A DNA stretch of 64,000 nucleotides from SAR86 cluster bacterium (lineage in GTDB: Bacteria; Pseudomonadota; Gammaproteobacteria; Magnimaribacterales; Magnimaribacteraceae). How positions within the stretch are numbered: position 1 is the stretch's first letter; each line of letters begins with the position of its first letter. Both the position numbers and the translations under genes were made by a program. The notes under the pieces were generated by a model that did no database searches, was not told the origin of the DNA, and worked only from the letters and a program-made list of their open reading frames with translations. Of this stretch, positions 1-64,000 are shown in pieces. The stretch is from positions 186,001-250,000 of the forward strand of contig CP097969.1 of the NCBI GenBank assembly GCA_023703575.1, written 5' to 3'.

Positions 1-588
1 TCGGTAGATAGTCAAATAAGACTTAAAGTTAAAGAGGAGTTTGAGGATAAAGGTGTGCATGCAATGTATAAATACTTAGAAAAAATAGATAAAGATTCCT
101 CAATAAAAATTCATCAAAATGATACTCAACGAATTAAAAGAGCAATCGAAGTTTTTTTAGCAACGGGCAAAGAGCTTTCTAAATGGCAGGCTGAAAATAA
201 AAAAGAAACGAATCAAATAATAAGTGAATCTAATTTGATTCAGATTGCCATTAAGCCTCATGATAAAGATTTACATCGAGAAAATATTGCAAAAAGATTT
301 AAAGGAATGATTGATGCTGGATTGATTGAAGAGGTGGAAGGCATTCTTGAACGCAAAGGAATGAGTTCAAATTCTCAATCAATGAAAAGTGTAGGATATC
401 GCCAAGTATGTGAATATTTAAAAGGAGATTACAGTCTTGATGATATGATTGATAAAGGTATTAACTCAACAAGACAACTTGCAAAAAGGCAAATGACTTG
501 GATGAGAAATTGGAAAAATTTAATTTTTGTAGAGAATAACTCTTCTCTCTTTAGTTCGGTAAAGGATTTAATCTTAAAAAATTCATGA
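1..588 (+). CDS. miaA: tRNA dimethylallyltransferase, C-terminal part (cut by window edge)
   Basis: MiaA adds the dimethylallyl group to A37 of tRNAs that read codons starting with U. The frame is open from base 1, so the gene begins outside the window; the P-loop half is missing here. The visible part has the family block HQNDTQRIKRAIEV and the later motif GYRQVCEYL followed by TRQLAKRQMTWMR, which is typical of MiaA C-termini. An in-frame GTG at 55 is internal and not the true start. The stop overlaps the hflX start by four bases (ATGA), so the two genes are probably translationally coupled. No hfq lies between miaA and hflX, unlike in many gammaproteobacteria. Confidence 0.95.
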   Translation, partial: SVDSQIRLKVKEEFEDKGVHAMYKYLEKIDKDSSIKIHQNDTQRIKRAIEVFLATGKELSKWQAENKKETNQIISESNLIQIAIKPHDKDLHRENIAKRFKGMIDAGLIEEVEGILERKGMSSNSQSMKSVGYRQVCEYLKGDYSLDDMIDKGINSTRQLAKRQMTWMRNWKNLIFVENNSSLFSSVKDLILKNS

Positions 589-1883
589 ATTTAGAAAAAA
601 CATCACCACAATCCATACTTGTACACATCGAAAGGTTTTCTTTAAACAAAGATTTACAATTAGAAGCCAAAGAAGAGTTTAAAGAACTGTGTATCTCTTC
701 GGGTGCCAATGTTTGTGCTGAGGTGTCATGTAAGATTGATAGACCTTCTCCTAATTATTTTGTGAAAATAGGCAAGCTTAATGAAATTAAGGAGCTTATA
801 AAAGTAAGCAAATGCAGTTTAGTTATTTTTAATAATGATCTATCTCCTTCTCAAGAAAGAAATTTAGAAAAATATCTTGGAACTCGAGTTTTGGATCGTA
901 CATCATTAATTCTTGATATCTTTGCAACAAGAGCATCAAGCCATGTTGGAAAGCTTCAAGTTGAATTAGCTCAATTAACTCATCTTTCTACAAGACTGGT
1001 TAGAGGATGGAGCCACCTTGAAAGGCAAAAGGGCGGCATAGGGTTAAGGGGTCCAGGTGAAACACAATTAGAAACAGATAGAAGACTCATTGGCCATAGA
1101 ATCAAAAGTTTAAAGAAGAGGTTAAACAAGGCACATAATCAGAAAGAGATAAACCGTTATGCTAGAAGTAAAGGTAAAGAAATGGTTGTTGCACTTGTGG
1201 GGTATACAAATGCGGGTAAAACTACTTTATTTAATCATCTTACTCAAAATAATCTGTATGCTGCAGATAAACCTTTTGCAACCCTAGACTCTGTCACCAG
1301 AAAGAATAGTAAACAAGAGCTGCAACACATTCTGTTCTCAGATACTGTTGGATTTATTTCAAATCTTCCAACACAACTCATTGAATCGTTTAAAGCAACT
1401 TTAGATGATTTAGGTTCAGCAGATCTTCTACTTCATGTTGTTGATATTTCAGATAAGGATCACAGATTTAAAGTGAAAGAAGTAGAGAGAATTTTAAAAG
1501 ATCTGGGCTTATCGGATAAGCTTTTGATTAGAGTGAATAATAAGACTGACAAACTTGATGTATCCTCTCAGGATGAGATATCACAAGAAACTTCCGATCA
1601 GGTTTGGATATCATCTACAGAGCAAAAAGGGTTTGCAAGTCTATACGATGCAATCAACGCCAAGCTTAGAGGTAAGATAACTACCAATTGGGTGAGCTTA
1701 ACAAGTGACTTAGGTTGGTTGAGATCTGAGCTTTATTCATCTGGAAGTGTCCTTGAAGAGAGAATATCTAGTGAAGGTCTGATAGAATTGCATCTTGAAA
1801 ATTTTCAAAATGACCTCATTAAGTTATTAGAAGTCGATGGCTTCGACTTAATCAAAGAAAAACAAACACAGGAAGCAATATAA
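585..1883 (+). CDS. hflX: GTPase HflX
   Basis: HflX is a ribosome-binding GTPase that splits stalled 70S ribosomes, notably under heat stress. The 432-residue length is normal. The N-terminal HflX domain carries the glycine-rich stretch GGIGLRGPGETQLETDRR. The G domain follows, with P-loop GYTNAGKTTLFN near residue 205 and G3 motif DTVGF. ATG at 585 overlaps the miaA stop, and hflK begins directly after its stop codon, so all are likely in one operon. Confidence 0.96.
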   Translation: MNLEKTSPQSILVHIERFSLNKDLQLEAKEEFKELCISSGANVCAEVSCKIDRPSPNYFVKIGKLNEIKELIKVSKCSLVIFNNDLSPSQERNLEKYLGTRVLDRTSLILDIFATRASSHVGKLQVELAQLTHLSTRLVRGWSHLERQKGGIGLRGPGETQLETDRRLIGHRIKSLKKRLNKAHNQKEINRYARSKGKEMVVALVGYTNAGKTTLFNHLTQNNLYAADKPFATLDSVTRKNSKQELQHILFSDTVGFISNLPTQLIESFKATLDDLGSADLLLHVVDISDKDHRFKVKEVERILKDLGLSDKLLIRVNNKTDKLDVSSQDEISQETSDQVWISSTEQKGFASLYDAINAKLRGKITTNWVSLTSDLGWLRSELYSSGSVLEERISSEGLIELHLENFQNDLIKLLEVDGFDLIKEKQTQEAI

Positions 1884-3008
1884 ATGTCGTGGAATGGAAA
1901 TGATAACAAAGATCCTTGGGGAAGGAATGATACTCCTCCGGAGATCGACGAAGTAATTAAAAAAGTAAGACAAAGAATAGAATCTATTTTTGGAGGTGGA
2001 TCTTCTGGTGACTCCTCAGGAGGTGGATTTAGTCTTAAAAGTTTACCTTTAATACTAGGCGTATTAGTCTTGTTATGGGTTGGGGCTGGAATATATCAGG
2101 TCGAGCAGGCTGAAAGATCAGTAGTGCTCAGGCTTGGCAAATTCCAGGAAATTAAAGGGCCCGGCTTAAGATGGAATCCTCCGATTATTGACGCTTGGGA
2201 GATTGTCGACGTAGTCAGGGTTAGACCACATAGACATGACGCTTTAATGCTCACTAAAGATGAAAATATAGTTGATGTGACAGTGTCCATTCAGTACCAA
2301 ATTGCAGATCCACAAAAATACGTTTTAGATATCAGAGATGCTGATGCTAGCTTAGTTCAAGCTACTGAAAGTGCTCTAAGGCATGTCGTAGGTGGCTCAA
2401 TTATGGATGATGTGCTTACAACGGGTCGTGAGCTGATTGCCCAAGAAGTTAAAACCAGGTTACAACGATACTTGAATAAATATAACACTGGTCTGGAAGT
2501 TGTGATTGTAAACATCGAGGATTCTTCTCCTCCAAACCAAGTGCAAGAAGCTTTTGATGATGTTATTAAAGCAAGAGAGGACGAAGTTAGAGCGAGAAAT
2601 GAAGCTGAAACTTACGCTAATGGCTTGGTACCAGAAGCTAGAGGACAAGCACAGAGAATGTTACAAGATGCTGAGGCTTACAAGGAGCAAGTTATATCCG
2701 AGGCCGAAGGTGATGCGACACGTTTTAATCTTCTTCTATCTGAATATCAAAAAGCTCCAGATGTAACTCGTAACCGTCTATATTTGGATTCGATTCAAGG
2801 AGTAATGTCAAATAGTTCAAAGGTCATGATAGACGTAGAAGGTGGAAACAATATACTTTACCTGCCTCTAGATAAGATTGCTGAGTCAGCTAGAGGAGTT
2901 GAGAGCTTAAATATACCAACCACTTCAGGGAATACATCTATAAGTGACTTAACAAATCAGGTTATTGAAGAAATAAGACGAAGAAATAGACAAGAGGAAC
3001 GAAGATAA
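1884..3008 (+). CDS. hflK: FtsH protease modulator HflK
   Basis: HflK is a membrane-anchored SPFH/prohibitin-family protein that forms a large complex with HflC around the FtsH protease. The 374-residue protein has a Gly/Ser-rich cytoplasmic N-terminus, one transmembrane segment at about residues 54-73, a band-7 domain beginning near QAERSVVLRLGKF, and a long helical region rich in Ala and Glu. It starts on the base after the hflX stop. Its stop and the hflC start share one base (TAATG). Confidence 0.95.
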   Translation: MSWNGNDNKDPWGRNDTPPEIDEVIKKVRQRIESIFGGGSSGDSSGGGFSLKSLPLILGVLVLLWVGAGIYQVEQAERSVVLRLGKFQEIKGPGLRWNPPIIDAWEIVDVVRVRPHRHDALMLTKDENIVDVTVSIQYQIADPQKYVLDIRDADASLVQATESALRHVVGGSIMDDVLTTGRELIAQEVKTRLQRYLNKYNTGLEVVIVNIEDSSPPNQVQEAFDDVIKAREDEVRARNEAETYANGLVPEARGQAQRMLQDAEAYKEQVISEAEGDATRFNLLLSEYQKAPDVTRNRLYLDSIQGVMSNSSKVMIDVEGGNNILYLPLDKIAESARGVESLNIPTTSGNTSISDLTNQVIEEIRRRNRQEERR

Positions 3009-3883
3009 TGAAAACATTAAGACTTTTACTTATACCTATATTGGTAGCTTTTATAGCTTTAATCTCGGCCTCAATTTTTGTAGTGAAAGAAACTGAGAGG
3101 GCTGTTAAATTAAGATTTGGAGAAGTCGTAGAAGCAGATGTACCTCCAGGGCTACATTTCAAACTTCCAATCATCAATACAGTTAGAAAATTTGATGCAA
3201 GAATACTTACACTAGATGCTGCACCTCAAAGCTATCTAACATCTGAAAAGAAAGCTTTGACCGTTGATTCATTTGTAAAATGGAGAGTAAGCGATGTAGA
3301 AAAGTATTTTACTACTACAGGTGGTGACGAAGAAAGATTGAGAAGACTTTTAATCCAAAGGGTCGATGCCGGTTTAAGAAATGAATTTGGTACAAGGACA
3401 GTTAATGAAGTTGTTTCTGGAGAAAGAGATGAACTCATGGATAAACTTACACTTCAACTAGATGACATTGCTGTTGAAGAGCTAGGTGTCGAGGTAATAG
3501 ATCTGAGGGTAAAAAAGATAGATCTGCCTCCAGAAGTCAGTGAGTCAGTATATAACCGAATGAGAACTGAGAGAGAAAGGCTTGCTAAAGAACTTAGAGC
3601 TCAAGGTAATGAGGTCGCTGAAAAAATTAGAGCAACAGCTGATAAAGAAAAAACTATCATTCTTGCTGATGCATATAGACAAGCAGAAGAAACAAAAGGT
3701 AACGGAGATGCAACAGCAGCAGCAACATATGCTAATGCTTATTCAAAAGACCCTGAATTCTATGATTTCACGAGGAGTTTAAAAGCATATCAATCAACTT
3801 TTGAAAGCAAGTCAGATATACTTTTAATTAATCCTGACAGTGATTTCTTCAAATATCTAGACAATTCTAAAGCTTCAAATTAG
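3008..3883 (+). CDS. hflC: FtsH protease modulator HflC
   Basis: HflC is the partner of HflK in the membrane complex that limits FtsH access to membrane proteins. The protein has 291 residues, with an N-terminal transmembrane anchor at about residues 4-24, the band-7 entry ETERAVKLRFGEV, and a helical region ending in TYANAYSKDPEFYDFTRSL, a recognisable HflC C-terminal block. The one-base overlap with hflK suggests coupled synthesis of the two subunits. Confidence 0.95.
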   Translation: MKTLRLLLIPILVAFIALISASIFVVKETERAVKLRFGEVVEADVPPGLHFKLPIINTVRKFDARILTLDAAPQSYLTSEKKALTVDSFVKWRVSDVEKYFTTTGGDEERLRRLLIQRVDAGLRNEFGTRTVNEVVSGERDELMDKLTLQLDDIAVEELGVEVIDLRVKKIDLPPEVSESVYNRMRTERERLAKELRAQGNEVAEKIRATADKEKTIILADAYRQAEETKGNGDATAAATYANAYSKDPEFYDFTRSLKAYQSTFESKSDILLINPDSDFFKYLDNSKASN

Positions 3884-3886
3884 TAG

Positions 3887-4855
3887 ATGAGTTCAAAAAT
3901 ACGCTGGAGCTTACCCGATGGCGTAGATGAACTTCTTCCACCTAAAGCAATTGAAGTGGAGATGTTGAGAAGGAAATTAATTGATGAATATATTTCCTCT
4001 GGCTTCGAATTTATTACTCCTCCTTTATTGGAGTTATCTGAATCAATAGGTGGTGAAGCTCATGATGAGATTAAGTCACATGCATTTAGTTTCAAAGATA
4101 GCTTAACTGGCAAAAATTTATCTATAAGGCCAGATATTTCAGAACAAGCCTCTAGGATAGATGCTTATCGAATACAATCCAATGATATTGTAAAACTCTG
4201 TTATGCAGGAGAGGTTGTGAAGAGTAAGGTATCAAAGTCTTTAAGATCAAGAACGACTATACAAGTAGGCGCCGAAATATTTGGAGATTCTTCTAAAGAT
4301 GCTGAATTAGATAGTATAAATTTAATGTTAAAGAGCCTCGAAATTGCAGGTATAAAAAATATAACCCTTAGTATTGGTCATGCTGCATTTACTTCTTCAG
4401 TCCTCGAACCTTTCAAGAAATTAGGTAGAGAAATTTTTGTAGACTTAGAAATAGCGCTTTCTAAAAAATCTAAATCTGACTTAGATAAAATAATCCCAGA
4501 TTCTAATCAAAATAAACAATCTTTAATTTCTCTATGTGATATGTATGGTGGTATTGACATAATCCAGTCCGCAAAAGAAAGTTTTTCTTACTTGGAGTTA
4601 ACTCAAAATTTTATGGATCATCTTGAAGCCTTGGCAGGCAAGCTAATAGAAAATTCGGGAATAACTTTACATGTTGATTTGGGTGAGGTTCAAGGTTTCA
4701 AATATCATAATGGAGTTGTGTTTTCCGCATATGCCGACTCAGCGGGTTATGTGCTTGCGAAAGGTGGAAGATATGATGGCCTAAGAAAACAATCAGATAC
4801 TGATAGACCGGCAGTAGGATTTGATCTAGATTTAGTTTCAGTTTCTAATTTATAG
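3887..4855 (+). CDS. hisZ: ATP phosphoribosyltransferase regulatory subunit HisZ, short form
   Basis: HisZ is a catalytically inactive histidyl-tRNA synthetase paralogue that activates short-form HisG in the first step of histidine synthesis. Visible are the class II synthetase-like N-terminus LPDGVDELLPPKA, a motif-2-like loop with LCYAGEVVKSK, and the late motif GGRYDGL. At 322 residues it stops soon after GFDLDLVSV. From family knowledge, Pseudomonas-type HisZ proteins run about 60-70 residues longer, so the C-terminal small domain appears to be missing. hisG is not in the window. The position between hflC and purA is the usual gammaproteobacterial one. Confidence 0.9.
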   Translation: MSSKIRWSLPDGVDELLPPKAIEVEMLRRKLIDEYISSGFEFITPPLLELSESIGGEAHDEIKSHAFSFKDSLTGKNLSIRPDISEQASRIDAYRIQSNDIVKLCYAGEVVKSKVSKSLRSRTTIQVGAEIFGDSSKDAELDSINLMLKSLEIAGIKNITLSIGHAAFTSSVLEPFKKLGREIFVDLEIALSKKSKSDLDKIIPDSNQNKQSLISLCDMYGGIDIIQSAKESFSYLELTQNFMDHLEALAGKLIENSGITLHVDLGEVQGFKYHNGVVFSAYADSAGYVLAKGGRYDGLRKQSDTDRPAVGFDLDLVSVSNL

Positions 4856-4865
4856 GAATGAAACT

Positions 4866-6143
4866 ATGAATTTAAATATTTCTTTACTTGGTCTTCAGTG
4901 GGGTGACGAAGGAAAAGGTAAGGTAGTGGATTATCTTGCAAATGATCTAGATGCTGCTGTTAGGTATCAGGGCGGCCATAATGCAGGTCACACGTTAATA
5001 GTGAACGGAAAAAAAATTGTTTTTCATTTATTACCTTCAGCAATATGTCACAAAAATATAAAATGCTTTATCGCAAGAGGAGTTGTTGTAAGCCTAGATG
5101 CTTTATTCTCAGAGTTAGCCGAAGCGAATGAAGTTTTAGGAGATATTGAAGACAGACTCATAATAAGTTCAGCTTGCAGTCTTATTCAGCCTTATCATAT
5201 AAAGTTAGATCAGCTTAGAGAGCAGTCTGCCAATTTAACAAAAATAGGAACAACAGGAAGAGGAATAGGAACAACTTATGAAGACAAAGTCGGAAGAAGA
5301 TCAGTGCGAATTTCGGACCTATATGATGAAAGTAAATTAAATGATAAGTTGACGCAAGCTTTGGATTTTTACAATTCAATTTTTGAACATTCATTTGGTA
5401 CCTCTAAAATCGATCTAAATGAATTGGTAGATTTAAATTTGAAACAAGCTGAACAATTGAAGCCTTATATTGGAAATGTGATAGAAGAAATAAGAGAATT
5501 GCAAAAATCTAAAAAGAAAATCCTTTATGAAGGTGCTCAAGGTGCTTTATTAGATGTAAGCTTAGGAACTTATCCTTTTGTCACATCAAGTAACCTAATT
5601 GGGGGTGTTCCAGCTGGCGCAGGAATTAGTCCATCTGATATTGATTATACGATAGGAATTACCAAGGCTTACACTACAAGAGTTGGCGAAGGACCTTTTC
5701 CTACAGAGTTGTTTGATGAGATGGGAACTTACTTAGCTGAAACGGGTGGAGAGGTTGGAGCTACTACTGGAAGACCGAGAAGATGTGGATGGCTAGATGG
5801 TTTCCTTCTAAAGAATATGGTTAAAGTCAGTGGAGTAGACGGACTGTGCTTAACTAAGATCGATGTTTTGGATGGAATAGAAAAAATAAAGATTTGTAAT
5901 GCCTATTCTAGTGATCTTACTGAAGCTGAAATGATAGAAACTATGGATCTAGAGCTTGCTCAGCCTGAATATCTAGAGATGCCAGGCTGGTCTAAACTTA
6001 CAGCAGGACAAACTTCATATGAAGAACTCGATGATAATGCTAAATCTTTTGTTGAGAAAATAGAAGAAATTTCAGGAGTTCCTGTTATTATGATTTCAAC
6101 TGGTCCTAAGCGCGAAGATACAATTATTAGAAAAGATATATAA
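4866..6143 (+). CDS. purA: Adenylosuccinate synthetase
   Basis: PurA converts IMP, GTP and aspartate to adenylosuccinate, the first committed step to AMP. The 425-residue length is typical. The N-terminus has the GTP-binding motif GLQWGDEGKGKVVD. Further family blocks are GGHNAGHT, TTGRGIGTTYEDK, the IMP-site region LYEGAQGALLDVSLGTYPFVT, and TTGRPRRCGWLD. ATG at 4866 has GGA just upstream. It lies 10 bases after hisZ. Confidence 0.97.
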   Translation: MNLNISLLGLQWGDEGKGKVVDYLANDLDAAVRYQGGHNAGHTLIVNGKKIVFHLLPSAICHKNIKCFIARGVVVSLDALFSELAEANEVLGDIEDRLIISSACSLIQPYHIKLDQLREQSANLTKIGTTGRGIGTTYEDKVGRRSVRISDLYDESKLNDKLTQALDFYNSIFEHSFGTSKIDLNELVDLNLKQAEQLKPYIGNVIEEIRELQKSKKKILYEGAQGALLDVSLGTYPFVTSSNLIGGVPAGAGISPSDIDYTIGITKAYTTRVGEGPFPTELFDEMGTYLAETGGEVGATTGRPRRCGWLDGFLLKNMVKVSGVDGLCLTKIDVLDGIEKIKICNAYSSDLTEAEMIETMDLELAQPEYLEMPGWSKLTAGQTSYEELDDNAKSFVEKIEEISGVPVIMISTGPKREDTIIRKDI

Positions 6144-6146
6144 GAA

Positions 6147-6527
6147 ATGCGATACTTTTTTTTAATTATTTTAACCTTTTCACTGTCAATAGAATCTACT
6201 GATTTGGAGTTTAAAGAAGGCGACCTATTTCTTGCAAATAAATTCGAAACCATTGCCTTATTTTTCTATAAGTCAGATGCCACTAGAGTAGACATCGCAA
6301 GAGATTTATCCTTCTCTATTCACGACTTCATGACTTATGGCGCTGTAGATCAGAGAGATATTTATAAGATCAAACGAGGTGAAACTTTTATTCTCATAGA
6401 TAGTTATAGAGACGGTGATATCTTTGAGGTTAATCTGAAAAGTTCGCGTACATCCAGAGAAAAATTTTTCGTTCTTTCTGAAGATTTAAAGAATTCATCC
6501 ATCACTCTGATCACAGAAGAGTCTTAA
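6147..6527 (+). CDS. Small exported hypothetical protein
   Basis: I do not recognise this 126-residue protein. It begins with a short hydrophobic segment (residues 2-15, RYFFLIILTFSLSI) that looks like a signal peptide. The rest is polar with alternating hydrophobic residues, consistent with a small beta-rich domain, for example FILIDSYRDGDIFEVNL. It starts 3 bases after purA and ends 5 bases before the DUF3604 gene, so it is probably in the same transcript. Its location suggests a periplasmic or membrane-associated role; no function can be assigned. Confidence 0.75.
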   Translation: MRYFFLIILTFSLSIESTDLEFKEGDLFLANKFETIALFFYKSDATRVDIARDLSFSIHDFMTYGAVDQRDIYKIKRGETFILIDSYRDGDIFEVNLKSSRTSREKFFVLSEDLKNSSITLITEES

Positions 6528-6532
6528 TTTTC

Positions 6533-8731
6533 ATGAAAAGCTATTTCAAAATAGCCGCTAAGGGTATTTTGCTGATAGTTTCACTTATCTTGGCTCTATA
6601 TTTTGCTGTTTTTTTTGATTTTTTCGGTAAGCCCCAAGATCAGGGCCAAATTGAAGAATTTAATGCCCCATTCTTGAGTCCAATAGATAAAAAATTAAGT
6701 GAAAAAACAATCTTATTTGGCGATTTACATGTTCATACGACCTATTCACTCGATGCTTTTATAGGGAATTTACCTATTCTAGAAGGAGAGGGAACTCATC
6801 CAGCTGCAGATGCATGCAACTATGCAAGGTTTTGTGCAAATCTAGATTTCTTTTCTATAAATGATCATGCTGAATTTTTAACAAGAAGGGAGTGGACAGA
6901 CACAATACAGTCTTTAAGAGACTGCTCAAGAATATCTAATGAGTCAGATGAAAGTTCTATCGTTCCCTTTCTTGGTTGGGAATGGACTCAGACAAGCTTA
7001 GATATAGAGAAACATTATGGACATAAGAACGTAATATTAAAATCTCTTCAAGACAATATCCCTGAAAGGCCTATTGGAGCACCTGATCATAAGTTTTTTA
7101 AGAGCATAGTAGATGCTCCAGCTTATACATTATTCGGAGCCATGCTTTATGACTATAAAAATATTTCTTATTATTTGAACTATAGGCAAAGACAGTTACT
7201 TATAAAAAGCCTTGAATATTGTGATAATTCGACTCATGTAAAAGACCTTCCACTTGACTGTCTTGAGAGAGCAGAAACACCATCTGATTTATATAGAAAA
7301 TTAGATGAGTGGGGGGCAGACTCTTTAGTTATTCCTCATGGGTCTGCTTGGGGAAATACTTCTCCGCCCATGGCAACATGGAAAAATCAATTAAATATCG
7401 CAGACCATAATCCTAGATATCAAAAATTGATAGAAGTTTTTTCAGGTCATGGAAATACAGAAGAATATCGATCTTGGGAAGCTTTCAAGATATTAGATGG
7501 AGAATATGTTTGTCCAGCCCCCACAGAAAACTATGTTCCAGATTGTTTTCAGGCCGGCGAAATAATCAAAGAAAGATGCAGGATTTCAGCTGGAAGTGAA
7601 GAACTATGTAATCAAAGGGCAAAAGAGGCAAGAGATAACTTCACCAAAGCCAATCCTTATGGGCTATTGACCATACCTAATCCAAAGCCAGAAGAGTGGT
7701 TAGACAGTGGTCAATGCATAGATTGTTACTTACCAGCTTTTGACTATAGACCAAAATCATCAGTGCAATATGCATTAGCTTTAAGAAATTTCACTGAAGG
7801 AAAAACTGAACCTTATAGGTTTGGTTTTATTGGGTCTAGTGACAATCACTCTTCAAGACCTGGAACGGGTTATAAGGAAATTGATAGGATTAGAAATACC
7901 GACTCTAAGTATAAGTCCTCGAATCAAGTCATGAGTTTGAATCAACTTTCCCAAGACTATGCCATCCCAAGATCACAAGAAATTAACTTGGAGCAAATGG
8001 TTGATAGGATGAAACCAAGTCAAGGAGAAAGAATAGCCTCATTTCTTTACACAGGCGGATTGATAGCAAGTCATGTATCAGAAAAGAGTAGAGAATCTAT
8101 ATGGAATGCTTTAAATAATAGAGAAGTATATGCAACGAGCGGAGAAAGAATTTTATTATGGTTTGATGTGACTAACCACCCATCCGGAAAGTTAATGCCT
8201 ATGGGCAGTGAGTTTTCTATGCAAGAAAATCCAAAGTTCAAAGTAAGAGTATTAGGTTCTCAAAAACAGGCACCTGGGTGTAGTTCGGAGAATGAGATAA
8301 CTAAAACTTACCTAGATAAGCTTTGTAATGGAGAATGTTTCAATCCTACTGATGAGAGGAATAATATTTCCAGAATAGAAATTATAAGAATAAGACCCCA
8401 AACTTATCCTGACGAACCTATAGAAACTTTAATTGAAGACAGTTGGAGGATTTTTGAATGCAAACCATCTCAGGAAGGTTGCGTAGTAGAGTTTGAAGAT
8501 CCTAATTTTTTGGATGCTAATAGAGAGGTCATCTACTATGTCAGAGCAATTCAAGAACCCTCGCTAGCAATCGGGGCGGCAAATTTAGCTTGTGAATTTG
8601 ATGATGACGGTAAGTGTGTAGAAGTTAAGCTTTGTGGAGATGCAAAAGGGCAGGGAGAAGGTGATTGCTTATCCGAAAACGAAGAGAGAGCTTGGTCATC
8701 TCCTATATTTATTAACTATTCTCAGAATTAG
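6533..8731 (+). CDS. DUF3604 domain protein, membrane-anchored, PHP-like metal motifs
   Basis: This 732-residue protein belongs to the DUF3604 family, whose biochemical role is not established. An N-terminal transmembrane segment (about residues 9-28) should place the body in the periplasm. Motifs resembling PHP-type phosphoesterases are visible: FGDLHVHTTYSLDA (His66 and His68), SINDHAEF (Asp111, His112), and GSSDNHSSRPGTGYK in the second half. These suggest a divalent-metal hydrolase, which is inference. Numerous cysteines fit an exported protein. Its end overlaps the convergent nusB end by 20 bases. Confidence 0.88.
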   Translation: MKSYFKIAAKGILLIVSLILALYFAVFFDFFGKPQDQGQIEEFNAPFLSPIDKKLSEKTILFGDLHVHTTYSLDAFIGNLPILEGEGTHPAADACNYARFCANLDFFSINDHAEFLTRREWTDTIQSLRDCSRISNESDESSIVPFLGWEWTQTSLDIEKHYGHKNVILKSLQDNIPERPIGAPDHKFFKSIVDAPAYTLFGAMLYDYKNISYYLNYRQRQLLIKSLEYCDNSTHVKDLPLDCLERAETPSDLYRKLDEWGADSLVIPHGSAWGNTSPPMATWKNQLNIADHNPRYQKLIEVFSGHGNTEEYRSWEAFKILDGEYVCPAPTENYVPDCFQAGEIIKERCRISAGSEELCNQRAKEARDNFTKANPYGLLTIPNPKPEEWLDSGQCIDCYLPAFDYRPKSSVQYALALRNFTEGKTEPYRFGFIGSSDNHSSRPGTGYKEIDRIRNTDSKYKSSNQVMSLNQLSQDYAIPRSQEINLEQMVDRMKPSQGERIASFLYTGGLIASHVSEKSRESIWNALNNREVYATSGERILLWFDVTNHPSGKLMPMGSEFSMQENPKFKVRVLGSQKQAPGCSSENEITKTYLDKLCNGECFNPTDERNNISRIEIIRIRPQTYPDEPIETLIEDSWRIFECKPSQEGCVVEFEDPNFLDANREVIYYVRAIQEPSLAIGAANLACEFDDDGKCVEVKLCGDAKGQGEGDCLSENEERAWSSPIFINYSQN

Positions 8732-9119
8732 ATTTATACATCTTATCTAATATTGCATTTACATACTTATACCCATCTACAGCGCCATACTTTTTGGTTA
8801 ATCTTATGCTCTCTTTAATAATGATCGGGGCATCTGTATTTGTGTATAACATCTCATAGGCAGCTAATCTCAAAGTATTCCGTTCTATTGGATCAAGGGA
8901 AGAAAGTTTTCTTTCCATAAAGGTTGATAGAGAGGTATCTATCTTCTCTTTAAATTTCATAACACCTTCAAGAAGGTCCTTGTAATGTGGATATTTACTC
9001 TGAAGAGATAAATCTGTTAATAGCTCTTTAATATCTGAGCCAGAGAGTTCAATTTCATACAGACTTTGTATTACTTTATCTCTCGATCTAACGGGCGAGG
9101 TATCTTTTTTGGATTTCAT
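8712..9119 (-). CDS. nusB: Transcription antitermination factor NusB
   Basis: NusB binds boxA RNA with NusE (S10) and supports antitermination in rRNA operons. The protein is 135 residues, all-helical in character, with the family blocks RSRDKVIQSLYEIELSG near the start and LDPIERNTLRLAAYEML plus KYVNAILDKM near the end. It follows ribH by 3 bases in a conserved riboflavin gene string. In many relatives thiL and pgpA come next; here they are about 19 kb away. Confidence 0.94.
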   Translation of the reverse strand: MKSKKDTSPVRSRDKVIQSLYEIELSGSDIKELLTDLSLQSKYPHYKDLLEGVMKFKEKIDTSLSTFMERKLSSLDPIERNTLRLAAYEMLYTNTDAPIIIKESIRLTKKYGAVDGYKYVNAILDKMYKSNSENS

Positions 9120-9122
9120 GAA

Positions 9123-9587
9123 TCAAGATAGGGAATCGACCATATTTAATGCGGTAAGAGCAAATTCTTTTCCCTTATTCATTTTGTTTGGGTTAGACCT
9201 TTCTTCAGCTTGCTCAATTGTATTAGTAGTTAGGACTCCGCATATGACAGGAATACGGGTCTTAAGCGAAACTTCTTGAAGACCTTCAAGACATGAACTA
9301 GATATAAAATCAAAATGAGGAGTATCACCTCTTATAATTGCACCTAGCGAAATAACTGACAATATACCTTCTTTTTCAGCCATAAATTGGGTCGCTAGTG
9401 GCAACTCAAATGCTCCTGGAACTTCTTTAAGGTATATATTAGCTTCATCTACTCCTTGGCTTACAAGTTCTTTTTTAGTTTCTTTTAATAAATCTTGAAC
9501 TATAGATGGATTCCATGAAGTGAAGACAATCCCGTACTGTCCTTGTTTAGCTTTTACTGATACTTCTTTAATCTTAAGGTCTTTCAT
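9123..9587 (-). CDS. ribH: 6,7-dimethyl-8-ribityllumazine synthase
   Basis: RibH condenses 5-amino-6-ribitylamino-uracil with dihydroxybutanone phosphate in the penultimate riboflavin step. Its 154 residues match the family. Visible motifs are FTSWNPSIV near the start, VPGAFELPLA, GAIIRGDTPHFDFI with the catalytic His, and PVICGVLTTNT followed by QAEERS. It lies 4 bases downstream of ribBA, clearly in one operon. Confidence 0.96.
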   Translation of the reverse strand: MKDLKIKEVSVKAKQGQYGIVFTSWNPSIVQDLLKETKKELVSQGVDEANIYLKEVPGAFELPLATQFMAEKEGILSVISLGAIIRGDTPHFDFISSSCLEGLQEVSLKTRIPVICGVLTTNTIEQAEERSNPNKMNKGKEFALTALNMVDSLS

Positions 9588-9591
9588 TATA

Positions 9592-10683
9592 TTAATTTAT
9601 AAATTCAGTTATCTCTAAATCAAAGCCTGCGAGAGGATATTTTAAGGAGGCGCCCAATAGTCTAATCTTAGTTATACCAAGATCTTTTAATATCTGAGCT
9701 CCTACACCAATAATTCTGGTATCTGGACCGTCATTTTTTGTTTTGGGTTTTCTACCTTTTAGAAATGAAATATTAGATAGAAGTTCATCGGAGCTCTCTG
9801 AGTGAGATAGAAGAAGTATTACGCCTTTTCCTTCTTCATCAATCTTTTTCATTGCATGAGAAAAAGACAATCTACTGCCAAATTTATTAATACCCATAAT
9901 ATCCTGAAGCGTATTATTCTGTTGAACTCTGACTAGCACTTCATCAGTACTTTTAATCTTATTTTTCACCAAGGCGAGGTGTATATCTCCATTGATGGTA
10001 TCTTCGTAAGCACGTAAAGAAAATTTACCGTACTCAGATTCAATATCAGTTTTATCAACTAGCTTGATACTCTTTTCGCTGATATTTCTATAATGAATGA
10101 GATCGGCGATTGTTCCAATTTTTAGGCTATGTTTTTTTGCAAACACCTCTAGATCGGCCCTCCTTGCCATGGTCCCATCATCATTCATAATCTCTACAAT
10201 TACAGCAGATGGATCTAACCCCGCCATTTTAGCGAGATCTGTGCCGGCTTCTGTGTGGCCAGCCCTGTTCAGGACACCACCTTCCTGAGCTTTTATTGGA
10301 AAAACATGTCCAGGCTGAACTATATCATCCGCTTTAGCTTTTTTACTTACAGCAGCCTGTATTGTTGTTGCTCTATCTGAAGCTGATATACCAGTTGTTA
10401 CACCTTCAGCTGCTTCAATAGAAGTAGTAAAGGCCGTCCCTAATTCAGTACCATTATTTTTTACCATTTGTTCTAGACCTAGTCTTTTACATCTGTCCTC
10501 ATTGATTGCTAGACAGATTAAGCCCCTTGCATGGGTTGCCATGAAGTTGATGGCATCTGCATTAACTTTTTCCGCGGCAAGTATCAGATCGCCTTCATTT
10601 TCTCTGTCTTCGTCATCCATAAGGATGACCATCTTCCCCAGAGAGATGTCTTCAATAATTTCTTGTATGCTATTAAGCTTCAT
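9592..10683 (-). CDS. ribB: 3,4-dihydroxy-2-butanone 4-phosphate synthase with degenerate GTP cyclohydrolase II domain
   Basis: The N-terminal domain (about residues 1-200) makes dihydroxybutanone phosphate from ribulose 5-phosphate, with motifs DDEDRENEGDLI and RAGHTEAGTDLA. The C-terminal half aligns in order with GTP cyclohydrolase II but has no cysteine at all, so the zinc-binding CxxGD...CxC set is lost and it is probably not a cyclohydrolase. This architecture is known in gammaproteobacteria. A complete stand-alone RibA is encoded at 29818-30408, which fits. The gene lies directly after ribD; riboflavin synthase (ribE), often found between them, is absent. Confidence 0.93.
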   Translation of the reverse strand: MKLNSIQEIIEDISLGKMVILMDDEDRENEGDLILAAEKVNADAINFMATHARGLICLAINEDRCKRLGLEQMVKNNGTELGTAFTTSIEAAEGVTTGISASDRATTIQAAVSKKAKADDIVQPGHVFPIKAQEGGVLNRAGHTEAGTDLAKMAGLDPSAVIVEIMNDDGTMARRADLEVFAKKHSLKIGTIADLIHYRNISEKSIKLVDKTDIESEYGKFSLRAYEDTINGDIHLALVKNKIKSTDEVLVRVQQNNTLQDIMGINKFGSRLSFSHAMKKIDEEGKGVILLLSHSESSDELLSNISFLKGRKPKTKNDGPDTRIIGVGAQILKDLGITKIRLLGASLKYPLAGFDLEITEFIN

Positions 10684-10688
10684 TATCT

Positions 10689-11777
10689 TTAATTTGGGGT
10701 AAGAATAACCTTTAGATCTTCGCCTAAATTTTCCGTACCCCTAATTTTGAAGCCTATTGTACTCAGTTTTTGATTCTTCTGACCGAATTTAGAAAAGGTA
10801 TTTCTGTCTTTCCCTAGTAGTTTTGGTGCTTTATAAAGGATTAATTCATCAATCAATTCTTGAGCCAGAAGTGCATCTAAAAGTATTGATCCCGATTCAA
10901 CCATAAGAGTGTTGATAGATTTTTCTTCTGCCAAATAACTCATTATATTATTTAAATCCGCCAAATCATTTTTGGACATAATACAAATTTCACTATTTTT
11001 GGATTTAATCTTTGAATTTTTGGTCGTAAACAAAAGCGTCTTTGCTTCCGAAGAAAAAATATTCTCCTTTCCATTTAAGTAATTATTTCTATCAATCACC
11101 ACTCTCAATGGATGTTTTACATCATTGATTTCATATCCCGAGTCTCTGGAAGTAAGAGAAGGGTTATCTTTCAAAATAGTTCCTGTTCCTGTCAAGATGG
11201 CTTCATTAGTGGCTCTAAGTTTATGGACATCCTTTCGAGATATCTCAGAAGTAATCCATTTACTATCACCAGAATCTAAAGCTATCCCTCCATCAAGACC
11301 TACTGCCATCTTAGCTGTTATAAATGGTCTATTTTTTTCTAACCTAGAAAAGAACCCTCTATTGAGTTCTCGAGCCTCATCCCTTAGAAGACCTTCAATA
11401 ATTTCTATATCTTTTTCTTTTTTTGCAAAACCATCCTGTGAAATATCTTCAGACGCAATATAAACTTTCTTAATACCATGTCGTTTTATAGATTCAGAGC
11501 AGGGCGGAGTTCTTCCTGTTGTAGAGCAAGGCTCTAATGTCACGAACATTTCAGAGTTCCTCAGAGCTGATTCTGCGTTTGAGCCTAGATTTTCAAAAAC
11601 ATTCCGAATAGCATTGACTTCCGCATGTTCTTCTCCAGCTTTTTTATGCCATCCTCTGCCGATAATTTTGTTATCAAGAGTAATTACACAACCTACCATT
11701 GGATTAGGTCTCGTAGTTAAAAGACCTTTTTTAGCGAGAGATAGAGCTTCGCGCATGTGCTCTGATGGGGACGTCAT
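10689..11777 (-). CDS. ribD: Bifunctional riboflavin deaminase/reductase RibD
   Basis: RibD deaminates and then reduces the pyrimidine intermediate after GTP cyclohydrolase II. The 362-residue protein has an N-terminal cytidine-deaminase-like domain with zinc motifs EEHAEVNAI and PCSTTGRTPPC, and a C-terminal DHFR-like reductase domain starting near RPFITAKMAVGLDGGIA. ATG at 11777 lies 2 bases after the nrdR stop. The order nrdR-ribD-ribB-ribH-nusB is the conserved one apart from the missing ribE. Confidence 0.95.
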   Translation of the reverse strand: MTSPSEHMREALSLAKKGLLTTRPNPMVGCVITLDNKIIGRGWHKKAGEEHAEVNAIRNVFENLGSNAESALRNSEMFVTLEPCSTTGRTPPCSESIKRHGIKKVYIASEDISQDGFAKKEKDIEIIEGLLRDEARELNRGFFSRLEKNRPFITAKMAVGLDGGIALDSGDSKWITSEISRKDVHKLRATNEAILTGTGTILKDNPSLTSRDSGYEINDVKHPLRVVIDRNNYLNGKENIFSSEAKTLLFTTKNSKIKSKNSEICIMSKNDLADLNNIMSYLAEEKSINTLMVESGSILLDALLAQELIDELILYKAPKLLGKDRNTFSKFGQKNQKLSTIGFKIRGTENLGEDLKVILTPN

Positions 11778-11779
11778 AA

Positions 11780-12235
11780 TTAATCGCTAGTTAATTTCTC
11801 AACCTCTTCTGAAAATTCGTTGATATCTTCGAATCTTCTGTATACAGAAGCAAACCTTATGAAGGCAACTTCATCTATTTTTCTAAGGTTCTGCATTACA
11901 ACTTCTCCGATTAGTCTCGAGGGTATTTCTCTTTCACCAGAAGATCGAATATCTTTCTTTATATCTTCTATAAGAGTTTCTATCTCTTCTTCTCCAACAG
12001 GCCTTTTCTCTAAAGACCTATAAAGACCTTCCCTCAATTTATGCTCATCAAAGGGCTCTCTTGAATTATTTTTTTGTTTGATCACTCGTGGCATTAAAAG
12101 TTCTGCAGTTTCAAATGTTGTGAATCTTTCATTACATGAAGGACACTCTCGTCTTCTTCTGATTTGCTGACCTTCAGCTATCAGTCTAGAGTCGATTACT
12201 TTTGTATCAGAGAAGCCACAGTAGGGGCAGTGCAT
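11780..12235 (-). CDS. nrdR: Transcriptional repressor NrdR
   Basis: NrdR represses ribonucleotide reductase genes in response to dATP/ATP bound by its ATP cone. The 151-residue protein begins [17 protein letters not shown], the exact family start, and the zinc ribbon continues with [16 protein letters not shown]. The ATP-cone domain follows from about residue 48. The start is secure from the family N-terminus, which means its first 40 bases overlap the 3-prime end of glyA. Confidence 0.96.
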
Positions 12236-13494
12236 AATTCATCGGAGTAAACTGGATAACTAGAACAAAGTTCGATAACCTTGCCCTTAACATCATTAAT
12301 TAAAATTTGGTTATTAATATCTTCCAAAATATCACAAATCCAGTTTGCAACTAATGTCACCTCGGGCTCTTTGAAGCCTCTTGTTGTTGCAGCTGGTGTT
12401 CCTATTCTTAGACCACTTGTTACAAATGGTGATTGTGGATCATTGGGAACAGCATTTTTATTAACTGTTATATTAGCTTTTCCAAGAGCTGCATCGGCAG
12501 CTTTTCCAGTCAAACCCTTTTCAACTAGATCAACAAGGAACATATGATTTTCTGTCCCATTAGAGACAATATTTATACCTCTTTTCATGAACGTAGCGGC
12601 CATTTGTTTTGCATTTGCTTTCACTTGCTTCTGATAATCTTTAAAAGTAGGATCTAGTGCTTCCTTAAAACATAATGCTTTGGCAGCAATTACATGCATC
12701 AAAGGTCCACCCTGTGTACCAGGGAAAATGGCAGAGTTTAGTTTTTTATGTATTTCTTCATTATCTTTAGCAAGAATTAATCCTCCTCTTGGACCTCTTA
12801 ATGTCTTATGTGTTGTAGTTGTCACAACGTCTGCGTGAGGTATAGGAGAGGGATATTCTTTTGCCGCTACTAAACCTGAGACATGTGCCATATCAACCAA
12901 AAGGTAAGCATTAACTGAATCAGCAATCTCTCTAAATTTTGCCCAATCAACAATTCCAGAATAGGCAGAGAAGCCAGCTATAATTAGCTTCGGATTATGC
13001 TCTTTAGCAAGATCTTCCACTTCTTGGTAATTAAGTTCACCAGTTTTTGGATCCAGTCCATATTGAAATGAGTTATATGTCTTCCCAGAAAAATTTACTT
13101 TTGCGCCATGAGTAAGGTGTCCACCATGATCTAAGCTCATTCCAAGGATAGTATCTCCAGCATTACATAGAGCTAGAAAGACAGCGGAATTAGCACTCGC
13201 ACCAGAATGAGGTTGAACATTTGCATAAGCAGCTCCATAAAGTTTCTTAGCTCTCTCTATTGCGAGGGACTCTGCTACATCAACATTTTCGCAGCCACCA
13301 TAATATCTTTTTCCAGGATATCCCTCTGCATACTTGTTTGTCAGTACAGAGCCTTGGATTTCTAGAATTCCTTTTGAAGTGTAGTTTTCTGATGCAATTA
13401 ATTCTATGTGCTCTTCTTGACGAACAGACTCTTTAGATATGGATTGCCATAACTCTGGATCAAATTCTTCTAAACCTTTATCTGTAATAAACAT
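12196..13494 (-). CDS. glyA: Serine hydroxymethyltransferase
   Basis: GlyA interconverts serine and glycine and charges tetrahydrofolate with one-carbon units. The 432-residue protein has the PLP-lysine motif [14 protein letters not shown] and the family blocks [11 protein letters not shown] and [12 protein letters not shown]. Typical GlyA proteins end close to the sequence YPVY; here about 16 extra residues follow, and this tail lies in the 40-base overlap with nrdR. A TATAAT hexamer 31 bases upstream of the ATG suggests its own promoter. Confidence 0.97.
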
Positions 13495-13524
13495 ATATTG
13501 TTAAATAGTTAAGGGCACAGATTG

Positions 13525-13530
13525 ATTATA
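13525..13530 (-). promoter_or_regulatory. Candidate -10 element for glyA
   Basis: On the minus strand the intergenic segment reads CTGTATAATCAATC, a perfect TATAAT located about 30 bases before the glyA ATG. I see no good -35 hexamer at 16-18 bases upstream, so support rests on the -10 alone and on its position between nth and glyA. Confidence 0.4.
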
Positions 13531-13561
13531 CAGAATAACACTTAACATCTCTTCATTAAGT

Positions 13562-14215
13562 TCATGCTTTATTAGTCTTTACGGGTGATTTTCTTCCTTT
13601 ATTGACCTCAGAACAAATTTTGCAAACCCTTCCATCACAACCTCTTGCGGTACAATACTCTCTTCCATAAAAAATAATTTGCAAATGGAGTTTATTCCAA
13701 TCCTCAACAGGAAATCCTTTTTTAAGATCTTTTTCTGTTTGCTTTACATTTTTGCCTCTTGAAAGCCTCCATCTTTGCGCTAATCTATGGATATGCGTAT
13801 CCACAGGAAATGCTGGGTGATTGAATCCCTGACTCATAATAACAGAAGCAGTTTTATGACCCACGCCAGGTAAAGCTTCCAAAGCCTCAAAGCTTTCAGG
13901 GACTTGCCCCTCGTATTTTTCGCACAAAATTTTACTCAATTCTGCTATTGCTTTAGATTTTTTAGGAGATAAACCGCAAGGTCTAATTATGTTTCTTATT
14001 TCATTTGGATCAACCAAGGCCATGTCAAACGGATTATTGGCTAATGCGAAGAGTTCAGGCGTCACTTGGTTAACTCTTACATCAGTACATTGTGCCGATA
14101 ATAAAACAGCAATTAAGAGTGTATAGATTGAATCGTGATCAAGCGGAATAGGAGTTTCAGGATAAAGCCTTTGAAGCTCCTTACGGATATAAATAAATCT
14201 TTCTTCTTTATTCAA
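13562..14215 (-). CDS. nth: Endonuclease III with unusual cysteine spacing
   Basis: Nth is the DNA glycosylase/AP lyase that removes oxidised pyrimidines. The 217-residue protein has the helix-hairpin-helix motif LPGVGHKTA with Lys121 and the catalytic VDTHIHR with Asp139. The C-terminal iron-sulfur region contains four cysteines at 188, 193, 198 and 201, a C-x4-C-x4-C-x2-C spacing rather than the canonical C-x6-C-x2-C-x5-C. The cluster may be bound differently or be absent; catalysis residues are intact. It is divergent from the gene at 14255. Confidence 0.94.
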   Translation of the reverse strand: MNKEERFIYIRKELQRLYPETPIPLDHDSIYTLLIAVLLSAQCTDVRVNQVTPELFALANNPFDMALVDPNEIRNIIRPCGLSPKKSKAIAELSKILCEKYEGQVPESFEALEALPGVGHKTASVIMSQGFNHPAFPVDTHIHRLAQRWRLSRGKNVKQTEKDLKKGFPVEDWNKLHLQIIFYGREYCTARGCDGRVCKICSEVNKGRKSPVKTNKA

Positions 14216-14242
14216 AACTTATTTCTTATTTAATTTACTTAG

Positions 14243-14248
14243 TATACT
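14243..14248 (+). promoter_or_regulatory. Candidate -10 element placed for a leaderless transcript
   Basis: A TATACT hexamer ends 6 bases before the ATG at 14255. Transcription starting the usual 7 bases downstream of it would begin at the A of the ATG, giving a leaderless mRNA. No convincing -35 hexamer or Shine-Dalgarno sequence is visible. Confidence 0.3.
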
Positions 14249-14254
14249 TGTTTA

Positions 14255-14548
14255 ATGTTTGAAGGAAGAATCAAAAAGATTGTAGATCTTTTAAGAGAAA
14301 AGTTCACCGAGGAAACTGAATCTACTAGAACCATGCTCAAAATTTACTCTGATTATGTTAAGGGTGAAGCCAACGATGAAGATGTAGAAAAGGCTAATAA
14401 ACAACTAAATGAAATACTTAAAGACTTAAGTTTTGGTTTAATGGCAGTCGTTCCTTTTGCACCTATAACAATTCCTATGATTGCTAAATTTGCGAAGAAG
14501 CATAATATTGACCTTCTTCCTGAATGGTTCAAGGATTCTATTAAGTAG
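14255..14548 (+). CDS. Small protein with LETM1-like C-terminus (tentative)
   Basis: This 97-residue protein is not firmly recognised. The N-terminal 50 residues are strongly charged and probably helical. The C-terminal part, with VVPFAPITIPMIAKFAKK and then LLPEWFKDS, resembles the hydrophobic-then-LPxxF pattern of LETM1-type proteins, which is a weak pattern match only. It stands alone, divergent from nth and convergent with the PepSY gene, with an 8-base gap to the latter. Codon use matches the neighbours, so I judge it real. Confidence 0.65.
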   Translation: MFEGRIKKIVDLLREKFTEETESTRTMLKIYSDYVKGEANDEDVEKANKQLNEILKDLSFGLMAVVPFAPITIPMIAKFAKKHNIDLLPEWFKDSIK

Positions 14549-14556
14549 AATTCGTT

Positions 14557-15093
14557 TTATCTTTTGTTTGTGCCAAAGAAGAGATAGATACCAGATAAAG
14601 CACTTATTAATGCCAGAATTGAAAATATTTTTAAGAAAATATTTCCTACATCATCTCTCTCATTCCAGTCCATGATGTGGACACCCCACATAAAGTCCCA
14701 AATTCTCCATTGATTAGACCTTATTGCGACAATTTTTTCTGTGTATGGATCCAAATATACGTTTATTTCTTCTTGTGCATCATTGAGTGCTTCAATTTTA
14801 TATAGAGGCAATGATCTACCTCTATATTCTGAACCAGGTTTATCTTCGGTTATTTCTGTAACTGAACTAGGTTTTAAATATGTTTTATCTTCGACCAAAG
14901 AAAGAGCTTGTTGTGGCTCAATCTTTTGGGTCTTGGGCACCTCTTTTACAGCTATAGTTTTTAAGTATTGACTTCCTCTTACTTCTTCGATTTTGTTAAA
15001 AGAAAAATAAATACCTGATATGGTCCATAAAAGAAGTTGAACCGATATAGCTAAGCTCAGATATTTATGTATCTTTCTGGAAGAACCTTTCAA
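14557..15093 (-). CDS. PepSY-domain inner-membrane protein
   Basis: The 178-residue protein has a basic N-terminus KGSSRKIHKYLSLAIS running into a first transmembrane segment (about 11-32), a periplasmic PepSY-like region with YKIEALNDAQEEINVYLDPYTEKIVAIR, and a second transmembrane segment at the end. The block RIWDFMWGVHIMDW is characteristic of PepSY-associated membrane proteins. Such proteins often accompany iron or reductase systems, but no partner is adjacent here. It follows the nitronate monooxygenase-like gene by 8 bases. Confidence 0.85.
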   Translation of the reverse strand: MKGSSRKIHKYLSLAISVQLLLWTISGIYFSFNKIEEVRGSQYLKTIAVKEVPKTQKIEPQQALSLVEDKTYLKPSSVTEITEDKPGSEYRGRSLPLYKIEALNDAQEEINVYLDPYTEKIVAIRSNQWRIWDFMWGVHIMDWNERDDVGNIFLKIFSILALISALSGIYLFFGTNKR

Positions 15094-15101
15094 ACTAACT
15101 T

Positions 15102-16073
15102 TTATATAGCCTTTTGTAGTTTGGAAGCGACAATTTCTTCAGCCTCAGCCATTATTCTATCTATCAATTCTTCTACTGTTGGTATATCAGAGACCAATCC
15201 AGCAACCATGCCACAAGACCAAGCCCCAGCTTCTGGCTCCCCATCCATCATAACTTTTGGATAAACTCCAGCTACTTCATCGATGATATCTTCAAATTTA
15301 AGTTCATCTCCATAAGCTTTTTCTTTTGCCATAAGACTTTCTACAGCTGGATTATTTAATACTCTTTCTGTGTTTGTAAGAGATCTCATGATAAGTCTTG
15401 TATCTAACTCACTGGCATTAACTATAGCTTCTTTAACATTTTGATGAACAGGAGCATCTTTAGTAGCAATGAAACGTGTCCCCATGTTCATGCCTTCAGC
15501 ACCCAATGCCATTGCTGCTATGAGACTCCTTGCATCAGCCATTCCACCTGAGGCAACAAAGGGAATATCAAGTTCGTCAGCTGCCCTTGGCAGTAGTATA
15601 AAATTCGGAATATCATCTTCGCCAGGATGACCTCCACATTCAAAACCGTCAACCGAAACAGCATCACAGCCTATATCTTGGGCTTTAATAGAATGTCTTA
15701 CAGATGTGCACTTGTGGATAACCTTAATATCTGCGTCTTTCATAGCTGGCATATATACCGCAGGATTTCTACCTGCTGTTTCAACGACCTTTACACCATT
15801 ATTAATGATAACTTCAATTAGCCCTGGATAATCTGGAGGAGTCAAAGAAGGTAAGAAAGTTAAATTCACTCCAAAAGGTTTATCTGTAAGTTCTTGGCAT
15901 TTTTTTATTTCTGCATCAAGTTTTTCTGGTGTACCTTGAGTAAGGCCTGTAATAATTCCGAGGCCACCTGCATTTGATACTGCTGCAGCAAGTTCTGCAA
16001 ATCCTACATAGTGCATTCCACCTTGGATGATGGGATGTTCTATCCCAAATAGTTCAGTTATTTGTGTTTTCAT
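15102..16073 (-). CDS. Nitronate monooxygenase-family flavoprotein (His retained)
   Basis: Family members are FMN TIM-barrel enzymes that oxidise nitronates such as propionate 3-nitronate; several relatives have other roles. The 323-residue protein starts with IEHPIIQGGMHYVGFAELAAAVSNAGG. The active-site region is ECGGHPGED with His149 at the position of the catalytic histidine, followed by FMN-phosphate motifs VASGGMAD and GAEGMNMGTRF. A very strong Shine-Dalgarno (GGAGGAG) precedes the ATG. A second family member lies at 18695-19618. Confidence 0.88.
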   Translation of the reverse strand: MKTQITELFGIEHPIIQGGMHYVGFAELAAAVSNAGGLGIITGLTQGTPEKLDAEIKKCQELTDKPFGVNLTFLPSLTPPDYPGLIEVIINNGVKVVETAGRNPAVYMPAMKDADIKVIHKCTSVRHSIKAQDIGCDAVSVDGFECGGHPGEDDIPNFILLPRAADELDIPFVASGGMADARSLIAAMALGAEGMNMGTRFIATKDAPVHQNVKEAIVNASELDTRLIMRSLTNTERVLNNPAVESLMAKEKAYGDELKFEDIIDEVAGVYPKVMMDGEPEAGAWSCGMVAGLVSDIPTVEELIDRIMAEAEEIVASKLQKAI

Positions 16074-16118
16074 TTCTCCTCCATAAAATTAGGAAACTTA
16101 GTATATAGATTGATTCAT

Positions 16119-16517
16119 TTAATGTGTCATTTGTTTCCAAAGATATCGTAAGGCAATTACTGCTGGGATGTAATATCCACAAAGAAAAATAAAGATGAAT
16201 GCAACATCACTCACCGGATCTCTAAAAAACCAAAAAGCTGGCCCATCAATTAAGTCGGTAAAAAACCTAACAAAAATTAGTATGAATAGCATAGGAGCAC
16301 TTTTTAGAAAGTAAGCAATAATAAAAGCAAAACCCACAGCAAGATTTCTGGCGGTATAAATCCAATCACCCAAAATTGTCGATGTTGCATTAATGTCACC
16401 TAAAAATGATGGATCAGTTAATGCCCAATATGGCCCCAAAAACATAGGCCATACCTCCATAAAAAGAATGATAGTTAACCACCAAGGTATGGGAGTTTTT
16501 TTGGATAGTTGATTCAT
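16119..16517 (-). CDS. Small multi-pass membrane protein
   Basis: A 132-residue hydrophobic protein with about four transmembrane segments (roughly residues 13-33, 55-70, 73-92 and 104-125). Aromatic-rich stretches such as GPYWALTDPSF and DGPAFWFFRDP sit between helices. I do not recognise a family. It lies 42 bases downstream of the sulfatase stop side on the same strand start, that is, after the sulfatase in transcription order. The other small membrane protein at 18219 precedes the sulfatase, so the pair frames it. Confidence 0.75.
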   Translation of the reverse strand: MNQLSKKTPIPWWLTIILFMEVWPMFLGPYWALTDPSFLGDINATSTILGDWIYTARNLAVGFAFIIAYFLKSAPMLFILIFVRFFTDLIDGPAFWFFRDPVSDVAFIFIFLCGYYIPAVIALRYLWKQMTH

Positions 16518-16559
16518 TCGTAAAAAAAATTGTCAAAAATATATTTAATTATTTTTTGA

Positions 16560-18209
16560 TCAATTTGACCAATAAATAAATTCATCACCTTCTTCATAAA
16601 TTTGACCATCATACTTGTCGATTAAAATAGGTGCCTCATAAGCAGAAGGGAATAGAGGATCTTTTTGTTCAGAGTTGAATTCACTTAAAAGTTCTTCAAT
16701 CATACGAGCCTCTTCAGGGTGTTTTTGAATAAGATTTGTTTGTTCTAAGGGGTCTACAGAGGTATCAAACAACCAACGAAAATTTTCTTTTTTACTGATT
16801 ATGTATTTCCATTTGCCATGTAAGACAGATTGATGATTTCCTGACCGCCAGAAAAGTGTTTTGTGAGGTTCATTAGAATTTTCTTTTTTTATAAATGGCA
16901 TTAAGTTCACACCATCTATCTTACTTTCCTTTGGTAGCTCGGCTTTTGCTGCTGCAGCAATTGTAGGAAAGATATCAAAGTGATGTATTGCACTATCCGA
17001 TATTTGATTGGGATTTATTTCGTCAGGCCAACTAGCAATAAAGGGCACTCTTATACCACCTTCAAAAAAACTAATCTTCCAACCTCTGTATGGTTTATTT
17101 ATATCTTCCAGCTCTATGTAATTAGCTCCTCCGTTATCACTGGTAAATATGATCAAAGTTTTTCCATAAATATCTAGTTCTTTTAATTTTTTGATAATCA
17201 ATCCAACGCTTCTATCCAGGGCAGCTATCATTCCTGAGTAAACTTGCAAATTATGCCCTGACATATGGCTCATCTTTTCGACATCACTTCTTAAAGCTTG
17301 GAGAGGATTATGGATCGCCCAATGACTTAGATACAGGAAAAAAGGCCTATTTTTGTTTTTTTCAATTACTTTCAGAGCTTCTTGTGTGTAATAGTCTGTT
17401 ACGTATCCTTCTGGTTTAAAACGATCTCCACCATTGAATTTTGCTGCATACTGACCTGAGCTCCAAACCATTTTATCTATAGAAGTATCGAATTTCGCAT
17501 TTACGACATTAGGATGATCTTGTGGTAAATAATAGCCACCCTGTAGTGACAAAGAATCATGAAATCCTTGGCTTTGAGGATCCATGCCATATGCATGACC
17601 TAGATGCCATTTTCCAATATGGGCTGTGTAATATCCTGAATTTTTTAAAATCTCGGCAATTGTTATCTGCTCACTCGGCATACCCTGCTCTAAAAAAGGT
17701 GGCAGGTTCGATGCTATTTCTCTATCAATTCTTCCTCGCAAAGTCGCATCATCTTCTTGTACAAGCCAATTTAGTACTGTTCTTCCAGCATCAGGAACAG
17801 GTGTAAACTCAAAACCAAATCTTGTTGGATATTTTCCAGTCATTATGGAGGCTCTTGAAGGAGAACATGTTGCATTAGCAGCATAGCCTCTGGAAAACCA
17901 TATTCCACTCTCGGCTAGTGAATCTATGTGCGGAGTCTGAAGAGTTCCATCAGCTGCTCCACCATTATGAAGCGAAATATCGTTATATCCCATATCATCA
18001 GCCAAAATTAAAATAATGTTTGGCCTTGTGTCATCGATATTAAGATTTTGGGAGGGACCCTCTGCCCAATTAGTCGGTATATTTTCTTGTACTGGATTAA
18101 TCAAGTTCATCACTTTTGGCATCATCCAAACTATTACGTTTACCTTATATTCCCAAAGAATGAGTCCTGAAACTAATATTATCAGTAATGAATAGAAAGG
18201 CTTTCTCAT
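16560..18209 (-). CDS. Type I sulfatase, membrane-anchored or exported
   Basis: Sulfatases hydrolyse sulfate esters, using a formylglycine made from a Cys or Ser. The 549-residue protein has an N-terminal hydrophobic segment (about residues 5-20), metal ligands in LILADDMGYND (Asp71, Asp72), and the sulfatase signature CSPSRASIMTG with Cys115 as formylglycine precursor. GKWHLGH and TSDNGGANY are further active-site motifs. The formylglycine-generating enzyme is not in the window. Likely periplasmic; the natural sulfate ester is unknown. Confidence 0.93.
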   Translation of the reverse strand: MRKPFYSLLIILVSGLILWEYKVNVIVWMMPKVMNLINPVQENIPTNWAEGPSQNLNIDDTRPNIILILADDMGYNDISLHNGGAADGTLQTPHIDSLAESGIWFSRGYAANATCSPSRASIMTGKYPTRFGFEFTPVPDAGRTVLNWLVQEDDATLRGRIDREIASNLPPFLEQGMPSEQITIAEILKNSGYYTAHIGKWHLGHAYGMDPQSQGFHDSLSLQGGYYLPQDHPNVVNAKFDTSIDKMVWSSGQYAAKFNGGDRFKPEGYVTDYYTQEALKVIEKNKNRPFFLYLSHWAIHNPLQALRSDVEKMSHMSGHNLQVYSGMIAALDRSVGLIIKKLKELDIYGKTLIIFTSDNGGANYIELEDINKPYRGWKISFFEGGIRVPFIASWPDEINPNQISDSAIHHFDIFPTIAAAAKAELPKESKIDGVNLMPFIKKENSNEPHKTLFWRSGNHQSVLHGKWKYIISKKENFRWLFDTSVDPLEQTNLIQKHPEEARMIEELLSEFNSEQKDPLFPSAYEAPILIDKYDGQIYEEGDEFIYWSN

Positions 18210-18218
18210 GGTTCAGTT

Positions 18219-18692
18219 CTACTTAGCCTTTTCTCTAGTTGATAGAATTAAAAATATTATCAAGAGAAAAACTACATATGGAGCCCCTGCAGATCCAGGT
18301 GTTATGCCAGATGTATAGATACTAACGTCTACAACAGATTTCTCCATAAAAGTATATACAAAAAGTCTAACTGACCATTCAGTTAACCAAAATATAAACA
18401 TCAAAGGAATTAATGATCTATATCTTAAAATTATTATCCAAGATATCCCACAGAAAATTAATTGAGCCAAGCCCCACAAAGAGAAAAACATGTAAATTAG
18501 CGGCATTGGATCCGGATTACCTGATAAAACGATAAAGTTTGCAATATTATGCATTCCATACTCTTCAAAAAACATATGAATTACTGATCTCCAAGTCATA
18601 AGGCACACAAATGCCACAAAGAACCACAGAGCAAGTCTGCTACCTCGATATGTATTGTCTGCAGTAGAGGGCAGCAGATTAAGGTTGAACAT
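18219..18692 (-). CDS. Small multi-pass membrane protein upstream of sulfatase
   Basis: A 157-residue protein with about four transmembrane segments (near residues 22-40, 65-83, 85-105 and 132-150). Between them are motifs such as TWRSVIHMFFEEYGMHNIANF. No family is recognised. It sits 2 bases after the nitronate monooxygenase-like gene and 9 bases before the sulfatase, so it is surely cotranscribed. Confidence 0.78.
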   Translation of the reverse strand: MFNLNLLPSTADNTYRGSRLALWFFVAFVCLMTWRSVIHMFFEEYGMHNIANFIVLSGNPDPMPLIYMFFSLWGLAQLIFCGISWIIILRYRSLIPLMFIFWLTEWSVRLFVYTFMEKSVVDVSIYTSGITPGSAGAPYVVFLLIIFLILSTREKAK

Positions 18693-18694
18693 AT

Positions 18695-19618
18695 TTAGAG
18701 TTTCAATGCTCCTAGTTCAGAGCAAGTTTGGTTAAACTCTTTAATCGTATCTTGGATAATTTCCTCAGCTGACTTTATGCCGTCTATTAATCCTACAGAT
18801 TGCCCTGAAAGTGCTGGTGCTGCATTCATATCACCACCAAAATATAAATCTTGTATTTTACCCATTGCTGACATATCCATTTCTCCAGCCTCCAAAATCT
18901 CTTTTGTGAACTCCGTTCTTAGAGCTCTAATTACAGGTTTAGAAGTTTTATTTAATATCCAAGTTCCATTGAGAGAAGAGTCAAAGATATAATTTTTAAA
19001 ATTATCATGTACTGGACTTTCTTTACTGGAAACAAATCGTGTTCCCATTTGAATTCCTTCAGCTCCTACAGCAAAAGCTGCTGCCATACCAGCACCATCT
19101 GCAATTCCACCTGCTGCTATTATTGGTAAATCTATTTTTTTTCTGATGGCTTGTATCAAAACGAAAAGACCAACTTCCTCTGGACTCTTAAATCCTCCTC
19201 CTTCAGTTCCCTCCACTACGAGTCCGTCAACACCACAATCTGCTGCTTTTATTGCTCCTTCAACACTAGGCACTGCATGATAGACAGTGATGCCTGCATA
19301 CTTGAGTATGTCTATATATTTAGAGGGATCGCCAGCTGAAGTCGTTACAAATTTCACTCCGTGCTGAACACAAAACTCTACCATACTCTCATCTCTTAAG
19401 AAGAGGAGCGGTAGATTGACTCCAAAGGGTTGATCAGTCAGTTCTGACATTTTTTTTATTTCAGCCTTACAGTTATCTACTTCACCCGAAGAGGTTTCTA
19501 TAACGCCAAAACCACCAGCATTACAAACTGCAGATGCTAATTGACTTCTTGCAATCCAACCCATTGGCGCTTGAATTATTGGATATTTTGACCCTGTATG
19601 TTCCGTTACTCTGTTCAT
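18695..19618 (-). CDS. Nitronate monooxygenase-family flavoprotein (active-site His replaced)
   Basis: The 307-residue protein has the family start KYPIIQAPMGWIARSQLASAVCNAGG and the FMN-phosphate motifs IAAGGIADGAG and GAEGIQMGTRF. At the position of the catalytic histidine it reads TEGGGFKSPEE, with Phe143 instead of His. The fold and flavin binding are therefore likely, but nitronate oxidation by the usual mechanism is doubtful. Its start shares one base with the upstream dehalogenase-like gene stop (TAATG), suggesting translational coupling. Confidence 0.86.
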   Translation of the reverse strand: MNRVTEHTGSKYPIIQAPMGWIARSQLASAVCNAGGFGVIETSSGEVDNCKAEIKKMSELTDQPFGVNLPLLFLRDESMVEFCVQHGVKFVTTSAGDPSKYIDILKYAGITVYHAVPSVEGAIKAADCGVDGLVVEGTEGGGFKSPEEVGLFVLIQAIRKKIDLPIIAAGGIADGAGMAAAFAVGAEGIQMGTRFVSSKESPVHDNFKNYIFDSSLNGTWILNKTSKPVIRALRTEFTKEILEAGEMDMSAMGKIQDLYFGGDMNAAPALSGQSVGLIDGIKSAEEIIQDTIKEFNQTCSELGALKL

Positions 19619-20682
19619 TAGTTTTCCTTAATAAAGTTGATTAATAATTCTGAAAGCTCTTTTGGCCTTGTCCATTGATAAAAATGACCACCTCCAATTT
19701 GAGGAGCACTTTTTGCATTTGGGCACATTTCTAATACATCTTTTTCAATTCCATTTGTAACAGGATCATCTCCTGCGAAGACACTAAGAAAGGGTTTATC
19801 CCAGGAAGAGAAAAACTCTCTCGCTTTTTTTTGCTCCTCTAATGATTCATCAGGAATTGTCGGTACATGACTTGGCATGGCTCTTGGACCCATTTTATAA
19901 CTTGGGTCTGGAAAAGGTGCTTCATAGGCCTTGGCAATGTAAGATTTGAAAGGTGATACACTATATTTTCCTAATAAGATAAAAATATAATTTAATGCAA
20001 GTGAAACTAAAGATCTTTTATCCATTTGCATCGATTGTATAAATCCTATTGGTAAATCCTCTGTATCCCAACAAAATTTTTGCCAGTACATAAATTTGAG
20101 TCCTGGATGAGTTTTTCCACTATCCATTTGGCGTATTTGTTTTGACATAGAGAGGGGGTGGAGTTTTATGTTACTTTCCCTAAAGGCTTTTATTTCTTCA
20201 ATAACTTCTTCAGATACTTCTGGATTATAAGGAAGCCCTGTATTACCCATTGAGATTCTCAAGAATCTATCAGGTTCACGAGCAACCATCCTTAATCCAA
20301 TCAAACCACCCCAGTCCTGACCAAAAAAAGTTAGGTTTTGAAAATCATTTGCACTCAGCCAATCCACCATCCAATCAACTTGATTTTGGTAACTGTAGTC
20401 TTCTCTGGCAGCAGGTTTATCAGATTTTCCATAACCTGGTAAGTCAGGTGCGATAACTCTTATTCCTGCTTCCGTTAAGAAAGGTATCATCTTCGAGTAA
20501 AGGTAGCACCAGACTGGTTGACCATGCATCGCTAACAAAATCGGTCCTTCTCTTGGTCCTTCATCAATATGATGTATTCTCAGATCTGAACCATCGTTAG
20601 TTTTTACATTTGTGTAATGCGGTTTGTATGGAAAATCAGTTATCTTTTCAAATCTCTCATCGGGAGTTCTTAATATTTTCAT
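19618..20682 (-). CDS. Haloalkane dehalogenase-like alpha/beta hydrolase
   Basis: Haloalkane dehalogenases cleave carbon-halogen bonds through an aspartyl-ester intermediate. The 354-residue protein has an oxyanion region MHGQPVWCYLY, nucleophile motif FFGQDWGGLIG with Asp123 and the halide-contacting Trp124, an acid in FAGDDPVTNG (Asp305 or Asp306), and GGGHFYQW with His333. A long cap region lies between. This matches the subfamily that includes DhlA and DhmA, but epoxide hydrolase or other alpha/beta hydrolase activity cannot be excluded. The length exceeds the usual 290-310 residues. Confidence 0.85.
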   Translation of the reverse strand: MKILRTPDERFEKITDFPYKPHYTNVKTNDGSDLRIHHIDEGPREGPILLAMHGQPVWCYLYSKMIPFLTEAGIRVIAPDLPGYGKSDKPAAREDYSYQNQVDWMVDWLSANDFQNLTFFGQDWGGLIGLRMVAREPDRFLRISMGNTGLPYNPEVSEEVIEEIKAFRESNIKLHPLSMSKQIRQMDSGKTHPGLKFMYWQKFCWDTEDLPIGFIQSMQMDKRSLVSLALNYIFILLGKYSVSPFKSYIAKAYEAPFPDPSYKMGPRAMPSHVPTIPDESLEEQKKAREFFSSWDKPFLSVFAGDDPVTNGIEKDVLEMCPNAKSAPQIGGGHFYQWTRPKELSELLINFIKEN

Positions 20683-20684
20683 AT

Positions 20685-21749
20685 TTATTTTTCTTTCAAT
20701 AATAAATTTTCACAGCCTGTTCCCTCAAATAGATCTAGTAATCTTTTTTGATCAATCTCAGTTAAAGAATAAAATTCTTGGTTGATCCATTGGAGACACT
20801 TGCCTTGATAATTAAAAGTTTTTTGACTCCAGACAGAACCATCTATTTCTGTTTCCCAAGTCTCGTTACCATCTTTTAAAGCTTCATCATTTGCTAAAAG
20901 TGCAGGCACATATACATGTCCTATTTCTTTTAATAAAGACAACATACTTTCTGGAAGTGAGTCAAAAGTCTCCCATGCATTTTTTTCTAGATTGATACCT
21001 GATAGATCTTCCATACTATTTATCCACGCTACAGTTCGTAGAGATTCTTCGTGTGCAATTTTTCTAGAAGTTGGATCTAAACCTATTAACTGAGTAAGTT
21101 GACCATATATTGCAAAGTCGGCTGAGCTTGGCCTTTGTCCAAATAGAAAAGGTAAACTACTCAAGTGATTCTCCATGATACCTAGAAACCGTTTGTAACT
21201 GCTCTCTATAATTGGGGCAGTTATATCATTTGAGCCCACTACCCAAAGCCTTTCTATTTGTCTTGAACCGATTCCTTCCTTAAAGATTTTCCAAAGATCT
21301 TCTTTGAGATCTACTTTATGATTCAATGGTAGGATAGATGAAGCATTGTCAGCATCCTCGTCGAAATGCCAACGGTAATGAAACATGTATTTGGTTACCC
21401 ACTCATCTCCAAAATCCTCTAGTAGATAATTAAGGAAACAAAGAGCGGGATCTTCCGGTATAACACTCCTGCCCTCAAATTCTTTTTCAAGTCTTCTGAT
21501 TATAGGAGTTGAGTCAGTGACAGTCTGAAGATGACCCTTTTCATCTCTCATGAGGAAAGTGGGAAGAAGAACAGGCTTGGGAGGATCTATGCCAAGTTCC
21601 TCGAATGCGCCGCCGCTTTCTAGAAGTTCTCCAGGGTTACCCCAGATCATTTCATAAGGTATGTGTCTATATCTTAATAGGGCAAGCATCTTCCTTGTAT
21701 AAGGAGATGGTGGAGCACCTATAAGGATAACCTTTTCTTTAGACAACAC
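20685..21749 (-). CDS. Long glutathione S-transferase-like protein
   Basis: The first 85 residues form a thioredoxin-like GST N-domain, with LIGAPPSPYTRKMLALLRY and the later TVTDSTPIIRRLEKEF, which contains the glutathione-contact TP(S)-acidic pattern in altered form. A helical C-domain follows with FLFGQRPSSADFAIYGQL. At 354 residues it is about 120-140 residues longer than ordinary GSTs; the tail has no recognised family. The start is uncertain because GTG at 21749 and TTG at 21746 both follow an AAGG. Substrate unknown; the dehalogenase-like neighbour hints at detoxification. Confidence 0.82.
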   Translation of the reverse strand: MLSKEKVILIGAPPSPYTRKMLALLRYRHIPYEMIWGNPGELLESGGAFEELGIDPPKPVLLPTFLMRDEKGHLQTVTDSTPIIRRLEKEFEGRSVIPEDPALCFLNYLLEDFGDEWVTKYMFHYRWHFDEDADNASSILPLNHKVDLKEDLWKIFKEGIGSRQIERLWVVGSNDITAPIIESSYKRFLGIMENHLSSLPFLFGQRPSSADFAIYGQLTQLIGLDPTSRKIAHEESLRTVAWINSMEDLSGINLEKNAWETFDSLPESMLSLLKEIGHVYVPALLANDEALKDGNETWETEIDGSVWSQKTFNYQGKCLQWINQEFYSLTEIDQKRLLDLFEGTGCENLLLKEK

Positions 21750-21760
21750 CTTAAGATTCC

Positions 21761-22174
21761 TTACATATCTTCTAAAGAAGTTTCGATATTTAACTGTCCT
21801 TCCAGGCCTGCCACTCTGTGCTGTGCACTTTGTATGTAATCAGGATCTGAAATCATTTCTAGCATAGCCTTTCTGGATGGGTACATAGCTATGGCTACTT
21901 TGTCCCATAAATCTTCAACTTCGCCCAGCATAAGTCTATCAACATTACCTCCAAAAATTGGTTTCCCGCCAACTTTAGCTAAGTGCCCAACAACTTCCTC
22001 GCCATAAATTGCATATGCCTCTTCACCTGAGAGGTCTGTTTCTCTTTTATCTGGATATTGCGCCTTTTCTTTAAATTTAAGAAGATTCACCATAAAAATT
22101 GGTTTATCTTCTTCTTGATCATTGAACCCTTTAAGTTGTTCTTCATTTGGCATAACTGCATTTTTAACTTCCAT
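21761..22174 (-). CDS. DUF1330-family protein
   Basis: This 137-residue protein matches the DUF1330 (dimeric alpha-beta barrel) pattern, with PIFMVNLLKFKEKA, EEAYAIYGEEV, GGKPIFGG and the late block SRKAMLEMISDPDYIQSAQHR. The family has no established activity. I start it at the ATG at 22174, six bases after a GGAG; an upstream TTG at 22186 overlaps that GGAG and is not credible. It is the first gene of the long minus-strand accessory operon, divergent from the gene at 22254. Confidence 0.87.
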   Translation of the reverse strand: MEVKNAVMPNEEQLKGFNDQEEDKPIFMVNLLKFKEKAQYPDKRETDLSGEEAYAIYGEEVVGHLAKVGGKPIFGGNVDRLMLGEVEDLWDKVAIAMYPSRKAMLEMISDPDYIQSAQHRVAGLEGQLNIETSLEDM

Positions 22175-22180
22175 AAACTT

Positions 22181-22184
22181 CTCC
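22181..22184 (-). promoter_or_regulatory. Ribosome binding site that fixes the DUF1330 start
   Basis: GGAG on the minus strand lies six bases before the ATG at 22174. The alternative in-frame TTG would lie within this site, so the ATG is preferred. Confidence 0.6.
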
Positions 22185-22253
22185 AAGTTTTAAAACATAT
22201 CTTATGTCATTAGTTAGGTTTTAAATATAAACAAAATAAGGTAACTTGAACAT

Positions 22254-23249
22254 ATGAAAAATAAACAAGTAATTATCAATAGTCTTCCTGAAGGTAAATT
22301 AACTGAGAGTAATTACAGGCTAGTTGAGTCTGAAATACCCGAAATTTCTTCTGATCAGGTTTTAGTTAAAACAATATCTTTTGCGATAACTGCTGGCACT
22401 CGTGCAGGTCTCCAAGGTAGCGCTAGTTATGCAGGAGCCCCTACTACAGGAATTGTTATGAACTGCACAGGCATTGGAGAAATTGTAAAGAGTAATTCAG
22501 AAGAATATCCAATCGGTAAAAATGTACTTACTCAAACAGGTTGGCAAGAGTATTCGGCCCAAAATATTCAGTCTTTGACTCTTCTTAGAGATACTGTCGC
22601 ACCTTCTTTATATTTGGGCCCTTTAGGTATTAATGGGTTGACTGCATACTTCGGTCTTCTTGAAATCGGACAGCCACAAGAAGGGGAGACTGTTATGATC
22701 TCAGCAGCTGCAGGATCTGTTGGACATATGGTGGGACAAATTGCCAAGATCAAAGGCTGCAGTGTCATTGGAGTTTGTGGAAGTGACGATAAATGTGAAA
22801 AACTTATTAATGATTTAGGTTTTGATGCTGCTGTAAATTATAAAGACGCTAATTTCAGACAAAATTTAAAGGAAGCAACTCCTAATGGAGTAGATGTTTA
22901 TTTTGATAATACTGGTGGCATGATTTTAGGTTCGGCATTATTTAGATTAAATTCGGGTGGCAGAATAGCTTGCTGTGGAGTTGTTTCGCAATATGACACT
23001 AGTACACCAGAACCGGGGCCAAGAGGGATACCGGGGTTACTGGTAAATAAAAGTATCAGAATGCAAGGATTTCTCGTATTCGATTTTGCAGATAAATATG
23101 AAGAAGCCACGAATGATTTAATTGGATGGATTGATTCGGGTCAACTCAAAGTACTTACTGATGAGCTAGAAGGATTGGAAAAGGCCCCGCAAGGTTTTGT
23201 AGATTTATTAGCAGGTGGGAATATCGGCACTAGGATAGTTAATATTTAA
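22254..23249 (+). CDS. NADP-dependent MDR-family oxidoreductase (CurA/prostaglandin reductase type)
   Basis: A 331-residue zinc-independent medium-chain reductase. The N-terminal domain contains VLVKTISFAITAGTRAGL. The Rossmann fold follows with GLTAYFGLLEIGQPQEGETV, AAAGSVGHMVGQIAK, and the substrate-side motifs NYKDANFRQNLKEATPNG and VDVYFDNTGG. These are typical of 2-alkenal/enone double-bond reductases that use NADPH. It is the first gene of the plus-strand accessory operon, with only 79 bases to the divergent DUF1330 gene. The physiological enone substrate is unknown. Confidence 0.88.
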   Translation: MKNKQVIINSLPEGKLTESNYRLVESEIPEISSDQVLVKTISFAITAGTRAGLQGSASYAGAPTTGIVMNCTGIGEIVKSNSEEYPIGKNVLTQTGWQEYSAQNIQSLTLLRDTVAPSLYLGPLGINGLTAYFGLLEIGQPQEGETVMISAAAGSVGHMVGQIAKIKGCSVIGVCGSDDKCEKLINDLGFDAAVNYKDANFRQNLKEATPNGVDVYFDNTGGMILGSALFRLNSGGRIACCGVVSQYDTSTPEPGPRGIPGLLVNKSIRMQGFLVFDFADKYEEATNDLIGWIDSGQLKVLTDELEGLEKAPQGFVDLLAGGNIGTRIVNI

Positions 23250-23254
23250 AGATT

Positions 23255-24802
23255 ATGAACTCGGCAGATGCTTTATTGAAGACTTTAATTGCTAATGGGC
23301 TCGAGGTTGTCTTTGCTAATCCAGGCACTTCTGAGATGCACTTAGTTGCTGCGATAGATCATCATCCAGAAATAAGACCAGTTTTGTGTCTTTTTGAAGG
23401 CGTTGTTTCAGGTGCTGCGGATGGCTATGCAAGGATGTCTGGTAAGGCAGCTGCAAATTTACTACATTTAGGCCCCGGATTAGGAAATGCATTTGCAAAT
23501 ATTCACAATGCAAAAAAAGCCAGAACTCCTATGTTAAATATTGTTGGAGATCATGCTACATATCACCTTAAATATGATGCACCTTTGACCTCCGATCTAG
23601 ATGGTCTTGCTAAAGCAAGTTCAGATTGGGTAGGTAGAAGTAAGTCTCCAGATGACCTATCAGATCTCGGAGCAAAAGCCTGGCAGGTTGCTCATAAATA
23701 TCCAGGTCAAATCGCAACTATGCTTGTGCCAGCCGATTCAGCTTGGGGCGAGACTGAGAAATTATGTAAAGAACTTGTTAGCGAAGGCCCTTTAGATATA
23801 GATAATTCTCTTCTTACCGATGCATATAATGTTTTGTCTTCAGAAAAAAACACCATGTTGTTTATAGGAGGAGACTGTTTAGATGAGGAATCTGTAACTT
23901 TAGCTGGAAAAATTGCTACAAAAACTGGATGTCGTTTAGCTACAGATACTTTCGTTATAAGACATAGGAGAGGAACCGGATTGACTAAGGTAGAGCCAAT
24001 TCCTTATTTTGCTGAAATGGCTGAGGAACATTTAAGAGGTGTTGAATCTATTGTTTTTATAGGAACTAAGCCACCTGTATCTTTTTTTGCTTACCCAGGA
24101 AAGAAAAGCTATCTGTCTCCAGAGAATGCTGAACTCATAGAATTAGCTACGCCTTATCAAGATGGAAAATCTGCACTTTATCAATTAAGTGAAATGTTAA
24201 AGACTGATAAGATTGATAAATCATTAATTCCTGACGGAATTATAGATGCACCATCAAATGGTGAGCTGAATGCGTCAAACCTTGGCCCTTTATTTGCGAG
24301 CTTACTTCCAGAAGATGCCGTTGTTTGTGACGAAGCAGCCACATCTGGATTTTTTGTTACTCCTCATGCCTGGAATTCAAAACCACTAGATTGGTTGGCT
24401 TTAACTGGTGGATCAATAGGGCAAGGACTTCCCTTGGCAACGGGTGCAGCAATAGCTGTTCCTGAGAGGCCTGTCATTTGTCTCCATGGCGATGGAGGAG
24501 CAATGTATACAGTTCAGTCTCTATGGACGCAAGCAAGAGAAGGACTAAATATTACAAACATTATTTTTTCAAATAAAGCTTATGCAATTCTTCAGGTTGA
24601 GCTAGAAAGAGTAGGTGCATTAGAGACAGGTGATAGGGCAAAATCAATGTTCTCTCTTGATAATCCAGAAATCAATTGGGTTTCCTTATCCAAATCTATG
24701 GGTGTACCTGCAAATCGCACGACCACTGTGGAACAATTTACAAAAGCCTTTTCAGACGGCTTAAACTCTGAAGGACCAAGCTTAATAGAAGTTATAATTT
24801 AA
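23255..24802 (+). CDS. Thiamine diphosphate-dependent enzyme (acetolactate synthase/benzoylformate decarboxylase-like)
   Basis: The 515-residue protein has the full TPP enzyme layout: N-terminal pyrimidine-binding domain with VFANPGTSEMHLVAA and catalytic Glu in CLFEGVVSGAADGYARM, a central domain, and the C-terminal PP domain with GDGGAMYTVQSLW and the later NKAYAIL of the Mg-TPP motif. No regulatory subunit is nearby, and the gene context is catabolic, so a decarboxylase or carboligase other than biosynthetic acetolactate synthase is more likely. The 2-keto acid substrate is unknown. It starts 5 bases after the MDR gene. Confidence 0.88.
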   Translation: MNSADALLKTLIANGLEVVFANPGTSEMHLVAAIDHHPEIRPVLCLFEGVVSGAADGYARMSGKAAANLLHLGPGLGNAFANIHNAKKARTPMLNIVGDHATYHLKYDAPLTSDLDGLAKASSDWVGRSKSPDDLSDLGAKAWQVAHKYPGQIATMLVPADSAWGETEKLCKELVSEGPLDIDNSLLTDAYNVLSSEKNTMLFIGGDCLDEESVTLAGKIATKTGCRLATDTFVIRHRRGTGLTKVEPIPYFAEMAEEHLRGVESIVFIGTKPPVSFFAYPGKKSYLSPENAELIELATPYQDGKSALYQLSEMLKTDKIDKSLIPDGIIDAPSNGELNASNLGPLFASLLPEDAVVCDEAATSGFFVTPHAWNSKPLDWLALTGGSIGQGLPLATGAAIAVPERPVICLHGDGGAMYTVQSLWTQAREGLNITNIIFSNKAYAILQVELERVGALETGDRAKSMFSLDNPEINWVSLSKSMGVPANRTTTVEQFTKAFSDGLNSEGPSLIEVII

Positions 24803-24815
24803 TCTAAGGTAAAGA

Positions 24816-26012
24816 ATGAATCTAAATTTTTCAGAAGAAGAACTATCATTTCAAGAGGAAGTAAAAGATTTCCTCCGTAAGGAGCTTAGACCGGAATTAG
24901 TTGCTAAGTCCAGAAAGACATCTGCAGTTTTTACCGAAAAGGAGGTTGCTATGGAATGGCAAGCCATACTCGCTAAAAAAGGATGGCTCGTTCCATCTTG
25001 GCCGGAAGAATATGGAGGCACAAATTGGACTCAAGCTCAAAAATATATTTTTTCATCGGAATGTGCTAAAGCTGGAGCTCCCAATTTGATACCAATGGGC
25101 TTGGCAATGATTGGACCACTGCTATTAGGACGAGGAACTAAAGAGCAAAAAGACTACTATATACCCAGAATTATTAATGGAGATGATTACTGGTGTCAGG
25201 GTTATAGCGAGCCTGGTGCAGGTTCAGATCTTGCTAACTTGCAATGTAAAGCTGTCAGACATGGTGACAAGTACATTATTAACGGAACAAAAATCTGGAC
25301 TACTCATGCTCACCTTGCCAATAAGATATTTTGTCTGGTTAGGACTGACAATTCAGGTAAGAACCAACAAGGAATTACTTTCTTGATGATGGATATGCAT
25401 CAGCCTGGAGTGAAAGTTGAACCTCTTTTAACAATGGCTAAGGATCATGATTTCAATCAGGTAGTTTTTACAGATGCTGTAGCTCATGTTAAAGACAGGA
25501 TAGGAGAAGAAAACGAAGGTTGGGCAGTTGCAAAATATTTATTAGAGTTTGAGAGAAGTGGTGGGGTAGGCGGCTCGAAAAGCTTATCTGACATAGAATT
25601 TATCAAAAAGTTAGTCCATAAAATATCTTCCCAACATTTAGATGAAAGTTTTTTGGAAATTTACTTAACTAAAATCACTGAGTTAGAAATTAAAGCTAAA
25701 GCTATACAATATACTTCCTTAAGAATACTAAGCTCTTTAGGGAAGGGAGATAGTCCGGGACCAGAGTCTTCTATGATGAAAACATTAGTAACAGACCTTG
25801 AACAAGAAATTTCTGAGCTTACTTTAGAGGTTATAGGCTATTACGGAATACCTTTTCAAGATACAACTTATGGCAGCAATGAACCACCTATTGGTGACGA
25901 AGATTACAGGCCTATAGCTGGCAAATATCAAAATCTAAGAGCGACTACTATTTACGGAGGGAGTAATGAGATACAGAGAAATATAATGGCTAAGGCGGTA
26001 TTAGGCCTTTAG
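24816..26012 (+). CDS. Acyl-CoA dehydrogenase
   Basis: FAD enzyme that desaturates acyl-CoA at the alpha-beta bond and passes electrons to ETF. The 398-residue protein has the N-terminal helical domain with WPEEYGGTNWTQAQ, the FAD block QGYSEPGAGSDLANL, IINGTKIWTTHAHLA, and the end YGGSNEIQRNIMAK. These resemble the branched-chain or sterol-side-chain type more than FadE. The neighbouring thiolase and MDR reductase fit a beta-oxidation-like route; no enoyl-CoA hydratase is in this cluster. Confidence 0.92.
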   Translation: MNLNFSEEELSFQEEVKDFLRKELRPELVAKSRKTSAVFTEKEVAMEWQAILAKKGWLVPSWPEEYGGTNWTQAQKYIFSSECAKAGAPNLIPMGLAMIGPLLLGRGTKEQKDYYIPRIINGDDYWCQGYSEPGAGSDLANLQCKAVRHGDKYIINGTKIWTTHAHLANKIFCLVRTDNSGKNQQGITFLMMDMHQPGVKVEPLLTMAKDHDFNQVVFTDAVAHVKDRIGEENEGWAVAKYLLEFERSGGVGGSKSLSDIEFIKKLVHKISSQHLDESFLEIYLTKITELEIKAKAIQYTSLRILSSLGKGDSPGPESSMMKTLVTDLEQEISELTLEVIGYYGIPFQDTTYGSNEPPIGDEDYRPIAGKYQNLRATTIYGGSNEIQRNIMAKAVLGL

Positions 26013-26014
26013 TT

Positions 26015-27073
26015 ATGAAGCTTTTTATCAGAGTCATCATCGCTTCATTAATTCTTGGAATTACTTCTTTGGTAATCATCCAATTACCCTCGGTACAAGA
26101 TAGGTTATTGGTAGTGGCCTTCTCAGCTCTTGGCTCAGCATCGAGTAATTTACCTAAAGAAGATGCCTTAAGTGCTGCGGTTTGTGGCTCAAGATCACCA
26201 ATACCTAGTCCAGGAAGAGCAGAGACATGTATTTTGATTTCTGCTGGAGAGGATCTATTTGTAGTGGATATAGGTGATGGGAGTAACGATAACCTTAGAA
26301 GTTGGAATATTAATTTTAGGAATATAGAGGCAGTTTTAATCACGCACTTACATTCAGATCACATTGCTGACCTGCCTGGCCTTCATCAGAATGCGTGGGT
26401 TGTAGGTGAACGTAGCTCTAAGTTAAAAGTTTTTGGTCCTGAAGGTGTTGATCAATTCACCCAAGGAATAGAAATGGCTTATGCGCATGATTATGTATTT
26501 CGTAATGAGCATCACGGTGATGCAATAGCACCTTTGGAATACGCAGGTTTTGACACTAATGTGATAGATCTCAATAACCCAGTAATATTTGATAATGGTG
26601 AATTGAAAATAACAGCATTTAGGGTTGTTCATGAACCAATAGAGCCTGCTTTAGGATTTAAATTTGAATACAAAGGAAGATCTATAGTAATCACGGGAGA
26701 CACCTCTTACACTCAAAGTGTTATTGACAATTCAATGAATGCTGATGTCTTGTTTCATGAAGCCCAAGCTAATCATATGTTGGCAGTTATGGAAAAGTCG
26801 TTAATGAGTCGCGGTGCACACTTATTGGCAACAGTATTGGATGACATAACTACTTATCACACTACGTTAGTAGAAGCAGCGGAGATAGCCAATGAGGCTA
26901 ATGTTAAAAAATTATTTTTTTACCATTTAACGCCAGCACCAAGAAATTATATTCAAGAAATTATGTTTGTAAGGGGAGTAGATCAGGTACGTAAAGAGTG
27001 GACTCTTGTAGAAGACGGAACCCTAGTAATATTACCTGTGGGCTCTGAAGAGATAATCATGACAAATATGTAG
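26015..27073 (+). CDS. Metallo-beta-lactamase-fold hydrolase, membrane-anchored
   Basis: The 352-residue protein starts with a transmembrane or signal segment (about residues 5-25), then SPGRAETCILISAG and the di-zinc motif LITHLHSDHIADLPGL. Further ligands are in RVVHEPIEPALG, VITGDTSYTQ and the late FFYHLTPAP. The order resembles ribonuclease Z/AtsA-type MBL proteins, but the hydrophobic N-terminus argues for a periplasmic hydrolase rather than tRNA processing. It begins 2 bases after the acyl-CoA dehydrogenase stop. Confidence 0.88.
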   Translation: MKLFIRVIIASLILGITSLVIIQLPSVQDRLLVVAFSALGSASSNLPKEDALSAAVCGSRSPIPSPGRAETCILISAGEDLFVVDIGDGSNDNLRSWNINFRNIEAVLITHLHSDHIADLPGLHQNAWVVGERSSKLKVFGPEGVDQFTQGIEMAYAHDYVFRNEHHGDAIAPLEYAGFDTNVIDLNNPVIFDNGELKITAFRVVHEPIEPALGFKFEYKGRSIVITGDTSYTQSVIDNSMNADVLFHEAQANHMLAVMEKSLMSRGAHLLATVLDDITTYHTTLVEAAEIANEANVKKLFFYHLTPAPRNYIQEIMFVRGVDQVRKEWTLVEDGTLVILPVGSEEIIMTNM

Positions 27074-27144
27074 GTTGCCCCTTTTAATATAACTTGATTA
27101 TTGAGTTTCAGTAACCTAACATCAGATTCCCAGTTTTTATAAAA

Positions 27145-27150
27145 AAGGAG
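27145..27150 (+). promoter_or_regulatory. Strong ribosome binding site of the thiolase gene
   Basis: AAGGAG lies five bases before the ATG at 27156, an unusually good Shine-Dalgarno match for this window, where most genes have weak or no such site. An 82-base gap precedes the gene, so a separate promoter is possible; I found no clear -35/-10 pair. Confidence 0.55.
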
Positions 27151-27155
27151 AATAT

Positions 27156-28349
27156 ATGCGTAATGCAGTAATTGTTGATAGTGTTAGAACAGGACTAGCG
27201 AAGTCGTTTCGTGGTGGTTTTAACAACACTCGTGCAGATAATATGACAGCTCATATTGTTAATGCACTTTTAGAAAGGAATCCTAAGGTTCAAGCTTCTA
27301 TGGTTGAAGACATCATTTTAGGTTGTGGTAGTCCAGAAGGAGCACAAGGTCATAATATAGCTAGAAACGTTGCTGTGCTTTCAAACCTTCCTATTGAAAC
27401 TGGCGGAGTAACTATTAATCGTTATTGTTCTTCAGGTTTAAATTCAATAGCTATGGCGGCTACTCAAATCCAAAGCGGTTTCTATGATTGCATAATAGCT
27501 GGTGGAGTAGAGTCTATAAGCACTACTCAAGGCAAGGGTAACATGCATATGTACGTAAATGAAAAACTGGCTGAAGAAGTTCCGGGTATTTACCATGCTA
27601 TGGGAACAACGGCAGAAGCCGTGGCAGACAGATACAGTGTTACTAGAGAAGCACAAGATGAGTATGCTCTGTCAAGTCAACAAAGATGTGCAGCGGCTCA
27701 AGACGCTGGACTATACGATGACGAAATTATTCCTATGGACACTAAAATGATCCTCAAGAATAAAGAGACTGGAGCAGAAAAAGAGGTTGATGTAACTGTT
27801 GATAGAGATGATTGCAATAGACCAGAAACAACTCTTGAAGGCCTTTCAAGTTTAAATCCTGTTTTTAATCCTGAGAGTGGATCTGTAACTGCAGGAAATT
27901 CTTCTCAATTATCTGATGGAGCTTCAGTAACGTTAATAATGAGCGAAGAAAAAGCTAATGAATTGGGTCTTAAGCCTTTAGCTTATTTCAGAGGATTTAC
28001 TACAGTAGGATGCCAACCAGATGAGATGGGAATAGGGCCAGTATTTTCTATCCCTAAATTACTCGATTCTGCAGGACTAACAATTGATGATATTGACCTT
28101 TGGGAACTCAACGAAGCATTTGCTTCCCAGGTTGTTTACATCAGAGACCAACTAAATCTTCCTACCGAAAAACTTAATGTTAATGGCGGGTCTATCGCTA
28201 TAGGACATCCATTTGGCATGACAGGCTCTAGGCAGGTGGGACACTTGGCAAGAGAACTGAAACGTAGAGGTGGTAAGTATGGAATTGTCACTATGTGCGT
28301 TGGCGGTGGAATGGGAGCTACAGGCTTATTTGAGTCTATCCCTGATTAA
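27156..28349 (+). CDS. Thiolase (acetyl-CoA C-acyltransferase)
   Basis: Thiolases cleave 3-ketoacyl-CoA to acetyl-CoA and a shortened acyl-CoA, or run the reverse reaction. The 397-residue protein has nucleophile motif INRYCSSGLNSIAMA with Cys91, DLWELNEAFASQ, the active-site GGSIAIGHPFGMTGSRQ and the second cysteine in VTMCVGGGMGATGLFE. All catalytic residues are present. No fadB is adjacent, so it is not a standard fadBA operon. Confidence 0.94.
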   Translation: MRNAVIVDSVRTGLAKSFRGGFNNTRADNMTAHIVNALLERNPKVQASMVEDIILGCGSPEGAQGHNIARNVAVLSNLPIETGGVTINRYCSSGLNSIAMAATQIQSGFYDCIIAGGVESISTTQGKGNMHMYVNEKLAEEVPGIYHAMGTTAEAVADRYSVTREAQDEYALSSQQRCAAAQDAGLYDDEIIPMDTKMILKNKETGAEKEVDVTVDRDDCNRPETTLEGLSSLNPVFNPESGSVTAGNSSQLSDGASVTLIMSEEKANELGLKPLAYFRGFTTVGCQPDEMGIGPVFSIPKLLDSAGLTIDDIDLWELNEAFASQVVYIRDQLNLPTEKLNVNGGSIAIGHPFGMTGSRQVGHLARELKRRGGKYGIVTMCVGGGMGATGLFESIPD

Positions 28350-28363
28350 TAAACTATTGTCTA

Positions 28364-28368
28364 AGGAG
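28364..28368 (+). promoter_or_regulatory. Ribosome binding site that decides the thiL start
   Basis: AGGAG occupies these bases. The in-frame GTG at 28368 overlaps it and cannot be the start; the TTG at 28374 lies five bases downstream and is the best start codon. Confidence 0.6.
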
Positions 28369-28373
28369 TGACC

Positions 28374-29300
28374 TTGGACGAGCATTTATTAATTCAAAAA
28401 TATTTTTCTAACATTGGCTCGGCCTATCTGGCCGAGCGCAATGTAGAAATTGCAGTAGGAGACGATGCTTCAGTAATCTCCTCAAATAAGAATACCCAGT
28501 ATATTAATTCTTTAGATACTTCAATAGAAGGGGTACATTTTTTAAGCTCTATGTCACCAGAAGATATAGCTTTTAGATCATGTGTGATAGCTTTAAGTGA
28601 TCTGGCTGCTTGCGGGGCTAGTCCAAAATGCTACTCAATAGCTATTACTTTACCTCAAGTAGAGCATAGCTGGCTAAATAGCTTTTCAATAGGATTACAA
28701 AAATTTTCTGATGAATATAGGATTCCTCTTATTGGAGGAGACACAACTAAAGGAAAACTTTCGATTACTGTTCAGGTGATGGGCGAAGTTGATTCCAATA
28801 AAGCCATTCTTCGCTCTACTGCCAAAAAAAATCAGTTGATATGCGTCAGTGGAATCATTGGAAATGCTTTTTTAGGTTTAAAAGAACTAAGTGACAATTT
28901 AGGTACTCATTCTTTCTCCAAAGCTTATCTAGAACCAAAGGCACATATTGATCTTGGCTTGAAACTATCTGATATTGCTAGTGCATGCATAGATATCTCT
29001 GATGGTTTATTGCAAGATTTAAATCTAATTTGCCAATCAAGTAATGTAGGCGCTGAAATTTATCTAGAGAAAATACCGACATCGATTTCAGAAAAATCTC
29101 TAGAACTTATCAATTCAGGTGATGACTATGAATTATGTTTTACTATTGAAGAAGATAAGTATGAGGAATTAATGAATGTTTCTAAGATTTTAAATATTCC
29201 TATCACATTGATTGGAAAAACAAGTCCTTCAAAAGACCTTATTCTTTATGATGTTGATAATAATAGAGTTGAATTGAATTCTGGTTATAGTCATTTTTAG
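28374..29300 (+). CDS. thiL: Thiamine-monophosphate kinase
   Basis: ThiL phosphorylates thiamine monophosphate to the active diphosphate cofactor. The protein, 308 residues from a TTG start, shows the PurM-like fold motifs AVGDDASVI, the metal site INSLDTSIEGVHF, ALSDLAACGASPK, LIGGDTTKG, and IDISDGLLQDLN. It follows the thiolase gene by 24 bases and precedes pgpA by one base. In many gammaproteobacteria thiL directly follows nusB. Confidence 0.94.
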   Translation: MDEHLLIQKYFSNIGSAYLAERNVEIAVGDDASVISSNKNTQYINSLDTSIEGVHFLSSMSPEDIAFRSCVIALSDLAACGASPKCYSIAITLPQVEHSWLNSFSIGLQKFSDEYRIPLIGGDTTKGKLSITVQVMGEVDSNKAILRSTAKKNQLICVSGIIGNAFLGLKELSDNLGTHSFSKAYLEPKAHIDLGLKLSDIASACIDISDGLLQDLNLICQSSNVGAEIYLEKIPTSISEKSLELINSGDDYELCFTIEEDKYEELMNVSKILNIPITLIGKTSPSKDLILYDVDNNRVELNSGYSHF

Positions 29301-29301
29301 C

Positions 29302-29784
29302 ATGAATCTGAGAAATCCTCTTTCATGGCTATCATTAGGATTCGGTTCAGGGTTATCGCCAATTGCACCAGGGACTATGGGAAGCTTGGTTGCATTGATT
29401 GTTTACTATTTTTTCTTCTATAGCTTGGCTGCTTCCTTAATAAATAGCTTCATCTTTCTTATATTCATAATGAGTAGTTTTTTAATAGGTATCTACATAT
29501 ACCCAAAAACTGTTGAAAAAGATGATGACCCCGGTAGTTTCGTATGGGATGAATTTGTAGGTATGTGGGTAGCTTGCTTGCCGCTTTCATATATTGAAAG
29601 TTCTTTTCTATGGTTACTGATTTCATTCTTTCTATTTCGTTTATTTGATATTTGGAAACCTCTAGGTATTAGAACCTTTGATAAAGGACATGGAGCTTTT
29701 AATGTAATGATCGATGACGTGATTGCAGGTGTTTATTCAGCTGTTTCAATGATTTTTCTATTTACTTTTTTTAATTACATTTAG
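29302..29784 (+). CDS. pgpA: Phosphatidylglycerophosphatase A
   Basis: PgpA dephosphorylates phosphatidylglycerophosphate to phosphatidylglycerol in the inner membrane. The 160-residue protein has SGLSPIAPGTMGSLVAL near the N-terminus, the conserved VWDEFVGMWVA, and FNVMIDDVIAGVYSA, with about four hydrophobic segments. thiL-pgpA is a conserved pair. Confidence 0.95.
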   Translation: MNLRNPLSWLSLGFGSGLSPIAPGTMGSLVALIVYYFFFYSLAASLINSFIFLIFIMSSFLIGIYIYPKTVEKDDDPGSFVWDEFVGMWVACLPLSYIESSFLWLLISFFLFRLFDIWKPLGIRTFDKGHGAFNVMIDDVIAGVYSAVSMIFLFTFFNYI

Positions 29785-29817
29785 GAATTCTTAAGTAAAA
29801 TAACAACTCCAAAAATT

Positions 29818-30408
29818 ATGTCTATCGAAAAAAAGGCTGAAGCCAAACTACCAACTCACTGGGGTGATTTTTCTGTCATTGCTTATGAAGATCCTAAATT
29901 AGGAGAAGAGCACTTACTTCTTTATTTAGGAGAGCTTCAAAATGATTCTCTGCTGAGAATTCATTCTCAGTGTTTGACCGGAGATGCTTTATATAGCTTA
30001 AAGTGTGATTGTGGCTCTCAACTTGCTCAAGCTATGCAGTCAATCGCAAAAGAAGGAAATGGAATGATAATTTATATGGCACAAGAAGGCAGAGGCATTG
30101 GTCTTGTGAATAAAATTAGAGCTTATGAACTACAAGATAAAGGTTTAAATACAATTGAAGCAAATGAAGCCCTAGGATTTGCCGCTGATGAGAGAGATTA
30201 TTCATATTGCAAAGAGATACTTTCATCCGTTGGAGTTTCTTCTGTAAAACTAATGACAAACAATCCTGCAAAAATAAAGGGATTAGAGGATGTTGGCATT
30301 GAGGTGTCAGAGAGAATATCTATTGAAATTGAACCTAATGAATACAATGAAGATTATCTAAAGATTAAAGCAAAATATATGGGCCATATGCTAACTGATT
30401 CAGATTAG
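29818..30408 (+). CDS. ribA: GTP cyclohydrolase II
   Basis: RibA opens the imidazole ring of GTP, the first riboflavin step. The 196-residue protein carries the zinc set SQCLTGDALYSLKCDCG (Cys52, Cys63, Cys65), the catalytic region MAQEGRGIGLVNKIRAY, and LMTNNPAKIKGLE. It supplies the activity that the cysteine-free C-terminal domain of the RibB protein at 9592-10683 should lack. Its end overlaps the convergent dxs end by 9 bases. Confidence 0.96.
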   Translation: MSIEKKAEAKLPTHWGDFSVIAYEDPKLGEEHLLLYLGELQNDSLLRIHSQCLTGDALYSLKCDCGSQLAQAMQSIAKEGNGMIIYMAQEGRGIGLVNKIRAYELQDKGLNTIEANEALGFAADERDYSYCKEILSSVGVSSVKLMTNNPAKIKGLEDVGIEVSERISIEIEPNEYNEDYLKIKAKYMGHMLTDSD

Positions 30409-32295
30409 TTTCAATTTTTCTTTAATAGACTTTTCTATTCCACTTGCATCTAATCCATTAAGAATCTTTTGTTGTTCCTGATCTCCATGCTCTATAAATT
30501 CATCTGGAAGGCCTAAATTGAGTATTTTTGAACTGGAATTTAATTTTATGAGATGCTCGTTGACTGCTGAACCAGCTCCCCCAGCCATTACATTGTCTTC
30601 GATGGTGACTATAAGTTTATAATTATTATTGATTTCTTCTAAAAGACTCTCATCTAAAGGTTTAATAAATAGCATATCTACTACTCTTGCGTTAATCCTT
30701 TTGCCAGCCTCCATGGCAGATTCGAGCAGACTGCCGAAAGAAAGAATAATAACTTCTTTCTCATCAGAATTTATTACTGTAGAACTTTTTCCTATTTCTA
30801 CAGTTTCTTCGTTCTGAGAATAATCAATTCCTCTACCTGTTCCTCTCGGATATCTAATTGCAACAGGCCCTGAGTGTTCATAACCGGTGTTAAACATTTT
30901 CCATGCTAATGACTCATCAGATGGAGCCATTATTACCATATTTGGAATACATCTCATATAGGACAAATCAAAAGCACCGTGATGTGTAGCTCCGTCTAAT
31001 CCAACTAAGCCTGCTCTATCTATAGCGAATAGAACATCTAAATTTTGTAACGCTACATCGTGTATTAGCTGATCATAAGCTCTTTGTAAGAAAGTGCTAT
31101 ATATTGCAACAACAGGTTTCATTCCTTCGCAAGCTAGCCCTGCAGCAAAACCGACACTATGTTGCTCAGCTATGGCTACATCATAATATCTATCAGGAAA
31201 CTCTGCAGAGAATTCAATCATTCCTGATCCTTCGCCCATAGCAGGAGTGATTGCAACAAGCTTTTCATCTTTGTTTGCTTTAAAAGATAACCATTCTCCA
31301 AATATTTTTGAGTAAGAGGGCTTTTTCGATTGTGCACTTTTATCATTTACAAGGTCTTCCTGCTTTATTTTATTTATTGCATGAAATCCTATGGGATCAT
31401 CTTCAGCAGGAGCAAAACCTTTACCTTTAGTTGTAATGACATGAAGGAATTTTGGTCCATTTATATGTTTCAAATCATCTAATATATTAATTAATCCATC
31501 GGTATCGTGTCCGTCTACTGGTCCAAAGTATTCGAAACCTAATTCTTCAAATAATGAACCAGGAGCGACCATTCCTTTTGCATGTATTTCTGCCTTCCTG
31601 GCAAATTCTTTTGCGCGAGGCACATAAGTCAAAACATTTTTTCCACCTTCCCTGATTCTATTGTAAGTTTTACTTGCCCATATACGAGCGAGGTAATTTC
31701 TTAATCCGCCTATGTTTTCTGAAATAGACATTTGATTATCATTTAGGATAACTAGCAGATTTTTATCTATAGACCCAGCATGCGCTAAAGCTTCGTAAGC
31801 CATACCGGCAGTCATTGCTCCATCTCCAATCACCGCCGTGACATGTCTTTTTTCATTTTTTTTCTCCGCTCCTGTGATCATTCCGAGCGCTGCACTAATT
31901 GAAGTACTGGAGTGGCCAACTCCAAAAGTGTCATATTCACTTTCGGCTCTTACAGGGAAGGGTGCTAGTCCATTATTCTGACGCATACTTTCCATTGCAT
32001 CTTTTCTTCCGGTTAATATTTTGTGAGGATATGTTTGATGTCCAACATCCCAGACAATCCTATCATCAGGCGTTTCAAATTTGTAATGTAGGGCCAATGT
32101 TAATTCAATAACTCCAAGTCCTGCACCAAAATGCCCGCCTGTTTTCCCCACTGTGTAAAGCAGAAATTCCCTTAGTTCATCTGCTATTTGAGGTATCTGA
32201 GATTGATTAAGCTTTCTAAGATCTTGTGGTGAATTAATATTTTTTAGCAGCTCTGAAATAGGCTCATCAGTTGGTATGGAATCGAAAATTTTCAC
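30400..32295 (-). CDS. dxs: 1-deoxy-D-xylulose-5-phosphate synthase
   Basis: Dxs condenses pyruvate and glyceraldehyde 3-phosphate, the entry step of the MEP isoprenoid route. The 631-residue protein has VWDVGHQTYPHKILTGR, the TPP motif GDGAMTAGMAYEAL ending in NDNQMSIS, and the transketolase-type region AIAEQHSVGFAAG and DRAGLVGLDGATHHG. It follows ispA by 3 bases in the conserved xseB-ispA-dxs order. Confidence 0.97.
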   Translation of the reverse strand: MKIFDSIPTDEPISELLKNINSPQDLRKLNQSQIPQIADELREFLLYTVGKTGGHFGAGLGVIELTLALHYKFETPDDRIVWDVGHQTYPHKILTGRKDAMESMRQNNGLAPFPVRAESEYDTFGVGHSSTSISAALGMITGAEKKNEKRHVTAVIGDGAMTAGMAYEALAHAGSIDKNLLVILNDNQMSISENIGGLRNYLARIWASKTYNRIREGGKNVLTYVPRAKEFARKAEIHAKGMVAPGSLFEELGFEYFGPVDGHDTDGLINILDDLKHINGPKFLHVITTKGKGFAPAEDDPIGFHAINKIKQEDLVNDKSAQSKKPSYSKIFGEWLSFKANKDEKLVAITPAMGEGSGMIEFSAEFPDRYYDVAIAEQHSVGFAAGLACEGMKPVVAIYSTFLQRAYDQLIHDVALQNLDVLFAIDRAGLVGLDGATHHGAFDLSYMRCIPNMVIMAPSDESLAWKMFNTGYEHSGPVAIRYPRGTGRGIDYSQNEETVEIGKSSTVINSDEKEVIILSFGSLLESAMEAGKRINARVVDMLFIKPLDESLLEEINNNYKLIVTIEDNVMAGGAGSAVNEHLIKLNSSSKILNLGLPDEFIEHGDQEQQKILNGLDASGIEKSIKEKLKLI

Positions 32296-32298
32296 AAT

Positions 32299-33168
32299 TT
32301 AAGTTTTTCTTGAAACAATATAGTCAGCTAATTTGCACAGATTATCAGTATTTCTATCTAATAGTTGAAGTTTTTCTTTTGCTTCTTCAGCCAAGTCAAC
32401 AGCTCTGACTTTCGAGTTTTCAATACCTACAATAGATGGATAAGTTAGTTTATCTTTTTCAACATCGGAGCCTTGGTCTTTTCCACTTAAAGTCGAAGGA
32501 GATTCAATATCAATAATGTCATCTTGAATCTGAAATGCTAGACCAATTTTATCTCCATACTCTATAAGGAACCCTATATCTTCCTTCCTCAAGTTAGATA
32601 ATATTCCAGCAGTCTCAATTGAGGATTGAATTAACCGTCCTGTCTTTTGGGAATGCATTATGTCTAAAGACTCAACATCTTTTATTTCATGAGAATGAAT
32701 ATCTTTTATCTGCCCACCTACCATGCCTTGATAGCCACAAGCCTCTGCCAAGCTTTGAATTATGCTTAATTTCTTTCTATCCGAAATATTTATTGTTGTC
32801 ACTAATTCGAAAGCGAAAGGCTGTAAAGCATCTCCTGCAAGTATTGCAGTCGCTTCATCATATTTTTTGTGGGTAGTTGGCTTTCCTCTTCTTAGATCAT
32901 CATCATCCATAGATGGCAAATCATCGTGAATTAGTGAGTAACAATGGATGATTTCAACCGATCCAGCTAATATATCTAGTGAATCATTCTTGGCATTTCC
33001 CAACTCGCCGATTAAGTACACTAATATTGGTCTAAGCCTTTTTCCACCACCTATAACGGAATAACGTATAGCTTCTGATAGAATTGAGCCATCAGAAGGC
33101 AATAGACTCTCTAGCTTGGAATTGATTCTATTTTTATAAGAAGTTAAGAGCTTCTCAAATTCAGACAT
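32299..33168 (-). CDS. ispA: Farnesyl diphosphate synthase (geranyltranstransferase)
   Basis: IspA builds farnesyl diphosphate from IPP and DMAPP for quinones and cell-wall carrier lipids. The 289-residue protein has GGGKRLRPILVYL, the first Asp-rich motif HDDLPSMDDDDLRRG and the second one FQIQDDIIDIES. Its start overlaps the end of xseB by 8 bases. Confidence 0.95.
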   Translation of the reverse strand: MSEFEKLLTSYKNRINSKLESLLPSDGSILSEAIRYSVIGGGKRLRPILVYLIGELGNAKNDSLDILAGSVEIIHCYSLIHDDLPSMDDDDLRRGKPTTHKKYDEATAILAGDALQPFAFELVTTINISDRKKLSIIQSLAEACGYQGMVGGQIKDIHSHEIKDVESLDIMHSQKTGRLIQSSIETAGILSNLRKEDIGFLIEYGDKIGLAFQIQDDIIDIESPSTLSGKDQGSDVEKDKLTYPSIVGIENSKVRAVDLAEEAKEKLQLLDRNTDNLCKLADYIVSRKT

Positions 33169-33391
33169 CTTTTAATGGAGTAGTTTTCAGTTCTCCATCT
33201 TCTTCAATCAATTTTTGTACTTGTAACTCAGCTTGCGAGAGCTTTTCCTGACATTGCCTAGCCAGCTTTATTCCTTTCTCAAATGACTTGAGAGAGTTTT
33301 CTAAACTTAAGTCTCCAGATTCTAAATCTTCCACTATAGCTTCAAGCTCTTCGAGGGCTTTTTCAAAATTTATATCAACTTTCTTATTCAT
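33161..33391 (-). CDS. xseB: Exodeoxyribonuclease VII small subunit
   Basis: XseB is the small helical subunit that binds in several copies to XseA to form exonuclease VII. The 76-residue protein has the family block FEKALEELEAIVEDLESGDLS (here shortened in view of length: it begins FEKALEELEAIVEDLE) and SFEKGIKLARQCQEKL. xseA is not in the window. It lies 9 bases after the TonB-dependent receptor gene, so receptor and isoprenoid genes may share a transcript. Confidence 0.94.
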   Translation of the reverse strand: MNKKVDINFEKALEELEAIVEDLESGDLSLENSLKSFEKGIKLARQCQEKLSQAELQVQKLIEEDGELKTTPLKDV

Positions 33392-33400
33392 TGTGGTTCT

Positions 33401-35452
33401 TTAAAATGTATATTCTAAACCAATATAGAATTCTCTTGGCAAACCTGGAAAATATCTATCTCCGCCAAATGCATTAAAGTCAGCTCTCTCAGCATAAGCT
33501 TTATCAAATATGTTCTCGGCCCTGATGTAAGTTTTGAAAGTATCATTTATTTTTCTGGTAAATCTAGCATGGTACAGGGTGTGCCCCTCATATTCGTGAA
33601 GATTTGCTGCATCAGTATAGTAAGAACTCATATACTCAATTTCAAAAGCAAGCGAAGTATCTTCGTTAAAATTTGAATTTAAGATTAAGTTAGCCATCAT
33701 CTTTGGAGCTGTATCAATCTCATTACCGATTCTTATTTTTTCTCTCATTGAAGTATCGGTTTCAAAGTCATACTTATGATCTCCATATGTAATGTTTGTA
33801 CTAATAATGTTGTTTGAACTGATGAGCCAATCTAGACTCAATTCAATACCTTTATGATCAGTTTTTCCATTATCTACGATAAAATTCTGCGAATCTCTGA
33901 AGATAGAGTTTTTCTTTTTACTTTGATAGATGCTTAGAGATCCACTCAACGATTGCCAATCATATCTACTGCCTACTTCCAACATAGTTAAAGTTTCCGA
34001 GTCGAGATCAGTAACATTCTGCTTTTTTTGTAATCTGTATGCTTCATTAATTTGTGGAGGTCTGAACCCTAAACTAATTTGGGCAAAATAATTGACAGAT
34101 TCGTAGTTTGTTATGATGCCAATCCTGGCACTTATCTCATTGAAGTCATCTGTTCTATCTGAGGGTCTATTGTAATAACAACCCCCAAATCCACATTTAG
34201 TTCCATCTTCTCTGGTATTTCCACTGATCATATTATTTGAGTAGTCATACTCAATAAATTCAGCTCTAGTATCAGCAAATAGGTAAAGATTCTTATTTAG
34301 AATGTAGTCTTCTATCCCTGCAAATACTGCAATAACAGTTGAATCCACTTCATAGTCATAATGCTTGCCTTGTGGTCTTGTGGCATTATTAAAAGCAGAG
34401 CTGGTAGTTAAAGCATCTTTTTGCGTTTCTGTCAGTTCAACCTTAGCAAAATCTAGCTGTAAGCCTTGTACAAAAGTAAAAGAGTTGTACTCTGAAATTC
34501 TTTGCAGATTTATCCCAAGACTTTTATGGTTATTCTCCTCAAGGGGAGTCCCTGGAAGGAAGTGTTGAAAAAACTTCATATCATTACTTCGTATATATGA
34601 GGTAATTGAATTAACAGTATTTTTGTCTTCTTTTGTTAATCTTAAAGATACTCTTTGTGAATTGGCATCTCGATATGCATCAGGATTAAAATTTCTCCTG
34701 CTAAACTCTTCATTTTTATAAGAATCTAAACCATTTACATATCCAGCAGTTTCTTGATTTAGATTTGTGAGTGTAGCTTTTAAAGCTGCATCCCATGAAG
34801 AGAGTGAAAAAATAGATTGGATTTTAATTTTTTGTTGATCGTACCCTGATTTATCCCTAAAGCCATCATTATTGGCAAAGTGACCATCAAAGCTCCAATT
34901 TTCTTGATTACTTGTTCTGATCTTAAAGTTTTTGTAGTTATTTGGCCCGACGTTTGTATAGAATTTATTTTCTGAAGTTATAGGTTTTGAGAGTATATTT
35001 ACAACACCATGCATTGCATTGGCACCATATCTTGCACTAGCTGGTCCAGTTATAGTCTCTAAACCTGAAGCCATTTCAAAAAATGTTTCAAATAATCCAT
35101 TAACGTTACAAAATCCAGTTGGCCTTACTGGAAGACCATCCTCTAATACAAGGAAAGAGCCACAAGCTCCCGGTCCAGTTAACACAGGAGATCGTATAGC
35201 AGTCAAATGTTCTTGACCTGACCCTCTGCTTATCCAGATTCCAGGAGACCTTCTAAATATCTGTTTAGGATGCTGTGCATCTAGATCATCAAGTTCTTTT
35301 TCACTTATTGAAGTGATGGATTGATTATTCGACCAGCCATTAAGGCTCGATAGCTTCTTTTCTAGAATGACTATCTCTTGAATTTCTTCAGAAAACGTAA
35401 TTCCTGAAAATAGCGATAATATAAAAGTTATGAGTGTTAATTTTTTAGCCAT
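33401..35452 (-). CDS. TonB-dependent outer-membrane receptor
   Basis: The 683-residue protein has a signal peptide (about residues 1-21), a plug domain with QIFRRSPGIWISRGSG, GPGACGSFLVLEDGLPV and ETITGPASARYGANAMHGVVNI, and a beta-barrel ending in the typical terminal aromatic (EYTF). It imports an unknown ligand using TonB energy. Paired cysteines occur in the plug (GACG and GFCN) and in a loop (TKCGFGGCYYN). No TonB/ExbBD or periplasmic uptake genes are adjacent. The RND pump lies 90 bases upstream on the same strand. Confidence 0.93.
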   Translation of the reverse strand: MAKKLTLITFILSLFSGITFSEEIQEIVILEKKLSSLNGWSNNQSITSISEKELDDLDAQHPKQIFRRSPGIWISRGSGQEHLTAIRSPVLTGPGACGSFLVLEDGLPVRPTGFCNVNGLFETFFEMASGLETITGPASARYGANAMHGVVNILSKPITSENKFYTNVGPNNYKNFKIRTSNQENWSFDGHFANNDGFRDKSGYDQQKIKIQSIFSLSSWDAALKATLTNLNQETAGYVNGLDSYKNEEFSRRNFNPDAYRDANSQRVSLRLTKEDKNTVNSITSYIRSNDMKFFQHFLPGTPLEENNHKSLGINLQRISEYNSFTFVQGLQLDFAKVELTETQKDALTTSSAFNNATRPQGKHYDYEVDSTVIAVFAGIEDYILNKNLYLFADTRAEFIEYDYSNNMISGNTREDGTKCGFGGCYYNRPSDRTDDFNEISARIGIITNYESVNYFAQISLGFRPPQINEAYRLQKKQNVTDLDSETLTMLEVGSRYDWQSLSGSLSIYQSKKKNSIFRDSQNFIVDNGKTDHKGIELSLDWLISSNNIISTNITYGDHKYDFETDTSMREKIRIGNEIDTAPKMMANLILNSNFNEDTSLAFEIEYMSSYYTDAANLHEYEGHTLYHARFTRKINDTFKTYIRAENIFDKAYAERADFNAFGGDRYFPGLPREFYIGLEYTF

Positions 35453-35542
35453 TAATATTCCTTATTTCAAGAATGACTTAGTGTAAGTCCATTTAAGGCG
35501 ACATAATAACCTAGATCTAGAAAAAGTAAGGTTGTTTGTTAG

Positions 35543-38500
35543 TTATTTCGTTAACCTTTTTGAGAAATTGAGGGTCAAGAATGGTCTTGTAAATAATCTT
35601 ATCATTCTTGATGGAAATGCTCTGATAGAATCAGAAAAGGCAAGAGCACAAGGAGTAACCACAAGTGTTAGGATAGTTGCTACAGTTAATCCAACTACAA
35701 GAGATGCGGCCATTTGTTCCCAAAAACTTGTTATATAGGAACCTGATTTAATTGTTCTGTCTATAAGATCTATGCTGTAACCCAATGCAATGGGCAATAG
35801 GCCAGCAATAGTTGTGAATGAAGTTAAAAATACTGGTCTCAATCTCAAAATCGCACTTCTTAAAGCTAAAGACTTTGTAGTCGAACCAGGGTTATTTCTT
35901 TTGAGAAGATTAAAAGTATCAATTAAAACAATATTATTGTTAACCACTATGCCTGCCAATGCGACGCAACTTATTCCTGTTTGCAAGGTGCTAAATGATC
36001 TATCTAGTATGAGGAGTGAAATGAACACTCCTCCAAAAGACAAGAGGATGGCAGACAAAACGATATTAGCTTGATAAAAACTATTAAACTGGGCAACCAA
36101 AACTATCAGCATAACAAAAAGCATAGTGATAAAGCCTAGTACAAGAAAATCAGCAGCTTCTTTGTTATATTTATCGAAACCATCAAAATTTACAGTCACG
36201 CCCCTACCCAAATCCTCAGCATCCAGCCAATCTTTAACTTTTTTGATTTGAACCGAAGGTATTGCACCTTCTACCGTATTTGCAGCAATGCTATGAACCC
36301 TTTTACCACCTTTCCTGGAAATACTTTTCGTTGCAGGTTGAATATTTGTCTCTACAAAGCTACTTACAGGAACTAAACCTTTCATTGTCTGTACATTTAA
36401 CTTTTCAAGTTGGTCTATATTTCTTTCAGATTTAGGAAATCTCACTCTAATATCAACTTCTCTATCTAGATTAAGCGGTCTATATTCTCCTACCTTGATG
36501 CCATTAGTTACCATTTGCACGGAAGCGCCAACATCACTTAAACCTGCTCCATATTGAGCAGCCTTCGTTCTGTTTATTTCTAATTCCCACTCTATTCCTC
36601 TAGTGACTGATGTATCTTCTATATCTTTGAAGCTCCCCATACCTTCAAGTTGACTTCTTATTTTTCGAATTGCTGAAATGAGTGCTTGTTCATTATCACC
36701 ACTAACATTTATTTGAAGAGGTTTGCCTATAGGTGGACCACCTTTTTCTTCCTCAACTTGAACTATGTAACCAGGAGTATCATTTAATCTTTCACGAAGT
36801 AGATCCATAATTTCGAAACCATTTAAATCGGACACAGCTTCATCTTCACCATAAAAGTCAATAAACATACCGCCAACTCTATCTGGAGAATTTGAACCAC
36901 GACCTAGGCCTCTGCTTCCTCCTGAGTTGGACCAAACAGATAATCTTTCAATTTCTTTCACATCAATTATTTTTTGCTCCGCCTCGATAGCAATATCTCT
37001 AATTTCATCTACAGCTAAATTGCCTCTTGCAAGAATATCTACTTCAGCGAATTGAGGAGCAACCTGCGGAAAATAAACTATTCCTTTACCATGATGTGAC
37101 CACAGTCCAATGCATAGAATAATAGCTCCAAGAATGATTGAAATAGTTTGTCCAGGTGTATCTAAGTATTTGTTGATCTTTCTAGCATAGATGCCCGAAG
37201 CTCCTGATAAACTCAAAGGATCAGAAGATTCTAAAAGTCTGACATTATTAATTTCTGCTTCGGATTGCTTAGCCAGGCCCCCGAACATAGCACCCAAAAT
37301 AGGAGCAAAAATTAATGAGTAAAGCAGTGATCCTACTAGAACACAGAAAACCGTAATTGGCATATCTCTGATGAAAGCACCAAATCCAGGCATGAACATT
37401 AGTGGGGTGAATGCAATTAAAGTAGTCGTTGTGGATGAAAGAACAGGCCAGAACATTCTAGTAGCTGCTGCAGTGTAAGCTTCAATTCTATTCATACCCT
37501 CAGCTAATTTCCGGTCTGCGTACTCTGTTACTACGATAGAGCCATCAATCGTCATTCCCATTGAAATCAGCATCCCAAACATGACCATGAAATTGAATTC
37601 TTTATCCAAAATCAGAAGTACTAGAAGTGCAAATAAATAAGAAAAAGGTATAGCCATTCCAACGAGCATCGAAGTTCTAAAGCCCAAAGCAGCTAATACA
37701 ACAATCATCACTAAAGCGATTGAAGTCAAAACATTGCCTTGTAGTTCAGATATCATCTGGAGAGCAAACTTGGAGTCATCACGTACGAAATTCACATCTA
37801 CACCTTCAGGAAAACTCTCTATTTTGTCTTCGACCATCTTTCGGATATCGGTAACTGTATCGATAATATTTGTCCCGATTCTTTTTTTAATATCAATAGC
37901 AAGAGATTGCTGGCCATTAATTCTTGAATACCCGCCTCTATCTTTAAAGGTTAGACTTACATCGGCAACATCTTTTAAGGTGACTACAGAAGTTCCTGAT
38001 ACTTTAATTGGTAATGTTTCTATATCTTCTAGACTCGAAAATACACTGGGAACATTTACTGCAAATCTTCCTGTCCCAGTATCTTGGAAGCCTGCTGGTA
38101 TTACACGATTATTATTTGAAACAGCTTGATAAAGTTGATTCATTGATATGCCGTAAGACTCAAGTTTAGTTTTATCAACTATTGCCTCAATTAAGTCTTC
38201 GGGCACTCCATTTAATTCAGCTTCGAGGACATTAGGATGTGTTTCGATTAAATCTTGTAGTTCTTGAGTTAGATTTACTAGAACTCTCTGAGGTAGAACT
38301 GAACTTGCGACACTTACAGTTAGAACAGGATTATCAGTTGAGGTAAATTCTCTTATGGTTGGTTCCCTAGCATCAAGCGGCAATTCTGCTCTAGCTTCGT
38401 CGACTTTAACTCGAACATCATAAAGTGCCTCATCAATATCAACATCTTGATCAAACTCTACAACAACAGCTGCATAGCCAGTTGCTGAAGTTGACCTTAT

Positions 38501-38740
38501 ATCTACAACTCCAGATATTGTTCTTAAAGCGTCCTCTAAGGGTTTTGCAAGCAATCTTTCGGAATCTTCAGGAGATACTCCTTCAAAGCCAACACCTATG
38601 TAAGCACCTGGAAAATTTACTTGAGGTTCTGTTGCTTTTGGAAGTACATTGAGAGCAAATAACCCAGAAAGTCCTAATAAAACTAGGATACTAAGTGAAG
38701 TTCTGCTTTTTTTTATGGCTCCTGTAATAAAGCTCTTCAT
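35543..38740 (-). CDS. RND-family transporter permease with atypical proton-relay residues
   Basis: The 1065-residue protein has the RND layout: TM1, a first periplasmic loop with porter domain, TM2-6, a second loop, and TM8-12. Motifs such as GVVDIRSTSATGYA and DVRVKVDEARAELP match hydrophobe/amphiphile exporters. In TM4 it reads MTIDGSIVVTEYADRK where AcrB has the Asp-Asp pair, so only one Asp is kept. In TM10 it reads GIVVNNNIVLID, with Asn at the AcrB Lys940 position. Proton coupling may differ. Its start overlaps the adaptor gene by 4 bases. No outer-membrane channel gene is in the operon. Confidence 0.93.
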   Translation of the reverse strand: MKSFITGAIKKSRTSLSILVLLGLSGLFALNVLPKATEPQVNFPGAYIGVGFEGVSPEDSERLLAKPLEDALRTISGVVDIRSTSATGYAAVVVEFDQDVDIDEALYDVRVKVDEARAELPLDAREPTIREFTSTDNPVLTVSVASSVLPQRVLVNLTQELQDLIETHPNVLEAELNGVPEDLIEAIVDKTKLESYGISMNQLYQAVSNNNRVIPAGFQDTGTGRFAVNVPSVFSSLEDIETLPIKVSGTSVVTLKDVADVSLTFKDRGGYSRINGQQSLAIDIKKRIGTNIIDTVTDIRKMVEDKIESFPEGVDVNFVRDDSKFALQMISELQGNVLTSIALVMIVVLAALGFRTSMLVGMAIPFSYLFALLVLLILDKEFNFMVMFGMLISMGMTIDGSIVVTEYADRKLAEGMNRIEAYTAAATRMFWPVLSSTTTTLIAFTPLMFMPGFGAFIRDMPITVFCVLVGSLLYSLIFAPILGAMFGGLAKQSEAEINNVRLLESSDPLSLSGASGIYARKINKYLDTPGQTISIILGAIILCIGLWSHHGKGIVYFPQVAPQFAEVDILARGNLAVDEIRDIAIEAEQKIIDVKEIERLSVWSNSGGSRGLGRGSNSPDRVGGMFIDFYGEDEAVSDLNGFEIMDLLRERLNDTPGYIVQVEEEKGGPPIGKPLQINVSGDNEQALISAIRKIRSQLEGMGSFKDIEDTSVTRGIEWELEINRTKAAQYGAGLSDVGASVQMVTNGIKVGEYRPLNLDREVDIRVRFPKSERNIDQLEKLNVQTMKGLVPVSSFVETNIQPATKSISRKGGKRVHSIAANTVEGAIPSVQIKKVKDWLDAEDLGRGVTVNFDGFDKYNKEAADFLVLGFITMLFVMLIVLVAQFNSFYQANIVLSAILLSFGGVFISLLILDRSFSTLQTGISCVALAGIVVNNNIVLIDTFNLLKRNNPGSTTKSLALRSAILRLRPVFLTSFTTIAGLLPIALGYSIDLIDRTIKSGSYITSFWEQMAASLVVGLTVATILTLVVTPCALAFSDSIRAFPSRMIRLFTRPFLTLNFSKRLTK

Positions 38741-39642
38741 ACATCAGGAGAAAATGATTCCTTAACATTTACGGTTTGTCCTTGAAAGACATATTCTTGA
38801 CCTAAAGTAATGATCCTAGCTTCTTCACCTAAACCAGAAATCCACATACCTGTGTTTGTGTCTTCAAGTATTTTAATTTCTTTAAATTCAACTCTATTTT
38901 CAGAGGTAACAGTTCTTACTCCAAGTTTTCCTTGGTCATTTAGAGATAATATAGCTGGTGATATTTTATGAGCAGGCTCTTCTTTTCCTTTTATATAGAT
39001 CTCTGCTGATACACCATCCCTGATGCTTCTATCATTGTTTTCGACACTAATTTCGACTCTGAATGTTCTCGTATTTTTGTCTGCTGACGAAGCTATAAAA
39101 GTGACTTGACCCTTAATAAATCTGCCAGAAATTAACTTGGCTGTTGCTTCTGAGCCTAATTGAATCTGTGCGATATCTTTTTCTGCTATATCAGCAACTA
39201 CTAGCATTGGATCAGGATCAATCAATGAAGCACAAACGGCTCCAGTATTTAGAAAATCACCCTCATCAACTCTTAAGCTTTCAAGGTACCCTGAAAAGGG
39301 TGCAACTATTTTAGGATAAGCTTCTCTGCCTGCAATATAAAGTTGGCAGATTAAGTCTCCTTCTTTTACAAAGTCGCCTTGTTGTGCAGGTCGAGCTATT
39401 ACTCTACCGCTTACTTCGGCCCTGACTTGTACAAATTTATCAGCTTCAGTAAATCCACTTGATTTGAGTATTTGAGACTTGCTAGTAGCTTTGCTATTAA
39501 GAATAGTCACAGAAGATAAGGTATCTAAAGAAGAGTCTTTTTTTTCAAAAGTCTCCTCTTGTACTAAGCTACCAGAGATCATCCATATGACTAAAAAGGA
39601 TGCAAGGATAGAAGCGGTCTTGTAAGTTTGTTTGATTTTCAT
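38737..39642 (-). CDS. RND-pump periplasmic adaptor lacking the alpha-helical hairpin
   Basis: Membrane fusion protein partner of the RND permease. From the ATG at 39642 it has 301 residues, with an N-terminal membrane anchor (about residues 8-24). The first lipoyl half contains AEVSGRVIARPAQQGDFVKEGD and the second half IVAPFSGYLESLRV. Only about ten residues (near 102-111) join the halves, where most adaptors have a long coiled-coil hairpin that meets the outer-membrane channel. Beta-barrel and membrane-proximal regions follow. An upstream in-frame TTG at 39666 falls on the predicted -10 element and is rejected. Confidence 0.88.
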   Translation of the reverse strand: MKIKQTYKTASILASFLVIWMISGSLVQEETFEKKDSSLDTLSSVTILNSKATSKSQILKSSGFTEADKFVQVRAEVSGRVIARPAQQGDFVKEGDLICQLYIAGREAYPKIVAPFSGYLESLRVDEGDFLNTGAVCASLIDPDPMLVVADIAEKDIAQIQLGSEATAKLISGRFIKGQVTFIASSADKNTRTFRVEISVENNDRSIRDGVSAEIYIKGKEEPAHKISPAILSLNDQGKLGVRTVTSENRVEFKEIKILEDTNTGMWISGLGEEARIITLGQEYVFQGQTVNVKESFSPDV

Positions 39643-39653
39643 AAGATTTTTAG

Positions 39654-39675
39654 GTGTTATACACAACTATAACAC
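39654..39675. promoter_or_regulatory. Perfect inverted repeat, candidate operator of the efflux operon
   Basis: GTGTTATA and its exact reverse complement TATAACAC are separated by six bases. The dyad covers the -10 hexamer and the expected transcription start of the promoter below, a place where a dimeric repressor would block transcription. No T-run follows, so it does not look like a terminator. No regulator gene is adjacent. Confidence 0.55.
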
Positions 39676-39693
39676 TAAAATACCCTATGTAAA
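39666..39693 (-). promoter_or_regulatory. Candidate sigma70 promoter of the adaptor-permease operon
   Basis: On the minus strand, TTTACA (39688-39693) is followed after 16 bases by TATAGT (39666-39671). Each hexamer matches five of six consensus bases. The -35 begins right after the stop codon of the upstream gene. The predicted start near 39659 leaves an mRNA leader of about 18 bases before the ATG at 39642. Confidence 0.6.
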
Positions 39694-39694
39694 A

Positions 39695-40741
39695 CTAGAT
39701 TTGGTGCTTTTCTTTAAGTTTTTTAAAGTTTTCCTGGAGTGTTTCAGCATCTACCTTTTTTGAAGGTTTTGCGGAGCTGCTATCTTGTATCTCCCAACTA
39801 GATTCGATCCTTTTATCGATTTGTTTGGATAATTGAGGTGTTTGACCTTTATTTGCTCTTTCCCACTGAAATTTAACATGCTGAAGAAATTTACTATTCC
39901 AAGAGTTTAGAGATTGTCCTGATTCCTTCCAGTACATTATGAACTCTAGCTTTGCATTTTCTGCAAATTCTTTTGGTATATCTGTCATCTCTAGAATATC
40001 AAAAAAATCTGAATTAGGATTCCAATCTGAAGTCATGACTGATGGTGAATTGTCATTTTCTTTAATATCTTTAAATCTTCCCCATTGCCTTCGAATATGT
40101 GCAATAAATTTGCTGTTCCAAATATCAGATTCTTCCTTACGTTCTGTCCAATACAGTACAAATTCAGCAACTTCATTATCAATGAAATCTTCATTTATCC
40201 CTGAATTTATGAGTATTTCCTTAGCATCCATATCCGGAAACCAATTTTTATCGATGGGCTTAGTTTTCATTTTTTTGTTATCTTCGACTTCCTTAAGACG
40301 CCACTTTTTGATAACAAATCGTAGAAATTTGATACCCCAGTTTATGTCCTTCTCATTGCGCTCCTGATTAAGTTTTTTGAAATCTTCAATCTGGAGATTT
40401 GCAAAATCTTCTGGAATGCCATACTCATTAATTTGATCCATAACATCTTTATCAGGTACCCAGTTATCTCTATTGCTAATTAAAATTTTTTTATTCTGTT
40501 TTTTTGGTGAAAAATGAGGCACTCCATCAACGATCGTCTCGTTGATAAGACCGGTTTTAATAAGTCGAGTAAGGACTTCAAAGATTTTTTCATTTGACCA
40601 AAATGAAATATCTGAACAAATTTGTTGCATAGAAACTTGACTATGAAGGCTATCTTCTTGTTTTAAATGCTCAAGTAAGACGGCTTCTTCCAAGCCTATT
40701 GTGTTGGCAATTTCTTTATAGAAGGTTATCTTTGAAGTCAT
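39695..40741 (-). CDS. Protein with three tandem DnaT-like ssDNA-binding repeats
   Basis: A 348-residue protein. Residues 1-80 look like a winged-helix domain (SMQQICSDISFWSNEKIFEVL, then GLINETIVDGVPHFSP). Three repeats follow, each opening with Trp-x-Pro (Trp94, Trp167, Trp240) and closing with a Trp (147, 220, 293). Each contains a GI/IP-x-x-F segment, a W-x-x-KF segment and a basic helix. This is the pattern of the DnaT C-terminal single-strand DNA-binding domain. E. coli DnaT, a primosome protein, has one such domain and about 179 residues. A role in replication restart or ssDNA binding is inferred; no dnaC or priA is near. Confidence 0.85.
   Translation of the reverse strand: MTSKITFYKEIANTIGLEEAVLLEHLKQEDSLHSQVSMQQICSDISFWSNEKIFEVLTRLIKTGLINETIVDGVPHFSPKKQNKKILISNRDNWVPDKDVMDQINEYGIPEDFANLQIEDFKKLNQERNEKDINWGIKFLRFVIKKWRLKEVEDNKKMKTKPIDKNWFPDMDAKEILINSGINEDFIDNEVAEFVLYWTERKEESDIWNSKFIAHIRRQWGRFKDIKENDNSPSVMTSDWNPNSDFFDILEMTDIPKEFAENAKLEFIMYWKESGQSLNSWNSKFLQHVKFQWERANKGQTPQLSKQIDKRIESSWEIQDSSSAKPSKKVDAETLQENFKKLKEKHQI
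39863..40462 (-). repeat. Three protein-level repeats of 219 bases
   Basis: The Trp-to-Trp blocks of the DnaT-like gene span 40301-40462, 40082-40243 and 39863-40024. Their starts are exactly 219 bases (73 codons) apart and each block is 54 codons. Nucleotide identity is low, so the duplication is old, yet the spacing has been kept. Confidence 0.75.
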
Positions 40742-40795
40742 GAATTACAAAGCACTAGATTAATTTATCATCTAGATCTTAACAAGGACAATAAG

Positions 40796-41845
40796 TTAGT
40801 TATTTCTAATTCTTACTGAGTCGGCTAATTTGTGAAGACAATCTTTAGTATCTTGCCAGTTGATACATGCATCAGTAATACTTTTTCCATATGTGAGGTT
40901 ATCTAGATCATCGGCCTTTTGATTTCCTTCCTCTAAATTGCTCTCTATCATGACTCCGGTAATTCTCGTCTCACCTGACTTAATTTGAGAGGCAATGTTA
41001 TCGCATACATCTATCTGCTTTTTGTGTTGTTTACTGCTGTTTCCATGACTCATATCAACCATGATTGAATCTTCAAGAGAGTTTGATTTCAGAATCTCAG
41101 AAGTTTGATCTATAAACTCTTTTTCATAGTTCGGGTCTTTTCCACCTCTAAGAATAACGTGACAGTCTTTGTTCCCAGAAGAAGAAAATATTGCTGCTTT
41201 CCCTTCTTTTGTAACAGAGAGAAATTTGTGAGGATGTAGGGCAGATCCTATTGCATCAGCAGCTACTTGAATACCTCCGTTTGTCGCGTTTTTAAAGCCA
41301 ATGGGACATGAAGAACCAGAGGCAAGCTCCCTATGGATTTGACTCTCTGTAGTTCTAGCTCCTATGGCTCCCCAGGAGATTAAATCAGCTATGTATTGTG
41401 GCGTTATAACATCTAGAAATTCTGTTCCAGCAGGCATACCTAAATCATTTATATCTCTTAAAAGTTGCCTTGATACCGATAAACCTTTATCAATATTGAA
41501 AGAATTATCCAGATCTGGATCATTAATAAGGCCCTTCCATCCAACTGTTGTTCTTGGTTTTTCGAAATATACTCTCATAACAATCAGAAGTTCTTTTTCT
41601 AGAGCTTTCTTTTCCTTGAGTAAAAGGTTTGCATATTCTAAAGCCGACTCAGTATCATGGATAGAACATGGCCCAACAACGACTGCCAATCTTTTATCTT
41701 TTTTACTGAGTATTTCAGAAAATTCTTTCCTTGAATTAAAAACTGTTTGGGAGGAGATATTTGAAATTGGTTGTTGATCCAATAAGGTGCTGGCAGAAAT
41801 TACTTCCTGCCTTCCTGAGATTCTTAAATCACTTGTCTTATGCAT
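40796..41845 (-). CDS. 3-deoxy-7-phosphoheptulonate (DAHP) synthase, class I
   Basis: First enzyme of the shikimate pathway, joining phosphoenolpyruvate and erythrose 4-phosphate. The 349-residue protein fits the AroF/G/H group: VVVGPCSIHDTESALEYA, RVYFEKPRTTVGWKGLI, GARTTESQIHRELASG, PIGFKNATNGG, and MVDMSHGNSSKQH. Which amino acid inhibits it cannot be told by eye. The later pathway genes pheA, tyrA, hisC and aroA are in the same window at 54.5-59 kb. Confidence 0.95.
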   Translation of the reverse strand: MHKTSDLRISGRQEVISASTLLDQQPISNISSQTVFNSRKEFSEILSKKDKRLAVVVGPCSIHDTESALEYANLLLKEKKALEKELLIVMRVYFEKPRTTVGWKGLINDPDLDNSFNIDKGLSVSRQLLRDINDLGMPAGTEFLDVITPQYIADLISWGAIGARTTESQIHRELASGSSCPIGFKNATNGGIQVAADAIGSALHPHKFLSVTKEGKAAIFSSSGNKDCHVILRGGKDPNYEKEFIDQTSEILKSNSLEDSIMVDMSHGNSSKQHKKQIDVCDNIASQIKSGETRITGVMIESNLEEGNQKADDLDNLTYGKSITDACINWQDTKDCLHKLADSVRIRNN

Positions 41846-41979
41846 GCTTAAAATTTAACCGGAGGTGCATTCTACATATATTGTCGTCAGAATAAAGCAC
41901 GAAAGTGTTAAGATATTGACCAATTAGGTACTACATCTACATAAAAACAACTTGAAAATTAACTAAAAATTTAGAAAAA

Positions 41980-43611
41980 ATGGTATCCAAGAAAATTTCT
42001 GTAGGCATCATTCAAGAAAATCCTATAGTCGGAGATATAGTTGGAAACTTAGAGCTGGCAAAAAACTCTATTTCTAAGCTCTCTGAAGAATCTTCTCCAG
42101 ATATATTCTTGCTAACGGAGATGTTTATAACTGGCTATCCCCCCGAAGATCTTATTCTAAGAGAGGATTTACTTGATCAAGCTTATGAAGCAATTACTGA
42201 GCTTAGTAATTTTAGACCTGAAAGTTTCGTTGTAATTGGGTATCCAAAGAAAGAAGGAGATTCAATTTTTAATTGTGCCGGTGTGCTCAGAAATAATTCG
42301 ATTATTACCGAATATAAAAAACAAGAATTACCAAATTATGAGGTATTTGATGAAAAAAGATATTTTGAACCAGGTGATAGTCCAGCAATCTTTGAGGTAA
42401 ATGGTTTCAGAGTAGGTCTTTCTGTATGTGAAGATATATGGCATCAAAAGGTAATAACGCAATTACATGAGAAAGGCGCTAACTTAGTCTTAAACATTAA
42501 TGCTTCTCCATTTCATCTTGATAAAATACAAGAAAGAAAGAATTTAATTTCAGGTCATGCATCCAAATTCTCAATACCCATCGTTTATGCTAACCAAGTA
42601 GGAGGACAGGATGAATTGGTATTTGATGGCACTTCGATGGCAATGGACAGCACAGGCAAGCAAGTGTTGCAACTTGCCAAATTTGAAACAGATCAAGCTG
42701 TAGTAAGTTTTTTATCCCAACATGATGGGAATATATTGAGTGATAAAAACGAAGTTATACCTGAGGATTCAGAGCTTGAAGAGGTTTATAAAGCTCTGGT
42801 TTTAGGGGCGAAGGATTATATTAATAAAAATAAATTTCCTGGAGTATTGATAGGCTCTTCTGGAGGCATAGATTCCGCTTTAACTGCAGTCATAGCAGCA
42901 GATGCAATTGGATCTGAAAATGTAAGAAGCTTTATGATGCCTTTCAAGTTTACTTCTGACATGAGTGTTGAAGATGCTAATAAGCTAGCAGAAAACTTAG
43001 GCATAAAACATTCTATTATTCCTATAGGAGAAATATATGATTCTTTTCAAAGTAGCCTTGAATACGAATTCAAAGGCCTTGAACCTGATATTACTGAAGA
43101 AAATCTTCAATCAAGGTGCAGGGGGGTCATCTTAATGGCCTTATCAAACAAATCCGGGGAAATAGTCCTAACTACAGGCAACAAAAGTGAAACAGCTGTT
43201 GGATATTCTACTCTCTACGGGGATACTGCAGGAGGTTTTGGGGTTTTGAAAGATGTGCCCAAAACTTTAGTTTATGAACTCGCGAGATATAGAAATACAA
43301 TTTCTAATGTTATACCTGAAAGAATTATTGAGAGGCCACCTAGTGCCGAACTTGCAGCAGATCAACAAGATAGTGATAGTCTTCCAGATTATGACACTCT
43401 AGATAAAATAATAGAGCTATACGTTGAACAAGATAAAAGTAAAAAAGAAATAGAAGAGACAGGAATTGAAAGTAGTATTTTAAATAGAGTAATAAGATTA
43501 ATTGATTTTAGTGAATACAAAAGACGGCAGGCACCGCTTGGAGTAAAGATAACTTCAAGAGGTTTTGGAAAGGACAGAAGATATCCCATTACTAATAAGT
43601 TTTTAAAATAA
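41980..43611 (+). CDS. nadE: Glutamine-dependent NAD+ synthetase
   Basis: Makes NAD from deamido-NAD using glutamine nitrogen. The 543-residue two-domain protein has an N-terminal nitrilase domain with Glu47 (LLTEMFITGYPPEDL), a lysine in EYKKQELPNY and Cys150 (LSVCEDIWH), and a C-terminal synthetase domain with the ATP-pyrophosphatase loop GSSGGIDSALTAVIA and TTGNKSETAVGY. The 134-base gap to the divergent DAHP synthase gene should hold promoters for both; I could not identify a convincing pair. Confidence 0.96.
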   Translation: MVSKKISVGIIQENPIVGDIVGNLELAKNSISKLSEESSPDIFLLTEMFITGYPPEDLILREDLLDQAYEAITELSNFRPESFVVIGYPKKEGDSIFNCAGVLRNNSIITEYKKQELPNYEVFDEKRYFEPGDSPAIFEVNGFRVGLSVCEDIWHQKVITQLHEKGANLVLNINASPFHLDKIQERKNLISGHASKFSIPIVYANQVGGQDELVFDGTSMAMDSTGKQVLQLAKFETDQAVVSFLSQHDGNILSDKNEVIPEDSELEEVYKALVLGAKDYINKNKFPGVLIGSSGGIDSALTAVIAADAIGSENVRSFMMPFKFTSDMSVEDANKLAENLGIKHSIIPIGEIYDSFQSSLEYEFKGLEPDITEENLQSRCRGVILMALSNKSGEIVLTTGNKSETAVGYSTLYGDTAGGFGVLKDVPKTLVYELARYRNTISNVIPERIIERPPSAELAADQQDSDSLPDYDTLDKIIELYVEQDKSKKEIEETGIESSILNRVIRLIDFSEYKRRQAPLGVKITSRGFGKDRRYPITNKFLK

Positions 43612-43641
43612 GGCTTATTTCCTCAAAGGCAGATAAATGGC

Positions 43642-43647
43642 TATAAT
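43642..43647 (+). promoter_or_regulatory. Candidate -10 element for scpA-scpB-rluB
   Basis: A perfect TATAAT lies 29 bases before the chosen scpA ATG at 43677, in the 65-base gap after nadE. The -35 region is poor (TTTCCT at an 18-base spacing), so this is a weak prediction. Confidence 0.35.
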
Positions 43648-43676
43648 ATAGGACCAATACATAAGTATTGGAAAAA

Positions 43677-44516
43677 ATGGTTGATACAAAGGCCTTAAAT
43701 CCTCAAAAAAAAGAGGAAAAACGTGCTGTCCCTCGTCAAGAGGAGCTCTTCTTAGCGACTGTAAAAGGCAAAGAAACTAGCCTCCCTGATGATTTATATG
43801 TCCCCCCCAATGCCCTAGAGATTCTGTTAGACAGTTTTGCAGGTCCTCTAGATTTTCTTTTATACCTCATAAAGAAACAGAACCTGGATATTTTAGATAT
43901 AAACGTAGCTAAGATAACTGAACAATATACATCTTACATAGAATTGATGGATGCAATGCAGGTTGAATTGGCAGGAGATTACCTGGTAATGGCTGCTTAT
44001 TTGGCTGAATTAAAATCTAGAATGTTGCTGCCAAGACCTGAAGAGCAAACGGAGGAAGAGGATCCAAGAGCTGAATTAATTAAACGACTTCAAGAGTATC
44101 AAAGGTACAAAGAGGCTGCAGAACGAATAGATAAAATTCCTAGAATAGACAGAGAAATTTTTGCAGCTAATGCAAAACTACCAGAATTTACTACTCAAGC
44201 ACCTCTCATAGACGTACCTCTAGAAGATTTAACGATTGCACTTGCTGAAGTTCTTAGAAGAGCCGAAAAATCTCATGCTCATTTAATTAATTTCGAAGAA
44301 CTCTCAACTAGAGAAAGAATGACCCAAATATTAGAAAGAATGAGAACTGAATCTTTCATAGAATTTACTTCTTTATTCAAACCTAAAGAAGGCAAGATAG
44401 GCGTGGTGGTAACATTCTTAGCAATCTTAGAGCTTCTGAAAGACTCATTAATTGAGATTGTGCAATCAGAGGAGTTTGGTCCTATACATATTAAAGGAAT
44501 TGAAGGGGTACATTAA
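43677..44516 (+). CDS. scpA: Segregation and condensation protein A
   Basis: ScpA is the kleisin that links Smc heads in the chromosome condensation complex. From the ATG at 43677 it has 279 residues; an in-frame TTG at 43668 is possible but less likely. Family blocks are FAGPLDFLLYLIKKQNLDI, GDYLVMAAYLAELKSRMLLP and the C-terminal winged-helix region with VVVTFLAILELLKD. It shares one base with the scpB start. Confidence 0.95.
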   Translation: MVDTKALNPQKKEEKRAVPRQEELFLATVKGKETSLPDDLYVPPNALEILLDSFAGPLDFLLYLIKKQNLDILDINVAKITEQYTSYIELMDAMQVELAGDYLVMAAYLAELKSRMLLPRPEEQTEEEDPRAELIKRLQEYQRYKEAAERIDKIPRIDREIFAANAKLPEFTTQAPLIDVPLEDLTIALAEVLRRAEKSHAHLINFEELSTRERMTQILERMRTESFIEFTSLFKPKEGKIGVVVTFLAILELLKDSLIEIVQSEEFGPIHIKGIEGVH

Positions 44517-45106
44517 TGGAGAGGAAATTAAGTAAAATTCTTGAAGCATTGCTTTTATCAGCATCAAGACCAATAAGTATTGACGATATCCTTAAAGTTT
44601 TTGAGGATCCTAAGCCTTCTAAAGATGAGATTAGAAAAGCCCTGAATCAAATAGATCAGGACTGCCTATCCCGAGGTATTGAACTGAAGAAGATAGCAAG
44701 TGGATATCGTTTGCAGGTAAAACAGTCTTTATCTCAATATATTGCGAAACTTTGGGAAGAAAAACCTCAAAAATTTTCTAAGGCTACTTTGGAAACTCTT
44801 TCTCTTATTGCGTATAAGCAACCTATAACTAGGGGGGAAATAGAGGAAATAAGAGGAGTATCTGTTGGAACTCAATTAATTAGAGGGCTTATGGAAAGAG
44901 GCTGGGTAAAGATCGTTGGTCAAAGAGATGTGCCCGGCAGACCTTCTTTATACTCTACTACCAAAGAATTTCTAGATTATTTTGGATTACAACATCTTAG
45001 AGAGCTTCCAGAACTCCCTGCCTTACCTGACCTAACATCAATTGAGCACGAACTACCGATAGATGAACCTGATGAGTCTATTAGTAGCTCAAAATCTTTG
45101 AATTAA
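44516..45106 (+). CDS. scpB: Segregation and condensation protein B
   Basis: ScpB is a winged-helix dimer that binds ScpA in the Smc complex. The 196-residue protein begins KLSKILEALLLSASRPIS and carries the family motifs SKATLETLSLIAYKQPITRGEIEEIRG (positions about 82-108) and GRPSLYSTTKEFLDYFGL. It is translationally coupled to scpA and followed 3 bases later by rluB. Confidence 0.95.
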   Translation: MERKLSKILEALLLSASRPISIDDILKVFEDPKPSKDEIRKALNQIDQDCLSRGIELKKIASGYRLQVKQSLSQYIAKLWEEKPQKFSKATLETLSLIAYKQPITRGEIEEIRGVSVGTQLIRGLMERGWVKIVGQRDVPGRPSLYSTTKEFLDYFGLQHLRELPELPALPDLTSIEHELPIDEPDESISSSKSLN

Positions 45107-45109
45107 ATA

Positions 45110-45847
45110 TTGAAGACTAGGATCCATAAGATCCTCGCAGATCATGGTATTGGATCTAGAAGAGGAATAGAATCATTAATAAGGCAAAAAAAGGTTTTAG
45201 TTAATGGTCAGTTAGCTGTCATTGGTCAGCTGGTATCTGAAAAAGATAGATTTGAGATCGAGGGAAGATCAATAAAGCTTTTGAAGAAAGATCCTGCTAA
45301 AAGAAGGGTTCTAATCTATAACAAGAGGGTAGGAGAAATATCCTCTCGTAATGATCCTGATCACAAGAAAACTATTTTCGATTCTCTTCCTAAATTGAGA
45401 TCAGGCAGATGGATTTCTGTTGGTAGGTTAGATATCAATACTTCTGGATTAATTTTATTTAGTAATGATGGTTCTTTAGTAAATAATTTAATGCATCCTT
45501 CCTCTAACATCGAGAGAGAATATGTCGCTAGAGTACATGGTCATGTGAGTGAAAAAATAGTGAATAATCTAATTAAAGGAGTCAAATTAGAAGATGGTTT
45601 TGCAAAATTTTCAGATGTTCAGGGAGGAAGGAAAGGAAAAACAAATCAATGGTTTGCAATGGTTATCATGGAGGGTCGTTCTAGAGAAGTAAGAAGGCTA
45701 TGGGAGAGTCAAGGTTTAGAAATTTCGCGTCTCAAAAGAGTTCGCTATGGCAACCTGTTTTTACCTGCGACTCTAAAGCCAGGAGCTTTTAAGGAACTTA
45801 CAAAAAGTGAGATCAGTGCTCTTGAGCGTCAATCGATTGGCCATTAA
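45110..45847 (+). CDS. rluB: 23S rRNA pseudouridine synthase RluB-type
   Basis: The enzyme isomerises a uridine near 2605 of 23S rRNA. The 245-residue protein has an S4 RNA-binding domain (IHKILADHGIGSRRGIE), catalytic Asp in VGRLDINTSGLILFSNDG, and the family end MEGRSREVRRLWESQG with RVRYGNLFLP. The start is TTG at 45110, since no ATG or GTG precedes the S4 motif. scpA-scpB-rluB is a conserved string. Its last 35 bases overlap the convergent yciK gene. Confidence 0.93.
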   Translation: MKTRIHKILADHGIGSRRGIESLIRQKKVLVNGQLAVIGQLVSEKDRFEIEGRSIKLLKKDPAKRRVLIYNKRVGEISSRNDPDHKKTIFDSLPKLRSGRWISVGRLDINTSGLILFSNDGSLVNNLMHPSSNIEREYVARVHGHVSEKIVNNLIKGVKLEDGFAKFSDVQGGRKGKTNQWFAMVIMEGRSREVRRLWESQGLEISRLKRVRYGNLFLPATLKPGAFKELTKSEISALERQSIGH

Positions 45848-46571
45848 TATCTTTACTCAAATCACTTATTAAATATAAATATGGATTCATAATCTCAATA
45901 GCTGAGGGATTGGACTCCGGATTCTCTGCAGGGTATGCCGACTCTCTCATTTTAGTTCTGACTGCACCAGGGTTTACACAGTTAACTCTGATTGATGAAG
46001 TGTTCTGGAGTTCATCAAATAGGATTTGCATCATAGCCTCAGTTGCAAATTTACTTATCGAGTAAGCCCCCCAATAAGCTTTTCCTTTTCTACCAACTCC
46101 AGATGACGTGAAAATTATCGAGCTACTGCTAGATTCTTTCAAAAGAGGGATCAAATTTTTTGTTAGTAGAAAGCTTGCATCGAGGTTGACTTTAAGAACA
46201 TCTCTCCATACCGAGTAACTATATTGCTCAAGAGGTTTTTTTTCGCCGAGTATCCCTGCATTATTCACTAGTCCGTCTATTTGAGAACATTCCTCTTTAA
46301 TTGCTCCAACAATTTCCCGATAGTTTTTTTCATCAGCAGTTTTAAAATTTATAGGCTGGATGATCACACTGCTAGAAGTAATTTGATTTATTTCTTCATA
46401 AATTGATTCTAGTTTCTCAATGCTCTTACTTAGTAGAATTAAATCTGCACCAAACTCTGCGTAAGTTCTTGCTATTTGTCTACCTATACCTGAACCTGCT
46501 CCAGAGATAACGATTGTCTTACCTTCTAAAAGATTCGAAGAAAAATTAAGTTTTTCGAAACGCATTTTCAT
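45813..46571 (-). CDS. yciK: Short-chain dehydrogenase YciK
   Basis: A 252-residue SDR with NAD(P) motif ISGAGSGIGRQIARTYAEFGA, NNAGIL, the catalytic Ser-Tyr-Lys in FTSSGVGRKGKAYWGAYSIS (Tyr and Lys in YSISKFATE), and the YciK-like tail NPGAVRTKMRESAYPAENP. I start it at ATG 46571, two bases after the mupP-like stop, rather than further upstream inside that gene. Substrate unknown. The order ubiG-mupP-yciK is conserved in Pseudomonas. Confidence 0.9.
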   Translation of the reverse strand: MKMRFEKLNFSSNLLEGKTIVISGAGSGIGRQIARTYAEFGADLILLSKSIEKLESIYEEINQITSSSVIIQPINFKTADEKNYREIVGAIKEECSQIDGLVNNAGILGEKKPLEQYSYSVWRDVLKVNLDASFLLTKNLIPLLKESSSSSIIFTSSGVGRKGKAYWGAYSISKFATEAMMQILFDELQNTSSIRVNCVNPGAVRTKMRESAYPAENPESNPSAIEIMNPYLYLISDLSKDINGQSIDAQEH

Positions 46572-46573
46572 TA

Positions 46574-47227
46574 TTAGATTAATGCAATCATTTCGTTCGC
46601 TTCTTCGAACACATAATCTGCTTTCCATTTTTCTACATTATCATCTTGAGGAATATATCCATAAGCTGCTGCTCCGGTGAGCATATTGGCTCTTTCACCT
46701 GCTTTAATGTCTATTTGATGATCACCAATATAGATACTATTTTCTGGTTTTGAAACTGATAATTTTAGAGCATGAATAAGTCCATCTGGTTCAGGTTTTC
46801 GTACACCAACGTCATCTGGACATATTAAAAAAGGAGGTGTGAAATTACCTAATTTAGTTTGCACAATAACTTCGGCAAATCTTCTCGGTTTATTAGTAAC
46901 AATTCCCCACTTAATTTTTTTTTCATTTAGTTCATTTAGTAATTCCTCCACTCCATCAAATATTTTGGTGTTTGTCAGGCAGCAGTCTTCGTATATATCC
47001 AGTAACTCTTGTCTATGAAATTCAATTATCTGATTTGACTTGCCTTTTAGGTTGAGTGCATATTCAACAAGACTTGCAGCTCCTTGAGAAACCCTTGATC
47101 GTACTTGCTCATAATCTGCTTCACCAAAGTTATATTTTTTTCTGAGTAAATTTACCGCATAAAGAAAATCAGGTGCAGTATCAAGGAGAGTTCCATCTAA
47201 GTCGAATGTGAAGAGTTCAATTTTCAA
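46574..47227 (-). CDS. HAD phosphatase, MupP/phosphoglycolate phosphatase type
   Basis: A 217-residue HAD-IA hydrolase with nucleophile motif FTFDLDGTLLDTAPDF, motif II in GIVTNKPRRFAEV, and late motif IYIGDHQIDIKAGERANM. By sequence alone it could be a phosphoglycolate phosphatase (Gph). Its place between ubiG and yciK is that of MupP in Pseudomonas, which removes phosphate from MurNAc 6-phosphate during cell-wall recycling; this is inferred from context. Its start overlaps ubiG by 4 bases. Confidence 0.9.
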   Translation of the reverse strand: MKIELFTFDLDGTLLDTAPDFLYAVNLLRKKYNFGEADYEQVRSRVSQGAASLVEYALNLKGKSNQIIEFHRQELLDIYEDCCLTNTKIFDGVEELLNELNEKKIKWGIVTNKPRRFAEVIVQTKLGNFTPPFLICPDDVGVRKPEPDGLIHALKLSVSKPENSIYIGDHQIDIKAGERANMLTGAAAYGYIPQDDNVEKWKADYVFEEANEMIALI

Positions 47228-47934
47228 ATGTTTTCCTTTTTAGCATGGACCATATAGTTAACTTGGATATCTTTACCGAGCCAATAGTTATCAGTTATGG
47301 GGTTATAACTTAATCCTATTGTTTCTTTGGAATTTAGTCCTGCATCTCTAATCCATTTTGCTAACTCGGAAGGTTTTATAAATTTTTCGTAATCATGTGT
47401 GCCTTTCGGGAGAAGGTTTAATATATATTCCGCACCTATAACAGCAAAAAGGTAGGATCTGGGGTTTCTGTTTATTGTTGAAAAAAATATGTTGCCATCT
47501 TCTTTCAAGAGATTTGAGCAGCTCTTTATAATTTCATTAGGTGAAGGGACATGTTCAAGCATTTCTAAACAGGTAATTACATCAAATTTCTCGTCTGGAT
47601 GTGAGGATGTAAACTCTTCAATTGTATTTTGTATGTATTGAACATCGCTTCCTATAGATTTAGAGTGAGTCTTTGCAACACCAATAGTATTTTCTGAAGC
47701 GTCTATACCAGTTACGTTAGCGCCCAATTTGTTGAGTGCTTCAGCAAGAATACCACCGCCACAACCTACATCTAGAACTTTCTTGCCTTCCAAAGAAGAT
47801 CTTTCTTTAATAAAACCGACTCTTAAGGGATTAATTTGATGAAGCGGCCTAAATTCACCATCCTTGTCCCACCATTTTGCAGCAAGTTCATTAAATTTAT
47901 TTACTTCATCATGATCTAAATTATTTATGTTCAT
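47224..47934 (-). CDS. ubiG: Ubiquinone O-methyltransferase UbiG
   Basis: UbiG performs both O-methylations of ubiquinone synthesis. The 236-residue protein has the family opening FNELAAKWWDKDGEFRPLHQ, the SAM-binding motif VLDVGCGGGILAEALNKLGA, and post-motifs ITCLEMLEHVPSP and FFSTINRNPRSY. It is the first gene of its operon, divergent from pntA with a 53-base gap. Confidence 0.96.
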   Translation of the reverse strand: MNINNLDHDEVNKFNELAAKWWDKDGEFRPLHQINPLRVGFIKERSSLEGKKVLDVGCGGGILAEALNKLGANVTGIDASENTIGVAKTHSKSIGSDVQYIQNTIEEFTSSHPDEKFDVITCLEMLEHVPSPNEIIKSCSNLLKEDGNIFFSTINRNPRSYLFAVIGAEYILNLLPKGTHDYEKFIKPSELAKWIRDAGLNSKETIGLSYNPITDNYWLGKDIQVNYMVHAKKENI

Positions 47935-47987
47935 AGTTAACTTTTTTCATTAAACTGTTCTTCGAAAATTCCAATTCAAAAATAATT

Positions 47988-49103
47988 ATGCAAATATTTT
48001 TTCCTAAAGAAGAGGATCACGAGATACGTGCCACTATTTTACCTGAAGTGGCCAAGAAGTTTACTGATTTGGGTATTGAAGTTTTGATTGAGTCTGGGCT
48101 GGGAGAAAAAGTTTTTGTTTCAGATGAACAATATGTTGATGCAGGTGCAACTGTTTGCAATAAAAAAGAAGGATTTTCATCAGCCGATGTGGTTTGTAAA
48201 ATAAATAAACCTAATCATGATGAGATTCAATCTCTAAAAAAGAATTCTATATACATTAGTTTTTTAGACCCATTTAACGAAAGAAAAATTGTATCTGATT
48301 TGGCTGAAGCTAATGTGAGCTCCATAAGCATGGAACTTGTTCCAAGAATAACAAGAGCACAAAAGATGGATGCACTGAGTTCCCAAGCAAATTTGGCAGG
48401 ATATGCGGCTGTTATAGAAGCCTCAAGAACACTTTCTAAATCTTTTCCAATGATGATGACCGCAGCGGGAACAATCTCTCCTGCCAGAGTATTTGTAGTC
48501 GGTGTGGGAGTGGCTGGATTACAAGCTATAGCTACTGCTAAGAGGCTTGGGGCGAGAGTAGAGGCATTTGATACAAGGCCAGTTGTAGAAGAGCAGGTTA
48601 AATCTTTGGGAGGAAAATTTGTAAAAATTGATATTGGTGATACAGAGGAGACAGATCAAGGCTATGCTAAAGAATTAACCCCTGAACAAATTAAGATGCA
48701 GCAAGATGGTATGAAAAAAATCTGCTCTCAATCAGATGTAATCATAACTACAGCGCAAGTATTTGGTCGACAAGCCCCTAGGATAATAACTAAAGACATG
48801 GTTGAAGCTATGCAACCTGGCAGTGTAATTGTGGATATGGCTGTATCAACAGGAGGTAATGTTGAAGGCTCCAAGAATGATGAATACGTTTTCCATAATG
48901 GAGTGACAATTATTGGAATGTCGAACTTACCTGGAGAAGTTGCGAGGGATGCCTCTCAAGTCTTTGGTTCTAATTTATTCAATATGATTGATGAATTTTG
49001 GGATAAAGAAAATAACAATATAAATTTTGATTTAGAAGACGAAATACTCAAAGGATGTGTAATTACCCATCAAGGTAGTATTGTTAACGAATCAGTAAAA
49101 TAA
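47988..49103 (+). CDS. pntA: Proton-translocating NAD(P) transhydrogenase, alpha subunit part 1
   Basis: This is the NAD(H)-binding domain I of the transhydrogenase that uses proton-motive force to make NADPH. The 371-residue protein has RATILPEVAKKF, QANLAGYAAVIEA, the dinucleotide fold VFVVGVGVAGLQAIATAKRLGA, and FDTRPVVEEQVKSLGGKF. The alpha chain is split here, with the membrane part encoded separately 9 bases downstream, as in many alphaproteobacteria and some gammaproteobacteria. Confidence 0.95.
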   Translation: MQIFFPKEEDHEIRATILPEVAKKFTDLGIEVLIESGLGEKVFVSDEQYVDAGATVCNKKEGFSSADVVCKINKPNHDEIQSLKKNSIYISFLDPFNERKIVSDLAEANVSSISMELVPRITRAQKMDALSSQANLAGYAAVIEASRTLSKSFPMMMTAAGTISPARVFVVGVGVAGLQAIATAKRLGARVEAFDTRPVVEEQVKSLGGKFVKIDIGDTEETDQGYAKELTPEQIKMQQDGMKKICSQSDVIITTAQVFGRQAPRIITKDMVEAMQPGSVIVDMAVSTGGNVEGSKNDEYVFHNGVTIIGMSNLPGEVARDASQVFGSNLFNMIDEFWDKENNNINFDLEDEILKGCVITHQGSIVNESVK

Positions 49104-49112
49104 TAGTTAAAT

Positions 49113-49391
49113 ATGGAAACACAAATCATACTTCTGATATTTGTATTAGTTCTATCAATCTTTTTAGGTGTTGAACTGATTACAAAAGTACCCTCTACTT
49201 TACATACACCTTTGATGTCAGGTGCCAATGCTATTTCTGGTATAACTTTAGTCGGAGCAATCTTGTCTTCAGGGTCTTCGGAGATTGTTACTATTATCCT
49301 TGGAACTGCTGCAGTTTTTTTTGCATCAATCAATGTTATAGGTGGATATCTTGTAACAAACAGAATGCTTGGAATGTTTAAAAAGAAATAA
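49113..49391 (+). CDS. NAD(P) transhydrogenase, alpha subunit part 2 (membrane)
   Basis: A 92-residue membrane protein with three hydrophobic segments, matching the C-terminal membrane domain of PntA. The block GVELITKVPSTLHTPLMSGANAISG is the family signature (about residues 19-43). Together with PntB it forms the proton channel. It lies between pntA part 1 and pntB with gaps of 9 and 2 bases. Confidence 0.95.
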   Translation: METQIILLIFVLVLSIFLGVELITKVPSTLHTPLMSGANAISGITLVGAILSSGSSEIVTIILGTAAVFFASINVIGGYLVTNRMLGMFKKK

Positions 49392-49393
49392 TA

Positions 49394-50779
49394 ATGGATA
49401 CTGCAATACTAGTTAATTTATTTTACATAGCTTCTTCAATTTTGTTTATTGTTGGACTCAAGATGTTGGGATCGCCCGATACTGCAAGAAGAGGAAATTT
49501 ACTATCTTCTTCTGGAATGCTTTTGGCAGTGCTCATAACCTTACTTGATCAGAATATAATCGATTATAGATTCATAGCTGGGGCACTAATTGCTGGAAGC
49601 ATAGTGGGGTATTTCGCAGCTACCAAAGTAAAAATGACCTCAATGCCTGAAATGGTCGCAATTTTTAATGGATTTGGTGGTATTGCTAGTCTTTTAGTTG
49701 GTTCAGCTGAATATGTATCTGGGACTTTTGACAATTCTGCCTTTTTAGGAGCCATATTTTTAACAGTTTTAATAGGTGGTCTAACTTTTAGTGGCAGTAT
49801 TATTGCTTATGGAAAGTTATCTGAAGTAATCTCAGGGAAGCCATATCTCTATAAAGGACAACAATTTGTAAATGGAATTTTATTAATAGCCATTTTGCTT
49901 GTTGGAATAAATATGCTTTTCATTCAAGGTTTCATTTCCTCCGAAGAAACACTTATCTTACTAATAGTACTTGCTTTCATACTTGGTATATTGTTTGTAA
50001 TACCTATTGGCGGGGCTGATATGCCGGTTGTAATTGCCTTGCTCAATAGCTTTTCAGGTTTAGCAGCTTGTGCTGCAGGTTTTGTCATTCTAAATAATGT
50101 ATTGATTGTGGCAGGTGCCCTGGTTGGTGCAAGCGGACTGATACTTACAAATATAATGTGTAAGGCAATGAATAGATCATTAGCAAATGTTCTATTTAGC
50201 GGTTTTGGAGCTGCTCCTGACGCTACTTCTGATTCAAGCCAAGAACAAGGTGAAGTAAAACCTATTTCTGCTGATGATGCTTATTTAATACTAGAAGCTG
50301 CTTCATCGGTCTTAATAGTTCCTGGTTACGGAATGGCAGTTGCTCAAGCACAACACGCGGTTAGGGAATTGGGAGAGTTATTAGAGGATAATGGGGCAGA
50401 AGTTAAGTATGCAATTCACCCAGTAGCAGGAAGAATGCCCGGACATATGAACGTATTACTTGCTGAGGCAAATGTTTCTTATGATGTTCTAGTTGAACCT
50501 GATGATGTTAACCCGGTAATGGAAACTATTGATGTTTGTATTGTTATTGGGGCGAACGACGTAGTAAACCCAGATGCCAAAGATAATGAGGGCAGCCCTA
50601 TCTACGGCATGCCTATTATTGAGGTGGATAATGCTAAAACGGTCTTTGTATCTAAAAGATCAATGGCATCAGGATTTGCAGGTATTCAGAATCCTTTATT
50701 TTTTAAATCTAATACAAGAATGTTGTTTGGAGATGCAAAAGAAACTGTATCCACTTTAGTCTCTGAATTTAAGTCCTAG
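49394..50779 (+). CDS. pntB: NAD(P) transhydrogenase, beta subunit
   Basis: PntB carries membrane helices and the NADP(H)-binding domain III. The 461-residue protein has about nine hydrophobic segments in the first 270 residues, then the NADP fold with VPGYGMAVAQAQHAVREL, HPVAGRMPGHMNVLLAEA, VIGANDVVNPDA and VFVSKRSMASGFAG. A hairpin terminator follows just after the stop. Confidence 0.97.
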   Translation: MDTAILVNLFYIASSILFIVGLKMLGSPDTARRGNLLSSSGMLLAVLITLLDQNIIDYRFIAGALIAGSIVGYFAATKVKMTSMPEMVAIFNGFGGIASLLVGSAEYVSGTFDNSAFLGAIFLTVLIGGLTFSGSIIAYGKLSEVISGKPYLYKGQQFVNGILLIAILLVGINMLFIQGFISSEETLILLIVLAFILGILFVIPIGGADMPVVIALLNSFSGLAACAAGFVILNNVLIVAGALVGASGLILTNIMCKAMNRSLANVLFSGFGAAPDATSDSSQEQGEVKPISADDAYLILEAASSVLIVPGYGMAVAQAQHAVRELGELLEDNGAEVKYAIHPVAGRMPGHMNVLLAEANVSYDVLVEPDDVNPVMETIDVCIVIGANDVVNPDAKDNEGSPIYGMPIIEVDNAKTVFVSKRSMASGFAGIQNPLFFKSNTRMLFGDAKETVSTLVSEFKS

Positions 50780-50791
50780 TCACTATTTTTA

Positions 50792-50813
50792 CGCTTAATT
50801 TTAAGCGATTTTT
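50792..50813 (+). terminator. Rho-independent terminator after the pnt operon
   Basis: CGCTTAA and TTAAGCG form a perfect 7-base inverted repeat around TT, followed by ATTTTT. It starts 13 bases after the pntB stop codon. It is the only clear intrinsic terminator I found in the window. Confidence 0.7.
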
Positions 50814-50842
50814 ATGGTCAATTATGCTAAAATCAGCTTAAG

Positions 50843-50871
50843 TTGACACTGCGAAAATCATGCCAAAACAT
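50843..50871 (+). promoter_or_regulatory. Candidate gyrA promoter
   Basis: A perfect -35 TTGACA lies at 50843-50848. At a 17-base spacing the -10 would be AAACAT, and at 18 AACATT; both match poorly. An alternative -10 (TAAAAT at 50828-50833) lies upstream without a clear -35. The location after the pnt terminator and before gyrA supports a promoter here. Confidence 0.35.
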
Positions 50872-50935
50872 TTCTCATTCTTTTGAAGGATCTTCCTGTC
50901 ATTTCAACAAATTTTTAAATTTTTGGATCTAAATT

Positions 50936-53479
50936 ATGGGTGAAATTGCTGCTAAGGAAATCGTTCCTGTAGACATAGGACAAGAGCTCAAACAATCTTA
51001 TCTTGATTACGCCATGAGCGTAATTGTAGGCAGAGCCTTGCCTGATGCAAGAGATGGATTAAAACCTGTCCATCGCAGAGTCCTCTATGCAATGCATGTC
51101 TTGAATAATGATTTCGGTAGACCCCACAAGAAGTCAGCCAGAATAGTTGGAGATGTCATCGGTAAATATCATCCTCACGGAGACAGTGCAGCTTACGAAA
51201 CTATTGTAAGAATGGCCCAATGGTGGTCTCTGAGATATCCCTTAGTAGACGGACAAGGAAATTTCGGATCTATGGATGGAGACGGACCAGCCGCACAAAG
51301 ATATACAGAAGTAAGAATGGCCAGAATATCTCAGGAGTTATTGGCAGATCTTGAAAAGGAAACAGTAAACTATGTAGAGAATTATGATGGCACTGAAATG
51401 ATGCCAGAAGTTTTACCCACAAAGATTCCAAATATGCTAGTGAATGGTTCTGCAGGGATCGCTGTCGGGATGGCAACAAATATGGCACCTCATAATTTGA
51501 ATGAGTCTCTGTCTGCCTGTTTAGCCTATATAGACAACCCAGAAATTTCAGTTCAAGAGCTAATGGAATTCTTACCTGGACCAGATTTTCCTACAGGAGC
51601 TATCATTAATGGTAAGGCTGGAATCCTAAGTGCTTACGAAACAGGTAGAGGGCGAGTAAAAATAAGAGCTAAAACTGAATTTGAAGATGAAGAAAAGGAC
51701 AAGGCGAAAATTATTATTACCGAGATGCCCTATCAAGTAATAAAAGCTAGATTGATTGAAAAAATAGCTGAGCTTTCGAGGGATAAAAAGTTGGAAGGCA
51801 TAAGAGATATAAGAGATGAATCTGATAAGGATGGAATTAGGGTGGTCATTGAACTGAAATCAGGTCAAATTCCAGATGTTGTGCTCAACAATCTATATTC
51901 TCAAACACAAATGCAAACTGTTTTTGGCATTAATAATGTTGCTTTGATTGATGGAGAGCCAAAGTTACTAAACCTTAAATCAATACTTTCAGTTTTCTTC
52001 AACCATAGAAAAGAAGTTGTTTCTCGAAGAACATTTTTCGATTTAAGAAAAGCAAAAGAGAGAGGACACATCTTAGAAGGTCTCACCATAGCATTGGCTA
52101 ATATTGATGAGATGATAGACCTTATTAAGAAATCAAAGGAGGGATCCGAAGCAAAGAAGAAATTACTCTCAAAAAAATGGAAACCAGGAAAAATAACTGC
52201 AATGCTTGAAAAGGCTGGGCCAGATGCTTGTAAAATTGATGTGACTGATAGTTCTGTTGGTCTAATCGGAAAGACTTATCAATTATCTGAACAGCAAGCT
52301 CAAGCTATATTGGACATGAGATTGCAGAGGCTTACTGGCCTCGAGCAAGATAAGTTAATTAAAGAATACGAAGAAATAATAGATCACATAACATATTTGC
52401 TAGAAATACTTGGAGACTCCGAAAGATTAATCGAGGTTGTTAAAGAAGAACTTTTGGAAGTTCAAGAGAAATACAAGGATGATAGACGAACTGAAATACA
52501 AGATTCAGTTGCAGATCTAACTGAAGCAGATTTGATTACTCCCGAAGATAGAGTGGTAACTATTTCTCATGAAGGTTATGCCAAGACTCAGCCACTAGAA
52601 GAATATAGAGCACAGAGAAGAGGAGGAACCGGAAAGACTGCCGCATCAGTTAAAGATGAAGATTTTGTTGAACAGCTATTAGTAGCAAATACACATACAA
52701 CACTTCTATGCTTTTCTAACTTAGGACAAGTTTACTGGTTAAAAGTATATGAGATTCCTTCTGCTGGACGAGCAGCGAAAGGTCGACCTCTGGTCAATCT
52801 GATACAACTCAGTGAGGGTGAGAGAATAACAAGCATGGTGCCCGTGGAGGAATATGATGATCAACATTTTATTCTAATGGCCACTCGCGCTGGGACAGTC
52901 AAAAAGACTGTATTAACAGAATTTCAAAATCAAAGAAAAGGAGGTAAAAGAGCAATTACACTAGAAGGTGATGATGAGTTAGTTGGGACCACCGTTACAG
53001 ATGGTAGCAAATTTGTTATGTTGGTTACTAATGCCGGTAAAGCAGCCCATTTTTCTGAAACAGAAGTAAGATCTATGGGAAGAACTGCTAAAGGAGTTAG
53101 AGGGATCAAGCTTGATAAAGAACAGCATGTAATTTCCTTAATAATTCCAGAGGAAGAGGCTAGTATCTTTACAGTAAGCGAGAACGGATATGGAAAACGC
53201 TCAAAATCTATTGATTTTAGAAAAACTAGACGAGGAGCCAAGGGAGTTATTGCAATGCAAATTTCTGAAAGAAATGGTCAGTTAATTGGAGCTGTGCAAG
53301 TCACTGAAGATGATGAATTAATGCTCATATCTGATAAAGGTATGTTGGTCAGAACCAGAGTGTCGGAGGTGAATATTATTGGAAGAAACACCCAAGGCGT
53401 TACCGTGATTAGATTAAAAGATTCAGAAAAGTTAATTAGCATTGCTCCTATAAGTGAAGAGTTCATAGGAGATGAATGA
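50936..53479 (+). CDS. gyrA: DNA gyrase subunit A
   Basis: GyrA cuts and rejoins DNA during negative supercoiling. The 847-residue protein has the start [30 protein letters not shown], seen here as residues 8-37, catalytic Tyr123 in [10 protein letters not shown], and a C-terminal beta-pinwheel with the GyrA box QRRGGTG. In the quinolone region it reads [13 protein letters not shown], with Ser at the E. coli Ser83 position and Glu at the Asp87 position; Glu is natural in several genera. The gene leads the conserved gyrA-serC-pheA string and overlaps serC by 4 bases. Confidence 0.97.
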
Positions 53480-54558
53480 TGCCAAGAAAATTTAATTTTG
53501 GTGCTGGTCCAGCAACAATGCCGGAATCTGTTTTAACAGAGGTTCAAGAAGAGTTATTAGATTGGAATGGTCTGGGATTGTCCGTAATGGAAATAAGTCA
53601 CAGAAGTCCAGAGTTCATAGAAATCGCTAAACAAGCCGAATGTGACTTTCGAGATTTACTATCTATCTCTGACGAGTTTGCTGTGTTATTCACTCATGGT
53701 GGAGCCACTATGCAAAATGCAATGGTGCCTTTAAATTTAGCATCTCCGGAGGGTAATGTTGATTATGTAAATAGTGGACACTGGGCCAAACGTTCCATCA
53801 AAGAGGCCGAAAGATATACAAACGTTAATATCGCTGCCACCTCTGAAGATGATGATTTTAAATATTTTCCTGCTCAAGATTCTTGGAAATTTTCTGATAA
53901 TTCATCTTATGTGCATTACACCCCCAATGAAACTATTGGTGGTTTGTGTTTAAGAACATTACATAACTGCGAGATACCTGTTGTTGCTGATTATTCTTCA
54001 GGTATTCTTTCTGAACCAATTGATGTGAGTAAATTCTCCTTAATTTATGGAGGAGCTCAAAAAAATATTGGTCCTTCTGGTCTCGGTTTTGTGATTGTGA
54101 AGAAAGATTTATTGGGAAAGGCGCAATCTATTACTCCCAATCTTCTAAATTACACTCTAATTAATGAAGGCGAGTCTATGTCTAATACTCCTCCAACTTT
54201 TGCTTGGTATGTTGCTGGTAAAGTATTTAAATGGCTTAAATCTATAGGAGGAGTAGAAGCTATTTCTATAATAAATAATAGAAAAGCCAACAAGTTATAT
54301 GACTATATTGATTCTTCAGATTTCTATTCAAATAATATAAATATAGAAAATAGATCGATTATGAATGTTCCTTTTTTACTAGGGAATGAAGATTTAAATG
54401 ATAAGTTCCTTGAGGCATCTAAAGAAGCTGGTTTGTTGGCTTTGAAGGGTCACAGATCTGTTGGAGGTATGAGAGCTAGTATATACAACGGTCTTCCTGA
54501 AGAAGCAGTAGATGCCTTGATTGAATTTATGGATGTCTTTAAAAAAGAATATAGTTAG
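53476..54558 (+). CDS. serC: Phosphoserine aminotransferase
   Basis: SerC transaminates 3-phosphohydroxypyruvate to phosphoserine and also serves pyridoxal phosphate synthesis. The 360-residue protein has [15 protein letters not shown], the PLP-lysine motif [14 protein letters not shown] (Lys196) and the end [15 protein letters not shown]. Two adjacent ATGs (53476 and 53479) are possible starts; the first overlaps the gyrA stop. Confidence 0.97.
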
Positions 54559-54564
54559 TTTGGG

Positions 54565-55641
54565 ATGTCTAAAAATAGCGATCTATCTAAAATCAGAGAC
54601 AAAATTGATTCTCTTGATAACAAAATACTATCATTACTAAATGATCGTGCAGAACTGGCTATTCAAGCTGGGCAGGCTAAAGAAGATTCAATTAAATATA
54701 AACCCGCTAGAGAATCTTCAATTTTAAAGAGGGTAATGGATTTAAATGAAGGACCTTTAGAGTCAGCGCAAGTCAAAAACGTTTTTAATGAGATAATTTC
54801 GAGTTGCAGATCAACTGAATCAACTTTCACTATCTCTTATTTAGGTCCAGAAGGAACATTTTCAGAATCAGCGCTTCACGGCCAATTTGGTAAATCAGTG
54901 GACAAGATTCCTGAAGAGACCATACGCTCGATTTTTGAATCTGTTGATCGTGGAGAATCTGATTTTGGTATTGTACCAATAGAAAACTCCACTGAAGGAT
55001 CTGTTAACTCCACTTTGGATTGTCTAAGCGAGTTCAATCTTAAAATTTGTGGCGAGATAGAAATGGAAATCCATCACAATATACTGGGACATAACAAACC
55101 ATTGCCTAAAAATGGATTTGAGATTCACGCTCATGAACAAACCTTCGGACAATGTAGAGAATGGTTAGAGTCTTATTGTCCAGGAGTGAAATTAGTCAGT
55201 GTAAGTAGTAATGCGCAAGCAGCATCAAATGTCACAGAAGATAATACAGTCATTGCAATTGCAGGAGAACTCGCTGCAAAGAAATATGGTTTAGATATCC
55301 TTAGTAAAAATATTGAAGACTATTCGAGCAATACAACACGTTTTTTAACTATAGGTAATATAGAATCGGGAAAAACTGATTCTGATAAAACATCTATTAT
55401 GGCTACCACCAAGAATGAAGAGGGTGCTCTTTATTCTTTACTGGAACCTTTTAATAAATTTAATGTTAACTTGTCTCACTTGACTTATAGACCTTCAAAA
55501 GTAAACAAGTGGCAGTATTCATTCTTTATAGATTTTGATGGACATAAAGACGAGGATCTCTTAAAAGACTTATTATCAAGCCTAGCCAACAAGGAAATCG
55601 AAGTAAAGATTCTTGGTTCTTACCCAAAATCATTAGGTTAA
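54565..55641 (+). CDS. pheA: Chorismate mutase / prephenate dehydratase
   Basis: Bifunctional enzyme of phenylalanine synthesis. The 358-residue protein has a chorismate mutase domain (about residues 5-90, with IRDKIDSLDNKILSLLNDRAELA), prephenate dehydratase (about 93-272, with SYLGPEGTFSESAL, VPIENSTEGSVN and NTTRFLTIG), and an ACT domain with GALYSLLEPFNKFNVNLSHL. The ACT motif normally reading ESRP is LTYRP here (residues 306-310). That motif contacts phenylalanine in relatives, so feedback control may be altered. Confidence 0.96.
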   Translation: MSKNSDLSKIRDKIDSLDNKILSLLNDRAELAIQAGQAKEDSIKYKPARESSILKRVMDLNEGPLESAQVKNVFNEIISSCRSTESTFTISYLGPEGTFSESALHGQFGKSVDKIPEETIRSIFESVDRGESDFGIVPIENSTEGSVNSTLDCLSEFNLKICGEIEMEIHHNILGHNKPLPKNGFEIHAHEQTFGQCREWLESYCPGVKLVSVSSNAQAASNVTEDNTVIAIAGELAAKKYGLDILSKNIEDYSSNTTRFLTIGNIESGKTDSDKTSIMATTKNEEGALYSLLEPFNKFNVNLSHLTYRPSKVNKWQYSFFIDFDGHKDEDLLKDLLSSLANKEIEVKILGSYPKSLG

Positions 55642-55644
55642 TTT

Positions 55645-56733
55645 ATGGATTTAAAAAAATTAGTTAACAAAGGGGTAGATAGTCTCAGTCCTTATGAACC
55701 TGGCAAGCCAATTGAAGATCTAGAAAGGGAAATTGGAATCAAGAATGCAATTAAACTAGCCAGTAATGAGAATCCCATTGGCCCCAGTCCAAAGGTTTTA
55801 CAGTCAATTGATGCAATATTGAAAGAAACCCACAGATATCCCGATGGGAATGCAACTAGGCTGAAAGATAGTATTGCTAAAAAATTTAATACTTCACCAA
55901 ATCAAGTGACAATCGGTAATGGATCTAATGACATAATCGAGTTCATTGCCCGCAGTTTTTTAGGGTCTGATGATAGTGCTATTTATTCTGAACATGCATT
56001 CGCTGTTTATCCATTAGTAGTAAAAGCTGTTGGAGCAAAAGGCATAGAAGTTCCTGCTAAGGACTTTTCTCATGATTTGGAAGCGATGCTCAGGGCAATA
56101 GAAAAAAATACAAAATTAATCTTTATAGCTAATCCCAATAATCCTACTGGTTCTTTTGTTGAGTTTGATGAGTTACTGGATTTTTTAGAAAAAGTGCCCG
56201 AAGACATAATAGTATTATTAGACCAAGCTTATTTTGACTACTCTTCGTTCGAAACTAGAGATGCCAATTTTGATATCTTAAAAAAATTTCCTAATCTTGT
56301 AATGAGTAGAAGTTTTTCTAAAGCCTATGGGCTTGCTGGATTTAGAGTTGGCTTCTCTGTTTCATCAGAAGATATAGCTAATTACCTTAATAGAGTTAGA
56401 CAACCATTTAATGCTAATTCCCTTGCTCTGTATGCTGCAGAGAAAGCTTTGGAAGATGACGAATATATGAATCAATGCCTTCAACTCAACTCTGAGCAAA
56501 AGAAAGTGCTTTATGAGGGCCTTAATTCGCAAGGATATGAATATCTTCCTAGTAGAGCAAATTTTATATCCTTTGACTGCAAGAAAGATTCAAATGACGC
56601 CTTTAATAAATTACTTCATGAAGGAGTAATAGTTAGATCCTTGGGCGTCTATAAGATGCCTAATTTCTTAAGAGTCTCCATTGGCTTGCCGGAAGAAAAT
56701 CTTCTTTTTCTAGAGAAATTAAAACTAACTTAG
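55645..56733 (+). CDS. hisC: Histidinol-phosphate / aromatic aminotransferase
   Basis: A PLP aminotransferase of the HisC family, 362 residues, with YEPGKPIEDLEREIG, KLASNENPIGPSP, NPNNPTGSFVEFDEL and the PLP-lysine motif SRSFSKAYGLAGFRVGF. In this aromatic operon position the enzyme may also transaminate prephenate or phenylpyruvate, which is inferred from context. It starts 3 bases after pheA. Confidence 0.94.
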   Translation: MDLKKLVNKGVDSLSPYEPGKPIEDLEREIGIKNAIKLASNENPIGPSPKVLQSIDAILKETHRYPDGNATRLKDSIAKKFNTSPNQVTIGNGSNDIIEFIARSFLGSDDSAIYSEHAFAVYPLVVKAVGAKGIEVPAKDFSHDLEAMLRAIEKNTKLIFIANPNNPTGSFVEFDELLDFLEKVPEDIIVLLDQAYFDYSSFETRDANFDILKKFPNLVMSRSFSKAYGLAGFRVGFSVSSEDIANYLNRVRQPFNANSLALYAAEKALEDDEYMNQCLQLNSEQKKVLYEGLNSQGYEYLPSRANFISFDCKKDSNDAFNKLLHEGVIVRSLGVYKMPNFLRVSIGLPEENLLFLEKLKLT

Positions 56734-56739
56734 AGTTAG

Positions 56740-57621
56740 ATGAGCAACATAAAAGAATTTGATAATATCTTAATTGTTGGTTTAGGACTAATTGGTGGAT
56801 CGATTGCGAAGAAAATCAAAGAGATTGATTATTCAGCAAATGTATATGGGTTTGAAAAAAATCTAGAAATACTCAAAGCAGCAAATAAAAAAGGTCTCGT
56901 GATCAATGACAAGGAAATTGATCTTAAAAACTCCAAAAACCTATTAGTAATATTTTGTGTTCCGGTTATGTCCTTCAAACAGGCTTTGAACTCTGTCAAA
57001 AAACACTTACCTTCACAAAATATAATATTCACAGACACTCTGAGTACAAAAACTGAAATTTTCAACACCCTTTCAGATGAGTTTAGCGATATCTTAGGTA
57101 GCTTTGTTTTATCCCACCCAATCGCTGGTTCTGAAAAAAGCAGTTTATACAATTCTAAGAAAGCTTTATTCGAAAAGAAAGTGGTCGTAATTTCACCTCA
57201 CGAAAATAATAATCAGAATGATATCGATAAAGTCGTTAATTTTTGGAGATTGCTAGGATCATCTTCAAAGATTCTTTCCTACAAAGATCATGACTTTTTG
57301 TTCTCTAAAACAAGTCATTTACCACATGTAATATCTTACTCTCTAACCGAAAGCTTATTTAAAAATTTAGGTGATAAAACCTTTGATTTCTCTGGTGGGA
57401 GTCTGGAGGATTACACTCGTATTGCATCTAGCGATCCACTTATGTGGAAAGATATTATGATTTCTAATCATCAAAATATTTTAGATTCCATAGAAGATTT
57501 TGAAGAAAGTCTTGCAAATTTAAAGGGTCTAATTAAGAGAAAAGATGAAAATGCGCTAGTTGATTATTTTAATAGAGTTAAGGTATTGAGAGATAATTCA
57601 GTTAAATCCGATGAACTTTAA
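56740..57621 (+). CDS. tyrA: Prephenate dehydrogenase
   Basis: TyrA oxidises prephenate to 4-hydroxyphenylpyruvate (or arogenate to tyrosine). The 293-residue protein has the NAD motif ILIVGLGLIGGSIAKKI, SHPIAGSEKSS, and the catalytic-His region TSHLPHVISYSL. There is no chorismate mutase domain. It overlaps aroA by 11 bases in a different frame. In Pseudomonas the two are a single fused protein; here they are separate. Confidence 0.94.
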   Translation: MSNIKEFDNILIVGLGLIGGSIAKKIKEIDYSANVYGFEKNLEILKAANKKGLVINDKEIDLKNSKNLLVIFCVPVMSFKQALNSVKKHLPSQNIIFTDTLSTKTEIFNTLSDEFSDILGSFVLSHPIAGSEKSSLYNSKKALFEKKVVVISPHENNNQNDIDKVVNFWRLLGSSSKILSYKDHDFLFSKTSHLPHVISYSLTESLFKNLGDKTFDFSGGSLEDYTRIASSDPLMWKDIMISNHQNILDSIEDFEESLANLKGLIKRKDENALVDYFNRVKVLRDNSVKSDEL

Positions 57622-58945
57622 AGTTAAGAAAGGAAAGGGTGTGAGGGGTGAAATAACAATTCCTGGAGATAAGTCCATATCCCATAGATCAATAATGTGC
57701 GCATCCCTTGCAGAAGGAAAATCAAGAATTTATGGATTTTTAGAAGGAGAAGACTGTTTAGCAACCAAACTTGCCTTCAAAGATATGGGGATTAAATTTG
57801 AGACAAATATAGATGAAATAATAGTTCATGGTTCAGGTTTATATGGATTAAAAGACCCTCAAAAAGAGATTAATTTAGGCAACTCTGGAACATCTATTAG
57901 GTTGCTAAGTGGAATATTATCCGCGCAGAAGTTTTCTTCTACTCTGATAGGAGACGAGTCTTTATCATCTAGACCAATGAAAAGAATCATAGAACCTCTT
58001 TCTATGATGGGTGCAAATATCAAGTCTCAAAACTCTGGTAGACCTCCTTTAAAAATTGGAATGTCAGAGAAGCTCAATTCAATAAACTATGAACTTCCTA
58101 TTGCGAGCGCTCAAGTGAAATCATGTATTTTGTTTGCAAGTCTTTATTCTGAGGGAAAAACAACTGTTAGAGAGAGACAAACAACACGTAACCATACAGA
58201 AATAATGTTTAAGCAATTTGGAGTGCCTTTGAGTATTCGAGACACGGTCGATGGAAGGAATATAGAAATGTATTCTCCATCAAAATTAAAAAGCGCAGAA
58301 ATTGATATTCCAGGAGACTTTTCTTCTGCAGCTTTCTTTATTTTAGCTGCATTGATAATCCCTAACTCAAATCTAACAATTAAAAATGTAGGTATGAATG
58401 AAACTCGCATAGCATTATTAAATGCCTTTCAAGAAATGGGTGCTGAAATAGACATTTTCAATAAAACTGGAGAATTTGAACCTCGTGCTGATTTAAAAGT
58501 TAAATTCTCGAAATTAAAAGGTATAAATCTAGACACTAAGTTAGTGCCTAATTTGATAGATGAATTGCCGGCCTTCTTTGTCGCTGCGGCAATGTCATCT
58601 GGATCAACTGCTGTAAGAGATGCAGAAGAATTACGCAATAAAGAATCAGATAGATTAGAGGCAATGGGAGAAGTTCTAAGATCACTTGGTGTTGATTTTA
58701 AAATGTATCAAGATGGCATTGATATAAATGGTCTTGATGAAAATAATACTCTTAGTCCATACAAAGGAGGGATAATAGAATCTTTTGGCGATCACAGAAT
58801 AGCAATGTCTTCAGCAATTGCTTGCAGTTTTTTTGACCAGGAATCTCTTATTCTAAATACTGATAATGTAAATACCTCATTTCCAGCATTTTTAAAAATT
58901 GCAGATCAAGTAGGCTTAGATATTAGTTTAGAGGAACATTCATGA
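57611..58945 (+). CDS. aroA: 5-enolpyruvylshikimate-3-phosphate synthase
   Basis: AroA joins shikimate 3-phosphate and phosphoenolpyruvate. The 444-residue protein has IPGDKSISHRSIM, LGNSGTSIRLLSGIL, SSRPMKRIIEPL and DELPAFFVAAAM. The N-terminal site reads LGNSGTSIR rather than the LGNAGT seen in the E. coli type; this Ser variant occurs in class II-like enzymes. It overlaps cmk by 4 bases (ATGA). Confidence 0.96.
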   Translation: MNFKVKKGKGVRGEITIPGDKSISHRSIMCASLAEGKSRIYGFLEGEDCLATKLAFKDMGIKFETNIDEIIVHGSGLYGLKDPQKEINLGNSGTSIRLLSGILSAQKFSSTLIGDESLSSRPMKRIIEPLSMMGANIKSQNSGRPPLKIGMSEKLNSINYELPIASAQVKSCILFASLYSEGKTTVRERQTTRNHTEIMFKQFGVPLSIRDTVDGRNIEMYSPSKLKSAEIDIPGDFSSAAFFILAALIIPNSNLTIKNVGMNETRIALLNAFQEMGAEIDIFNKTGEFEPRADLKVKFSKLKGINLDTKLVPNLIDELPAFFVAAAMSSGSTAVRDAEELRNKESDRLEAMGEVLRSLGVDFKMYQDGIDINGLDENNTLSPYKGGIIESFGDHRIAMSSAIACSFFDQESLILNTDNVNTSFPAFLKIADQVGLDISLEEHS

Positions 58946-59604
58946 TACCCGTTATAACAATTGATGGTCCAAGTGGTGCAGGTAAAGGAACAATTGCGCA
59001 GATGCTAGCACTTGAACTGGATTGGAATATTTTAGACAGCGGAGCTTTATACCGAACATTGGCTTACTTTATGAGGGAAAATACTATCAATTTAGATAAT
59101 TTCGAAGAAAATCAACATTTATTAAAAGAGAGATTTAAAGTTTCATTTGATCCAGGAATACCAGGCGAGCCCGTCAGAGTTTTGTTTGAAGATGAGGATA
59201 TAACATCGAAAGTAAGAACAGAAGAGATGGCAAAATTAACTTCTACATTAGCTGCAGAACCCTTAATAAGAGAGTTCATTAAGCCCTGTCAAAGAGATTT
59301 TATGAAGTTACCTGGTTTGATTGCAGATGGACGAGATATGGGTACTGTAATTTTTTCCGATGCAAAACATAAAATCTTTCTGACAGCCTCTTTGGAAGAA
59401 AGAGCTAAAAGACGACAAACACAGTTGAAAAGACAAGGTTTGGAGGTTAACATGCGCTCCCTTTTACAAGAGTTAATGGATAGGGACAATAAAGATATGG
59501 AGAGAGAACATTCTCCATTAATTCCCGCTAAAGACTCTGTGTTAATTGATACAAGTAATTTAAACCCTGAAGGAGTGGTAAAGGAAATAAAAACTTACCT
59601 TTAA
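58942..59604 (+). CDS. cmk: Cytidylate kinase
   Basis: Cmk phosphorylates CMP and dCMP. The 220-residue protein has the P-loop TIDGPSGAGKGTIAQML, the substrate segment LDSGALYRTLAYF, DGRDMGTVIF and the lid region ASLEERAKRRQTQL. It follows aroA with a 4-base overlap and precedes rpsA by 8 bases, the standard order. Confidence 0.96.
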   Translation: MIPVITIDGPSGAGKGTIAQMLALELDWNILDSGALYRTLAYFMRENTINLDNFEENQHLLKERFKVSFDPGIPGEPVRVLFEDEDITSKVRTEEMAKLTSTLAAEPLIREFIKPCQRDFMKLPGLIADGRDMGTVIFSDAKHKIFLTASLEERAKRRQTQLKRQGLEVNMRSLLQELMDRDNKDMEREHSPLIPAKDSVLIDTSNLNPEGVVKEIKTYL

Positions 59605-59612
59605 ATAAGATT

Positions 59613-61298
59613 ATGTCAACAAGCTTTGAACAACTATTAGACGAGAATTTAAGTACAGTAATTATGAAACAAGGCAGTCTGGTGACTGGTATTGTTATAG
59701 ATATCTTAGAAAATCATGTAGTGGTTCATGTGGGATTAAAGTCTGAAGCGGTAGTTCAAGTGTCTGAATTCTATAATGAATCAGGAGAATTGGAACTAGA
59801 AATAGGTGATGAGGTTCAATTAACTCTTGAGGCTATTGAAGATGGTCATGGTAATACTCGTGTTTCAAGAGAAAAAGCTATCAAGCAAGAAGTTTGGAAG
59901 AGAATAGAAGATTGCTTGGCTAAAGATTCCATCCTTAAGGGCTTAATTACAGGTTCTGTCAAAGGAGGTATGACTGTAGATGTTCAGGGTATTAAGGCTT
60001 TTTTACCTGGTTCACTTGCGGATGTTATACCAACTAAAGATTTAGAACATTTAGTTGGAAACTATGAGGAATTTAAAGTCATCAAGTTAGATAAAGATAA
60101 AAATAATGTAGTCCTTTCAAGAAAAGCAGTTCTTCAAGAAGTAAACTCTGAAGAAAGAGAAAAGCTTCTCTCAACATTGGCAGAAGGACAGATAATGCAG
60201 GGTGTCGTAAAGAATTTAACAGATTACGGAGCATTTGTTGATCTAGGCGGGATAGACGGTCTTCTTCACATAACCGATATATCATGGAGTAGAATTAATC
60301 ATCCTTCCGAAGCAATTAACATCGGTCAAAAATTAGATGTCAAGATTATTAAGTATGATGCTGAAGGAAAGAAAGTTTCTCTCGGTGTGAAGCAATTAGT
60401 TGATGACCCTTGGGTGGGAATTCAGTCGAGGTTTCCTTTGAATACATCTGTCATGGCGACCGTGACAAATCTTACTGATTATGGATTTTTCGCTGAGATC
60501 GACAAAGGCGTGGAGGGACTAGTTCATGTATCCGAAATTGATTGGACAAACAAGAATATTCATCCTTCCAAAGTAGTACAGTTGAAAGATAAGATCGAAG
60601 TCATGATTTTAGAAGTTGATGAGGAAAAAAGGAGAATATCCCTTGGTCTGAAACAACTTTCAGAAAATCCTTGGCAAGTTTTTGAGCATACGCATAACGA
60701 GGGAGACAGAGTTTCAGGTGCCATTAAATCCATAACAGATTTTGGTGTTTTCATTGAACTTGAAGGCGGTATAGACGGTCTTGTTCACCTTTCTGATATA
60801 TCCTGGGACGAGAGTGAGGAATCAGTTAGATCTTTAAACAAGGGAGATGTTGTAGATGCACTAGTCTTGTCAATAGAATCTGAAAGAGAAAGAATATCTC
60901 TCGGCATGAAGCAGCTTGAATCTGATTCCTTTGGAGATTATGTTGAAACAAATAGCAAAGGTTCAAGAGTAAATGGCACAATTATTGACTTTTCAGACGA
61001 AAGAATAACTTTGAACCTTTCCGAAGGAGTTAAGGGCTATCTTCCAATGAAAGATTATAACAATTCAATGTCTGGCATATCTTTGGAAGAGGGTATTGAA
61101 ATTGAGGTAGTCATAGCTAATATCAATAGAAAAGATAGAGAAATAATCCTTTCATTAAGAGCTCTAGAGAAACAGGAAGAGAAAAGTGCCTTAAAAGATA
61201 ATGCAATCAAAAATAAAGAGATTGAAGAAGCTACAAAGTCAAATATTGGAGATCTTATCAAAGCAGAAATGCAAGATTCAGATACTAAAGATGACTAG
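59613..61298 (+). CDS. rpsA: 30S ribosomal protein S1
   Basis: S1 brings mRNA to the 30S subunit. The 561-residue protein has six S1 domains; examples are GSLVTGIVIDILENHVVVHVG (about residues 22-42), GVVKNLTDYGAFVDLGGIDGL, and GAIKSITDFGVFIELEGGIDGL in the central domains. The length agrees with the gammaproteobacterial family (about 557). With many genes here lacking clear Shine-Dalgarno sites, S1-assisted initiation is probably important. It overlaps ihfB by 8 bases. Confidence 0.97.
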   Translation: MSTSFEQLLDENLSTVIMKQGSLVTGIVIDILENHVVVHVGLKSEAVVQVSEFYNESGELELEIGDEVQLTLEAIEDGHGNTRVSREKAIKQEVWKRIEDCLAKDSILKGLITGSVKGGMTVDVQGIKAFLPGSLADVIPTKDLEHLVGNYEEFKVIKLDKDKNNVVLSRKAVLQEVNSEEREKLLSTLAEGQIMQGVVKNLTDYGAFVDLGGIDGLLHITDISWSRINHPSEAINIGQKLDVKIIKYDAEGKKVSLGVKQLVDDPWVGIQSRFPLNTSVMATVTNLTDYGFFAEIDKGVEGLVHVSEIDWTNKNIHPSKVVQLKDKIEVMILEVDEEKRRISLGLKQLSENPWQVFEHTHNEGDRVSGAIKSITDFGVFIELEGGIDGLVHLSDISWDESEESVRSLNKGDVVDALVLSIESERERISLGMKQLESDSFGDYVETNSKGSRVNGTIIDFSDERITLNLSEGVKGYLPMKDYNNSMSGISLEEGIEIEVVIANINRKDREIILSLRALEKQEEKSALKDNAIKNKEIEEATKSNIGDLIKAEMQDSDTKDD

Positions 61299-61569
61299 AT
61301 CAGATTTGGTAAAACGATTATCGAATAAAATTACTTCATTGAGTGATGAAGATGTAAAAATCTCTATCGATTCTATTGCAGATTTGATTACTGAAACTCT
61401 TCAAAATAATGATAGATTGGAGATTAGGAATTTTGGCACCTTTTCTGTCAGGAAAAGAGATCAACGTATATCAAGAAATCCAAAGACTGGTACATCTATT
61501 TTAGTTCAGCCTAAGAATCACCCTTATTTTAGAGCATCAAAGTTCTTGAAAGAATCTTTAAACAAATAA
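61291..61569 (+). CDS. ihfB: Integration host factor beta subunit
   Basis: IhfB pairs with IhfA to bend DNA at specific sites. I start it at ATG 61291, giving 92 residues beginning MTRSDLVKRLSNKI, the family start; an upstream in-frame opening inside rpsA is not credible. Visible blocks are RLEIRNFGTFSVRKRDQR and the beta-arm RNPKTGTSI with the DNA-intercalating proline. rpsA-ihfB is a conserved pair. Confidence 0.94.
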   Translation: MTRSDLVKRLSNKITSLSDEDVKISIDSIADLITETLQNNDRLEIRNFGTFSVRKRDQRISRNPKTGTSILVQPKNHPYFRASKFLKESLNK

Positions 61570-61616
61570 AATATAAGAAGTTGTATAGTACCCTTGTCAG
61601 TAAGTAAGAGGTATAT

Positions 61617-62231
61617 ATGTCTAAAGATATAGAAAAAAAAATAAGGCAAACATTTCTCGATTCCATATCCGTTAAAAAGGAGATAGTTGATAATGATCTA
61701 GATTTGGTCTTACTGGAGGCTGGAAAAGTCATTGCCGATTCAATAGCTAATGGAGGTAAGCTCCTTATTTGTGGCAATGGTGGATCTGCTGCAGATGCTC
61801 AACACTTAGCTGCTGAATTCTTAATAAGATTAACTTCAGATGTTAATCGAGGAAGTATTCCTGCACTCTCTTTAGCACAAGACACATCTACTCTTACCGC
61901 ATGTATCAATGACTATGGCGCAGAAGATATTTTCAAAAGAGTCTTTTCAGGACTATCTTCAGATGGCGACGTGCTGCTTGCAATTACTACTTCCGGTGAA
62001 TCAAAAAATATTATTGAAACTCTTAAATTAGCAAAGAAAAAAGGAATATATACTTTGGGTTTTTTAGGAAAAGGAGGTGGGAAAGCCTTGGAGTATTGTG
62101 ATGCTGCATTTATAGTTCCTAATTCAATTACAGCAAGAATACAGGAAAGTCACATTACTGCTGGACATGCCTTACTTCAATATGTGGAGGATAGTCTCTT
62201 AGAGAGCAGTTGGTTAACTTTAAATAATTAA
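61617..62231 (+). CDS. gmhA: Phosphoheptose isomerase GmhA (or DiaA-like SIS protein)
   Basis: GmhA isomerises sedoheptulose 7-phosphate for lipopolysaccharide heptose. The 204-residue SIS-domain protein has LLICGNGGSAADAQHLAAEFLIR, seen at about residues 49-71, AITTSGESKNI, and the catalytic-His block RIQESHITAGHALLQYVE. The related replication protein DiaA has a similar fold, but the ESHITAGH block favours GmhA. It lies between ihfB and lapA, which are adjacent in Pseudomonas. Confidence 0.88.
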   Translation: MSKDIEKKIRQTFLDSISVKKEIVDNDLDLVLLEAGKVIADSIANGGKLLICGNGGSAADAQHLAAEFLIRLTSDVNRGSIPALSLAQDTSTLTACINDYGAEDIFKRVFSGLSSDGDVLLAITTSGESKNIIETLKLAKKKGIYTLGFLGKGGGKALEYCDAAFIVPNSITARIQESHITAGHALLQYVEDSLLESSWLTLNN

Positions 62232-62233
62232 CT

Positions 62234-62458
62234 ATGAGTATCTCGCTTATTTTTCTAATATTGATTGTTATTCTAATTGGAATTTCATCATTTATTTTTT
62301 TAAATTTAAATGAAGCTATAGTAAGTTTGGATCTATTATTCTTTCAATTTGACTTCCCGATAGGAGTAATTATCTTGACCGTCTTTTGCTTAGGTATACT
62401 CACAACGATTATCTTGGAAGTTTTGTATTTTTCTTCAAGAAATAAAAGAAGTGATTAA
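62234..62458 (+). CDS. lapA: LapA-domain inner-membrane protein
   Basis: A 74-residue protein with two hydrophobic segments (about residues 2-24 and 40-62) separated by NLNEAIVSLDLLFFQFDFPIG. This is the pattern of lipopolysaccharide assembly protein A (DUF1049), which helps control LpxC levels. The coiled-coil C-terminus of E. coli LapA is nearly absent. It starts 2 bases after gmhA and overlaps pgi by 8 bases. Confidence 0.85.
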   Translation: MSISLIFLILIVILIGISSFIFLNLNEAIVSLDLLFFQFDFPIGVIILTVFCLGILTTIILEVLYFSSRNKRSD

Positions 62459-63935
62459 TAGAAGAAAAAAAATTCACAAAGAGCTATTAAAACTCGCTGA
62501 TTATATTTCAGGTCAAAATATTTCTTCAATTAATGCGCATGAAGAACCGGGTGCAAGTAATATTAAAACAAGCTTATTAAACTATGATTACTCAAAACAA
62601 AGGATTACTCCAGATGTTATTAACACTCTTCTCGAGATACCAGATCAGTTAAATATAAAGGATTCTCTTTCAAAATTAATAGATGGTTCTTTCGAGAATG
62701 TTTCTGAAAATAGAAATGTTTCGCACACAATTTATAGGTCACCGTCTAATGTCGAAGGTTTTGAATCAATATTTAAAGAAAGGAAGAAAATTGAGAATTT
62801 CCTTAGAGAACTCAGAAGCAAAGCTAATATAAATAATATAATCTGCTTAAGTATTGGAGGTTCTAGACTAGGACCAGAGTTCCTTTGTGAGTTTCAATCT
62901 TCTTTTGCAGAAAAGAATGTTTATTTTTGCAGCAGCTTGGATCTAATTGAATTGAAGGAAGCTTTGAATCTATGTAAACAGGAAGATACTATAGTTCTAG
63001 TGTCTTCAAAATCATTTAAGACTTCTGAAATACTTAAAAATTTTGATTATGTCAGATTGTGGTTTGAGGAGAATCCTGAAATAAAGTTTTCTCAGCAAGT
63101 TTATGGAATTTCTTCTGATTATGAAGAAATGACTAGACAAGGTATTCCAAAGACTAATCAATTTAGGATTCTAGATTCTCTTGGTGGCAGATTTTCGGTG
63201 TGGTCCTCTATAAGTTTACCTGCTTTTGTTAATGCCAGTTTTGATGATTATATGTCTTTTCTAGATGGTGCTTACTTAGCAGATCAACATACTTTGAACA
63301 GCCCATGGAGTGAAAATATCTCGGTAATGATGGCTTTATTTGCAGTATGGAATTGCACCTCTTTGAAAATCAATAATCATGGAATATTTACTTATAACTA
63401 TCGACTTAGGTCTCTTCCTAAGTATATCTCTCAACTTAGTATGGAGAGTAACGGGAAAACAGTAAATTTTTTAAATGAAAAAAGTTTTTTCCCTACTTCA
63501 CCTTTGATTTGGGGGGGTTATGGTATTGATGCACAACATTCAACTTTTCAATGGCTAATGCAAGGAAAAACAGAGACTTCATGCGATTTTATAGGAGTCA
63601 ATCAAGAGCTTAGAGATAATTTAGATTCTCATAACATGTTACTTGCTCAAGTACTGGCAATGAGCTACGGAGAGGTTGACGACCTAAGTCATTTCAAGAC
63701 AGTAAAAGGAAATAATCCATGTTCTATAATCTTACTGAATTCTTTGGATTATCGGAGCTTGGGTTTTCTTATCGCTCTTTATGAGCATAAAACATTTATA
63801 GAATCATTAATACTAGGCATAGATCCCTTTGATCAATGGGGAGTAGAATTAGGAAAGAAATTAGCATCTAGAAGCGAAGATAATCAAAATTTTTTTTCAA
63901 AATTCTTTGCAAGAGATATTCTTCCAAAAAATTAG
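62451..63935 (+). CDS. pgi: Glucose-6-phosphate isomerase
   Basis: Pgi interconverts glucose 6-phosphate and fructose 6-phosphate. Sequence blocks are CLSIGGSRLGPEFL, LVSSKSFKTSEIL, LGGRFSVWSSISLP, the catalytic Glu in SMESNGKTVNF, the His in DAQHSTFQWLMQG, and Lys in FDQWGVELGKKLA. At 494 residues it is about 50 shorter than the E. coli enzyme. The start is GTG at 62451, inside the lapA end. All active-site blocks are present. Confidence 0.94.
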   Translation: MINRRKKIHKELLKLADYISGQNISSINAHEEPGASNIKTSLLNYDYSKQRITPDVINTLLEIPDQLNIKDSLSKLIDGSFENVSENRNVSHTIYRSPSNVEGFESIFKERKKIENFLRELRSKANINNIICLSIGGSRLGPEFLCEFQSSFAEKNVYFCSSLDLIELKEALNLCKQEDTIVLVSSKSFKTSEILKNFDYVRLWFEENPEIKFSQQVYGISSDYEEMTRQGIPKTNQFRILDSLGGRFSVWSSISLPAFVNASFDDYMSFLDGAYLADQHTLNSPWSENISVMMALFAVWNCTSLKINNHGIFTYNYRLRSLPKYISQLSMESNGKTVNFLNEKSFFPTSPLIWGGYGIDAQHSTFQWLMQGKTETSCDFIGVNQELRDNLDSHNMLLAQVLAMSYGEVDDLSHFKTVKGNNPCSIILLNSLDYRSLGFLIALYEHKTFIESLILGIDPFDQWGVELGKKLASRSEDNQNFFSKFFARDILPKN

Positions 63936-63966
63936 ATAGAAAATTTTGGTTTAAAAGTTATTTTTA

Positions 63967-64000
63967 ATGGAAATAAGTCAGGAAAATATATATACAGAAA
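63967..64000 (+). other. Possible start of the next gene, cut by the window edge
   Basis: An ATG at 63967 opens a frame (MEISQENIYTE) that is still open at the last base. No Shine-Dalgarno site precedes it, and eleven codons are too few to identify a family. Confidence 0.25.

Follow-up and report, generated by a model that had tools for sequence, protein, structure and literature searches.

Does an inverted repeat lying across the predicted -10 region of an efflux promoter serve as an operator and, if so, for which regulator? The question is raised by a SAR86 cluster bacterium with a 1.59-Mb genome, in the 64,000-nucleotide stretch that was analyzed here as a whole (the window, C1:186001-250000). 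Directly upstream of a minus-strand RND adaptor-permease operon stands the perfect dyad GTGTTATA-CACAAC-TATAACAC (contiguous GTGTTATACACAACTATAACAC), which a previous sequence-only reading took for a classic repressor-operator layout whose regulator acts from elsewhere in the genome. Very probably, a YtrA-type GntR repressor uses the dyad as its operator; the repressor gene lies at a distance of about 714 kb (C1:940168-940509), where it is first in an operon with an ABC transporter. The basis for this consists of the dyad itself, its copies and conservation, its co-occurrence with YtrA, the YtrA genes found beside it in other genomes, and its position over the predicted -10; from these we infer binding and repression by YtrA, and joint induction of the units behind its sites.

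The dyad and its predicted promoter

The sequence elements were found as originally described: the dyad at 39654-39675 and, on the minus strand from 39693 to 39666, TTTACA-16-TATAGT, which is the single promoter-like match within 39550-39800. The latter is no evidence by itself, since shuffled sequences give a mean of 0.8 such matches over this interval. The bare dyad, taken alone, is likewise no more than chance. The window has two perfect 8+8 dyads with a 6-nt gap (mean 2.4 in 30 shuffles) and 18 with gaps of 0-10 (22.9 in 30 shuffles), and the dyad word with up to three mismatches is matched once, against a mean of 0.46 in shuffles. It is the other copies in the host genome and the conservation in relatives that place the dyad far beyond chance.

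A matrix trained on the relatives' sites only, with the window site left out, gives the window operator a score of 33.4 and the second-best position in the window -9.9. The window site has the form GGTG-N16-CACT, with an imperfect inner part (CAC / ACT), and ends in CACT instead of the CACC of the tolC and ybbA sites, which are GGTG-N16-CACC. The ATG of the adaptor is at 39642, 11 nt beyond the dyad; the listed open reading frame opens at an upstream TTG (39666). The protein on the other side of the dyad has three DnaT-domain stretches, and its gene adjoins the pump in many genomes of the family.

Table 1. Positions of the features discussed, in window coordinates or, where so marked, on host contig C1
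Feature	Position	Strand	Remarks
Predicted operator, 24 bp	39653..39676	-	GGTGTTATACACAACTATAACACT on + strand; core dyad 39654-39675
-10 hexamer TATAGT	39666..39671	-	within upstream half-site; TGT before it (extended -10)
-35-like TTTACA	39688..39693	-	exact in 8/26 orthologous promoters; weakly supported
RND periplasmic adaptor, 301 aa	38737..39642	-	Pfam HlyD_D23 and HlyD_3; NCBIfam TIGR01730 above cut-off; first gene behind operator
RND permease, 1065 aa	35543..38740	-	Pfam ACR_tran 1.2e-146; 4-nt overlap with adaptor gene
TonB-dependent receptor	33401..35452	-	90 nt downstream of permease
DnaT-domain protein	39695..40741	-	upstream neighbor, ends 19 nt before dyad; not the regulator
Site, RND pump	C1:225654		window site
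Site, ybbAP/tesA	C1:627772		between divergent ybbA and tesA
Site, MFS gene	C1:675168		between divergent MFS gene and orphan 196-aa gene
Site, ytrA	C1:940529		small GntR gene with ABC transporter
Site, tolC	C1:1393664		between divergent tolC and peroxiredoxin gene
Orphan 196-aa protein	L116:1501-2088 (C1:675203-675790)		divergent from MFS transporter gene, dyad common to both

Copies in the host genome and in relatives

A genome-wide search for the same dyad, the check to which the sequence-only reading had pointed, returned five copies in the host (refined pattern GTGTNNTASTNNASTANNACAC, at most one mismatch; reversed control 0), three of which stand between divergent genes (Table 1). A sixth site, at C1:322492, has two mismatches and may be a chance match. 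Two matches to a looser pattern (C1:787960 and C1:1038020, two mismatches each) fall outside the refined one.

The same reading had also staked its claim on conservation in close relatives, and here the dyad is universal: the word GTGTTATAGTNNACTATAACAC, with up to three mismatches, is present in all 35 genomes of the host's family, where 81 sites match in the forward direction vs 4 with the reversed pattern. At this threshold it occurs in none of the 66 genomes from three sister families of the order, in which the reversed control gives 9 matches. The relatives have 78 sites in all, 72 of which were fetched (those of G001, G013 and G014 are absent, and G009 gives one of two). Twenty-five are upstream of an RND adaptor, 22 of tolC and 15 of a gene of about 198 aa, a class assigned by length and position; five precede YbbA-like ABC ATPases (by their neighbors, two of YbbAP and three of MacAB type), one lies at a contig edge beside a DnaT gene, and four are elsewhere. 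The repressor-operator layout over the -10 is thus not peculiar to the window, being kept upstream of the orthologous adaptor-permease operons of 25 relatives. At the outermost position, 66% of the relatives' half-sites have G and 34% have A.

A different palindrome is found in family f2. In the upstream regions of its TolC and adaptor genes the matrix finds no dyad (top score -4.3 over 50 loci), and several carry TGTAAAGT-NN-ACTTTACA, a word distinct from the dyad that is also present in some f1 and f4 genomes and that resembles a TyrR box. At L253-L269 (mainly family f2), the palindrome ATGTAAAGT-NN-ACTTTACAT precedes TolC or an RND adaptor in several genomes, sometimes in tandem.

The candidate regulator

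Which protein would act on these sites? A Pfam survey of the host genome, confined to the TetR and GntR families, returned three TetR proteins and a single GntR protein. The latter, a YtrA-type protein of 114 aa, is the best candidate, and the regulator apparently does act from elsewhere, as had been proposed. Its N-terminal GntR winged-helix domain (PF00392, residues 10-72) scores 46.8 bits against a cut-off of 27 and is followed by 42 residues, matching the short C-terminal part (about 50) that is a feature of the subfamily. The closest solved structure is 3tqn_A (113 aa, E 8.3e-33). The host ytrA gene has a dyad of its own, 19 nt before the ATG, and an ABC ATPase begins 1 nt behind the gene and is overlapped by the next frame, a permease, in what is predicted to be an operon.

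The distribution of the protein follows that of the dyad. GntR matches in open frames of 115-153 aa occur in 29 of the 35 family genomes vs 0 of the 66 others, three of which have GntR matches in larger frames (268-307 aa). The six dyad-bearing family genomes in which GntR was not detected (G005, G008, G014, G017, G018 and G023) are 63-89% complete, and genus g6 is without a detected GntR because its genomes fall among these six. In all 29 family loci the dyad is found upstream of ytrA, in 28 by the matrix and in one, which has an ambiguous base, by eye. The 28 sites score 10.2-26.3, under every training site (27.6-36.6).

Other regulators, or none?

The sequence-only reading had looked for TetR, MarR or similar proteins, and on this point the evidence favors the YtrA-type GntR protein instead. 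The strongest competitor is a TetR protein that the family also conserves (C1:737455-738003 on the host contig): 24 of 35 family genomes, among them members of all seven genera, give full-length matches with E below 1e-45, and TetR operators are often palindromes over promoters. However, there is no dyad upstream of its gene (over 24 family loci the matrix score peaks at 8.2, at a position inside the gene), and it has distant homologues in family f2, which has no dyad. No TetR gene was found next to the dyad, and among the matches listed for 80 of the at least 117 stretches of named genomes described below there is none to TetR within 1.5 kb of it, whereas YtrA genes are found there. This TetR protein is therefore very unlikely to be the regulator, since YtrA fits better. 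Around its recognition helix, K, R, Y, K, F and P are invariant in five aligned members (L172). The TetR protein at C1:165480, which we take to be SlmA, was rejected as well; it has a homologue in a genome of family f3, a family without the dyad. Another TetR protein (L148:3812-4699, C1:327291) has an unusually long open frame, the first part of which may be non-coding. No TetR was found in the eight f4 genomes searched.

The orphan protein of 196-198 aa was also considered as the regulator, since in the host its gene starts 13 nt past one of the dyads and the protein looks winged-helix-like by eye. However, it matches no Pfam or NCBIfam family, has relatives in 25 of 101 genomes, and was not found in six searched dyad-bearing genomes of genera g2, g3 and g7, so that it was rejected as the sole regulator and is a most improbable alternative. 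Equally improbable is that the dyad is merely a strong extended -10 promoter word that serves no repressor. In favor of such a word, 25 of 26 RND promoters (window included; TATACT in the other one) and 19 of 23 tolC promoters have TATAGT as part of the upstream half; the far half varies. However, the GTGT/ACAC ends are invariant on both sides in 69 distinct aligned sites (selected at up to three mismatches), and a mere promoter would require no second half-site and would not have to occur together with one particular regulator gene.

Comparison with known YtrA systems

The YtrA-type repressor has several published counterparts. YtrA proteins bind long palindromes, typically of 24 bp (PMC6746942). 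One is the YtrA-like protein of Xanthomonas citri, with its motif GGTG-N16-CACC (Zhou et al. 2017, cited in PMC6746942): compared by motif and protein type alone, both systems combine a YtrA-type GntR protein with a palindrome of 24 bp whose GTG/CAC ends lie well away from the center, whereas the window site ends in CACT and an RND pump and tolC are among the predicted targets of the present system. In Bacillus subtilis, YtrA responds to cell-wall antibiotics (PMC6746942) and its dyads have 13-bp spacing (PMC4730234). As in the present system, the regulator is a small GntR protein whose own gene is preceded by a dyad; the differences lie in the spacing, in its Gram-positive host, and in that several unlinked operons are involved here. 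In the survey of YtrA regulons by Suvorova et al. 2015 (PMC4494728), long palindromes and a GntR plus ABC operon are likewise found; those regulons mostly consist of a single ABC operon, divergent targets being very rare, while the host genome has five sites and divergent genes flank three of these. In archaea, a YtrA repressor has been described that covers the transcription start (PMC6746942), to which the predicted -10 overlap here may be likened.

The host YtrA has the testable features of its subfamily, and the window site is close, though not identical, to the published word. Among small-GntR models, the best match to the host protein is PmtR of the Staphylococcus aureus PSM exporter (NCBIfam NF047563, 4.6e-13), with a MocR-type PdxR model slightly better (3.4e-14), and the ABC ATPase behind ytrA has its best match in PmtA. 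An identification as PmtR itself was rejected, at 49 bits vs the NF047563 cut-off of 200. What appears to be new here is the predicted spread of a YtrA-type regulon onto RND, TolC, MacAB/YbbAP and MFS genes; a literature search limited to open-licence papers found no YtrA control of RND pumps or TolC.

How would a single repressor govern so many exporters?

A YtrA dimer would be expected to grip the GTGT ends of the 22-24-bp palindrome. Since the upstream half-site holds the extended -10 (TGTTATAGT), the bound repressor would, judging by this layout, keep RNA polymerase off the promoter. An inducing signal would then release YtrA, and the units behind all five sites would be derepressed together: the ABC operon headed by ytrA itself, the window's RND pump, tolC, ybbAP/tesA, and the MFS gene with its divergent 196-aa gene. 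If true, one repressor would join RND efflux, the outer-membrane channel and ABC exporters in an ocean bacterium that has few such regulators, and would show how such a small-genome host handles envelope toxins. It would also widen the YtrA subfamily from the control of local ABC operons to multi-pump regulons, with the operator word as a direct means of predicting such regulons in uncultured genomes.

The dyad and YtrA in other genomes

The perfect dyad is found in at least 117 stretches of named genomes, many of them titled gammaproteobacteria, Woeseiaceae, Haliea or Vibrio, together with some other groups. Often it precedes a gene of 115-135 aa, which encodes a YtrA-type GntR regulator and is followed by an ABC ATPase. 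Among the 117 stretches listed, a YtrA-like gene starts -80 to 400 nt from the dyad in 45 and is present anywhere in the stretch in 61; the 56 without one are what is expected for unlinked targets, and are no proof. Three SAR86-type YtrA proteins and 45 dyad-linked ones have their DNA-binding part in common.

In a class sample of 185 genomes, the exact dyad is present in four (reversed control in one) and matches to a YtrA profile in 14, which include all four dyad genomes (p = 2.1e-5; with the host left out, 2.8e-4). This test leans toward dyad-linked YtrA, since the profile was built from seven YtrA proteins standing beside a dyad. The exact dyad is absent from ten of the 14 genomes with YtrA.

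Targets of the same kind recur as well. In G125, which belongs to another family, a further dyad precedes an adaptor-RND operon, and among the matches listed RND or TolC genes lie behind the dyad in L285, L289, L299, L320 and L356. In G274 the gene behind the dyad encodes a MacA-like adaptor, and the gene on the other side, which ends there, an RND permease. For dyads that have no YtrA gene beside them, the products of the first genes were classified by Pfam for 85 of 95 proteins, the ten from nine SAR86-type RND loci being left out, the SAR86 loci L307 and L394 kept in, and six of the 72 loci having no protein; they include HlyD_3 (8), sigma-70 regions (8), OEP (4) and ACR_tran (3).

Has the same rewiring then taken place more than once? 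Because dyads precede RND or TolC genes in G125 and the five listed loci, it may be suggested, tentatively and with somewhat less than even confidence, that YtrA, elsewhere the regulator of one ABC operon, has become a master switch for export (RND, TolC, MacAB or YbbAP, MFS) in this SAR86 family, that other gammaproteobacteria have been rewired in the same way, and that YtrA-to-RND/TolC control is a recurrent, overlooked envelope-stress circuit.

Two minor observations concern the named genomes. In L284, L293, L294, L336 and L345 (Woeseiaceae or Proteobacteria), the gene that follows the dyad encodes a protein of 158-201 aa. One stretch titled Rhodobiaceae (L306, PBNH01000001.1) has a SAR86-like RND locus with a permease 92% identical to that of the window, and is perhaps mislabelled.
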